In this document: positions 1-35,260 of the stretch, one piece after another
Position numbering within the stretch: position 1 is the stretch's first letter
How the letters are laid out: each line of letters starts with the position of its first letter
Assembly: GCA_013298775.1 (NCBI GenBank)
Contig: JAAFIV010000046.1
Location: 1-35,260, forward strand
Origin: Ignavibacteria bacterium
GTDB taxonomy: Bacteria > Bacteroidota > Ignavibacteria > Kapaibacteriales > UBA4661
Length of the DNA stretch: 35,260 nucleotides
Reading direction: 5' to 3'
The notes under the pieces: generated by a model
What the model was told of the DNA's origin: nothing
Seen by the model: only the letters and a program-made list of their open reading frames with translations
The model's database searches: none
Translations under genes and position numbers: made by a program

Positions 1-2
1 CG

Positions 3-107
3 ACCTTATTCTTTGCAGGGAGTGTCAATACGTATTTTCGAGAGAATAACATTTCTCCCGAACAGCAAAAACAAATGTTTGAGTTCGCAAATGCCTATAA
101 ACCGTGA
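3..107 (+). CDS. C-terminal end of an unidentified protein (partial)
   Basis: An open frame runs from the window edge to a TGA at 105-107 and encodes about 34 residues ending in SPEQQKQMFEFANAYKP. The composition looks like a real protein tail: a polar turn followed by an amphipathic helix. The gene starts outside the window, so no family can be assigned. It lies on the same strand as the lepB region that follows. Confidence 0.45.
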   Translation, partial: TLFFAGSVNTYFRENNISPEQQKQMFEFANAYKP

Positions 108-181
108 TTTCCGTAGTTTTCAGTTTTATCGAAAAATCATTGATTGTTGTGTAAAATGAATTATGCTGGAACGCTCATCAT

Positions 182-246
182 CAACTATGGCAAAATCTCT
201 CGACTAAATTCACGCCGAAGAACAGCGTAAAAAGGGCGGAAAAACC
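182..246 (+). pseudogene. decayed duplicate of the lepB start region
   Basis: These 65 bases match 831-895, the start of lepB, with only four mismatches, all transitions. The copy keeps the ATG (187-189) and would read MAKSLD, but one transition turns the seventh codon (CAA, Gln) into TAA. Beyond 246 the similarity to lepB ends abruptly. The most economical reading is that this was the original lepB start, that the toxin-antitoxin segment 247-830 was inserted with duplication of the 5' end, and that the upstream copy then decayed. Direction of events is inference; the duplication itself is visible. Confidence 0.8.
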
Positions 247-283
247 GCATGACGGCAGTTTTCATCCGCTCTATAACTCTCGA

Positions 284-310
284 ACGACGAGACCTAACCA
301 GTTACCAAAG
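284..310 (-). repeat. solo terminus of the cruciform repeat family (family 2)
   Basis: The stretch containing CGACGAG, ACCT and AACCAGTTACCAAAG matches the right end of the full element at 4508-4651 (CGACGAG, ACCTG, ACCAGTTACAAAG), with a five-base gap and a few substitutions. The rest of the element is missing. It lies immediately before the antitoxin ATG at 314, inside the segment inserted upstream of lepB. Confidence 0.5.
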
Positions 311-313
311 ATT

Positions 314-547
314 ATGAATAGCTCATCATCTCTATCTTTTGCCACAAAAGAACAAGTTGTAGAGGCACTTCTGGAGATTATGCACTCCCACCGCGAAGAA
401 TTTTCAGGGATATTGCAAGAAGCACTTGAAGATTCCGCGCTCGGTATAGCTATTGAAGAAGGGCAGCAACAGGACTTTGTAAGCGAAGAAGAAATTATGA
501 GCATTCTTCAAGGTGAGGTTTTAAGCGGCGCAGAGGTAGCGGCATGA
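314..547 (+). CDS. putative antitoxin of a RelE-type toxin-antitoxin pair
   Basis: A 77-residue acidic protein, mostly helical in appearance, that starts at ATG 314. Its stop overlaps the start of the next gene in an ATGA arrangement (544-547), typical of translational coupling in type II toxin-antitoxin operons. I see no clear helix-turn-helix or AbrB fold. The role as antitoxin is inferred from size, acidity, order and overlap with a recognisable RelE/ParE-like toxin. The C-terminal half (EEGQQQDFVSEEEIMSILQG) is the likely toxin-wrapping part. The pair lies in a segment (247-830) bounded by a 65-bp direct repeat of the lepB start, so it looks like a recent arrival. It probably now drives lepB transcription as well. 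Confidence 0.7.
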   Translation: MNSSSSLSFATKEQVVEALLEIMHSHREEFSGILQEALEDSALGIAIEEGQQQDFVSEEEIMSILQGEVLSGAEVAA

Positions 548-810
548 CCACGCTGTTTGAGCGGAGTTTTGCAAAAGATATTCGCAATCTGCGTGATGCT
601 TCGCTGCGAAATGCTGTTCAAGAAACGATTGCAAGCGTGAAGGAAGCTCATTCTCTTATCACCATACCTCAATGCAAAAAATTACGCGGTTATGAGAATG
701 CGTATCGCCTCAGATGTGGTGAGTATCGCATTGGAATTACGCTACAAGGCGATGAAATTACGTTTGTTCGCTGTCTGCATCGTAAAGAATTGTACAAATA
801 TTTTCCGTAA
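544..810 (+). CDS. RelE/ParE-family toxin
   Basis: An 88-residue basic protein. Its C-terminal half carries the RelE-like core: the strand CKKLRGYENAYRLRCGEYRI, then a strand and the ending HRKELYKYFP. The KLRG...YRLR.G.YRI pattern followed by a basic, aromatic C-terminus is characteristic of RelE/mRNA-interferase-like toxins that cleave mRNA in the ribosomal A site. A ParE-like gyrase poison of the same fold cannot be excluded. The start overlaps the antitoxin stop by four bases. The gene ends 25 bases before lepB, so read-through into lepB is likely. Length is normal for the family and no lesion is seen. Confidence 0.8.
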   Translation: MTTLFERSFAKDIRNLRDASLRNAVQETIASVKEAHSLITIPQCKKLRGYENAYRLRCGEYRIGITLQGDEITFVRCLHRKELYKYFP

Positions 811-835
811 GAAAACTTACTTTCACTCCCCAACT

Positions 836-1831
836 ATGGCAAAATCTCTCGACCAAATCCGCGCCGAAGAACAGCGCAAAAAGGGCGGAAAAACCACCAC
901 CACAAAGCCGGAAAGCCGCTCCAGTTCTAGTGCAAACGGCTCTTCTAAGAAACCCGATAATAATGCCGTTCAAACGCTTTCCTTAGGCGAAATCGCGCTT
1001 TCGTGGTTACGCACGGTCGGGGGCGCGTTTGCAATGGTGATGGTGCTGAATGGTGTGCTGATTGCCTCGTTTGTTGTGCCAACAGGTTCGATGGAAGGCA
1101 CGGTTATGACGGGCGATTTCTTGTTTGTCAATAAATTCATCTATGGACCGTCCACGCCGCAGATGATTCCGATTCTCAACATCCCGCTTCCGTACTACCG
1201 TTTTCCGGGCATCCGCGAGCCAAAAAAGGGTGATGTGATTGTCTTTATTTTCCCCGGAAACCGCGATGAAGCAAAGCCGCAGGAGTTTCAGTATTACTTA
1301 AAACGCTGCGTTGCCATCTCTGGCGACACCTTGACGATTCGCAATAAGCAAATCTACATCAACGGCGTAGCAAGCCCGCTTCCACCCGACGGGCGCGTGA
1401 GCAATTTCATTGCGGGGTCTGATTCCGACGACCAATACCGCACTTTTCCTGTTGGTTTGAATTTCACCCGCGATAATTACGGTCCAATGCGCATCCCGAA
1501 AAAAGGTGATGCTGTGCCGCTCACTCTCAGCAATCTTGCGCAATGGGACACGTTTATCCGCCGCGAAGGGCATGAAGTGACGACCAACGGCGAACAAGTG
1601 ATGATTGACGGCAAAGCAACCACGTCCTATACCGTGCAGCGCGATTACTGCTTCGGCATGGGCGACAACCGCGACAACAGCTTGGATAGCCGCTACTGGG
1701 GCTTTGTGCCAGTGCAAGATGTCGTCGGAACGCCGCTTATTGTCTATTGGTCGTGGGACACGAATCTGCTGAATTTCGTTGATAAATTCAAAACCTTGCG
1801 TCCAGAACGCTTTGGTAAGGTTATCAATTAA
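836..1831 (+). CDS. lepB: signal peptidase I
   Basis: A 331-residue membrane serine protease that removes signal peptides from exported proteins. After a Lys/Ser/Thr-rich cytoplasmic head (1-45) there is one membrane segment (about 60-82). The catalytic serine lies in the motif PTGSMEGT (Ser85), and the general-base lysine in YYLKRCVAISGD (Lys156). The conserved box GDNRDNSLDSRYWG is at 276-289. About 100 residues between the Lys and the box form an insertion longer than in E. coli-size minimal enzymes, as is common in Bacteroidota-type LepB. I chose ATG 836, not the longer upstream frame, because MAKSLDQIRAEEQ is preserved in the duplicated copy at 187 and the upstream frame is only the shadow of the toxin gene. 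A terminator follows at 1854. Confidence 0.95.
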   Translation: MAKSLDQIRAEEQRKKGGKTTTTKPESRSSSSANGSSKKPDNNAVQTLSLGEIALSWLRTVGGAFAMVMVLNGVLIASFVVPTGSMEGTVMTGDFLFVNKFIYGPSTPQMIPILNIPLPYYRFPGIREPKKGDVIVFIFPGNRDEAKPQEFQYYLKRCVAISGDTLTIRNKQIYINGVASPLPPDGRVSNFIAGSDSDDQYRTFPVGLNFTRDNYGPMRIPKKGDAVPLTLSNLAQWDTFIRREGHEVTTNGEQVMIDGKATTSYTVQRDYCFGMGDNRDNSLDSRYWGFVPVQDVVGTPLIVYWSWDTNLLNFVDKFKTLRPERFGKVIN

Positions 1832-1853
1832 ATTTCTGTGCTGATGTTTCTTC

Positions 1854-1886
1854 GCCCTGCAACCATGCTGTTTGTAGGGCTTTTTT
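1854..1886 (+). terminator. Rho-independent terminator after lepB
   Basis: GCCCTGCA pairs with TGTAGGGC (one mismatch) around a 9-base spacer and is followed directly by six T residues. It lies 22 bases after the lepB stop codon. Confidence 0.7.
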
Positions 1887-1925
1887 ATGTGAAGATTTTA
1901 TGATACAATCATTCCCCAAAAACGC

Positions 1926-2129
1926 ATGAATACTGACCTTTCAAGCGATGCCGAAGAATACGACTACGAAAGCTACTTGGAGCATGAAGATTTCCAAGAA
2001 TTCATACGCGATGCAGCACGGCAATTTCTCGCTGAAGCCAGCACTGAAGAGCTTGCCGAGATAGTTTTTGGCGATATGGATGAAGCAATCGAAGCCTTCA
2101 GCGAAGCAAATGACGAGGGCGAGGCATAA
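1926..2129 (+). CDS. small acidic hypothetical protein
   Basis: A 67-residue, strongly acidic protein with many Asp and Glu, and Tyr near the N-terminus (DAEEYDYESYLEHEDF). The remainder looks like two amphipathic helices. I do not recognise a family. It starts 40 bases after the lepB terminator and ends just before a bidirectional hairpin, so it appears to be a single-gene unit. The overlapping minus-strand frames are shadows. The call rests on the clean start-to-terminator layout and protein-like composition, not on homology. Confidence 0.5.
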   Translation: MNTDLSSDAEEYDYESYLEHEDFQEFIRDAARQFLAEASTEELAEIVFGDMDEAIEAFSEANDEGEA

Positions 2130-2137
2130 AATGCAAG

Positions 2138-2176
2138 AAGCTCGAAAAGCCTGATAATATGCGGCTTTCCGAGCTT
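2138..2176. terminator. hairpin terminator between convergent genes
   Basis: A 14-bp stem (AAGCTCGAAAAGCC against GGCTTTCCGAGCTT, one mismatch) with an 11-base loop lies between the plus-strand gene ending at 2129 and the minus-strand gene ending at 2218. T-runs on either side are weak, so a shared bidirectional terminator is a likely but not certain reading. Confidence 0.6.
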
Positions 2177-2217
2177 CAAAAATTTCATACTTCACACTTC
2201 AGATTTCATCCTTTCTC

Positions 2218-2532
2218 TTAGCATCCCCAGCGACGACCACGTCCGCCACCCCAGCCACCGCCCCAACCGCCGAAGCGTGGTGCGAAATTGCGGCGCGGGA
2301 CAATTACTGCTGGAGGCGACACAATAACTGGTCCGCGTTGGAAAAAGCCACGTGGCTGTCCGTAAGTGATGATTCTTGGCGCAACGGGACGACCCGGAAA
2401 GCCGCCGCCAAGCACGTAGCGAGGCTGCGCACACGAACTCATTGCCGAAAAGCAGCAACAAGCAAACATCACCAAACAAGCAGAGGAGAACGACATTGCC
2501 GAAAATCGGCGTGGTTGCGAGAAACGACGCAT
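2218..2532 (-). CDS. small exported Gly/Arg/Pro-rich protein
   Basis: A 104-residue protein. It has a basic N-region, a hydrophobic cysteine-rich core (ACLVMFACCCFSAM), then SSCAQP, which looks like a signal peptide or a poor lipobox. The mature part is rich in Pro, Arg and Gly, and the C-terminus is a near-pure Gly/Trp/Arg tail (GGWGGGWGGGRGRRWGC). The start at 2532 is supported by AAAGGTG seven bases upstream. I do not recognise a family; similar low-complexity exported proteins are often cell-surface or envelope structural components, but that is inference. The overlapping 129-residue frame on the same strand is a shadow. A terminator lies beyond its 3' end. Confidence 0.5.
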   Translation of the reverse strand: MRRFSQPRRFSAMSFSSACLVMFACCCFSAMSSCAQPRYVLGGGFPGRPVAPRIITYGQPRGFFQRGPVIVSPPAVIVPRRNFAPRFGGWGGGWGGGRGRRWGC

Positions 2533-2674
2533 GGCTGCACCTTTGAGGAAAAGTGAAATAAACAGAGAAAAAACTTAACAATGTTGTCGTGGTGTTTATA
2601 TCAAGACTGACGAAGTGCGATGCAAAAAGGTTTAAACGTCGCCTGTGCTACCAATTTTTTGCCTTTTCCAGTCG

Positions 2675-2816
2675 TAACTGGTCAAGTATTCTCGCCCAAG
2701 CGGCTGTTATCACAAGTGCAGTAGCCGTCTGGCGAGTGCTGTACAAACAACGCACCCGCCGGACGGCAGCGTTCATGCACTCCTCAGCCGCCCGACGGGA
2801 AGACCTGAGCAATTAC
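2675..2816 (+). repeat. cruciform repeat element, family 2, copy 1
   Basis: A ~142-bp imperfect palindrome running from TAACTGGTCAAG to GACCTGAGCAATTA. Outer arms (around CGGCTGTTATC and CAGCCGCCCGACG) enclose inner GC-rich arms (GCCGTCTGGCG and CGCCGGACGGC). It is homologous along its whole length to 4508-4651, which lies in the opposite orientation. It fills most of the spacer 2533-2836, which otherwise shows no gene; the small open frame across it is a by-product of the repeat. Confidence 0.8.
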
Positions 2817-2836
2817 CACTTTCACACACAGATTCC

Positions 2837-3520
2837 ATGAATAGTTCGCCCGTCCAAAGCTCACAAACCAGCATTCATGCCGACCTTGAGCGTTTGGTGC
2901 GAAAACACGCTGCGACGGAGTATTTGCGACCCATTCCGCCCTTTAGTGCTGCGATGTTTGGGGAAATCTGCGTGGCGATAACAGAATGGCTTCGGGAGCA
3001 TCCTGGCGCAAACATTATGCTGGATTCCTGCTGCGGAACGGGCGAAAGCACAGCGCATCTCGCTCATCGTCATGCAAACGCTTTTGTGATTGGCATTGAT
3101 AAATCCGCGCATCGGATACAAAAGCACAATGGCGCAGAAGCAAGGAATTATGAGGTTTGGCGGGCAGATTGCGAAGATATGTGGCGGCTGTTGGCATACT
3201 ATTTTCACGAGCAAAAGATTGTCTGTGAGAAGCATTATTGCTTGTACCCAAATCCTTATCCAAAGCCGCATCACCTCGTGCGTCGCTGGCACGGGCATCC
3301 GCTCTTTTCCCAAATGCTTGCTCTCAGCGCAGAAACAGAAGTGCGTACAAATTGGCACATTTACGCCGAAGAATGCGCCGAAGCCGCACGAATACTGGGC
3401 TACACAGCACATTGCCAAGAAATCAGCATTGACGCGCCTTTCGAGGATGCAATGACCGCATTTGAGCGCAAATACGCTGCGAGCGGGCATACGCTGTATC
3501 AGGTGTGTATGAAAAAATAG
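2837..3520 (+). CDS. TrmB-like SAM-dependent methyltransferase
   Basis: A 227-residue class I methyltransferase. The SAM-binding motif I is LDSCCGTGES (62-71), the acidic residue after strand 2 is in GIDKS (86-90), and an Asp that may position the adenine is at 111. The segment YPNPYPKPHHLVRRWHGHP (137-155) matches the signature of tRNA (guanine-46-N7)-methyltransferases, usually FPDPWPKxRHxKRR. Here Asp is replaced by Asn and Trp by Tyr, so this is a divergent TrmB relative and the exact tRNA target is uncertain. The gene begins 20 bases after the family 2 repeat, so its promoter must lie in or beyond that element. No Shine-Dalgarno is evident. Confidence 0.75.
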   Translation: MNSSPVQSSQTSIHADLERLVRKHAATEYLRPIPPFSAAMFGEICVAITEWLREHPGANIMLDSCCGTGESTAHLAHRHANAFVIGIDKSAHRIQKHNGAEARNYEVWRADCEDMWRLLAYYFHEQKIVCEKHYCLYPNPYPKPHHLVRRWHGHPLFSQMLALSAETEVRTNWHIYAEECAEAARILGYTAHCQEISIDAPFEDAMTAFERKYAASGHTLYQVCMKK

Positions 3521-3540
3521 GAACTGGTAGTGTTTTGATT

Positions 3541-3653
3541 GGGTAACGCGGATTTTGAGGACTTTTGAGGATTTCTGAGGACTTCGGCAATCTCATTTCA
3601 CAATACCCTAGAGTCCTCTTCAGTCCTCTAAAGTCCTCAAAATCTGCGTTCCC
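3541..3653. repeat. palindrome built of short tandem words (TGAGGACT type)
   Basis: The left arm (3545-3584) repeats a TGAGGAC/TT word three times with a spacing of 10-11 bases. The right arm (about 3611-3650) carries the complementary word AGTCCTC three times and ends in AATCTGCGTT, pairing with AACGCGGATT at the left end. GGGT and CCC extend the pairing outward with a bulge. It fills much of the 290-base gap between the methyltransferase and the ferredoxin gene. The same architecture with different words occurs at 12144-12357 and 15571-15667. Confidence 0.75.
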
Positions 3654-3706
3654 TGACGAATGAAAGCCAACAACGATGACGGGTATTCTACAAGAGGCAA
3701 TTCTTG

Positions 3707-3737
3707 TTGTGCGATTCTTTACAAAATGCTAGTTTTG
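3707..3737 (+). promoter_or_regulatory. probable Bacteroidetes-type promoter of the ferredoxin gene
   Basis: TAGTTTTG (3730-3737) fits the -7 element TAnnTTTG. TTG at 3707-3709 lies 20 bases upstream and can serve as the -33 element. Transcription would start about 3745, leaving a ~65-base leader before the ATG at 3811. Confidence 0.5.
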
Positions 3738-3810
3738 AAGTACGAAGTTTCCCATCACCACACGTGCGGGCTTTCGTGCTTTCTTCTTTTCATATTTCAA
3801 GGATTTATGT

Positions 3811-4158
3811 ATGGCTATTCGTATCACCTCTGATTGCATCAACTGTGGCGCGTGCGAGCCGGAATGCCCCAACACCGCCATTTACGAACCCGCAGTGTCG
3901 TGGAAATTAGGCGACAAGGAGTTTTCCGATTCCACATCGCCGGGCGGCTTCCAAAGCGACTTTTACTCCAATGAAGTCTATTTTATTGTGCCAGACAAAT
4001 GTACCGAATGCGTTGGTTTCCACGACGAACCCCAATGCGCGGCGGTTTGTCCAGTGGATTGCTGCTTGCCCGACCCCGAAAACGTTGAAACACAAGAAAA
4101 TCTCTTGAAAAAAGTGGATTTCTTGAACAGCATTGATGCAGCGCGGCTCAGGAATTAA
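3811..4158 (+). CDS. 4Fe-4S dicluster ferredoxin
   Basis: A 115-residue soluble electron carrier with two iron-sulfur sites. The first set is Cys9, Cys12, Cys15 and Cys19 ([13 protein letters not shown]). The second is Cys64 and Cys67, then an eight-residue insert, Cys76 and Cys80 (DKCTECVGF...QCAAVCP), followed by a CysCys pair at 84-85. The widened CxxC-x8-CxxxCP spacing is known from the YfhL/Allochromatium-type ferredoxins, which often have one low-potential cluster. A stretch of about 35 residues between the two halves is longer than in minimal ferredoxins. It stands alone with its own probable promoter, so the redox partner is unknown. Confidence 0.9.
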
Positions 4159-4229
4159 CAGGTAGAGCAATTCCCTACAAGGCTTATGCTTCCTTGCTTG
4201 CAAGGTTTCACTTTTGTTGAAAGAACAAG

Positions 4230-4481
4230 ATGATTTCCATAGAAGAACTTCGGACAACGGCACTTTCTTTATCAGAGAAAGACTGTGGGGGCTTGGCAAA
4301 TGCTCTTATTCTCTCGCTTGCACATACTTCACAAGAATTTTTTGCTGAAGATGCAACGGATATTGCCTATCCAAACGAATACGAGCAAGAAGTGGAGCGG
4401 CGTTCAGCAGGATATGAGCGCGGCGAACTTCGCGCAATTTCTAAAGAGCAGCTTTTTCAACGAATGCACAATCGCGCTTAA
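4230..4481 (+). CDS. orphan antitoxin, putative addiction module component family
   Basis: An 83-residue protein with the layout of the TIGR02574-like addiction module component family. An N-terminal helical part (ALSLSEKDCGGLANALILSL) resembles the usual LSxxERxxLAExLLxSL pattern. The C-terminal toxin-binding part (YEQEVERRSAGYERGELRAI) matches the family's ExEVxRRxxxxxxGxxxxI pattern. In this family a ParE/RelE toxin normally follows directly. Here an ATG abuts the stop codon at 4482 but its frame ends after ten codons inside a repeat element, so the antitoxin is orphaned. Family assignment is by pattern recall. Confidence 0.7.
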   Translation: MISIEELRTTALSLSEKDCGGLANALILSLAHTSQEFFAEDATDIAYPNEYEQEVERRSAGYERGELRAISKEQLFQRMHNRA

Positions 4482-4514
4482 ATGAAGCCTATCATTTCAA
4501 AGAATTGCAACTAG
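4482..4514 (+). pseudogene. decapitated toxin gene remnant
   Basis: Directly after the antitoxin stop codon an ATG opens the frame MKPIISKNCN, which terminates at TAG 4512-4514. MKPII is a common beginning of ParE/RelE toxins paired with this antitoxin family. The stop codon is formed by bases of the family 2 repeat (AACTAGTC, where other copies have AACTGGTC). I see no continuation of a toxin after the repeat. The remnant status is inferred from position and the missing partner. Confidence 0.55.
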
Positions 4515-4651
4515 TCAGGTATATCCCCGTCGGGCGGCTGAAGAGTGCGTAAACGCTGCCGTCCGGCGGGTGCGTCACTTGCACACCACCCGCCGGACGG
4601 CTACTGCACTTGTGATAACAGCCGCCCGACGAGATAGTACCTGACCAGTTA
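4508..4651 (-). repeat. cruciform repeat element, family 2, copy 2
   Basis: A ~144-bp element with outer arms CGTCGGGCGGCTG and CAGCCGCCCGACG and inner arms GCCGTCCGGCGGGTG and CACCCGCCGGACGGC around a short centre. The ends are CAACTAGTCAGG and ACCTGACCAGTTA. Its reverse complement aligns end to end with copy 1 at 2675-2816. The GC-rich nested arms could fold into a long cruciform or RNA hairpin. It sits within what should be the toxin gene of the preceding module. Confidence 0.85.
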
Positions 4652-4685
4652 CAAAGAATTTTAGCTGAAAAATATAAAACCTGAT

Positions 4686-4763
4686 AGTGGCACAGACATT
4701 CTTGTCTGTGAGTGTTGGTGCGGGCTTCAAGCGGAAAACACAGACAGAAATGTCTGTGCCACT
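4686..4763 (+). repeat. family 1 hairpin repeat, copy a
   Basis: A ~78-bp unit: left arm AGTGGCACAGACATTCTTGT, a 25-30-base centre containing GTTGGTGCGGGCTTCAAGCG, and the complementary right arm ending in TGTCTGTGCCACT. It lies between the toxin remnant and the YfhO-like gene. Confidence 0.9.
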
Positions 4764-4839
4764 AAGCATTTTTAAAAATCATTGAACAACCTTTCTACAA
4801 CACGCTCACCCCCATTTTGTTTGTCTTCTCCACGTAATC

Positions 4840-7278
4840 ATGGCACAAAACAAATCTTCCGCAAAGCAACCTATACCCCGCACGGTTTCTCGCACACAGT
4901 CTGCGCAAGCGGCGAAAAAATCTCCCCCAAACCCTGCCTCATTTCGTATTCCTCTGTGGTCGGCGTTGCTCATTTTTCTTGGTGCGACGCTTGTTTTTTT
5001 TCGCGCCCAGCTTTTTGGTGATGCCTATTTTTGGGAAGATTTCACGGAATATGTCTATCCCGCACAATCCTTTGCGGCACAGCATTTACGCGGCGGGCAG
5101 GTTCCTTTTTGGAATCCGTTTAGCTTTTCGGGAATGCCGTTTCTGGCGGATGTTGCTGTTGGATTTTTCTATCCGCCGAATATGCTCATGGCAGCGTTTG
5201 TGCAGAATGGAAAATTACCCGTTCTCGCGCTTGAACTCCTCATCATTGCTCACTTTCTGCTTGCGCAATGCACAATGTACGCACTTATGCGCTCGCTGAA
5301 GGTAAGCGACGCTGGAAGCCTGATTGCATCGCTCTCCTACGGCTTTTCGGGAATTATGGTGCATCACGTCTTTCACCCGATGATGATTGCCCATTTTGCA
5401 TGGTTTCCGCTCGCATTTCTGCATTTTCGCCAAGCGTTGTGGAATGACGAAACACCGAGCAATCGCTTTTTGCATTCGCTTGTAAGTGGCATCGTTCTTG
5501 GTGTGATGATGCTTTCAGGGCATCCACAAACGACGCTGTATTTGGTGCTGTTTCTCTTTTTCTACACGCTCTGGGTTCTGGCAATGCGCCGCACGGAGCT
5601 TCTGAAAAAACCGACTCATCTCCTTCAAACAGGCATTGTTGCTGCTTTGCCAATACTTGTTGGTGCGGGATTATTTGCCATTCAATTACTTCATTCGCAA
5701 GAATTTTCCGCCTATTCCGAGCGCAACGCCATGACCTTTGAACGCGCCTCGCAAGGTTCTATGATGCCTGCACAGCTTCTCACCGCATTTGTCCCCAAAA
5801 TGCACGGCAGCCTAACACCGCCAGCTGGCACCGAAGACGGCACACCGCAATTTTCGCTCGAAGGCGCACAATACTACGATTACTGGGAAACGGCGTTTTA
5901 TGCGGGTGTTCCAGCCGTGATGCTGGCAATGTTTGCGTTTGCTGCGGCATTTGCAAAAAGTTCGTCTCCTAACCCAAAGACCAGTAATAATCAGGCTTCT
6001 GAGCGATTGCCTTTGTTTTTGCTTCTTGTTATGTTTTTTGGTGCGCTGTTCGCACTCGGCAGCAATGGTGCGCTGTTCCCGCTCTTTTTCAAAATTCCTC
6101 TTTTCGACCGTTTCCGCATTCCCGCGCGGATGATTGCCTTTGCGACGTTGGCAATCAGTATTGGTGCGGGTTTGGGGTTTGACGCGCTTTTCAAACGCAC
6201 GGCAATCAACATGGAAAATGTTGGCGTGAAGCATCTCGCCATCGGCTTCGGGATAGGATTATTATTGTGTTTTGTTGCCGTTGCTGCTGCGCAAGCAAGT
6301 ACAGGCGCGGGTTTGGCGATACTCTTTGCCGTCAGCACCATTCTCTGTGCTGCTCTTGCATGGCGAAATATGCTGCATCCCTTGATTTTGTGCGCTATTC
6401 TGGCACTCTGTATTGTGATTGATACGAATAATGCTGGAGCGGGATTTAATGCAAATAGCCAAAATCCTTTGGATAAGTACACACCAGCAGAGACGAGGCT
6501 TGCAGCCTTTCGCGCGGATTTTACCAAGCCCGAAACGCTCACCCGCGTTTCCGTTCGCGAGCGAGGTGTGATGCTGGCTCCACGCAATTTTGGCTTGCTC
6601 TTTCCAATCATGATGTACGAAGGCTACGCACCGCTTTTGGTGGAACGCCGCTTGCCGCCCGCTCCAACAGCCGATAAAACCTACGACCTCATCAATTTAG
6701 GCTATCAAATTGCGATTGATACCGCCCAGCAAACCGCATCACTCCGCGAGCGCACCAGCAAATACGCCCACGCAAGAATGCTCTACTCCGCCGTGCAGAC
6801 TGGCACGGATGAGGCTTCCACGAAAGAAGCACTTATCGCGGGCAAGATTGATTTCGACAACCAAGCAAGCATCGAAAAGCCGCTTCCCTTCTCATTTGGA
6901 AACGATTCGGCGAAAAATGTCGCGCACACTATTCGCTGCGAACAATATACTGCCAACAGCATGACTTATCGCGTGGAAACCGCACAAAATGGACTTTTGT
7001 TGCTCGCTGAAATTTGGTATCCCGCATGGAAAGCCAGCATTGACGGGCAAAGTACGGAGGTTTTGCGCGTGAATTACAGTATGCGCGGCATTGCTGTTCC
7101 GAAAGGCACGCACACCATCACGCTCCGCTACGATTCCGATGCCTTCCGCTTGGGAGCATGGATAAGCCTTGCAACGCTGATATTTGCTTGTGTAGGGATT
7201 GTTGTGCTGGTTGTGAAGCGTCCTGCACCGCAGGCACACGCCACCGAGCAGGAATGGCTTCAGGACACGAAAGAGTAA
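4840..7278 (+). CDS. YfhO-like polytopic membrane protein
   Basis: An 812-residue membrane protein. A Lys-rich cytoplasmic head is followed by a first membrane span (about 32-55). The first outer loop, with FWEDFTEYVYPAQ and VPFWNPFSFSGMPF, is typical of YfhO and related GT-C fold proteins, which are thought to transfer sugars from lipid carriers onto cell-envelope polymers. About ten further hydrophobic segments follow up to roughly residue 535, then a soluble domain. The C-terminal portion (EIWYPAWKASIDGQ... VNYSMRGIAVPKGTHTITLRY) is the recognisable YfhO tail, followed by one last membrane span. The donor and acceptor are unknown. It stands between family 1 hairpins on both sides. Start ATG 4840 gives a plausible cytoplasmic N-terminus; no clear Shine-Dalgarno is seen. 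Confidence 0.85.
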   Translation: MAQNKSSAKQPIPRTVSRTQSAQAAKKSPPNPASFRIPLWSALLIFLGATLVFFRAQLFGDAYFWEDFTEYVYPAQSFAAQHLRGGQVPFWNPFSFSGMPFLADVAVGFFYPPNMLMAAFVQNGKLPVLALELLIIAHFLLAQCTMYALMRSLKVSDAGSLIASLSYGFSGIMVHHVFHPMMIAHFAWFPLAFLHFRQALWNDETPSNRFLHSLVSGIVLGVMMLSGHPQTTLYLVLFLFFYTLWVLAMRRTELLKKPTHLLQTGIVAALPILVGAGLFAIQLLHSQEFSAYSERNAMTFERASQGSMMPAQLLTAFVPKMHGSLTPPAGTEDGTPQFSLEGAQYYDYWETAFYAGVPAVMLAMFAFAAAFAKSSSPNPKTSNNQASERLPLFLLLVMFFGALFALGSNGALFPLFFKIPLFDRFRIPARMIAFATLAISIGAGLGFDALFKRTAINMENVGVKHLAIGFGIGLLLCFVAVAAAQASTGAGLAILFAVSTILCAALAWRNMLHPLILCAILALCIVIDTNNAGAGFNANSQNPLDKYTPAETRLAAFRADFTKPETLTRVSVRERGVMLAPRNFGLLFPIMMYEGYAPLLVERRLPPAPTADKTYDLINLGYQIAIDTAQQTASLRERTSKYAHARMLYSAVQTGTDEASTKEALIAGKIDFDNQASIEKPLPFSFGNDSAKNVAHTIRCEQYTANSMTYRVETAQNGLLLLAEIWYPAWKASIDGQSTEVLRVNYSMRGIAVPKGTHTITLRYDSDAFRLGAWISLATLIFACVGIVVLVVKRPAPQAHATEQEWLQDTKE

Positions 7279-7348
7279 CCTTTTTCGTGTAAAATACGTC
7301 TAACCTTCAATAGATCTTAATCCAGACTAGCTATTTTGCTCTTCAAAT

Positions 7349-7426
7349 AGTGGCACAGACATTCTTGTCTGTGAGTGTTGGCGCGAGTTTCAAGCGAAAA
7401 ACACAGGCAAGAATGTCTGTGCCACT
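7349..7426 (+). repeat. family 1 hairpin repeat, copy b
   Basis: Same 78-bp hairpin: arms beginning AGTGGCACAGACATTC and ending GAATGTCTGTGCCACT. It lies in the 220-base gap between the YfhO-like gene and cysS, which shows no other gene. Confidence 0.9.
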
Positions 7427-7499
7427 ACAACATTTTCAAGTTTATCCATGTAATTTTTGAGCATTCCTAAATTTGCTCAAGAACTTCTTTCCCAGCACT

Positions 7500-8978
7500 A
7501 TGACCATCTCGCTCTACAACACGCTTACTCGCTCGCTTGAAGAATTTGTCCCACTCCACGCAGGGCGCGTAGCCATGTATTCATGCGGTCCGACGGTGTA
7601 CAACTATGCGCACATCGGCAATATGCGGGCGTTTCTGTTTTCGGATTTGCTGCATCGCGTTCTGCGCGTGGTCGGCAGCTACGACGTGCGTTGGGTGATG
7701 AACATTACCGACATTGACGACAAAACCATACGCGACAGTAGCAAAGGCGCAAACACGTGGCGCGCGGAAATGGGCGCACAAAGCGAGGATGCTGTTGAGA
7801 ATCTACGCCGCTTCACGGAGTTTTATGCGGATGAATTTTTGCAGGATATTGCCACACTCGGCATCAAGCGCGAAAATTTTTACAAGATTCCCTACGCCAC
7901 GCACTACATGGCTTCCATGCAGCATCTTATCAGGCTCATCGGCGAAAAAGGTATTGCTTACGAGCGCGGTGGAAGCGTATATTTCAACGTTGCGGAATGG
8001 CGTAAAACTGATACTTACGGGAAATTATTCAAAATTGATGCGGAGAATTTTCAAGAAGGTGTGCGCATTGATGCCGATGAATACGACCGCGAAAGCGTGA
8101 GCGATTTTGTTCTCTGGAAAGCGCAAAAAGATGGCGAACCCGCATGGGACTTTGAGTTTGAAGGAAAAAGTTTACGCGGTCGTCCGGGTTGGCACATCGA
8201 ATGCTCGGCGATGGAGCAAGATATTTTAGGCTTGCCGTTCGATATTCACACGGGCGGCGTGGATTTGTGCTTCCCGCACCACGAAGACGAAATCGCGCAA
8301 AGCAAGGCTGGATACGGCGTAGAGCCGACGCGCTATTGGGTTCACAATGAATTTTTGGAAGTGGAAGGGCAGAAAATGTCGAAGTCGCTGGGCAATTTCT
8401 ACACCGTCCGCGATTTGCTCCAAAAAGGAATTGACGCGCTGGATATTCGCTGGCTCATGCTGTCGGCGCAATATAGTTCGCGCCTCAATTTCACCTTTGC
8501 AGGGCTGGAAGCAGGACGCAAAGCGCGGTTGCGGGTGCAAGAGTACATTTACGAACTCTGGGAAAAAGCTGCTTCGCAAGCACATTCTAGCGCACATTCG
8601 CCACGCACCGAAAGCACCAACACTGTGCGCAGCGCGGTCTTTAGCGAATTAGCGAATAACTTGAACACGCCAAAAGCCTTTGCTGAACTTTTTACTTTTA
8701 TGAATCGCAATGCCGCTTCCGCGTTTGATGCCACAGAAGCCGCATCATTGCTTGGTTTCTTCCGCGAATTGAATGATATTTTTGACGTGTGGAAATTTGA
8801 AGCGCGTCCCGATGAAACCTTGCAAATTCCAGATGCAGTCAAAGCATTGGCGGAAGAACGCTGGAAAGCTCGCACCATGAAAAACTTTGCCGAATCCGAC
8901 CGCTTGCGTGGTGAACTCGCCGCGCATGGTTTTACGGTGAAGGACAGCAAAGATGGCTATACGCTGGAAAAAGCGTAA
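7500..8978 (+). CDS. cysS: cysteinyl-tRNA synthetase
   Basis: A 492-residue class I aminoacyl-tRNA synthetase that attaches cysteine to tRNA-Cys. Zinc ligands that read the cysteine thiol are Cys29 (SCGPTVYNYAHIGN), Cys235 (HIECSAM), and the His/Glu of FPHHEDE (260-262). The ATP-binding signatures are HIGN (38-41) and KMSKS (292-296). The C-terminal helical and anticodon-binding part ends in the usual GYTLEKA. Start ATG 7500 is chosen over an in-frame TTG at 7473 because MTISLYNTLTR is the normal beginning of the family. Family 1 hairpins lie on both sides, so it is probably transcribed alone. No lesions. Confidence 0.97.
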   Translation: MTISLYNTLTRSLEEFVPLHAGRVAMYSCGPTVYNYAHIGNMRAFLFSDLLHRVLRVVGSYDVRWVMNITDIDDKTIRDSSKGANTWRAEMGAQSEDAVENLRRFTEFYADEFLQDIATLGIKRENFYKIPYATHYMASMQHLIRLIGEKGIAYERGGSVYFNVAEWRKTDTYGKLFKIDAENFQEGVRIDADEYDRESVSDFVLWKAQKDGEPAWDFEFEGKSLRGRPGWHIECSAMEQDILGLPFDIHTGGVDLCFPHHEDEIAQSKAGYGVEPTRYWVHNEFLEVEGQKMSKSLGNFYTVRDLLQKGIDALDIRWLMLSAQYSSRLNFTFAGLEAGRKARLRVQEYIYELWEKAASQAHSSAHSPRTESTNTVRSAVFSELANNLNTPKAFAELFTFMNRNAASAFDATEAASLLGFFRELNDIFDVWKFEARPDETLQIPDAVKALAEERWKARTMKNFAESDRLRGELAAHGFTVKDSKDGYTLEKA

Positions 8979-9021
8979 ATGCTGGATTTCACCATAGTCT
9001 GTATGTGAGAATTTCTTCAAT

Positions 9022-9099
9022 GGTGGCACAGACATTCTTGTCTGTGAGTATTAGTGCGGGTTCCAGGCGATAAACACAGACAAGAATGTCTGTGCCACT
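9022..9099 (+). repeat. family 1 hairpin repeat, copy c
   Basis: Same hairpin with first base G instead of A (GGTGGCACAGACATTC) and right arm GAATGTCTGTGCCACT. It occupies the spacer between cysS and the TPR gene. Confidence 0.9.
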
Positions 9100-9132
9100 A
9101 CTTGACATTTTTCGTAAACGTACTCAAATCTT

Positions 9133-11034
9133 ATGCGTAATCATCTCTCAAAACCTGACCATTACGTGCGTTTGATCGCATTGATACTACTTCTATTTCC
9201 TTGCTTCCTGTTCTCCCAAACCGACGCAGAACAGCGTAAATACAGGCTTGCAGAATCCTACGAGCAAAGTGGCGACATGAAAAATGCAGCGCGAATTTAC
9301 CAAGAATTGTACGACGGAAACAGGCGGCAATCGGTCTATTTCGACGGCGTTGCGCGGACGCTGACCGCATTAAATCAAGCTCCATCGCTCTTACCGCTTG
9401 TGGAGGAGCAGATTCAAATTCAACAGCAAATTCTCGCTCAAGCCGGTCAGAAAGCCCGCATGGTCGAGCTTCACGCCATGAAGGGCGATATTTTTTGGAA
9501 AATTGGTAAAACTGCACAGGCAGAAGCCGCATGGAAACAGGGCTTGAGCTACGCGCCCGAACAGCAGCAAAGCTACACGACGATTGCTCGCTCGGCGGCA
9601 GGAAATCGTGCATTTGAATTGGCAATTAGTTTTCTTAGTTCTGCTCGTGCGCAGCTTGCCGCGCCCACGCTTTTCTCGGACGAACTGAGCCAGCTCTACG
9701 GCGCGGTCGGCAATTACACCGCCGGAGCGCAGGAAACCTTGACATTTTTGCGCCAAACAAACAACATCAACACTGCGCAAGGGCGCATTGCTGCATACTT
9801 AATCAATGCAAAAGGAACCGAACAATCGAAAGACGTTCTCCAAAAAGCTGCCGATGCCGAGCCGAGCAATTTCGCTCTGCAGCGCGTGTATGCGTGGTTT
9901 TTGCGGGAAATTAAGGATTATTCGGCTGCGCTGGAATCCACGCGGCGCATTGACGATGCTTTGAATGCGCAAGGGCGTGAAATCTATATGTTCGCCGAAA
10001 AAGCGCGTCAGGAACGCTACTACGATGCGGCATTGAAGGGCTATGGCTACGTGATTGACAAAGGCAAACGCAATCCGCTCGCCCTGAGTGCGCTCTACGG
10101 CTATGCTCGCACGATGGAAGTGCGCTCGCAAGAAGCAACGACGGGCTTTTCCGACGCTGAAACGAGCCGCATTTTGGAACGCTACCGCGCTATTATTGCC
10201 GAATATCCCGACACGCAGGTAGCGGCGGAATCGCAATACCGTATAGCCCGCATGACGGCTGATGCGGCGATGCTTTCGACAACGGCTTCGGCGCAAATTG
10301 TGCAAAATGTTGAGAAGGAATTTTCGACCTTGCTTGCGCAATATAAACTTTTTCCCATAACAGCGCGTGGTGCGCTCGATGCGGGAAAATGGTACTTCCG
10401 TCAGCAAAATGCCCCGAAAGCAATGGAAATGTTTCGCTTCACGATGCAGAATTTCCCGCGCCAAAAGAATGAATGCGACGAGGCAGAATTTCAACTCGCC
10501 GAGCTGGAATACTTCGCAGGAAATCTCGACTCAGCCGAACAACGCTTCCAAAAACTCGCCCTCAACACCAACGCCGACATCGCCAACGACGCGCTAGAGC
10601 GGATAAGTTTGCTGGAATTGAAAAAATCACCCGAAGGACAAAATGCAGTTCTGAGTTTCTCCCGCGCCGAGCGCGAAGAGCGTCAGGGCAACACGGATGC
10701 GGCAGTGCAAGGCTACACGCAGCTTGCAAGCGGCATAAAAGCAAGTGCGGGGTTTGCTGTCGTGGGCGAGCAGGCACTTTTACGAGCGGGACAGCTTGAA
10801 GCCCGCGCAAAACGCCTTGAAGCCGCGCAAAAGCTCTATATGCAGCTTCTCACGCAATTCCCCGAAGGCACATCGGGCGATGCCGCCATGCTCTCCTACG
10901 GCGACGCACTGGCAGCACAGGGCAAAAAAGACGAGGCAATCCAGATGTATTCTCAGCTTCTGGCAAAATACCCGCGCTCGACTTTGCTTCAAGAAGTGCG
11001 TTTGAAAATCCGCAAACTGCGCGGAGATGCGTGA
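9133..11034 (+). CDS. exported tetratricopeptide-repeat protein
   Basis: A 633-residue protein with a signal peptide (hydrophobic LIALILLLFPCFLF, likely cleaved near FS-QTD at about residue 29), placing it in the periplasm or outer envelope. The remainder is a long series of TPR-like helix pairs, for example YRLAESYEQSGDMKNAARIY near the start and GDALAAQGKKDEAIQMYSQL near the end. The C-terminal repeats resemble YbgF/BamD-type TPRs, which act in outer-membrane protein assembly or envelope scaffolding. No enzyme motif is visible. The specific partner is unknown. It stands alone, followed by a convergent RNase Z gene. Confidence 0.8.
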   Translation: MRNHLSKPDHYVRLIALILLLFPCFLFSQTDAEQRKYRLAESYEQSGDMKNAARIYQELYDGNRRQSVYFDGVARTLTALNQAPSLLPLVEEQIQIQQQILAQAGQKARMVELHAMKGDIFWKIGKTAQAEAAWKQGLSYAPEQQQSYTTIARSAAGNRAFELAISFLSSARAQLAAPTLFSDELSQLYGAVGNYTAGAQETLTFLRQTNNINTAQGRIAAYLINAKGTEQSKDVLQKAADAEPSNFALQRVYAWFLREIKDYSAALESTRRIDDALNAQGREIYMFAEKARQERYYDAALKGYGYVIDKGKRNPLALSALYGYARTMEVRSQEATTGFSDAETSRILERYRAIIAEYPDTQVAAESQYRIARMTADAAMLSTTASAQIVQNVEKEFSTLLAQYKLFPITARGALDAGKWYFRQQNAPKAMEMFRFTMQNFPRQKNECDEAEFQLAELEYFAGNLDSAEQRFQKLALNTNADIANDALERISLLELKKSPEGQNAVLSFSRAEREERQGNTDAAVQGYTQLASGIKASAGFAVVGEQALLRAGQLEARAKRLEAAQKLYMQLLTQFPEGTSGDAAMLSYGDALAAQGKKDEAIQMYSQLLAKYPRSTLLQEVRLKIRKLRGDA

Positions 11035-11102
11035 GGAGAAGGATGAAATTTGAAGTTTTAGGTTCGGATGAAATCTCTAGAAAGCAGGCAAAATCTGTCC
11101 TC

Positions 11103-11180
11103 AGTGGCTTGAGACTTCTTGTCTGTGTTCTTCGCCTGAACCCCGCACTAATTCTCGCAGACAGGAAGTCTCAAGCCACT
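11103..11180 (-). repeat. family 1 hairpin repeat, copy d (B-type arms)
   Basis: The same hairpin in a variant form: left arm AGTGGCTTGAGACTTCTTGT and right arm GGAAGTCTCAAGCCACT. Both arms differ from the common type in a compensating way, so pairing is kept. The centre is the reverse complement of the other copies, so the element is inverted. It lies between the convergent TPR and rnz genes. Confidence 0.85.
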
Positions 11181-11226
11181 ATTTGGTTTTAGTTTTTTCA
11201 ATTGGATACAGCAAGCATCAAAAATC

Positions 11227-12135
11227 TCAGACTTTTTCCAGCTTCAACTCTTTCGCCATAAACGTCTCAGGAAAAACCTTGCGAGCCTCGCGAATAAGCG
11301 GTGTTGCGGATTTGTAACGCACACTGAAATGCGTGAGAAAAAGTCGTTCTACACCCGCTTTGGCGGCGTGTTCGGCGGCTTGATGCGAGGTGCAGTGGTA
11401 TCGCTCGCCTGCTTTTTCGGTCATTGAGGCATCAAATGTGGCTTCGTGCAGCATGACGGTCGCGTTTTTTGCTAATTCCACGACCGCGTCGCATACGCGG
11501 GTATCGCCGCAATACACGAAACTACGCGGCTTGCGGGGCGGAGCGGCAATATCGGCAAGGGAAATTGTCCGCCCATCCTCCAGCGTGATGCTGCCTTCGC
11601 GCTTGATTATTCCAATTCGCTTATCACTTTCCAACCCCAACACGCGCAATTTTTCTGTATCAATGTGCGCTTGCTCCTCTTCTTGCACACGAAATCCGAA
11701 GCTCGTAATGCGGTGTTCCAGCATTCGTGTGTGTACCGTGCAGCCGCGTATTTGCGCGAGTTCTCCGGAAAAACCTTCTTCGAGTGTTGTGAAATGAAGG
11801 TCGAAATTTGGTTGCACATCCATAATCCGCATTCCAAGCCGCAGGTATTCTTCCAAGCCCTTCGGAGCGTAGATATGTAATGGTGCGGTGCGGCGGTCGC
11901 CATTCATCGTGGAAAGAAGCGGCGGCAAGCCCAAAATATGGTCGCCGTGCAGATGCGAAATAAAAATGTGGTTGATATGCGCCCATGAAACCCCTGCACG
12001 CAAAAGCTGGACTTGCGTATGTTCGGCGCAATCGAACAGCACCAGTTCTGCACCCAAGCGGAGAAATGTTGCCGAAGAGTGTTTCTTTACAAGCGGCACA
12101 CCGCCTGCTTTTGTTCCTAAAACGCAAAATTCCAT
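11227..12135 (-). CDS. rnz: ribonuclease Z
   Basis: A 302-residue metallo-beta-lactamase-fold endonuclease that removes the 3' trailer from tRNA precursors. The zinc motif HLHGDH is at 61-66. Downstream ligands are visible in VMLHEATFD and the C-terminal LFLTHFSVRY. The start MEFCVLGTKAGGVP resembles the family's usual MxxxxLGTxxxxP. Length is normal for the bacterial short form. Since the tRNA-Val gene in this window lacks an encoded CCA, an RNase Z plus CCA-adding pathway would be used here. The upstream spacer is a GGGAT-word palindrome, so the promoter is not obvious. Confidence 0.93.
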   Translation of the reverse strand: MEFCVLGTKAGGVPLVKKHSSATFLRLGAELVLFDCAEHTQVQLLRAGVSWAHINHIFISHLHGDHILGLPPLLSTMNGDRRTAPLHIYAPKGLEEYLRLGMRIMDVQPNFDLHFTTLEEGFSGELAQIRGCTVHTRMLEHRITSFGFRVQEEEQAHIDTEKLRVLGLESDKRIGIIKREGSITLEDGRTISLADIAAPPRKPRSFVYCGDTRVCDAVVELAKNATVMLHEATFDASMTEKAGERYHCTSHQAAEHAAKAGVERLFLTHFSVRYKSATPLIREARKVFPETFMAKELKLEKV

Positions 12136-12143
12136 GAGATGAC

Positions 12144-12357
12144 GGGGATTGGGATTGTACTTGGACTGGGATTTTTGGGATTTACTGGGATTACTGGGAT
12201 TTTTTTGTGCTTGAATTCAGGGTATTGGATGGTTGGGATGGTTGGGATGCTTGGAATTGCCGGGATTCTTCGATTTTTTTGACTGTTTGAGACTTGTGTT
12301 TGCTGGAGATTTTCATCTCCAAATCCCAGCAATCCCACTCATCCCAAAAAATCCCAG
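12144..12357. repeat. palindrome built of tandem TGGGATT words
   Basis: The left arm (12166-12201) contains four GGGATT words. The right arm (12321-12357) carries four complementary AATCCC/ATCCC words and pairs with the left arm with few mismatches. Further GGGAT words and a perfect small hairpin (TGGAGAT, TTTC, ATCTCCA at 12304-12321) lie between. The region separates the starts/ends of rnz and the acetyltransferase gene. An open frame reading Ile-Pro repeats across it is an artefact of the words. Confidence 0.75.
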
Positions 12358-12392
12358 TTTAGTCACTTCCTCTTTCGCATAGCAAACGTATC

Positions 12393-12875
12393 TCAGTCCC
12401 CGACAAAGCGCGTCATTGCTGCTTCGTCCATACGATAGGTGAACCATTCTTTTTGATGCGCCGCGCCAATACGCTCGTAGAAGTCTATCGCGAGTTTGTT
12501 CCAGTCCAGCACCTGCCATACAAGCCGCGTACAGCCTTGTTCGAGGGCAAGATTTGCCAAATGCTTCATAATGCCGCTTCCGATGCCATATTTGCGAAAT
12601 TCTGGCAGCACAAACACATCTTCCAAATAAATGCCTGGCTTGCCTTCCCATGTGGAAAAATTGTAGAAATAAAATGCAAATCCGACTGGCTTGCCTTCCC
12701 ATTCGGCGATAAGCGCGTGGAATCTGGGGTTAGGCGTGTCGAAGCCGTAGCGCAGAAGATTTTCGGAGTTTGCTTTTACGCTGGAAAGCGGCTCGTTTTC
12801 GTACTCGGCAAGTGCTTTGATAAAAACAATGATAAGCTCAGTATCGGTGCGCTCTGCGGGGCGAATATGGAGCAT
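12393..12875 (-). CDS. GNAT acetyltransferase, diamine/thialysine acetyltransferase-like
   Basis: A 160-residue GCN5-type acetyltransferase. The acetyl-CoA site is LEDVFVLPEFRKYGIGSGIM, with the typical R/K-x-x-G-x-G loop. The sequence FYNFSTWEGKPGIYLED and the ending LDWNKLAIDFYERIGAA are hallmarks of the spermidine/spermine or thialysine N-acetyltransferase (SSAT-like) branch, so a small polyamine or lysine analogue is the likely substrate. Start ATG at 12875 (MLHIRPAERTD) is chosen because the 51 upstream in-frame residues do not look like family sequence and run into the divergent promoter region. It is divergent from the acyl-CoA ligase gene, sharing a 127-base spacer. Confidence 0.85.
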   Translation of the reverse strand: MLHIRPAERTDTELIIVFIKALAEYENEPLSSVKANSENLLRYGFDTPNPRFHALIAEWEGKPVGFAFYFYNFSTWEGKPGIYLEDVFVLPEFRKYGIGSGIMKHLANLALEQGCTRLVWQVLDWNKLAIDFYERIGAAHQKEWFTYRMDEAAMTRFVGD

Positions 12876-12950
12876 AATTGTTGAAGAATGTGGAATGATA
12901 TTTTTGATGATACATGAACAAGCAATATGCAAATAATTTCCTGAAAAGCG

Positions 12951-12958
12951 TATATTTG
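12951..12958 (+). promoter_or_regulatory. possible -7 element of the acyl-CoA ligase promoter
   Basis: TATATTTG fits TAnnTTTG and is identical to the -7 element of the tRNA-Val promoter. It is 44 bases before the ATG at 13003. The -33 position has only TGCA, so the match is partial. Confidence 0.4.
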
Positions 12959-13002
12959 CGCGGCTTTCCCTCCCGAATATCATCACCATTTCGCATGTAA
13001 TT

Positions 13003-14667
13003 ATGACCGCCGAAACACAAGCCCGCATCCTCCAAGCCCAGACCGTGCGCGGCGTTCCGCCGAATGCCTACGCTTTGCCCTTCCCGTCGCTTGGCTCGGC
13101 ACTTCTGCATCAGGCGGAAACACAAGGGCTTGCCCCGTTTCTCATCTATTACGATGAAAAAGATATGCGGAGCGAATGTTCTTACGGAGAATTTACCCAG
13201 AAAACGCTCGTAATGGCAGCATTTATGCGCTCTTTGGGTGTTCAAGAAGGAAGCCGCATCGCAACGGCTGCGCACAATCATCCTGATACCATTCTCCACT
13301 ACTTTGCTGCATGGATGCTGGGCGCGTGTGTTGTTCCCCTGAACATGAGCGAAGACGATGCTCGCTTGCAGTACATTCTCACGCACTCTGCCGCAACGCA
13401 CGTGTTCTGCCGAAGTGAGTATTTGTCGCGTGTTCAGGCGATGTTGCCGCGGAGCGTTCACCTTGTAGAAGAAGCTGCTTGGTGCAATGTTTTGGCGAAT
13501 GAAGGTGGAATGGAGAAAATCCCTCAAACAGCGCAGTATTCCTTGCTGGATGCACTTATCGTCTATACAAGCGGAACAACAGGGAATCCGAAAGGCGTAG
13601 TGCTAACGCAAGCCAACATTCTTGCTGATTCTGGCGCGATTGCTCGCTTTCACGGCATTCAGCCCGCAACGCGCCTTATGTGTGTGCTGCCTGTACATCA
13701 CGTAAACGGAACGATTGTAACCCACACTACGCCTGTTGTTGCGGGCGCGTCGGTGGTGCTGAATCGGAAATTTCAAACCGAACATTTCTTTTCGCGGATT
13801 CAGCGCGAGAAAGTGCATATTGTCTCGGTTGTACCGACCTTGCTGGCATTTTTATTGGAAGCAAAAGCGGCAACCTTTGGCGTGGAAAAAGAGCATTTTC
13901 GCTATTTCATTTGCGGCGCGGGACCGCTTACCTGCGAGCTTGCGCGGAATGTGGAGCAGTTTTTTGGCATTCGTATTTTGCATGGCTACGGTTTGTCTGA
14001 AACGACCTGCTATTCGTGTTATTTGCCAACAGATTTATCCCACGAAGCGCATAAACACTGGATGTACGACTACGGTTTTCCCAGCATCGGCATTCCGCTT
14101 GAGGTGAACGAGATGGCGATTCACGACGCAAGCGGTACCGCGCTTCCTGCGATGGAACGCGGTGAAATCGTCATTCGCGGCGCGAACGTCATGCGCGAGT
14201 ATTTCCAAAACGAACAGGCAAACGCTTCCACGTTTGAATTTGGCTGGTTTCGGAGCGGCGACGAAGGTTTTTATCAAACCGATGCCGAAGGGCGGCAATT
14301 TTTCTTTATCACCGGAAGGCTGAAAGAGCTGATAATACGCGGCGGCGTGAACCTTGCGCCGCTAGAAATTGACGAAGTATTAGCATCTGCGCCGTTTGTG
14401 AAAGCGGGAATTTGCGTTGGGTTTGAGAATGATTTTTATGGCGAAGAAGTGGGCGCGTTGGTGATGGTGCAGCAAGAAGCATTGAATAATATCGAAACTG
14501 CCAAACACGAGATTCTACGCTATTGTCAGGAAAAATTGCCCTTCAGCAAAGCACCAAAAGTGGTGGTGCTTGCGGAGGAATTGCCTGTTACTTCGACGGG
14601 GAAATATCAGCGAAATAAGGTGAAACACCTCTTTGCGGCGTGGAAAGCGGTGCAGTTTCGGAAATAA
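13003..14667 (+). CDS. AMP-forming acyl-CoA ligase (ANL superfamily)
   Basis: A 554-residue adenylate-forming enzyme that activates a carboxylic acid with ATP, probably onto CoA. Motifs in order: the P-loop-like TSGTTGNPKG (189-198), PVHHVNG, the acid-binding region ending in HGYGLSETT, the ATP-ribose Asp within RSGDEGFYQTDAEG, the hinge GRLKELIIRGGVNLAPLEID, and the catalytic lysine in PVTSTGKYQR. The substrate cannot be read from sequence; the closest look is to long- or medium-chain fatty acid and O-succinylbenzoate-type ligases. The permease gene follows after only 16 bases, so they are probably co-transcribed. Confidence 0.88.
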   Translation: MTAETQARILQAQTVRGVPPNAYALPFPSLGSALLHQAETQGLAPFLIYYDEKDMRSECSYGEFTQKTLVMAAFMRSLGVQEGSRIATAAHNHPDTILHYFAAWMLGACVVPLNMSEDDARLQYILTHSAATHVFCRSEYLSRVQAMLPRSVHLVEEAAWCNVLANEGGMEKIPQTAQYSLLDALIVYTSGTTGNPKGVVLTQANILADSGAIARFHGIQPATRLMCVLPVHHVNGTIVTHTTPVVAGASVVLNRKFQTEHFFSRIQREKVHIVSVVPTLLAFLLEAKAATFGVEKEHFRYFICGAGPLTCELARNVEQFFGIRILHGYGLSETTCYSCYLPTDLSHEAHKHWMYDYGFPSIGIPLEVNEMAIHDASGTALPAMERGEIVIRGANVMREYFQNEQANASTFEFGWFRSGDEGFYQTDAEGRQFFFITGRLKELIIRGGVNLAPLEIDEVLASAPFVKAGICVGFENDFYGEEVGALVMVQQEALNNIETAKHEILRYCQEKLPFSKAPKVVVLAEELPVTSTGKYQRNKVKHLFAAWKAVQFRK

Positions 14668-14683
14668 TATACTCAATTATTCT

Positions 14684-15502
14684 ATGAAAAAACTCACGAC
14701 AATTCTTCTGTACGCCGCACTATCCCTTGTTGCAATGGCAATGCTGTTCCCGCTTTTTTGGATGCTTCTTATTTCCTTGAAAGAGCAGCCGCACGCCGCA
14801 TTCAATCTTGCTGAACTCGTCTTTTCGCCCTACACCACGCAGCATTACCGCGAAATGCTCACAAGTGATACGTTTGGTGTGTATTTGGCAAATTCATTGT
14901 TTGTCGCAGGCGCGGTAACGCTGGGGAATGTGGTGTTTTGTTTGCTGTGCGGCTATGCCTTTGCACGCAAGGAATTTCGCGGTAAGCAGCTTCTTTTCCT
15001 CACCGTTTTGGGTGTGATGATGATTCCGCCCCACGTCGTGATGATTCCATTGTATCGGATGATGGTGCAATTTGGCTGGATAAACTCGTATCTCTCGCTC
15101 ATTTTGCCCTGGCTCGTAACGCCCTTCGGTATTTTCCTTGTGCGCCAGTACGTGCAGGGCATTCCAGCCGATGTGGAAGATGCTGCGCGGATTGACGGCG
15201 CAAACGAGTGGTATATCCTTGTGCGTGTGGTGATGCCGCTCTGCAAGCCTGTGTTGGTGGTGCTTGCGCTGTACACGTTTCTCAGCCAATGGAATGCGTT
15301 TCTTTTCCCATTCCTTTTTACCAACGACCTTGAACACCGCACCCTTACTGTTGCGCTGGCATTTTTTCATGGCAAACAAACCGTCGAATGGGCGAACTTG
15401 ATGGCAAGTGCGAGCATTGCTGCCCTGCCAATTATCGCACTATTTCTCGTCTTTCAACGTCAAATCATTCAAGCAATGACGATTGGTGCGTTGAAGGAAT
15501 AA
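14684..15502 (+). CDS. MalG-type sugar ABC transporter permease
   Basis: A 272-residue inner-membrane permease of the carbohydrate-uptake type 1 family. It has about six membrane segments, the first at residues 4-28. The EAA loop that contacts the ATPase reads DAARIDGANEWYILVRVVMP, matching the family consensus EAAxxDGAxxxxxxxxxxxP. Residues 75-140 and the C-terminal LMASASIAALPIIALFLVFQ are typical of MalG/UgpE. No MalF partner, binding protein or ATPase is near, so the substrate is unknown. ATG 14684 is chosen because the frame upstream only overlaps the ligase gene. Confidence 0.9.
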   Translation: MKKLTTILLYAALSLVAMAMLFPLFWMLLISLKEQPHAAFNLAELVFSPYTTQHYREMLTSDTFGVYLANSLFVAGAVTLGNVVFCLLCGYAFARKEFRGKQLLFLTVLGVMMIPPHVVMIPLYRMMVQFGWINSYLSLILPWLVTPFGIFLVRQYVQGIPADVEDAARIDGANEWYILVRVVMPLCKPVLVVLALYTFLSQWNAFLFPFLFTNDLEHRTLTVALAFFHGKQTVEWANLMASASIAALPIIALFLVFQRQIIQAMTIGALKE

Positions 15503-15531
15503 TACATTTCTCTCTTGATTTTTCTTCTTGA

Positions 15532-15546
15532 TTTGTAACTGGTCAG
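15532..15546 (+). repeat. solo terminus of the family 2 repeat
   Basis: TTTGTAACTGGTCAG is identical to the right end of copy 2 (in reverse complement) and to 35132-35146, but the palindromic body is absent here. It lies 30 bases after the permease gene. Confidence 0.5.
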
Positions 15547-15570
15547 ATCATGATTTTTTTGGATGCAGAT

Positions 15571-15667
15571 GAAGATGATTGGATTGATGAAGATGACGAA
15601 AATGCAGAACACATCAACAACAGATGAAGTCTGCATTCACGCTCTTCTTTTCATCAGCATCATCTTC
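15571..15667. repeat. imperfect palindrome with GATGAAGAT words
   Basis: The left arm (15571-15608) contains repeated GATGAAGATGA-like words and ends in AATGCAGA. The right arm (15630-15667) starts TCTGCATT and ends in CATCATCTTC. Ends pair well and the centre pairs poorly. The IS1-family element begins three bases after its right arm. Confidence 0.5.
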
Positions 15668-15669
15668 GG

Positions 15670-16497
15670 TAGTGGTTTAAATCTACATGATTTTGTGTAA
15701 GTTTAAAGAAAAATATTACTCACAATTGTTCACATCAGCAGCATGATTACGGAAACTCATATCCATAGTTGGACAAAATGCCATAGCTAGAATATCATTC
15801 GCAACGGACGCAATCGCTACGGCAAGCAACAATATTTGTGTAAAGATTGTGGTACCTGCCGTGTTTTGAATCCAACACCTCATGCGCACACGTCAGAACG
15901 CCAAGAAGAAGTTCTCCGTATCTATCAAGAACGAAGCAGTATGCGAGGTGTCGCGCGGGCAACGGGTGTTGCACGGAATACGCTAGCATCATGGATAAAA
16001 AAAGCTGCCCTCGCACCCAGCATAGCTGAAACCTTGCTTCCAGCTCACGCCGATGATGTTCTCGAACTGGACGAAGTGTGGTCGTTTGTGTATCGTCGGA
16101 GCAATAAACGGTGGCTATGGACAGCACTGTGCCGTAGAATACGCCAGATTGTCGCTGCCGTTGTGGGTGACCGTAGTGCCGAAACATGTCAGAAATTATG
16201 GTCGTTGATACCAGAAACTTGTCGTCAATGCCACACGTTTAACGATTTCTGGGCGGCATATGAAAAAATCTTCGACGAGGAAACGCATCAGTCGGTTGGC
16301 AAAGAGACGGGGGAAACGTCGCATATGGAACGGGTGGAACAATACCTTACGCCAACGCAATGCTCGGTATGTTCGGGAAATACTCTCCTTTTCAAAGTGT
16401 GATGTATGGCATCAGATTGTTACCGAAATGTTTATTGTCGCCTACAATCTTTCGTGCATATAAGCAAGAAATTTTATCATGTAGAATTAAACCACTA
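15670..16497 (+). mobile_element. degenerate IS1-family insertion sequence
   Basis: An 828-bp element with 22-bp terminal inverted repeats (15670-15691 and 16476-16497), beginning TAGTGGTTTAA and differing at a single base, and carrying one IS1-type transposase gene with two disabling mutations. I find no matching 8-9-bp target duplication in the flanks (ATCTTCGG on the left, TCAGATTT on the right), which suggests an old insertion or a later rearrangement. The GATGAAGAT palindrome abuts the left end. Confidence 0.85.
15743..16463 (+). pseudogene. IS1-family transposase, disrupted
   Basis: Read through its lesions this is a single-frame InsA-InsB-type transposase. The N-terminal zinc-ribbon region (residues KCHS, then NIIRNGRNRYGKQQYLCKDCG) carries an amber stop at 15788-15790 between the first and second halves. 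An HTH-like stretch (RGVARATGVARNTLASWIKK) and the DDE catalytic core follow (DEVWSFV; GDRSAETC; SHMER). An extra G in the run at 16332-16334 then shifts the frame: the expected ERWNNTLRQRNARYV continues only in the +1 frame and runs to the stop at 16461-16463. Both lesions must be reversed for activity, so the element is dead unless complemented in trans. Confidence 0.9.
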
Positions 16498-16583
16498 TCA
16501 GATTTTTTGTATGACACTGTTTGTATGGAACTAAGTATCAGCATGAAATCCCCATCAATAGAGGCTTGTAAGCGTTTTGATGC

Positions 16584-16644
16584 AAAAAAAAAAGCGGCGT
16601 TTGGGTGTGAGCGATATTTTCAATCGCAATCACCCAAACGCCGC
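16584..16644 (-). terminator. Rho-independent terminator for the minus-strand bacilliredoxin gene
   Basis: A perfect 14-bp stem (GCGGCGTTTGGGTG with its complement) encloses a 23-base loop. Read on the minus strand it is followed by ten T residues (A-run 16584-16593). It lies 90 bases beyond the stop codon at 16735. Confidence 0.85.
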
Positions 16645-16734
16645 ATCAATGTTAGGGAGGAATGATACATCACGCAAAAAACACCGCGCTTCATCCCTCA
16701 CACTTCAGATTTCATCCTTACTTCAGGCAAAGCC

Positions 16735-17166
16735 TTAGGCAAGTTCTTTTGCGCAAAATTCATCGAACATATTTTTGATAGCATCCGCAATCGTTTCTGG
16801 CATACGTCCTTCGATGTGATGACGATGAATCATCGCAACAGGCTTACCATCTTGGAAGAGAGCCATTGCGGGCGAAGAAGGCGGGATGTTCACAAGATAC
16901 TTTGAGCGCAAATGTTGCGTTGCTTCGGTGTCCTGTCCTGCAAATACCGTCGCTACGCGGTCGGGAAGTGCTTCGTTTTTCATTGCCATTGCAACGGCGG
17001 GACGCGCAGAACCAGCAGCGCAGCCGCACACGGAGTTAATCACTACGAAGGTTGTTCCTTCTTTACCGATGGTCGCGTCCACATCGGCGGGAGTCGTCAT
17101 TTCTGCAACACCAATGCGGGTGAGTTCTTCGCGCATTGGTTTGACAAGAAGCGGGTCGTAAGGCAT
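16735..17166 (-). CDS. BrxA/BrxB-family bacilliredoxin
   Basis: A 143-residue thioredoxin-like protein of the YphP/YqiW (DUF1094) family. The active site is Cys-Gly-Cys at 47-49 in VVINSVCGCAAGSARPA, the diagnostic CGC motif. Members reduce mixed disulfides between proteins and low-molecular-weight thiols (bacillithiol in Firmicutes and many Bacteroidota). The sequence from MPYDPLLVKPMREEL to MIHRHHIEG follows the family closely. The start at 17166 is supported by AAAGGA upstream; the 47 upstream in-frame residues are excluded. The gene ends before a strong terminator. Confidence 0.93.
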   Translation of the reverse strand: MPYDPLLVKPMREELTRIGVAEMTTPADVDATIGKEGTTFVVINSVCGCAAGSARPAVAMAMKNEALPDRVATVFAGQDTEATQHLRSKYLVNIPPSSPAMALFQDGKPVAMIHRHHIEGRMPETIADAIKNMFDEFCAKELA

Positions 17167-17288
17167 GAGAGTAATCCTTTGAATATGAAAAAAGTGATGC
17201 GGCAAAGTCTGCTTCAAAGGCAAGATGGTACGCCGCTTTGGGGAAATCAGAGATAAAGACGAAAAGAGAACGGAAGTATTACAACAGC

Positions 17289-19280
17289 TTACATAAACAT
17301 CAACCACGCCATAACCGCCACAATGCCCACAACCAGCACCAATGCGTAGTTTTGCACCACGCCCGATTGCAAGCGGCGCAAAATCTCGGCAATGGTCATC
17401 GTGCTTGTGCCTAAACGGTTCACGGTGCGGTCAATGAAGTACGTTTCCAAGCCCTTTGCAACAACGAGGTCGGAAATTTTGTGCAATGGATTGACAATTA
17501 AACCGTAGTACACTTCATCAATAAAATACTTGTTCCAGAGCAGATTGTACGCGCCTTTTACGCGATTTGCAATGCCGTCTGCTTTCTCGCTGGCATTTTT
17601 GTAAAAGCTCGTTGCAATGAAAATTCCCGCCAGCGCAATCAGCAAGGAAGCCAGCATCAGCACGTATTCAATCGAATGAATTTCGTGTGCTTCGCCGCGC
17701 TTCAGCACTTCGTTCGCGCTTGCGAAAACAGGTGCGAGCCAGTGTTCAATCCAGTTCCCAACGTGCAAGGGTGCGCCCAATGCGTGAGGAATGCCTAAGA
17801 AGCCGCCCAGAATCGAAAGCGCAGCCAACACAACAAGCGGAATCGTCATCGTTGCGGGTGATTCGTGCGGATGAACGTGGTGATGGTCGAACCGCTCCGC
17901 GCCGCTAAAGGTGAGATGCACAAGGCGGAACATATAAAATGCCGTGCAGAATGCCGAGAGCAGCAGCACAAACCATGCAACGGGGCTGCCGTGATGGAAC
18001 ACATTCCACATGATTTCATCTTTCGAGAAAAAGCCTGCAAACGGCACAATTCCTGCAATCGCAATCGAAGCAATAAGGAAGGTGCGGTGCGTAATCGGCA
18101 TATACTTCGACAAACCGCCCATTTTCTGGATGTCCTGCTCTTCGTGCATTCCGTGAATCACCGAACCCGAACCCAAGAACAAACAGGCTTTGAAAAAAGC
18201 GTGTGTCATCACGTGAAAAACAGCCGCCGTATAAGCTCCCACGCCGAGTGCAGCAAACATAAATCCAAGCTGGCTGACGGTGGAATACGCGAGAACTTTT
18301 TTAATATCATTTTGGACTAAGCCCATCGTTGCAGCAAGAAACGCCGTAACAACGCCAACAACCAGCACAACGTTCATTGCATCGGGCGAGAGCGCGAAAA
18401 TAGGCGCGGTGCGGGCAATGAGAAAAATGCCCGATGTAACCATCGTCGCAGCGTGGATGAGCGCGGAAACAGGCGTTGGACCTGCCATAGCGTCGGGAAG
18501 CCAGACAAAAAGCGGCATTTGAGCAGATTTACCCGTGCAACCCAAAAATAGCAACAACGCTGCAAGCGTGATAATACCTGCATTGTAGGCAGTTCCATTG
18601 GCAAATACGCCTTTGACGGATGCCGCGACGGTGAGCGTATTTACGTCGTCGTAGCGCAGCGAACCGCATAAAACGTAGAGGATGAACATGGCAATTAGCA
18701 TTCCGAAGTCGCCGATACGATTGACGATGAAGGCTTTTTTTGCCGCATCGCCCGTCCAGACGATATTTGTGCCAGCAAATTTACGGTCGTACCAAAAGCC
18801 GATAAGCAGGAATGAAGCCAATCCTACGCCTTCCCAGCCCAAAAATGTTACGACGTAATTATCTGCCAGAACGAGATTCAACATCATAAAAATAAACAGG
18901 TTCAAATACGTGAAAAACCGCGCAAAACCTGTGTCGTGTTCCATGTAGCCGATGGAATACACGTGAATCAAAAAGCCAACACCCGTGATGATGAGCGTAA
19001 AGAGCAGCGAGAGTTGGTCGAGCTTGTACGCCATATCTATCGAAAACTGCCCTGCTTGAAACCACGTGAAAAGTTTCACGGTTTGCGGAGCAAGACTACC
19101 GCCGTGCATTTGCGCAAAAAGGCTACACGCCAGCAAAAACGGGATGCCCACCATTGCGGAGGCGAATGCACCAACGGCATATTTTGATTTTTCAAAATAC
19201 GCCAAACGCGAACCGAACAGCCCAAGCAGCACAAAGCCAAGAAGCGGCAGTCCGGGAATCAAGTAAACAAGTGTATTCAT
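17289..19280 (-). CDS. nuoL: NADH-quinone oxidoreductase subunit L
   Basis: A 663-residue membrane subunit of respiratory complex I, one of the antiporter-like proton-pumping arms. Recognisable signatures are FFTYLNLFIFMMLNLVLADN, FLGWEGVGLASFLLIGFW, KSAQMPLFVWLPDAMAGPTP, VSALIHAATMVTSGIFL, and SQLGFMFAALG. The His-rich segment and long C-terminal amphipathic helix region (about 520-610) that ties the pumping arms together are present. Length is normal. No other nuo gene lies in the window: upstream is a hairpin repeat and a Uma2 gene, so nuoL has been separated from its operon or this stands as a second copy. Confidence 0.96.
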   Translation of the reverse strand: MNTLVYLIPGLPLLGFVLLGLFGSRLAYFEKSKYAVGAFASAMVGIPFLLACSLFAQMHGGSLAPQTVKLFTWFQAGQFSIDMAYKLDQLSLLFTLIITGVGFLIHVYSIGYMEHDTGFARFFTYLNLFIFMMLNLVLADNYVVTFLGWEGVGLASFLLIGFWYDRKFAGTNIVWTGDAAKKAFIVNRIGDFGMLIAMFILYVLCGSLRYDDVNTLTVAASVKGVFANGTAYNAGIITLAALLLFLGCTGKSAQMPLFVWLPDAMAGPTPVSALIHAATMVTSGIFLIARTAPIFALSPDAMNVVLVVGVVTAFLAATMGLVQNDIKKVLAYSTVSQLGFMFAALGVGAYTAAVFHVMTHAFFKACLFLGSGSVIHGMHEEQDIQKMGGLSKYMPITHRTFLIASIAIAGIVPFAGFFSKDEIMWNVFHHGSPVAWFVLLLSAFCTAFYMFRLVHLTFSGAERFDHHHVHPHESPATMTIPLVVLAALSILGGFLGIPHALGAPLHVGNWIEHWLAPVFASANEVLKRGEAHEIHSIEYVLMLASLLIALAGIFIATSFYKNASEKADGIANRVKGAYNLLWNKYFIDEVYYGLIVNPLHKISDLVVAKGLETYFIDRTVNRLGTSTMTIAEILRRLQSGVVQNYALVLVVGIVAVMAWLMFM

Positions 19281-19335
19281 GCGGGGTTGGAAGGAATTTT
19301 GAAAGAATTATTTTATGGTGCAAAATGTTTTCAAT

Positions 19336-19413
19336 AGTGGCACAGACATTCCTGTCTGTGAGTATTGGCGCAGGTTTCAGGTGAATAACACAGACAGGAA
19401 TGTCTGTGCCACT
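19336..19413 (+). repeat. family 1 hairpin repeat, copy e
   Basis: Arms AGTGGCACAGACATTCCTGT and ACAGGAATGTCTGTGCCACT: a T-to-C change in the left arm is matched by an A-to-G change in the right. The right flank is GAAGCCTGATTT, shared with copies g, h and i. It lies between nuoL and the Uma2 gene. Confidence 0.9.
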
Positions 19414-19463
19414 GAAGCCTGATTTTATCTGTTTTTTAGAAGTCTTGTTCTCAAAACATTCAA

Positions 19464-20057
19464 TCACTCAAACACAGCATCAATACTCATTTCAAAGCCA
19501 CTCAAAACAGACGATTGTAACGTACCTTGCTTGACCGCTTGCGAGTGTAATACAAATCCGTTGGCGGAATTGATGTACACTTCCACGCGGCGTTCTTCGG
19601 GATAAACCAGCCAGTATTCGCGTACACCTTCTTGTTCGTACACAAATTTTTTGTGCGTAAGGTCGTAGTAGCCTGTGTTTGGTGAAAGAACTTCTACAAC
19701 AAGGTCTGGTGCGCCTTTGATACGTTTTTTGGTAACAATGTCTAAACGCTCTCGTGCAATAAAAACAACATCAGGCTCGTAGTAGTCTTTCTCGCTAAAA
19801 TGAACATCAACAGGCGCGATAATGACCTTTCCAAGCGGATTGTGCCGCAAATAGTCTTTCAAGTACGAGCCGATATTGAGAACAATGTCCTGATGAAGAA
19901 TATTTGGTGCGGGCATATCAATAACCTCTCCGTTAATAAACTGAAAATACGGCGCACCTTCGGGCAGAGTCAAGTATTCTTGCACCGTTCTAGGGCGCAT
20001 AGTTCCTTGTTCTTGAAGCGTTGTTGCTTCAATCTCGTATTCCAAAAGTTCATCCAT
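19464..20057 (-). CDS. Uma2-family (DUF820) putative endonuclease
   Basis: A 197-residue protein with the PD-(D/E)XK-like fold seen in Uma2 proteins. Family landmarks are EYLTLPEGAPYFQFINGEVIDM, the catalytic acidic segment YYEPDVVFIARERL, and APDLVVEVLSPNTGYYDLTHKKFVYEQEGVREYWLVYPEERRVEVY read in order, with Asp, Glu and Lys in the right places. Biological function of the family is not settled; members are abundant in genomes of Cyanobacteria and Bacteroidota and behave like mobile or restriction-related genes. It lies 21 bases downstream of the glutamine amidotransferase gene, so the two are probably co-transcribed. Confidence 0.9.
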   Translation of the reverse strand: MDELLEYEIEATTLQEQGTMRPRTVQEYLTLPEGAPYFQFINGEVIDMPAPNILHQDIVLNIGSYLKDYLRHNPLGKVIIAPVDVHFSEKDYYEPDVVFIARERLDIVTKKRIKGAPDLVVEVLSPNTGYYDLTHKKFVYEQEGVREYWLVYPEERRVEVYINSANGFVLHSQAVKQGTLQSSVLSGFEMSIDAVFE

Positions 20058-20078
20058 AATATTTCACATTTCGGAGAA

Positions 20079-20981
20079 TTACGGCGTATATGCTGCTTCC
20101 TGCTCCAATTCTTCAATCGGCAAGCGAATACTTTGAAACTTGATGTTTTTATTTTCATCCACAATCATCATCACATTACGCTCCACTTTCATCCAATCCG
20201 AGCGGCGCAAGGTAAATGGCTCAGAAGCGAGAATGACCGCCTGCGGACGACCTGCGCCTGGCTCCATTTGGCAATTTCCATCGCGGCAATGATACTCGTT
20301 GCCGTACATGTAATACAGCGTTGAGGGCTGTACAAGCGGGTTCGTGGTGTACCGCGTTGCGACGAATGCTTTACCGTTGGTGACGCAGAAATTCAGGTAC
20401 GAGTGCTTTTTCAAGCCTAATTCCATGTACAATGCGCAGTAGTCATCCAGCATTTTGTTCATTGCATAGACCATATCGTCGGTTGAAACCTCGCCATTCG
20501 GGTCTTCGATGTGATTCAAAAACAAACCAAACATATGCTCGGAATCCGTCGAACCCATGATGGATTCATACGCAACATCGTTCAAACGGCGCAGAAGCGG
20601 GCGGCGGAGCTTGTTAAATTCACCCACCATGCCATTGTGCATGAACACGAGTTTGCCGCACTGGAAGGGGTGCGAATTCACTTCCTCGACCGACGAACCT
20701 GGCGAAGCGGCGCGGACGTGCGCAATAAACAAGGGCGAATGAATTTTCTTGGAAAGATTTTTCAAGTTCATATCGCTCCACGCGGGCTTGACGCTCCGAA
20801 ACACGCATGGATACTGGTCTAGTCTGGGTTCGTACCACGCAACACCAAAACCATCACCGTTTACGGCAACAGACATTTCCTCCGCTTGCATACTTTGAGC
20901 AACAATCAAGGAAAATCGCGGGTTGTATAATAAATCTTCTGCCAAGACCGGTGGTCCGCTGTATGCAAGAAATCTACACAT
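20079..20981 (-). CDS. class II glutamine amidotransferase (YafJ/EgtC-like)
   Basis: A 300-residue Ntn-hydrolase. After removal of Met1 the catalytic cysteine is Cys2 (MCRFLAYSGPP). Glutamine-binding residues appear in NGDGFGVAWYE, HVRAASPGSSVEEVNSHPF and FMHNGMVGEF, and STDSEHMF follows. Members hydrolyse glutamine or gamma-glutamyl amides; YafJ-like proteins have unclear physiological substrates, while EgtC cleaves a gamma-glutamyl amide in ergothioneine synthesis. No ergothioneine gene is nearby, so the general call is preferred. ATAGGAT upstream of the start is a fair Shine-Dalgarno. Confidence 0.92.
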   Translation of the reverse strand: MCRFLAYSGPPVLAEDLLYNPRFSLIVAQSMQAEEMSVAVNGDGFGVAWYEPRLDQYPCVFRSVKPAWSDMNLKNLSKKIHSPLFIAHVRAASPGSSVEEVNSHPFQCGKLVFMHNGMVGEFNKLRRPLLRRLNDVAYESIMGSTDSEHMFGLFLNHIEDPNGEVSTDDMVYAMNKMLDDYCALYMELGLKKHSYLNFCVTNGKAFVATRYTTNPLVQPSTLYYMYGNEYHCRDGNCQMEPGAGRPQAVILASEPFTLRRSDWMKVERNVMMIVDENKNIKFQSIRLPIEELEQEAAYTP

Positions 20982-21038
20982 AATGGAAATCCTATCTTTC
21001 TAAAATCTTTCTAAAAATGGTGGTTCGGTGGAAGTGGT

Positions 21039-21130
21039 AAAATCTTCTGGGGTAGCGCAGACACTCTTGTCTGCGCCGCTTTGACATTGCACAGACAAGA
21101 GTGTCTGTGCTACCGAAGCCAGAAGATTTT
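21039..21130. repeat. divergent family 1-like hairpin (copy f) with extended outer arms
   Basis: Core 21051-21114: GGTAGCGCAGACACTCTTGT pairing with ACAAGAGTGTCTGTGCTACC around a short centre. Outer arms AAAATCTTCTGG and CCAGAAGATTTT extend the stem, with GAAG bulged. It occupies the gap between ribD and the amidotransferase gene. Confidence 0.8.
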
Positions 21131-21140
21131 TCACATATTT

Positions 21141-22244
21141 CTACGCCTTTGTGTCCTGACGGCGCACTGCGATAGCGTGCATATCAATTCCGCACGGCGT
21201 GATGCTTTTAAAGGTGAATTTTTTTGATAATTGCAGAGATGGCGTAGAAAGCGATGAAAACGAGTGCAAGCCGCTTCCTACCAGCATCGGTGCAATGAAA
21301 ATATGCAATTCGTCAATCAGATTTTCTTGCGCAAAGCTGGAGAAAATACGCGCTCCACCTTCGACCATTACCGATGAAATATTCTTTGAAGCAAGTTGCT
21401 CCAAAATTGCGCGGAGATTCAAGTAATCACCGTTGCCCGCGCCTGCTGGAAACACGTTCACGCCGCTTATTTTCAGTGCCGTAGCTTTCTGCTTTGCCAT
21501 TGCCGATGGCGAGCAAAAAACAAACGTATTTTCGCGGTCTTCGCTGGCAAAAACTTTCGACTTTAAGGACGTAGAAAGGTCGGAATCTAGTATAATTCGC
21601 TTGGGGTCATGTCCTTGCACGTGGCGTACATTCAGTTCGGGGTCGTCTTTGCTGACGGTAACTGCGCCAATCAGCACGGCATCTACTTCGGCGCGGATTG
21701 CGTGGGTGGCTTTGCGGCTTTCTTCGCCCGTAATCCACTTCGATTGCCCATACACCGTTGCAATACAGCCATCCAACGATTGCGCGATTTTTGCAATAAT
21801 GTACGGCTGACCTGTGGTGATATATTTCGTAAAAAAGCGATTCAACCATTGACATTCTTCTTCCAGAACGCCCACCGTTACTTCGATTCCAGCTTCTTTT
21901 AAACGTTCAATTCCTTTGCCGGAAACTTCAGGATTTGGGTCAATCATGCCCACAACCACGCGCCCGATTTTCTTCTCAATCACAAAATCTACACATGGCG
22001 GCTGCTTGCCGTGATGACTACACGGTTCGAGATTCACATACAGCGTCGCTCCTTCGACCGAGCGAGACGCACGGCGGATTGCATCTACTTCGGCGTGAAT
22101 GTCGCCGTGTTTGTGATGCCAGCCTTCACCGATAATTTCCCCTTCCTGCACAAGAAGCGCACCAACACGAGGATTTGGGCTGACATAGCCTGTGCCTCGT
22201 TCGGCAAGCTCAATCGTGCGCCGCATCGCTTGTTCATCGGTCAT
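21141..22244 (-). CDS. ribD: bifunctional riboflavin deaminase/reductase
   Basis: A 367-residue two-domain enzyme for the second and third steps of riboflavin synthesis: deamination of the pyrimidine ring, then reduction of the ribosyl side chain. The N-terminal deaminase has the zinc site HAE (50-52) and PCSHHGKQPPC (Cys75 and Cys84). The C-terminal reductase domain begins near PYIIAKIAQSLDGCIA and contains the NADPH-binding VMVEGGARIFSSF. ATG 22244 is chosen over an in-frame TTG at 22262 because GGAG lies nine bases before it. The gene is apart from ribE (34451) in this window. No FMN riboswitch is visible upstream. Confidence 0.96.
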   Translation of the reverse strand: MTDEQAMRRTIELAERGTGYVSPNPRVGALLVQEGEIIGEGWHHKHGDIHAEVDAIRRASRSVEGATLYVNLEPCSHHGKQPPCVDFVIEKKIGRVVVGMIDPNPEVSGKGIERLKEAGIEVTVGVLEEECQWLNRFFTKYITTGQPYIIAKIAQSLDGCIATVYGQSKWITGEESRKATHAIRAEVDAVLIGAVTVSKDDPELNVRHVQGHDPKRIILDSDLSTSLKSKVFASEDRENTFVFCSPSAMAKQKATALKISGVNVFPAGAGNGDYLNLRAILEQLASKNISSVMVEGGARIFSSFAQENLIDELHIFIAPMLVGSGLHSFSSLSTPSLQLSKKFTFKSITPCGIDMHAIAVRRQDTKA

Positions 22245-22300
22245 AAATGTTTGCTCCGGCAATGATGATGAGCAGTAAAAATTACTGAAATATTCAAATG

Positions 22301-22308
22301 CAAAATTA
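22301..22308 (-). promoter_or_regulatory. possible -7 element of the ribD promoter
   Basis: On the minus strand the sequence is TAATTTTG, matching TAnnTTTG, 57 bases upstream of the ribD ATG. No good -33 TTTG is present at the right distance. Confidence 0.3.
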
Positions 22309-22490
22309 CACGAACAAGAAATTACGAACTACCTGTCTTTTTTCCCAAAAAAACTTCACTTCCTGTGATGACAGTGCGCCAATGCTTGGAGTAAGCTGTT
22401 GTACAGCATACACACGCATACAGATTTTCCTCCATTTCTTCCTTTTTGAAATGCTGGAAATTTGCGCACCGAAGCGCACTCATCATATTT

Positions 22491-23972
22491 TTACGAAATG
22501 CCATCCTTCTTTTCTAATAAATTCTCCGCAAAACCCAGTGCTGCACAGCACATGGAGAGACAGTAAAATCCATCGCGCCCTTCCGCCATAGAACTGGTGA
22601 TATTGAGAAAGAGATAGCCCGTAAAGCACGCCGCGCAACCTGCGGCAAGGATTTTCGCCATCGGTAAATGCGCCGCCGAGCGTGCCAGACGATAGGCGCG
22701 AACCATGGTTGCAAGCCAAAAGCTGTAAAAGCAAACAAAGAAGAAAAAACCCAGCTTCAGCCAAACAAAGATATATCCGTTGTGAATAAACGTTGCTGTA
22801 AAAAAGTGCTTTTGAATAGGGTCGTAGGCGTAAAACGATGAGCCTAAACCGTTTCCGCCAAGAAAATATACTTGTAATTGATTCAAAATGGAGAGCGTTT
22901 CATAATACCGTGCAAGCAAGGAAACATCACCTGTTCCACGTGATGACGATACCAAGCGGGCTTTCAAAACACTGAAAATAAATGCCGCTTTGTCGGGAAA
23001 GATGAGTTGCACCATAAACGTAAAACACAATGCCGCAATGATAGCATACACGCTGAAAAGAACGAGCTTTTTGGGATTCAATACAGCAAGCGCGACAACA
23101 AGCGCAAGCGTACCAGAGAGCCAAAAACCCCGCGAAAAACTTGCGACCACCACCACACCGTAAAATCCCGCCAGAAGCAGCACCAATACTTGCGATTTTC
23201 TCTTTGCAGCATACAAGCTCCCCAGCACTGTCCAAATCGTCGCGCTCATGAAAATATGCGTATTCAAGGTTTTGCGCGATGCCCAGATTTGGTAAGCGTA
23301 AATAATGTTCGTGGAGGCTTTCAGGTAATTGTACAAATTCAAACCGCCAATAGCGAGAAAAACAACCGCATGGCACGCCAGAAGAGCCTGTATTTGCCGC
23401 TTCTCGGTGAAATGCTCGCGCCAAGGGAAGTAATAGAGCATCATCCAGAACAAGAGCCATTCGCGCACCCACGTAAGCACGGGCGTACCATTCAGCAGTG
23501 CCAGTCCGAAATTGGTGAGCGACACTGCGATTGCCAAAAGTAGGATTCTATCTGCCCAATGCCTCACCACACGCCGCCTCTGGATAACGCACATTCCAAA
23601 AAACCATATTGCCAAGCCACCAAAATAGAACAATACGAGCGCGTATTCTTTCAGCGTAATTTCCTCATCGCCGCCGCCTTGCGAAATCCACCAATAATTC
23701 AAGAGCGCACCCAAACACAGCCACACACGCGGATAACGCACAAAGAACGCCACGAGCAGCCCACCAGCACCGAGCGCGAGTGGCGCAGCAGCAAGAAATG
23801 GATTGACCAAAAGCCCGATGGCAACAAGCACCGCCGCGCACGCCGAAGCAAGTACGATTGTGCGAGCATCACTTCTTATGGGTAAGGCGTGTGTAAAGGG
23901 GAATGAGAGGGAAGTATTGATTTGTGCAAGCATAGACGCGGAGATGATGAAAACTCCTCCTGAGAAAAACAT
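22491..23972 (-). CDS. O-antigen ligase/polymerase-like membrane protein
   Basis: A ~493-residue protein with about 10-12 membrane segments, the first around residues 35-60. The large loop with RLVSSSRGTGDVSLLARYYE..., and the following LGGNGLGSSFYAYDP and THNGY-like FIHNGYIFVWLKLG, match the Wzy/WaaL family. In that family the periplasmic loop Arg and His handle lipid-linked glycans. It may polymerise or ligate a surface polysaccharide; no glycan cluster is next to it. The start is uncertain: in-frame TTG at 23984, ATG at 23972 and ATG at 23933 are all possible, and none has a well-spaced Shine-Dalgarno. Confidence 0.8.
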   Translation of the reverse strand: MFFSGGVFIISASMLAQINTSLSFPFTHALPIRSDARTIVLASACAAVLVAIGLLVNPFLAAAPLALGAGGLLVAFFVRYPRVWLCLGALLNYWWISQGGGDEEITLKEYALVLFYFGGLAIWFFGMCVIQRRRVVRHWADRILLLAIAVSLTNFGLALLNGTPVLTWVREWLLFWMMLYYFPWREHFTEKRQIQALLACHAVVFLAIGGLNLYNYLKASTNIIYAYQIWASRKTLNTHIFMSATIWTVLGSLYAAKRKSQVLVLLLAGFYGVVVVASFSRGFWLSGTLALVVALAVLNPKKLVLFSVYAIIAALCFTFMVQLIFPDKAAFIFSVLKARLVSSSRGTGDVSLLARYYETLSILNQLQVYFLGGNGLGSSFYAYDPIQKHFFTATFIHNGYIFVWLKLGFFFFVCFYSFWLATMVRAYRLARSAAHLPMAKILAAGCAACFTGYLFLNITSSMAEGRDGFYCLSMCCAALGFAENLLEKKDGIS

Positions 23973-24000
23973 GATGCTTGGCAATCATTTCAACCTCAAT

Positions 24001-24078
24001 AGTGGCACAGACATTCTTGTCTGTGAATGTTCGTGCTGAATTCGTATAGAAATCACAGACAAGAATGTCTGTGCCACT
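24001..24078 (+). repeat. family 1 hairpin repeat, copy g
   Basis: Arms AGTGGCACAGACATTCTTGT and ACAAGAATGTCTGTGCCACT, with a centre more diverged than in other copies and right flank GAAGCCTGATTT. It lies between the S1 terminator and the O-antigen ligase-like gene. Confidence 0.9.
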
Positions 24079-24132
24079 GAAGCCTGATTTGATAGCACTT
24101 ACAAGAGCTTGGTCGTGCTGAGGAGGTGAAGC

Positions 24133-24191
24133 AAAAAAAATCGCTCATCCCAGCAGAAAACATCAAGTATTTCTGCAACGAAATGAGCGAT
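24133..24191 (-). terminator. Rho-independent terminator of the ribosomal protein S1 gene
   Basis: On the minus strand ATCGCTCAT pairs with ATGAGCGAT, enclosing a second small hairpin (GCAGAAA/TTTCTGC), followed by eight T residues (A-run 24133-24140). It lies 53 bases beyond the S1 stop codon. Confidence 0.85.
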
Positions 24192-24243
24192 AAATATACA
24201 AAAAGTCTTGGGGACGCAGACAAAAATCTTATGTCGCGTTTCC

Positions 24244-26037
24244 TTATGCTGCGTCGTCGCTGAAGCTATTCATAGAAAGCTCTGCAACGTAGTTCGACGC
24301 GCCTGGAACGGGGTGATTCGCGTTGTAGCCGTCAATCACGCCTTGCTCTTGCGATTTCAAGAACTCGACAGCAGAAAGCACAATTTTCTTTGCTTCTTTG
24401 TCGAATTCAATGACTTTCAAAGGCAAGTTTTCGTCCACGCGGAAGAAATCAGCGATATTCTTCACGGGCGCGAAAGAAAGCTGCGATGTCGGAACAAAGC
24501 CATCTACGCCGTGCGGCAATTCCACAATCACGCCTTTTTCGATGATACGAACAATGCGTCCTTGTGTTTGCGTGCCTACTTCGTAATCGCGTTGGAACGC
24601 ATCCCATGGATTCTCCCGTACTTGCTTGTGTCCGAGCGAAATCCGGCGTTGGTCGAGGTCAATGCCCAAGATGACAACGTCAATTTCTTCGCCTTTTTTC
24701 ACAAACTCGCCGGGGTGACGGATTTTCTTCGTCCATGAGAGGTCGCTAATGTGAACAAGACCATCCACACCTGGCTCCAATTCAACAAACACACCAAAGT
24801 TGGTGATATTGCGAACAACGCCTTTGTGTGCGGAATCCACTGGATATTTTTGGAGAAGTTGCTGCCACGGGTCAGGAGTGAGTTGTTTCATACCGAGCGA
24901 CAATTTCTTGCCATCGCGGTCAATGTTGAGGACAACGGCTTCCACCATTTGTCCCATCGAAACGAATTGCGACGGATGCTTGATATGCTCTGTCCACGAC
25001 ATTTCGCTGATGTGAATCAAACCTTCGATACCTTTTTCGATTTCGATGAATGCACCGTAATCGGTGAGGCTGACCACTTTGCCCTGAACGCGAGATTGTG
25101 GCTCGTATTTCTCGCCAATCGTGTTCCAAGGATGTGCGGTGAGTTGTTTCATACCGAGCGAGATACGACGCTTGTCGCCGTCGAAATCCAAGACCACAAC
25201 TTTAACTTTTTCGTCAAGTTGGACGATTTCTGACGGATGCGTAACGCGTCCCCATGAAAGGTCGGTAATGTGAACAAGACCGTCCACACCGCCCAAGTCA
25301 ATGAATACACCGAAGTCGGCGATAGCTTTGACGTGTCCTTCCAAAACGAGACCTTTTTCCAAGCGTTCCAAGACTTCTTGGCGCACACCTGCAATTTGCT
25401 CTTCCAAAAGAACTTTGTGGCTAACGACAACGTTTTCGTTCGGATGGTTAATTTTCACAACGCGAACATCAAGGTTGCGACCAATCCACGCATCGAAGTC
25501 GCGGACGGGTTTTACATCAATTTGCGAACCCGGAAGGAAGGCATCAATGCCCATAAGGTCCACAACCATACCACCTTTGATACGGCGGAGGATTTTCGCC
25601 TGAACAATGGCTTGAGTATCGTGAGCGGAATTGATACGCTCCCAAATGCGCATGAAATCAGCACGGCGGCGCGACAACACCATTTTACCGTCGCTATCTT
25701 CGATGTTTTCCAAGAAAACTTCTACTTCATCGCCGATTTTGAGTTCATCGCGGTTGGTAAATTCTGAAAGCGGGACAATGCCTTCAGATTTGAAGCCGAT
25801 ATCAATCGCTACTTCGTTATTGCTAATAGCAACGATGCGCCCTTTGATGATTTCATTTTCAGAAATTGTCGAAAGAGTTTTCTCGAACATACTTGTAAGT
25901 ACGTCGGCATCGAGCATATCGTAGGTAAAGTCATCATCCATAATGGATGTGACCGAATATTTCTTGTGCATCGCAGTCGGTTTTTTGCCAGCTGCTGCTG
26001 CCATCTGCTCGTCAGAAGACATTACTTGCTCAGACAT
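24244..26037 (-). CDS. rpsA: 30S ribosomal protein S1
   Basis: A 597-residue RNA-binding protein with six S1 (OB-fold) repeats. Repeats 1 and 2 (starting near KGRIVAISNNEVAIDIGFKS and AKILRRIKGGMVVDLMGIDA) are the ribosome-docking type. Repeats 3 to 5 show the canonical pattern G-x-V-x-x-x-x-x-F/Y-G-x-F-I/V, as in GHVKAIADFGVFIDLGGVDG. Repeat 6 has GRIVRIIEKGVIVELPHGVD. It binds mRNA leaders and brings them to the ribosome, which matters in a genome with many starts lacking Shine-Dalgarno sequences. GGAGG lies seven bases before the ATG. A ~115-base leader separates the probable promoter (26162-26193) from the start, leaving room for autoregulation. Confidence 0.97.
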   Translation of the reverse strand: MSEQVMSSDEQMAAAAGKKPTAMHKKYSVTSIMDDDFTYDMLDADVLTSMFEKTLSTISENEIIKGRIVAISNNEVAIDIGFKSEGIVPLSEFTNRDELKIGDEVEVFLENIEDSDGKMVLSRRRADFMRIWERINSAHDTQAIVQAKILRRIKGGMVVDLMGIDAFLPGSQIDVKPVRDFDAWIGRNLDVRVVKINHPNENVVVSHKVLLEEQIAGVRQEVLERLEKGLVLEGHVKAIADFGVFIDLGGVDGLVHITDLSWGRVTHPSEIVQLDEKVKVVVLDFDGDKRRISLGMKQLTAHPWNTIGEKYEPQSRVQGKVVSLTDYGAFIEIEKGIEGLIHISEMSWTEHIKHPSQFVSMGQMVEAVVLNIDRDGKKLSLGMKQLTPDPWQQLLQKYPVDSAHKGVVRNITNFGVFVELEPGVDGLVHISDLSWTKKIRHPGEFVKKGEEIDVVILGIDLDQRRISLGHKQVRENPWDAFQRDYEVGTQTQGRIVRIIEKGVIVELPHGVDGFVPTSQLSFAPVKNIADFFRVDENLPLKVIEFDKEAKKIVLSAVEFLKSQEQGVIDGYNANHPVPGASNYVAELSMNSFSDDAA

Positions 26038-26161
26038 TAAAAGCCTCCGAAAGACGCATGATTGTTTACCATTTTTTTTGTTGAAAATGTTCCAACAAGG
26101 TAGATTCTATGCGGCTTTTGTACAAAAATTAGTGGATAAAATTGTGAATTGGTAAAGAATA

Positions 26162-26193
26162 CAAACATACGGCTTTTTTTTGAGATGTCCAAA
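26162..26193 (-). promoter_or_regulatory. Bacteroidetes-type promoter of rpsA
   Basis: On the minus strand TTTG (26193-26190), 20 bases, then TATGTTTG (26169-26162) fits the -33/-7 consensus TTTG-N19-TAnnTTTG closely. It lies upstream of rpsA with a leader of about 115 bases. Confidence 0.7.
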
Positions 26194-26213
26194 CGTGAAC
26201 TTTTTATTTTAGC

Positions 26214-26359
26214 AACTCACCTTACGCATAAGACCCTCACCCAACCCTCTCCCAGAGGGAGAGGGCTTCAGAGCTATTCTCCACTAACCCTCGCCCTCTG
26301 GGAGAGGGTCTCGCGCAGCGAGGGGTGAGGGCGGCGCGAGGGTGTGCGTAAGGTGAGTT
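26214..26359. repeat. MITE-like palindromic element
   Basis: A 146-bp element with 15-bp terminal inverted repeats (AACTCACCTTACGCA at the left, its complement at the right). Internal GC-rich arms contain ACCCTCTCCCAGAGGGAGAG and the matching CCCTCTGGGAGAGGGT. Flanking AGC on both sides (26211-26213 and 26360-26362) may be a 3-bp target duplication. No open frame of note is inside. It lies in the 730-base gap between rpsA and the next gene. Confidence 0.75.
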
Positions 26360-26368
26360 AGCAAGAGA

Positions 26369-26433
26369 CAAAATCTGGCTTCAAAATTCAACTGCAAAAT
26401 CTACCTTCAAAGTCTGCCTGCAAAATCCAACTT
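26369..26433. repeat. 13-bp degenerate tandem repeat, five copies
   Basis: Five consecutive 13-base units each begin CAAA: CAAAATCTGGCTT, CAAAATTCAACTG, CAAAATCTACCTT, CAAAGTCTGCCTG, CAAAATCCAACTT. It starts ten bases after the MITE-like element. Confidence 0.75.
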
Positions 26434-26649
26434 TATTTCCTCTGTTTCTCGGCAAACAAAAATTTGGGCAAGTCCCTTCCTCTGTTTATCTTTGTTCAAC
26501 GCTTTCAAAGCGGCTTCAATACGAGCGCGATACGCCTTCGCGAACACATGTGTCGCGAAGCTGGGGATGAGATGAAAATTATTTGGGGCGTTCCTTTTTC
26601 GTTTGTATCTTTCTTGCTCACTTGAATTCACGTCATCTTTTCCGTTCAA
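26407..26649 (-). CDS. doubtful small basic protein
   Basis: An 80-residue open frame with a basic, helical centre (KAYRARIEAALKALNKDKQR). Its 3' end runs into the 13-bp tandem repeat and it crosses a near-perfect palindrome at 26536-26560. I recognise no family and see no promoter or good ribosome-binding site. It is listed only because it is the sole open frame of protein-like composition in this spacer; it may well be non-coding. Confidence 0.2.
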   Translation of the reverse strand: MNGKDDVNSSEQERYKRKRNAPNNFHLIPSFATHVFAKAYRARIEAALKALNKDKQRKGLAQIFVCRETEEIKLDFAGRL

Positions 26650-26686
26650 ATATTGCTCTTCAATGTTCGTGCGATGACATCAAAAC

Positions 26687-26771
26687 TATCGGTGAATACC
26701 TACTATCGGTGAATACCTACTATCGGTGAATACCTACTATCGGTGAATACCTACTATCGGTGAATACCTAT
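26687..26771 (+). repeat. 17-bp perfect tandem repeat, five copies, ending in a start codon
   Basis: Five units of TATCGGTGAATACCTAC stand head to tail (starting 26687, 26704, 26721, 26738, 26755). The last unit ends in CCTAT instead of CCTAC, and the final AT with the next G is the ATG at 26770 of the membrane-protein gene. Each unit contains GGTGA, which in the last unit lies at a ribosome-binding distance from the ATG. Confidence 0.95.
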
Positions 26772-28392
26772 GAATTTCTTTGATATCTACTACGCCATTG
26801 TCCTTAGTTTACGCCGTAATCGCTTTTGGTTGGCGTTCGCTATTGTGTTCGCGGGCATTATGCTGTGCGACGTGATAGCAGCATTCTTACCGCTTCCAAT
26901 GGAAGAATGGGCAAGGCTTGGTGTGCTGGATATGTCGTTTTCTCCCGAAGTGTGGATGGGATTAGTAAGCATGATTGTCGGAACGCTTGTGGTCATTATC
27001 ACAATTGCTTCTCAAGTTGTTCCGCGCATGATTGATGTGTACATGAACGACTGGCGCAGTCTGCTCTACGCGTGGTTGCTGGTGTTGTCCACCATTCATG
27101 CTATTGTTGTGAGTAAATTTATTGGCGTGCGCCCGTCCAGCGCGGTGTACAATACCTTTTTTCTTTTGCCCGCGAACTTGCTCTTTGCCTTTCCCTACAT
27201 CTTCTACATCTTGGCAATGACCAAGCCATCAACGATTATTCGCCGCATTTACAAAGAAAATTTCGCACTGCTGGGACGCATGAGTACGCCAAATGTGCGC
27301 CGTTGGCTGAAAAAACGCGAGAATACATCTATGGCACAAGGTGAGTTATTTCGCTACTTGAATCAGCTTGACAACATCATGTATTTTGTGTCGTTCAAGG
27401 AACTGCAAGCGCAAATTATCATCAACATTAGTGCGCTCCTTCGAGAATATATCCGCATCAAAGAACTGTTTCACGGGGAATTTTTCGCGCTCAGTCATCA
27501 GGTGGTTACGGACATTTCCTTTCAAACATTAGAAATTCAATTCCGCGAAATTGAGGAAACACAAACCTTCTACGAACTCAAGTGTTTGCGCATCATGGGC
27601 GATGCTTACAACAAATGCTTACAGGATAATGCCTTCGATTTGGCTTCCCTCTGCGGTTCGGAACTGAACGTCATTGGTGAAGCCGTGATGGAGCAAGGCG
27701 ATGATTCTCTCATGGAATTCGTGCTGGTACGCTTCAATACCATGATGCGTTCAGCGTTTAAGCATGGTTTGTCGAATCAGGAAGCGCGTAATCTCTACAA
27801 TCTCGCCTTTCATTACAGCACCTACATCAAGCAGCTTGCTCTCAACGACCGCAAAGACCTCGTGAAGAAGGCAATTCGTTACTTGAAAATGTACGGCTCG
27901 GAAGTATTTCGCAATAGCCAAACCCAGCAATCGCTTGCGTTCATCAACGATGTATTTACCTTTGAGATGAAAGAAGTGCTGGTGCTGATTGCCGAACTCG
28001 GCTGGGAACAAGACCTCCAACGCCTTTTGCTCTGCGAACTCTTGGAAATGGACGACTTGCTCGTCAAGTCTGGCACGGGCGCGATGGCGCGCGATGCCGC
28101 GTTTAATTCTGGTGTACGCACCTTGCAAGCGGGTCTCGCGCTGTTCTATATTTTCCAGCAAGAGTACGAACTTGCCTCTATGGTGGTGGATGATATTTCC
28201 GAAGATTTACAAGGTTCCGACCCCATGAAAGCTGCCGGCATGGTAGATGTTATCTGCAAACGCTTGGAAAATGCGCAACCAACGTTCTGGGAAGACACCG
28301 ACCGAGGCAACAACAACATCTATTATTCGCACCACAAGGCGCAAATACCTGAGTTGCAGTTTATGTTGTTGGAGAAAATTGATTTGGGCTAA
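26770..28392 (+). CDS. DUF2254-like membrane protein
   Basis: A 540-residue protein. The N-terminal ~155 residues contain four membrane segments (about 16-40, 62-85, 98-118, 128-150). The stretch MGLVSMIVGTLVVIITIASQVVPRMIDVYMNDW recalls DUF2254 proteins, which have a similar hydrophobic entry followed by a PR-x-x-D/N-x-x-x-x-D/N-W box (recall, not a search). The remainder (about 170-540) is soluble, all-helical and possibly repeat-like (for example QLDNIMYFVSFKELQAQIII and DLVKKAIRYLKMYGSEVF). No enzyme motif is seen. It is the first gene after a repeat-rich spacer and is translated from the last unit of the 17-bp array. Function unknown. Confidence 0.65.
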   Translation: MNFFDIYYAIVLSLRRNRFWLAFAIVFAGIMLCDVIAAFLPLPMEEWARLGVLDMSFSPEVWMGLVSMIVGTLVVIITIASQVVPRMIDVYMNDWRSLLYAWLLVLSTIHAIVVSKFIGVRPSSAVYNTFFLLPANLLFAFPYIFYILAMTKPSTIIRRIYKENFALLGRMSTPNVRRWLKKRENTSMAQGELFRYLNQLDNIMYFVSFKELQAQIIINISALLREYIRIKELFHGEFFALSHQVVTDISFQTLEIQFREIEETQTFYELKCLRIMGDAYNKCLQDNAFDLASLCGSELNVIGEAVMEQGDDSLMEFVLVRFNTMMRSAFKHGLSNQEARNLYNLAFHYSTYIKQLALNDRKDLVKKAIRYLKMYGSEVFRNSQTQQSLAFINDVFTFEMKEVLVLIAELGWEQDLQRLLLCELLEMDDLLVKSGTGAMARDAAFNSGVRTLQAGLALFYIFQQEYELASMVVDDISEDLQGSDPMKAAGMVDVICKRLENAQPTFWEDTDRGNNNIYYSHHKAQIPELQFMLLEKIDLG

Positions 28393-28466
28393 GAAGCAAA
28401 ACGAATACGCTGTAATCACAACATTATTTCCATTATACAATCACAAAGAGAAAAGGGAGCTGTTCG

Positions 28467-29243
28467 ATGAGACAGTTTTTGATAGCAGGGAACTGGAAAA
28501 TGCACACAACGCCCGCCGATGCTGCCACACTGGGGAAAGCAATCGCCGAGCGTCAAAACGCACTGAAACCATCTTCACGAGTACAAACACTCATTTGCCC
28601 GCCGTACATAAGTATTCACGCGGCATTGGAGAATGTCAAAGGGAGCGGAGTGCTGGTAGGTGCGCAGAATTGCCATTTTGAACCCAAGGGCGCATTTACA
28701 GGTGAAATTGCACCGAATATGTTGAAAGCAATCGGCTGTACGCACGTCATCATCGGGCATTCAGAGCGTCGTCAGTATTTCAGCGAAACCAATGCGTTGC
28801 TGAATAAAAAGGTAAAAGCGGCATTGCATGAGGGTATTGTGCCAATTTACTGCGTCGGCGAAACATTAACCGAACGCCAACAAGACCAAACCCTACAAGT
28901 CGTGCGGACGCAGCTTATTGACGGCTTGCTTGATGTGTCCTTGCAAAGCGCATCGCAGCTTGTGATTGCCTACGAACCTGTCTGGGCAATTGGCACAGGA
29001 CTGTCCGCAACGGCAGAACAGGCGCAGGAAGTTCACGCAGCCATTCGTAGTTTGCTCAAAGAATTATTCCCCAATGCAGGTGCGGATATGTTCATCCTCT
29101 ACGGCGGCAGCTTGAAGCCTGAGAATGCCGATGAAATCTTGTCTAAGCCCGATGTAAACGGCGGCTTGATTGGCGGCGCGGCTCTGCAAGCGGATTCCTT
29201 TGCAGCAATTGTTGCAACGGCAGCAAAGTTATCCGTTTCGTAA
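28467..29243 (+). CDS. tpiA: triosephosphate isomerase
   Basis: A 258-residue TIM-barrel enzyme interconverting dihydroxyacetone phosphate and glyceraldehyde 3-phosphate in glycolysis. Catalytic residues are in GNWKMH (Lys11), VIIGHSERR (His) and AYEPVWAIGTG (Glu), and the phosphate-binding loop is ILYGGSLKPENA. AGGGAG lies seven bases before the ATG at 28467. A terminator follows at 29295. Length is normal. Confidence 0.97.
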   Translation: MRQFLIAGNWKMHTTPADAATLGKAIAERQNALKPSSRVQTLICPPYISIHAALENVKGSGVLVGAQNCHFEPKGAFTGEIAPNMLKAIGCTHVIIGHSERRQYFSETNALLNKKVKAALHEGIVPIYCVGETLTERQQDQTLQVVRTQLIDGLLDVSLQSASQLVIAYEPVWAIGTGLSATAEQAQEVHAAIRSLLKELFPNAGADMFILYGGSLKPENADEILSKPDVNGGLIGGAALQADSFAAIVATAAKLSVS

Positions 29244-29294
29244 TATGTGAACAATGTGCGGGTAAAATTTGCAGAGACATTCCTTACAAAACAG

Positions 29295-29329
29295 AGACTC
29301 TCAATTTTTTTGGGAGTCTTTCTTTTTTC
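29295..29329 (+). terminator. Rho-independent terminator after tpiA
   Basis: AGACTCTC pairs with GGGAGTCT (two wobble pairs) around an AT-rich loop and is followed by a T-rich run. It lies 50 bases after the tpiA stop and 14 bases before the next ATG, which argues for the short form of the next gene. Confidence 0.7.
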
Positions 29330-29342
29330 TTACTTGAGTGAT

Positions 29343-29870
29343 ATGAATACGACATACAAATCTGATAAAACCTTGCTTGGCGCAGGATTGCTCTTTACTC
29401 TTGGTGCAATGTTATGGTTGGGAAGTTTGCTCTTTTTCGGTGTTGGTGTGGCAATGATTATTTTCAAAATTCTTCCGACCAAAGACCTTGCTGGAACGCT
29501 GAACGCCGCAATTCTACATCGCTTGAATATGATGGAGCTTGTTGGTGCTGCCAGTATGGGCATCAGTTTTGTGCTGCTGTGGCAGCGTGCCGCGAAGCGA
29601 GATATTATGTCGCTTGTAGGCATTCTTTGCGTAATGCTGCTTTGTTGGTGCGCATACGCTTTGGGTATTACCAGCGAAATGAATATACTCAGGGCAAATA
29701 TCAACAGTTTTGACGCGCCCACCGAAGCTGCAAAGGAACTCATTACACGCTTTCGCGGCTATCACGTCTGGTATTCGCGCTTGGTCTCGGTGAATATTGT
29801 ATTTGGTTTCGGATTAGTTGTTTTGCAAATGCGTTTGCTGTTGAAAATGGCAGCGAAGCCGCATGAATAG
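29343..29870 (+). CDS. DUF4149-like membrane protein
   Basis: A 175-residue protein with four membrane segments (about 10-35, 60-78, 90-115, 150-170). The N-terminal LFTLGAMLWLGSLLFFGVGV, followed by a VLPTKDLAG-like loop (here ILPTKDLAGTLNAAILHRL) and the second span, match DUF4149, a family of small membrane proteins of unknown role. Start ATG 29343 is chosen because the in-frame GTG upstream lies within the tpiA trailer and terminator. It stands just after tpiA. Confidence 0.75.
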   Translation: MNTTYKSDKTLLGAGLLFTLGAMLWLGSLLFFGVGVAMIIFKILPTKDLAGTLNAAILHRLNMMELVGAASMGISFVLLWQRAAKRDIMSLVGILCVMLLCWCAYALGITSEMNILRANINSFDAPTEAAKELITRFRGYHVWYSRLVSVNIVFGFGLVVLQMRLLLKMAAKPHE

Positions 29871-29934
29871 TGAATTGACAAGATTTGTTTATTTGATGAA
29901 AAGCAGTATCTTTGCGTAGCCTTCGCCAATACTT

Positions 29935-30258
29935 ATAGTTTTTATAGAATCACCATTCTTTTACGAAAAAATTTACGACATCCTTGACGATGACGAATAT
30001 AGAACGTTGCAAGACTATTTGGCGGGAAATCCCAATGCGGGTGATATTATTCCCCAAAGTGGTGGAATCAGAAAAGTGCGTTGGGCTGTCGAAAATAAAG
30101 GTAAACGAGGTGGGGCGCGTGTTTTATACTTTTGGAAAGTTTCCGCGTCGCAAATCTTAATGATTGATATTTATCGCAAAAGTGAAAAAGAAAATATTAC
30201 GCAATCCGACCTTACACTATTCAAATATCTTGTAAAGGAGTTTCGAGAACATGAGTAA
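29935..30258 (+). CDS. HigB/RelE-like toxin without a normal start codon
   Basis: The frame contains a good HigB-like sequence: FIESPFFYEKIYDILDDDEY, then LQDYLAGNPNAGDIIPQSGG, the core IRKVRWAVENKGKRGGARVL and YFWKVSASQILMIDIYRK. These are characteristic of the HigB2/RelE branch of mRNA interferases (GxxGxRKxRW, GKxGGARVxY). The likely N-terminus begins at 29935 with ATA (IVFIESP), where homologs have Met; no ATG, GTG or TTG exists in frame before TTG 30007, which would remove the first 24 residues. The toxin is therefore either weakly initiated from ATA/TTG or inactive. It overlaps the next gene by eight bases. Confidence 0.75.
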   Translation: MVFIESPFFYEKIYDILDDDEYRTLQDYLAGNPNAGDIIPQSGGIRKVRWAVENKGKRGGARVLYFWKVSASQILMIDIYRKSEKENITQSDLTLFKYLVKEFREHE

Positions 30259-30460
30259 ACAAGCCGCTAATATCGCCCAGAGCCTTGTCGAGCATAATCT
30301 CATCCAGAAAGGTTTGATGAAGCCAGCTCGTGTATGGCACATTGACGAAAAAACAGGAAAACGCACTTTGCTTGAAGACAATACCGAACTCTATCGCCAA
30401 AAGCGCACCAATAGCCCTCCACAGTCACAATCTATTCTTGCTGAAAACGATTCGTTGTGA
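30251..30460 (+). CDS. putative antitoxin paired with the HigB-like toxin
   Basis: A 69-residue protein beginning within the last codons of the toxin gene (overlap of eight bases, ATG 30251). It reads MSKQAANIAQSLVEHNLIQK, KPARVWHIDEKTGKRTLLED and a polar tail. HigA partners usually carry a C-terminal helix-turn-helix; I see none here, so this is either a shortened or a different antitoxin type. The partner role is inferred from position and size. Confidence 0.5.
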   Translation: MSKQAANIAQSLVEHNLIQKGLMKPARVWHIDEKTGKRTLLEDNTELYRQKRTNSPPQSQSILAENDSL

Positions 30461-30536
30461 AGCCTCCATACCTCCAAAGGTATTTGCATAATGCTTGCTT
30501 TTTAGCCACCAAGACGGCTCATCTCTCCTTCTCACC

Positions 30537-31406
30537 ATGCGCTATACTTCTCTCATTACCGCAGTAATGCTTGTTCTGTGTTCTTCCTGTGCGTCTCTAT
30601 CGCAAAAAACCTTGACGCTCGCCACCTTCAATATGGAATGGCTCGGCGACAACACTCCTGACGACCAAAAAATCCGCACCGAGTCCGATTTGAAGCTGCT
30701 TGCGCAGGTTGTTCGCGATACCGAAGCGGATATTATTGCATTGCAAGAAATTGAAAACGATGAAGCAATGAAACAACTTCTCGTACATTTGCCCGAATAC
30801 CGCTTCGCTCTTGGTGCGACGGGCGGTAAGCAGCACGTAGGATTTATGGTAAAATCGCGTATTTCCAATGCGGAATTTTTGGGTGACGTTCCAGCGATTG
30901 CCGTTGAGAAAAATCGCACCAAAGCGGGGTATTTGCTGCGTGTTCGTGAGAATCAGACTGGCACGGAATGGCTCTTCCTTTCTGTGCATTTGAAAGCTAC
31001 TTCCCGCGCCGATTCTACGCCCGCTCTCGAAGAACGTTCCCGCGAACTTCGCCGCCTACAAGCCGCTCAATTACGTGCTTGGAGCGATTCCCTTTTCCAA
31101 GGAGATTCCCTCAAACATCTCGTACTTATTGGTGATTTCAACGATTCTCCAAAACGCAAAAATACCTCGCTCGATACTCTCCAAGCAGCACAAAACCTTA
31201 CTTTTCTTACGGCTGAAAATGTGAGTTGCTCATACGCTGGTGCGCCCGCCATTGACCACATTGTTTGTTCAAAACAAGTATTGAAGCGGTTTCGGCGTGG
31301 TTCGCTCTATACGCTCAATTTTCATACAATGCTTTCGGACCAAGAAGCAAAGCGGGTTTCCGACCATTGTCCTGTTGTATGCCGCTTTGAATGGGGTGGT
31401 GAATAA
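30537..31406 (+). CDS. exported endonuclease/exonuclease/phosphatase-family protein
   Basis: A 289-residue protein with a signal peptide (YTSLITAVMLVLCSSCAS, perhaps a lipoprotein anchor at a Cys near residue 15-18). The EEP fold motifs appear in order: LATFNMEWLGD, IIALQEIEND, FLSVHLKAT, VLIGDFNDSP and VSDHCPVVCRF, covering the metal-binding Asn/Glu, the catalytic Asp-Asn and the final Asp-His. The family includes extracellular DNases, sphingomyelinases and phosphatases, so the substrate is unclear; location outside the cytoplasm suggests scavenging of nucleic acid or phosphate. ATG 30537 is favoured over the upstream in-frame start because it begins the signal peptide. Confidence 0.85.
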   Translation: MRYTSLITAVMLVLCSSCASLSQKTLTLATFNMEWLGDNTPDDQKIRTESDLKLLAQVVRDTEADIIALQEIENDEAMKQLLVHLPEYRFALGATGGKQHVGFMVKSRISNAEFLGDVPAIAVEKNRTKAGYLLRVRENQTGTEWLFLSVHLKATSRADSTPALEERSRELRRLQAAQLRAWSDSLFQGDSLKHLVLIGDFNDSPKRKNTSLDTLQAAQNLTFLTAENVSCSYAGAPAIDHIVCSKQVLKRFRRGSLYTLNFHTMLSDQEAKRVSDHCPVVCRFEWGGE

Positions 31407-31414
31407 TTCTTCAT

Positions 31415-31508
31415 TAGAGTTTATCTCGAATAAGGTTTTTAGAGTTTTGGAGCAAGGCAGCATGCTGCCTTGTTTAGTAAAAAAGTCTATTCGGAATAAA
31501 GTCTATTG
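31415..31508. repeat. palindromic element with a perfect 20-bp centre
   Basis: The ends form a ~20-bp imperfect inverted repeat (left TTAGAGTTTATCTCGAATAA; right complement in GTCTATTCGGAATAAAGTC). The centre is the perfect palindrome CAAGGCAGCATGCTGCCTTG (31453-31472). It lies just after the EEP-family gene and may act as a terminator or be a MITE. Confidence 0.7.
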
Positions 31509-31523
31509 AATGATACAAATCTC

Positions 31524-31668
31524 TGTACACGACAAAACTTTTTTCATAGTAGCACAGACATTCTTGTCTGTGAGTGTTGGTGCGGGGTTCAAGCAACGAA
31601 CACAGACAAGAAGTCTCAAGCCACTGAAGCCTGATTTAATGCGCTTTTCAGAGGTTTTGTCGTGTACA
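31524..31668. repeat. nested element: family 1 hairpin (copy h) inside a 15-bp inverted repeat
   Basis: Outer perfect 15-bp arms TGTACACGACAAAAC (31524-31538) and its complement (31654-31668) flank family 1 copy h (31548-31625). Copy h has an A-type left arm (AGTAGCACAGACATTC) but a B-type right arm (GAAGTCTCAAGCCACT, as in copy d), so its own stem is broken in the middle. The right flank GAAGCCTGATTT is as in copies e and g. Confidence 0.85.
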
Positions 31669-31687
31669 AAGGATACAAATACAAACA

Positions 31688-31724
31688 AAAAGCCGCTCTC
31701 CACACACGATGGAGAGCGGCTTTT
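31688..31724. terminator. bidirectional terminator
   Basis: A perfect 15-bp stem (AAAAGCCGCTCTCCA and its complement) with a seven-base loop and T-runs on both strands, 31 bases before the end of the convergent pyrophosphatase gene. Confidence 0.9.
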
Positions 31725-31754
31725 ACGTTTTTTGCAATGAGAATTATTCGAGAA

Positions 31755-33896
31755 TTACTTCAAGAATATTCCGCCTTTGCTCACGAAGAACGGTACAAAC
31801 ACAAGGCTAATAATCGCCATGAGTTTGATGAGAATGTTCAGCGACGGACCAGAGGTATCTTTGAACGGGTCGCCAACGGTATCGCCCACAACAGCCGCTT
31901 TGTGCGTGTCGGAGCCTTTGCCGCCCATTTCGCCTGTTTCGATGTACTTTTTCGCATTGTCCCACGCGCCGCCTGAATTTGCCATCGAAATTGCCAACAT
32001 CACGCCCGAAATGAGCGAACCAATCAGCAAGCCAGCAAGCATCTTCACGCCAAAGAACAAGCCAATGGCAAGCGGACTCAAAATCACGAGCAAGCCCGGA
32101 GCAATCATCTCGCGGAGCGATGCTTTTGTGGAAATATCAACGCAGGTGCGGTAGTCAGCACGTGCTTTGCCTTGCAGCAAGCCTGGAATCTCGCGGAACT
32201 GGCGGCGTACTTCTTCAATCATATCGAAAGCAGCTTTGCCCACAGATTTCATCGTCATTGCCGAGAATGCAAAGGGCAATGCTGCACCCAGCATCAAACC
32301 TGCAAGCACGGACGGGTCGGTGAGATTGATATTCGCCAATTCAGGTTTTGCCTGCGCCGCGCGGGTGAGGAACGCCGAGGTAAGAGCCAAGCCCGTAAGA
32401 GCCGCCGAACCAATAGCGAAGCCTTTGCCAATCGCTGCGGTGGTGTTGCCAGCCGCATCCAGAGCGTCGGTGCGCTTGCGGATGTCTTTGCCCATTTCCG
32501 CCATTTCAGCGATACCGCCTGCGTTGTCGGAAACTGGTCCGTAGGCATCAATCGTCAAACCAACCGCGATAGTGCCAAGCATACCGATTGCCGCCATTGC
32601 GATACCGTACATTCCCGCCGAAGCAAAGCCGATAACAGCAGTGAGCGCAATCAACACCATCGGAATTACCGAGCTGTTGTAGCCAAGCGCGAGACCGTAG
32701 ATGATGTTTGTCGCCGCACCTGTTTGCGAGGCTTTTGCCACTTCGCGGACAGGAGAATAGCGGTGCGAGGTGTAATACTCCGTAATTAAGCCAATCAGCA
32801 AGCCAGAAATCAAGCCGGCTGCCAGGGCGATAAATACGCCCGTGTTGTGGTAAATGACGGCACTTTCAGGCGAAAGTTTGAAATCTGCTGGAATAAACTG
32901 CATGGTCGGGTACCACAAAGCCGCAAGCATGAACAAAGTCGAGCCGATAAGTGCGTTTTTCAGCGACGATTCTACTTTGTCTTCCGATTTTGGATTCACC
33001 AAAAAGAGCGAAAAGAAGCTCGCAACAATACCAACACCGCTTACAATGAGGGGGAACACGAGTGCAGAGATGCGCAAGTTTTCATCGGGAACGTAAGCAA
33101 ATGCCGTCGCGCCAATCACCATCGCCGCACAAGTAGATTCTGCTACCGAGCCAAAAAGGTCTGCGCCCATGCCCGCAATATCACCAACGTTGTCGCCAAC
33201 GTTGTCAGCGATAACGGCAGGATTGCGTGGGTCGTCTTCGGGAATGCCCGCTTCTACTTTACCAACGAGGTCCGCGCCTACGTCAGCAGCTTTTGTGTAG
33301 ATACCGCCGCCTACGCGACCGAACAAGGCAACCGACGAACCACCAAGTGCGAAGCCAGAAAGAATTTCCATAATAATGTGAATTTCTTCAGTCGGGTAAA
33401 TGGCACGAAGCGCGATATAGACAAATACAATGCCCAACACCGCAAGACCTGTCAAGCCGAAGCCCATGACCGCGCCAGAATTGAACGCGATTTTGAACGA
33501 TGCTTGCAAGGAAATACGCGCTGCGGCAGCCGTGCGCACGTTGCCTTTGGTTGCAATGCTCATACCGATATAACCAGCCGCCACGCTAATTCCCGCGCCA
33601 ATCACGAAACTGACGGCAGAAAGAATACCCATCGGAGCGTGTGCTTTGGGGTCGGAGACGGTAAAGGCGATAATCACCGCAAAAAGAGCCATGAAGATAG
33701 CAAGAATGCGGTATTCGCGAGCAAGAAACGCCATCGCGCCTTCTTGAATCGCAGCGGAAATTTCCGTCAAACGGTCTACTTCTGCGGCAGAAGATGCGCC
33801 GTCGGCGATGGAAACGGACGTAACGCGGCGGTGGAATACGAGAGCCACCACCAGCGACAAAACGCCCAACAAAATAATAATGGCAAGGTACATCAT
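31755..33896 (-). CDS. hppA: K+-dependent membrane-bound pyrophosphatase
   Basis: A 713-residue membrane protein of about 16 spans that couples pyrophosphate hydrolysis to ion pumping. The catalytic site is [11 protein letters not shown] (205-215), followed by [30 protein letters not shown] (220-249). At the K+-dependence site the motif is [10 protein letters not shown] (483-492), with Ala487 and Gly490, the K+-dependent combination (K+-independent forms have Lys and Thr). The carboxylate in the ion gate lies as in FGSVAES (Glu253), the plant H+-type spacing, not the ES form of Na+ pumps; this points to proton pumping. It stands alone and converges on the EEP gene. Confidence 0.95.
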
Positions 33897-34058
33897 ACCT
33901 GATTATGTGTTGAATAAGGGTAAAAAAAATGGAATTATAGGCAAGTAATTATCTGCAAGCGTGATTTTATCGGCATTGCCAATGACGCTGCGTAAGAGTA
34001 TATGACACACATTTCCAATGTTTGTTTTTTGCAAACAGCCTTTAATTTACGGAAAAAA

Positions 34059-34089
34059 TTTGTCTTCAGAAGAGAAAATTGTATATTTG
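34059..34089 (+). promoter_or_regulatory. Bacteroidetes-type promoter of tRNA-Val
   Basis: TTTG (34059-34062), exactly 19 bases, then TATATTTG (34082-34089) matches the consensus TTTG-N19-TAnnTTTG perfectly. The mature tRNA begins at 34113. Confidence 0.85.
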
Positions 34090-34112
34090 TGTCCTTCCCA
34101 CACAAAACTTGG

Positions 34113-34186
34113 GGACGCTTAGCTCAGTTGGTTAGAGTATTACCTTGACATGGTAAGGGTCACTGGTTCGAGTCCAGTAGCGTCCA
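34113..34186 (+). tRNA. tRNA-Val (anticodon GAC)
   Basis: A 74-base cloverleaf: acceptor GGACGCT with AGCGTCC, D-arm GCTC with GAGT, anticodon arm TTACC with GGTAA around TTGACAT (anticodon GAC), and T-arm ACTGG with CCAGT around TTCGAGT, discriminator A. The CCA end is not encoded (CAC follows), so it must be added after transcription. It decodes GUC/GUU. The nearest T-rich stretch after it (about 34200-34258) may hold a terminator. Confidence 0.97.
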
Positions 34187-34327
34187 CACACAACAAACGT
34201 CGATTTGAAGCCCTTGTTAAGCTGTTTTTGCTTTGCAGGGGTTTTCTGTTTTTTTGAGTTGTATCGTTTTCAAAATTCTTCCGAAGTAGTAGATAAAAAT
34301 CTTGTAAAGTGCATGGAATCAGGCTTC

Positions 34328-34406
34328 AGTAGCACAGACATTCTTGTCTGTGTTTAATTGCTTGAATCCTGCACCAACACTCACAGACAAGAATGTCTGT
34401 GCCACT
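34328..34406 (-). repeat. family 1 hairpin repeat, copy i
   Basis: Arms AGTAGCACAGACATTCTTGT and ACAAGAATGTCTGTGCCACT. The centre and the flank AATCAGGCTTC (left side) show it lies in the reverse orientation to most copies. It occupies the spacer between tRNA-Val and the riboflavin synthase gene. Confidence 0.9.
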
Positions 34407-34450
34407 ACATGGTTTTGTTGAGTGCTTGGAAATCTTTCACAAGTTACCCC

Positions 34451-35119
34451 ATGTTCACAGGACTCATCGAAGAAATAGGCACCGTACGCTCTATGCAGCG
34501 TCAGGGCGGCGGATACCGCATCAGTATTGTCGCAAAAGCGATTTTGAATGATGTGAAAATTGACGATTCCATCAGCATCAACGGCGCGTGCCAGACCGTT
34601 GTGCGCTGGGATGCACACTCCTTCGACGTGGAAGCAGTCGAGGAAACGGTGCAGAAAACCACGCTTGGCAGCTTTTCCGTTGGGAAGCGTGTCAATCTGG
34701 AACGCGCAATGCAGCTTGGTGGGCGGCTTGGCGGGCATATTGTACAGGGACACGTGGACACACGCGGTAAGGTCGTGCGCATTGAAGAGCAGCAAACAAG
34801 CTGGCTTCTGAGCGTGGATGTACCAGAAAAATTTGCTCGCTACATTGTTCCTGTCGGCTCAATTTGCATTGACGGCGTAAGCCTGACCGCCGCTCGTGTG
34901 GAAGGCACACGCCTCACCGTTGCTATCATCCCGCACACGTGGGGGCATACCACCTTGCAGGAGCTTTCGGTCGGCGGCGCGGTTAATTTGGAGTTTGATA
35001 TTATTGGCAAATACGTCGAGCGCATGATGAGCTATGGCGTACAGAGCGCATCAAACCTTGATTCAACAACACAGCCGCACGGCATAAGCGAAGAATGGTT
35101 GCGCTCAATGGGCTATTGA
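34451..35119 (+). CDS. ribE: riboflavin synthase, alpha subunit
   Basis: A 222-residue enzyme that dismutates two molecules of 6,7-dimethyl-8-ribityllumazine to riboflavin. Two lumazine-binding repeats are visible. The first has MFTGLIEEIGTV, SISINGACQTVV and GGHIVQGHVD; the second starts near RIEEQQTSWLLSVDVPE and contains SICIDGVSLTAARV and NLEFDIIGKYVER. ATG 34451 is chosen because MFTGLIEEIG is the invariant start of the family; the upstream in-frame extension lies over the hairpin repeat. No Shine-Dalgarno is evident. The other riboflavin gene, ribD, is ~12 kb away on the other strand. Confidence 0.96.
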   Translation: MFTGLIEEIGTVRSMQRQGGGYRISIVAKAILNDVKIDDSISINGACQTVVRWDAHSFDVEAVEETVQKTTLGSFSVGKRVNLERAMQLGGRLGGHIVQGHVDTRGKVVRIEEQQTSWLLSVDVPEKFARYIVPVGSICIDGVSLTAARVEGTRLTVAIIPHTWGHTTLQELSVGGAVNLEFDIIGKYVERMMSYGVQSASNLDSTTQPHGISEEWLRSMGY

Positions 35120-35131
35120 TGACATAATTAC

Positions 35132-35160
35132 TTTGTAACTGGTCAGGTACTATCCCGTCT
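35132..35160 (+). repeat. solo terminus of the family 2 repeat
   Basis: TTTGTAACTGGTCAGGTACT continuing to ATCCCGTCT matches the end of copy 2 (in reverse complement), then similarity stops. It lies 13 bases after ribE. Downstream 35161-35215 shows no gene. Confidence 0.6.
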
Positions 35161-35215
35161 ATTAGGTTTGTATTGTCCCAAAAGACAGAAAAAAGTGATA
35201 GATTCTGAATAATTC

Positions 35216-35260
35216 CTAGATTATTGTCCAATCGACAAGACCAAAGGCAAGCCGATTAAG
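35216..35260 (-). CDS. possible C-terminal end of a minus-strand protein (partial)
   Basis: Read from the window edge on the minus strand, a frame encodes LNRLAFGLVDWTII and ends at TAG (35218-35216). The composition is protein-like but the segment is too short to judge. Confidence 0.2.
   Translation of the reverse strand, partial: LNRLAFGLVDWTII

Follow-up and report, generated by a model that had tools for sequence, protein, structure and literature searches.

A perfect 17-bp tandem array that ends at a start codon in an Ignavibacteria genome, probably a recent minisatellite

Introduction

Bacterial variable-number tandem repeat (VNTR, or minisatellite) loci consist of short, near-identical units arranged head to tail, and phase-variable or contingency loci carry tandem repeats in their 5′ leaders, where copy number could alter expression. 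Direct repeats of the heptamer TAACTGA located before start codons have also been described, and a translational role has been proposed for them in the available part of the article (MacGregor 2015, PMC4679880). As far as the accessible text of Schoelmerich et al. 2023 (PMC9879509) goes, tandem repeats are likewise a feature of Borgs, archaeal elements in which the units are nearly all unique, lineage-specific and apparently grown from local sequence. In a literature search on tandem repeats in connection with Shine-Dalgarno sequences, the nearest works were that of MacGregor and engineering work in Bacillus, in which, according to the available part of the report, a gain in output came from leaders bearing two or more engineered ribosome sites (PMC9723656). 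A search of the same literature for intergenic tandem repeats in Ignavibacteria found nothing.

Here we analyse a stretch of 35,260 nucleotides from an Ignavibacteria bacterium (assembly GCA_013298775.1, contig JAAFIV010000046.1; hereafter the window), in which five perfect 17-bp units lead directly into the start codon of a gene. As in bacterial VNTR loci, the units are short and lie head to tail, and the site holds a single copy in the sister species; the window array differs from such loci in ending exactly at a start codon. It resembles phase-variable loci in that its copy number could alter expression, but nothing here points to a surface antigen. With the TAACTGA repeats it shares the arrangement of direct repeats a few nucleotides before a start, and some Bacteroidetes are among the hosts of the heptamer; in the available part of that work, however, one heptamer recurs at many genes (PMC4679880), whereas here a 17-bp unit lacking TAACTGA stands at one gene. 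Among the literature examined, the landscape most like the one reported below appears to be that of the Borgs, judging from the accessible text (PMC9879509), although those are archaeal elements and the arrays studied here lie, far more sparsely, on contigs of a bacterial genome. The reading that we favour, with a probability of roughly 0.73, is that the array represents a recent, probably near-neutral minisatellite that arose from the native start region through a lineage-specific duplication process.

Structure of the Array and the Downstream Gene

Tandem Repeats Finder places the array at 26685-26770, with 5.1 copies, a 100% match and a score of 172, the second-ranked array of the window scoring 62. 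Its five units are identical and follow one another head to tail without indels (Table 1), which bears out the five perfect repeats claimed in the earlier note, although the array begins two bases before position 26687, where that note had put its start. The same note had ascribed the start codon to a one-base change at the end of the fifth unit, whereas CCTACT and CCTATG differ at two bases; it was right about the spacing, since GGTGA ends 6 nt before the ATG and before each of the four ACTs. At 85 bp, the whole array fits inside an ordinary short read. Exact matches to ACTATCGGTGAATACCT in the 5.19-Mb assembly of the same genome (95 contigs) number five, all of them within the array, and the reversed-pattern control gives none. 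The array can hardly be a product of chance, because no array passing the filter used throughout (period of at least 8, at least 2.5 copies, match of at least 90%, no indels) appeared in sequence resampled once from the first 835 kb of the genome. A CRISPR array was ruled out, as the units abut without spacers between them.

Table 1. Features at the array locus and repeat copies elsewhere in the window (window coordinates)
Feature	Position	Strand	Basis or remark
7-bp direct repeat TTAGCAA bordering the dispersed element	26209..26215, 26358..26364
Dispersed element with inverted ends CTCACCTTACGC ... GCGTAAGGTGAG	26216..26357
Predicted Bacteroidota-type promoter, TTTG-N20-TATCTTTG	26463..26494	+	Pattern search, genus comparison, published consensus
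Tandem array, five perfect ACTATCGGTGAATACCT units	26685..26769	+	Tandem Repeats Finder and exact matching
Array units	26685..26701, 26702..26718, 26719..26735, 26736..26752, 26753..26769	+	Each 17 bp
Fifth unit	26753..26769	+	Alignment counterpart of the single unit of the sister species; sole unit with a start codon next to it
In-frame TGA, two codons before the ATG	26761..26763	+	Codon reading TGA ATA CCT ATG
Gene for a 540-aa protein, DUF2254-like only below threshold (N-terminal part)	26770..28392	+	ORF, Pfam search
Copies of the ~80-120-bp dispersed repeat	about 4685..4767, 7348..7436, 9014..9112, 11086..11181, 19326..19430, 24000..24090, 31547..31667, 34317..34407		In the window

The ATG of the downstream ORF lies directly 3′ of the fifth unit. 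This start call is sound because an in-frame TGA precedes it and the ATG is kept in the sister species; owing to the same TGA, the protein cannot begin farther up the array in that frame. The product is probably a membrane protein, as suggested by the resemblance of its N-terminal part, below the cut-off, to DUF2254 (E 0.1), a family of predicted membrane proteins. The other sub-threshold resemblance is to DUF805 (E 0.07); no Pfam family matched above the cut-off, and with a limit of E 1 neither NCBIfam nor the PDB sequences returned a match. Homologues are present in 11 of the 99 genomes searched, including all eight of the genus, the window's own among them. The named relatives are Candidatus Kapaibacterium and Ignavibacteria metagenome bins, and the farther homologues, at 39-42% identity, come from bins labelled as SAR324, Deltaproteobacteria and a cyanobacterium.

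Promoter and Leader

The promoter predicted for this gene begins 307 bp 5′ of the ATG and agrees with the Bacteroidetes -33/-7 consensus, TTTG/TANNTTTG, as given in the available part of the published description (PMC6847099). The pattern TTTGN19-21TATCTTTG occurs at 20 places of the window's own genome against one for the reversed control. Moreover, TTTG-N20-TATCTTTG is found upstream of the gene in seven of the eight same-genus leaders and TATCTTTG alone in all eight, at distances of 87 to 283 bp from the start, while the one leader of another genus that was examined (L013) has neither. Given a promoter at this distance, the array should sit inside the mRNA leader, which would start a few nucleotides past the predicted promoter, run for about 270 nt and have the array at its 3′ end. 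A scan for sigma-70-type promoters between 26000 and 27000 returned a single weak site, on the opposite strand, with a mean of 1.5 in shuffled sequence, and Rfam at gathering scores recognised only a tRNA in the window. Folding of the leader RNA was slightly less stable than that of the average shuffle (z of +0.59 and +0.78), and the sister leader, examined likewise, folded no better than its shuffles.

The Single Unit of the Sister Species

The nearest species compared (L018, RDXM01000094.1) has a gene product with 94% protein identity, and at its locus one diverged unit, ATTATCGGTAAATAACT, precedes the same ATG. The MAFFT alignment opens a 68-bp gap there, equal to four units, give or take the placement of the edge bases. 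The recent origin of the repeats postulated in the earlier note is thus borne out by a five-to-one difference in copy number at the same site. By eye, the unit was not seen in the other six same-genus leaders. The simplest history would be expansion from one copy to five in the lineage of the window; a possible alternative is that the sister lost four copies, though five perfectly identical units speak for recent growth. The single unit of the sister provides a clean before-and-after pair for examining how a start region tolerates duplication.

Tandem Arrays Across the Genome

The sample of the window's own genome (G000) comprised 80 stretches (L031-L070 and L111-L150) plus the window, 1,633,132 bp in all or about one third of the genome, and yielded 116 arrays (56 in non-coding and 60 in coding DNA) built from 115 different units. 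Non-coding units are mostly of 9-23 bp, 25 of the 56 non-coding arrays are perfect, and the array of the window ranks fourth by score among all 56. The sister species (G005, L071-L090) contributed 11 non-coding and 6 coding arrays in 286,043 bp. Per Mb of sampled non-coding DNA, this amounts to about 300 arrays in the species of the window and about 340 in the sister; in the window's genome the density is uneven, as the first 102 kb of sampled non-coding DNA hold 41 of the 56 non-coding arrays and the next 84 kb hold 15. Another species of the genus (G006) had no array in 300,000 bp of one contig. Two genomes from other families of the order had no non-coding and two coding arrays in 400,000 bp (G012) and no array in 69,199 bp (G016), and the remaining five species of the genus were sampled only at the flanks of the homologues of the 26770-28392 gene. 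The array described here matters mainly as a pointer to this situation, that is, to dense arrays in the window's species and its sister and none in 300 kb of G006.

Units divisible by three make up 53 of the 60 coding arrays and 21 of the 56 non-coding ones, a bias that fits the residue of selection against frameshifts on a process making units of all lengths. The corresponding figures for Borgs, in the accessible text of the report, are all in-gene units and 14-38% of non-coding units (PMC9879509). As for perfect regions of at least 50 nt with at least three units, the 1.63 Mb of the window's genome contain eight, against 20-76 per Borg genome of 0.6-1.1 Mb in the same text, so that the density here is about one tenth of that in Borgs (PMC9879509).

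Array sites were compared between the two species only where both flanks were found in the other one. This applied to 2 of the 116 arrays in one direction and to 4 of the 17 in the other, giving five array sites at four places, one of which was found both ways; no site has more than one matching unit in the partner species, which at one place carries a different array. There, L043 3690-3777 of the window's genome and L074 8903-8949 of the sister occupy the same in-gene place with different 15-bp units, which suggests independent expansions at a site that may be tolerant.

Loss of MutS was considered as a cause of the arrays and rejected, MutS_V being present in all eight same-genus genomes. 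G001, G002, G006 and G007 each have a match to a DinB-type polymerase (PF00817), for which G000, G005, G003 and G004 gave none; its absence is a possible correlate of array load, which among these genomes was sampled in G000, G005 and G006.

Position of Arrays Relative to Genes

The location of arrays was assessed against random placement in non-coding DNA and against crude gene calls (ORFs of at least 100 codons, taken from the longest start), among which some starts are misplaced. Nine of the 56 non-coding arrays of the window's genome lie within 12 nt of a start, with 6.33 expected and values as high in 91 of 500 simulations. A first, smaller sample of the same genome had given 8 of 41 (4.55 expected; 38 of 400 simulations as high), and the sister species gave 3 of 11 (1.27 expected; 51 of 400). 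These figures leave room for a mild excess at starts. Enrichment is found near stops instead: 25 of the 56 fall no farther than 40 nt from one, against 14.25 expected, and none of 500 simulations reached that number. The design specific to start codons that the earlier note implied is therefore not apparent, as arrays occur genome-wide without significant enrichment at starts, and a repeat system directed to start codons is likewise at odds with the near absence of shared units. Individual arrays do lie at starts. In the sister species, the last repeated base of an array (L079 3970-4025) is the A of an ATG, as in the window. A 23-bp array of the window's genome (L039 12058-12143) lies before another gene and has an ATG in its consensus unit, the called start falling in the last part of the array.

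GGTGA and the Tuning of Translation

The first alternative to a near-neutral minisatellite is that the units are stand-by ribosome sites or leader spacers, whose gain or loss would adjust the translation of the membrane protein. This idea draws on the position of perfect units directly at the ATG and, by prediction, inside the transcribed leader, as well as on the precedent of the Bacillus multi-site leaders, though in the available part of that work each site could start translation (PMC9723656). Stand-by Shine-Dalgarno sites would require that the repeated motif be the ribosome-binding motif of the organism, and this is not what the start regions indicate. At 735 ATG starts of long ORFs in the window's genome, GGTGA occurs 7 times at -20 to -4 and 7 times at the control position of -50 to -34, whereas GGAG occurs 65 times against 7 and AGGA 59 against 12; GTGA is found 22 times against 41, and a first sample of 392 starts had given 3 against 6 for GGTGA. 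GGAG stands before about one tenth of the starts, and the use of Shine-Dalgarno sequences in this genome looks limited, with GGTGA taking no visible part in it. The proposal of the earlier note that GGTGA acts as a ribosome site is further weakened by the sister unit, which reads GGTAA. No 16S gene, the source of the anti-Shine-Dalgarno sequence, was found in any of the eight same-genus bins.

The 148 starts of the sister species speak slightly for tuning, with GTGA at 9 against 3 and GGTGA at 3 against 1 (start versus control). Despite this signal, GGTGA was rejected as a ribosome motif of the window's own genome on the 735-start counts. Within the last 30 nt of the same-genus leaders, GGTGA is present in three of eight, namely those of the window, of L020, near the start, and of the sister, where it lies about 28 nt upstream of the start and outside the unit. 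In view of the missing enrichment, the GGTAA of the sister unit, the lack of special RNA structure in the leader and the lack of a significant concentration of arrays at starts, tuning by copy number is unlikely.

Each of units 1-4 can also be read as GTG AAT ACC TAC TAT CGG TGA, the stop overlapping the GTG of the next unit. A chain of such mini-ORFs was set aside since, by eye, the unit of the sister has no GTG.

Origin of the Array

A recent minisatellite in the leader would have formed as follows. The 17-bp stretch would already have stood at the end of the leader, as the one copy of the sister suggests, and would have been duplicated head to tail up to five copies, by slippage or unequal exchange as we infer. 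Growth would have halted at the ATG, as expected if extension past it changed the reading frame or the start itself. The start codon would be faced by the fifth unit alone, the other four adding 68 nt to the predicted leader, and the array would presumably have little effect on expression. The underlying cause would be a lineage-wide tendency to short tandem duplications, with non-coding units of 9-23 bp; such duplications would be tolerated chiefly in non-coding DNA and, within genes, where the unit length is divisible by three. This account draws on the one-unit locus of the sister, the frame bias, the number of unrelated arrays, the sites with at most one matching unit in the partner species, the lack of significant enrichment at starts and a leader that folds less stably than the average shuffle. 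Against neutrality counts the presence of a perfect array, fourth by score among the 56 non-coding ones, directly at a translation start, the kind of place least likely to be neutral; the L079 array ending at the A of an ATG, GGTGA in three of eight leaders, the GTGA counts of the sister and the uneven density also count against the minisatellite reading.

A broader proposal combines a duplication process with a function. An unusually active process in a Kapaibacterium-like group, to which the window's species and the sister would both belong, would turn local stretches of 9-23 bp into private minisatellites, and unit number in leaders would become a fast-changing setting of translation. We regard this as quite improbable; if true, the leader arrays here and at a few other genes would set the translation of the gene downstream.

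It could also be that an RNA- or DNA-binding regulator recognises each unit, five copies strengthening the control. Identical sites at a fixed 17-bp spacing are consistent with such an array, and a role as regulator sites has been suggested for heptamer repeats lying shortly before starts in the available part of MacGregor's text (PMC4679880), but no second site in the genome matches the unit exactly, inspection of the six other same-genus leaders did not reveal it, and the other sampled arrays have other units, so that a common reader protein is unlikely. Taken together, this makes a binding array very improbable. Finally, an assembly error affecting the copy number or the whole array of the contig is scarcely credible: assemblies often collapse or miscount tandem repeats, as the accessible Borg text states (PMC9879509), but the array is within ordinary short-read length, and arrays number 116 in the sampled part of this genome and 17 in that of the sister, against zero in the 300 kb of G006.

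Other Repeats in the Window

Upstream of the predicted promoter lies a dispersed element with inverted ends, bordered by a 7-bp direct repeat (Table 1). Its end sequence has 38 occurrences in the genome at up to three mismatches, and the sister alignment holds nothing like the element at that site; on these features it looks like a small transposed element. In addition, a dispersed repeat of about 80-120 bp is present at no fewer than eight places of the window and in many other stretches of the window's genome and of the sister species.
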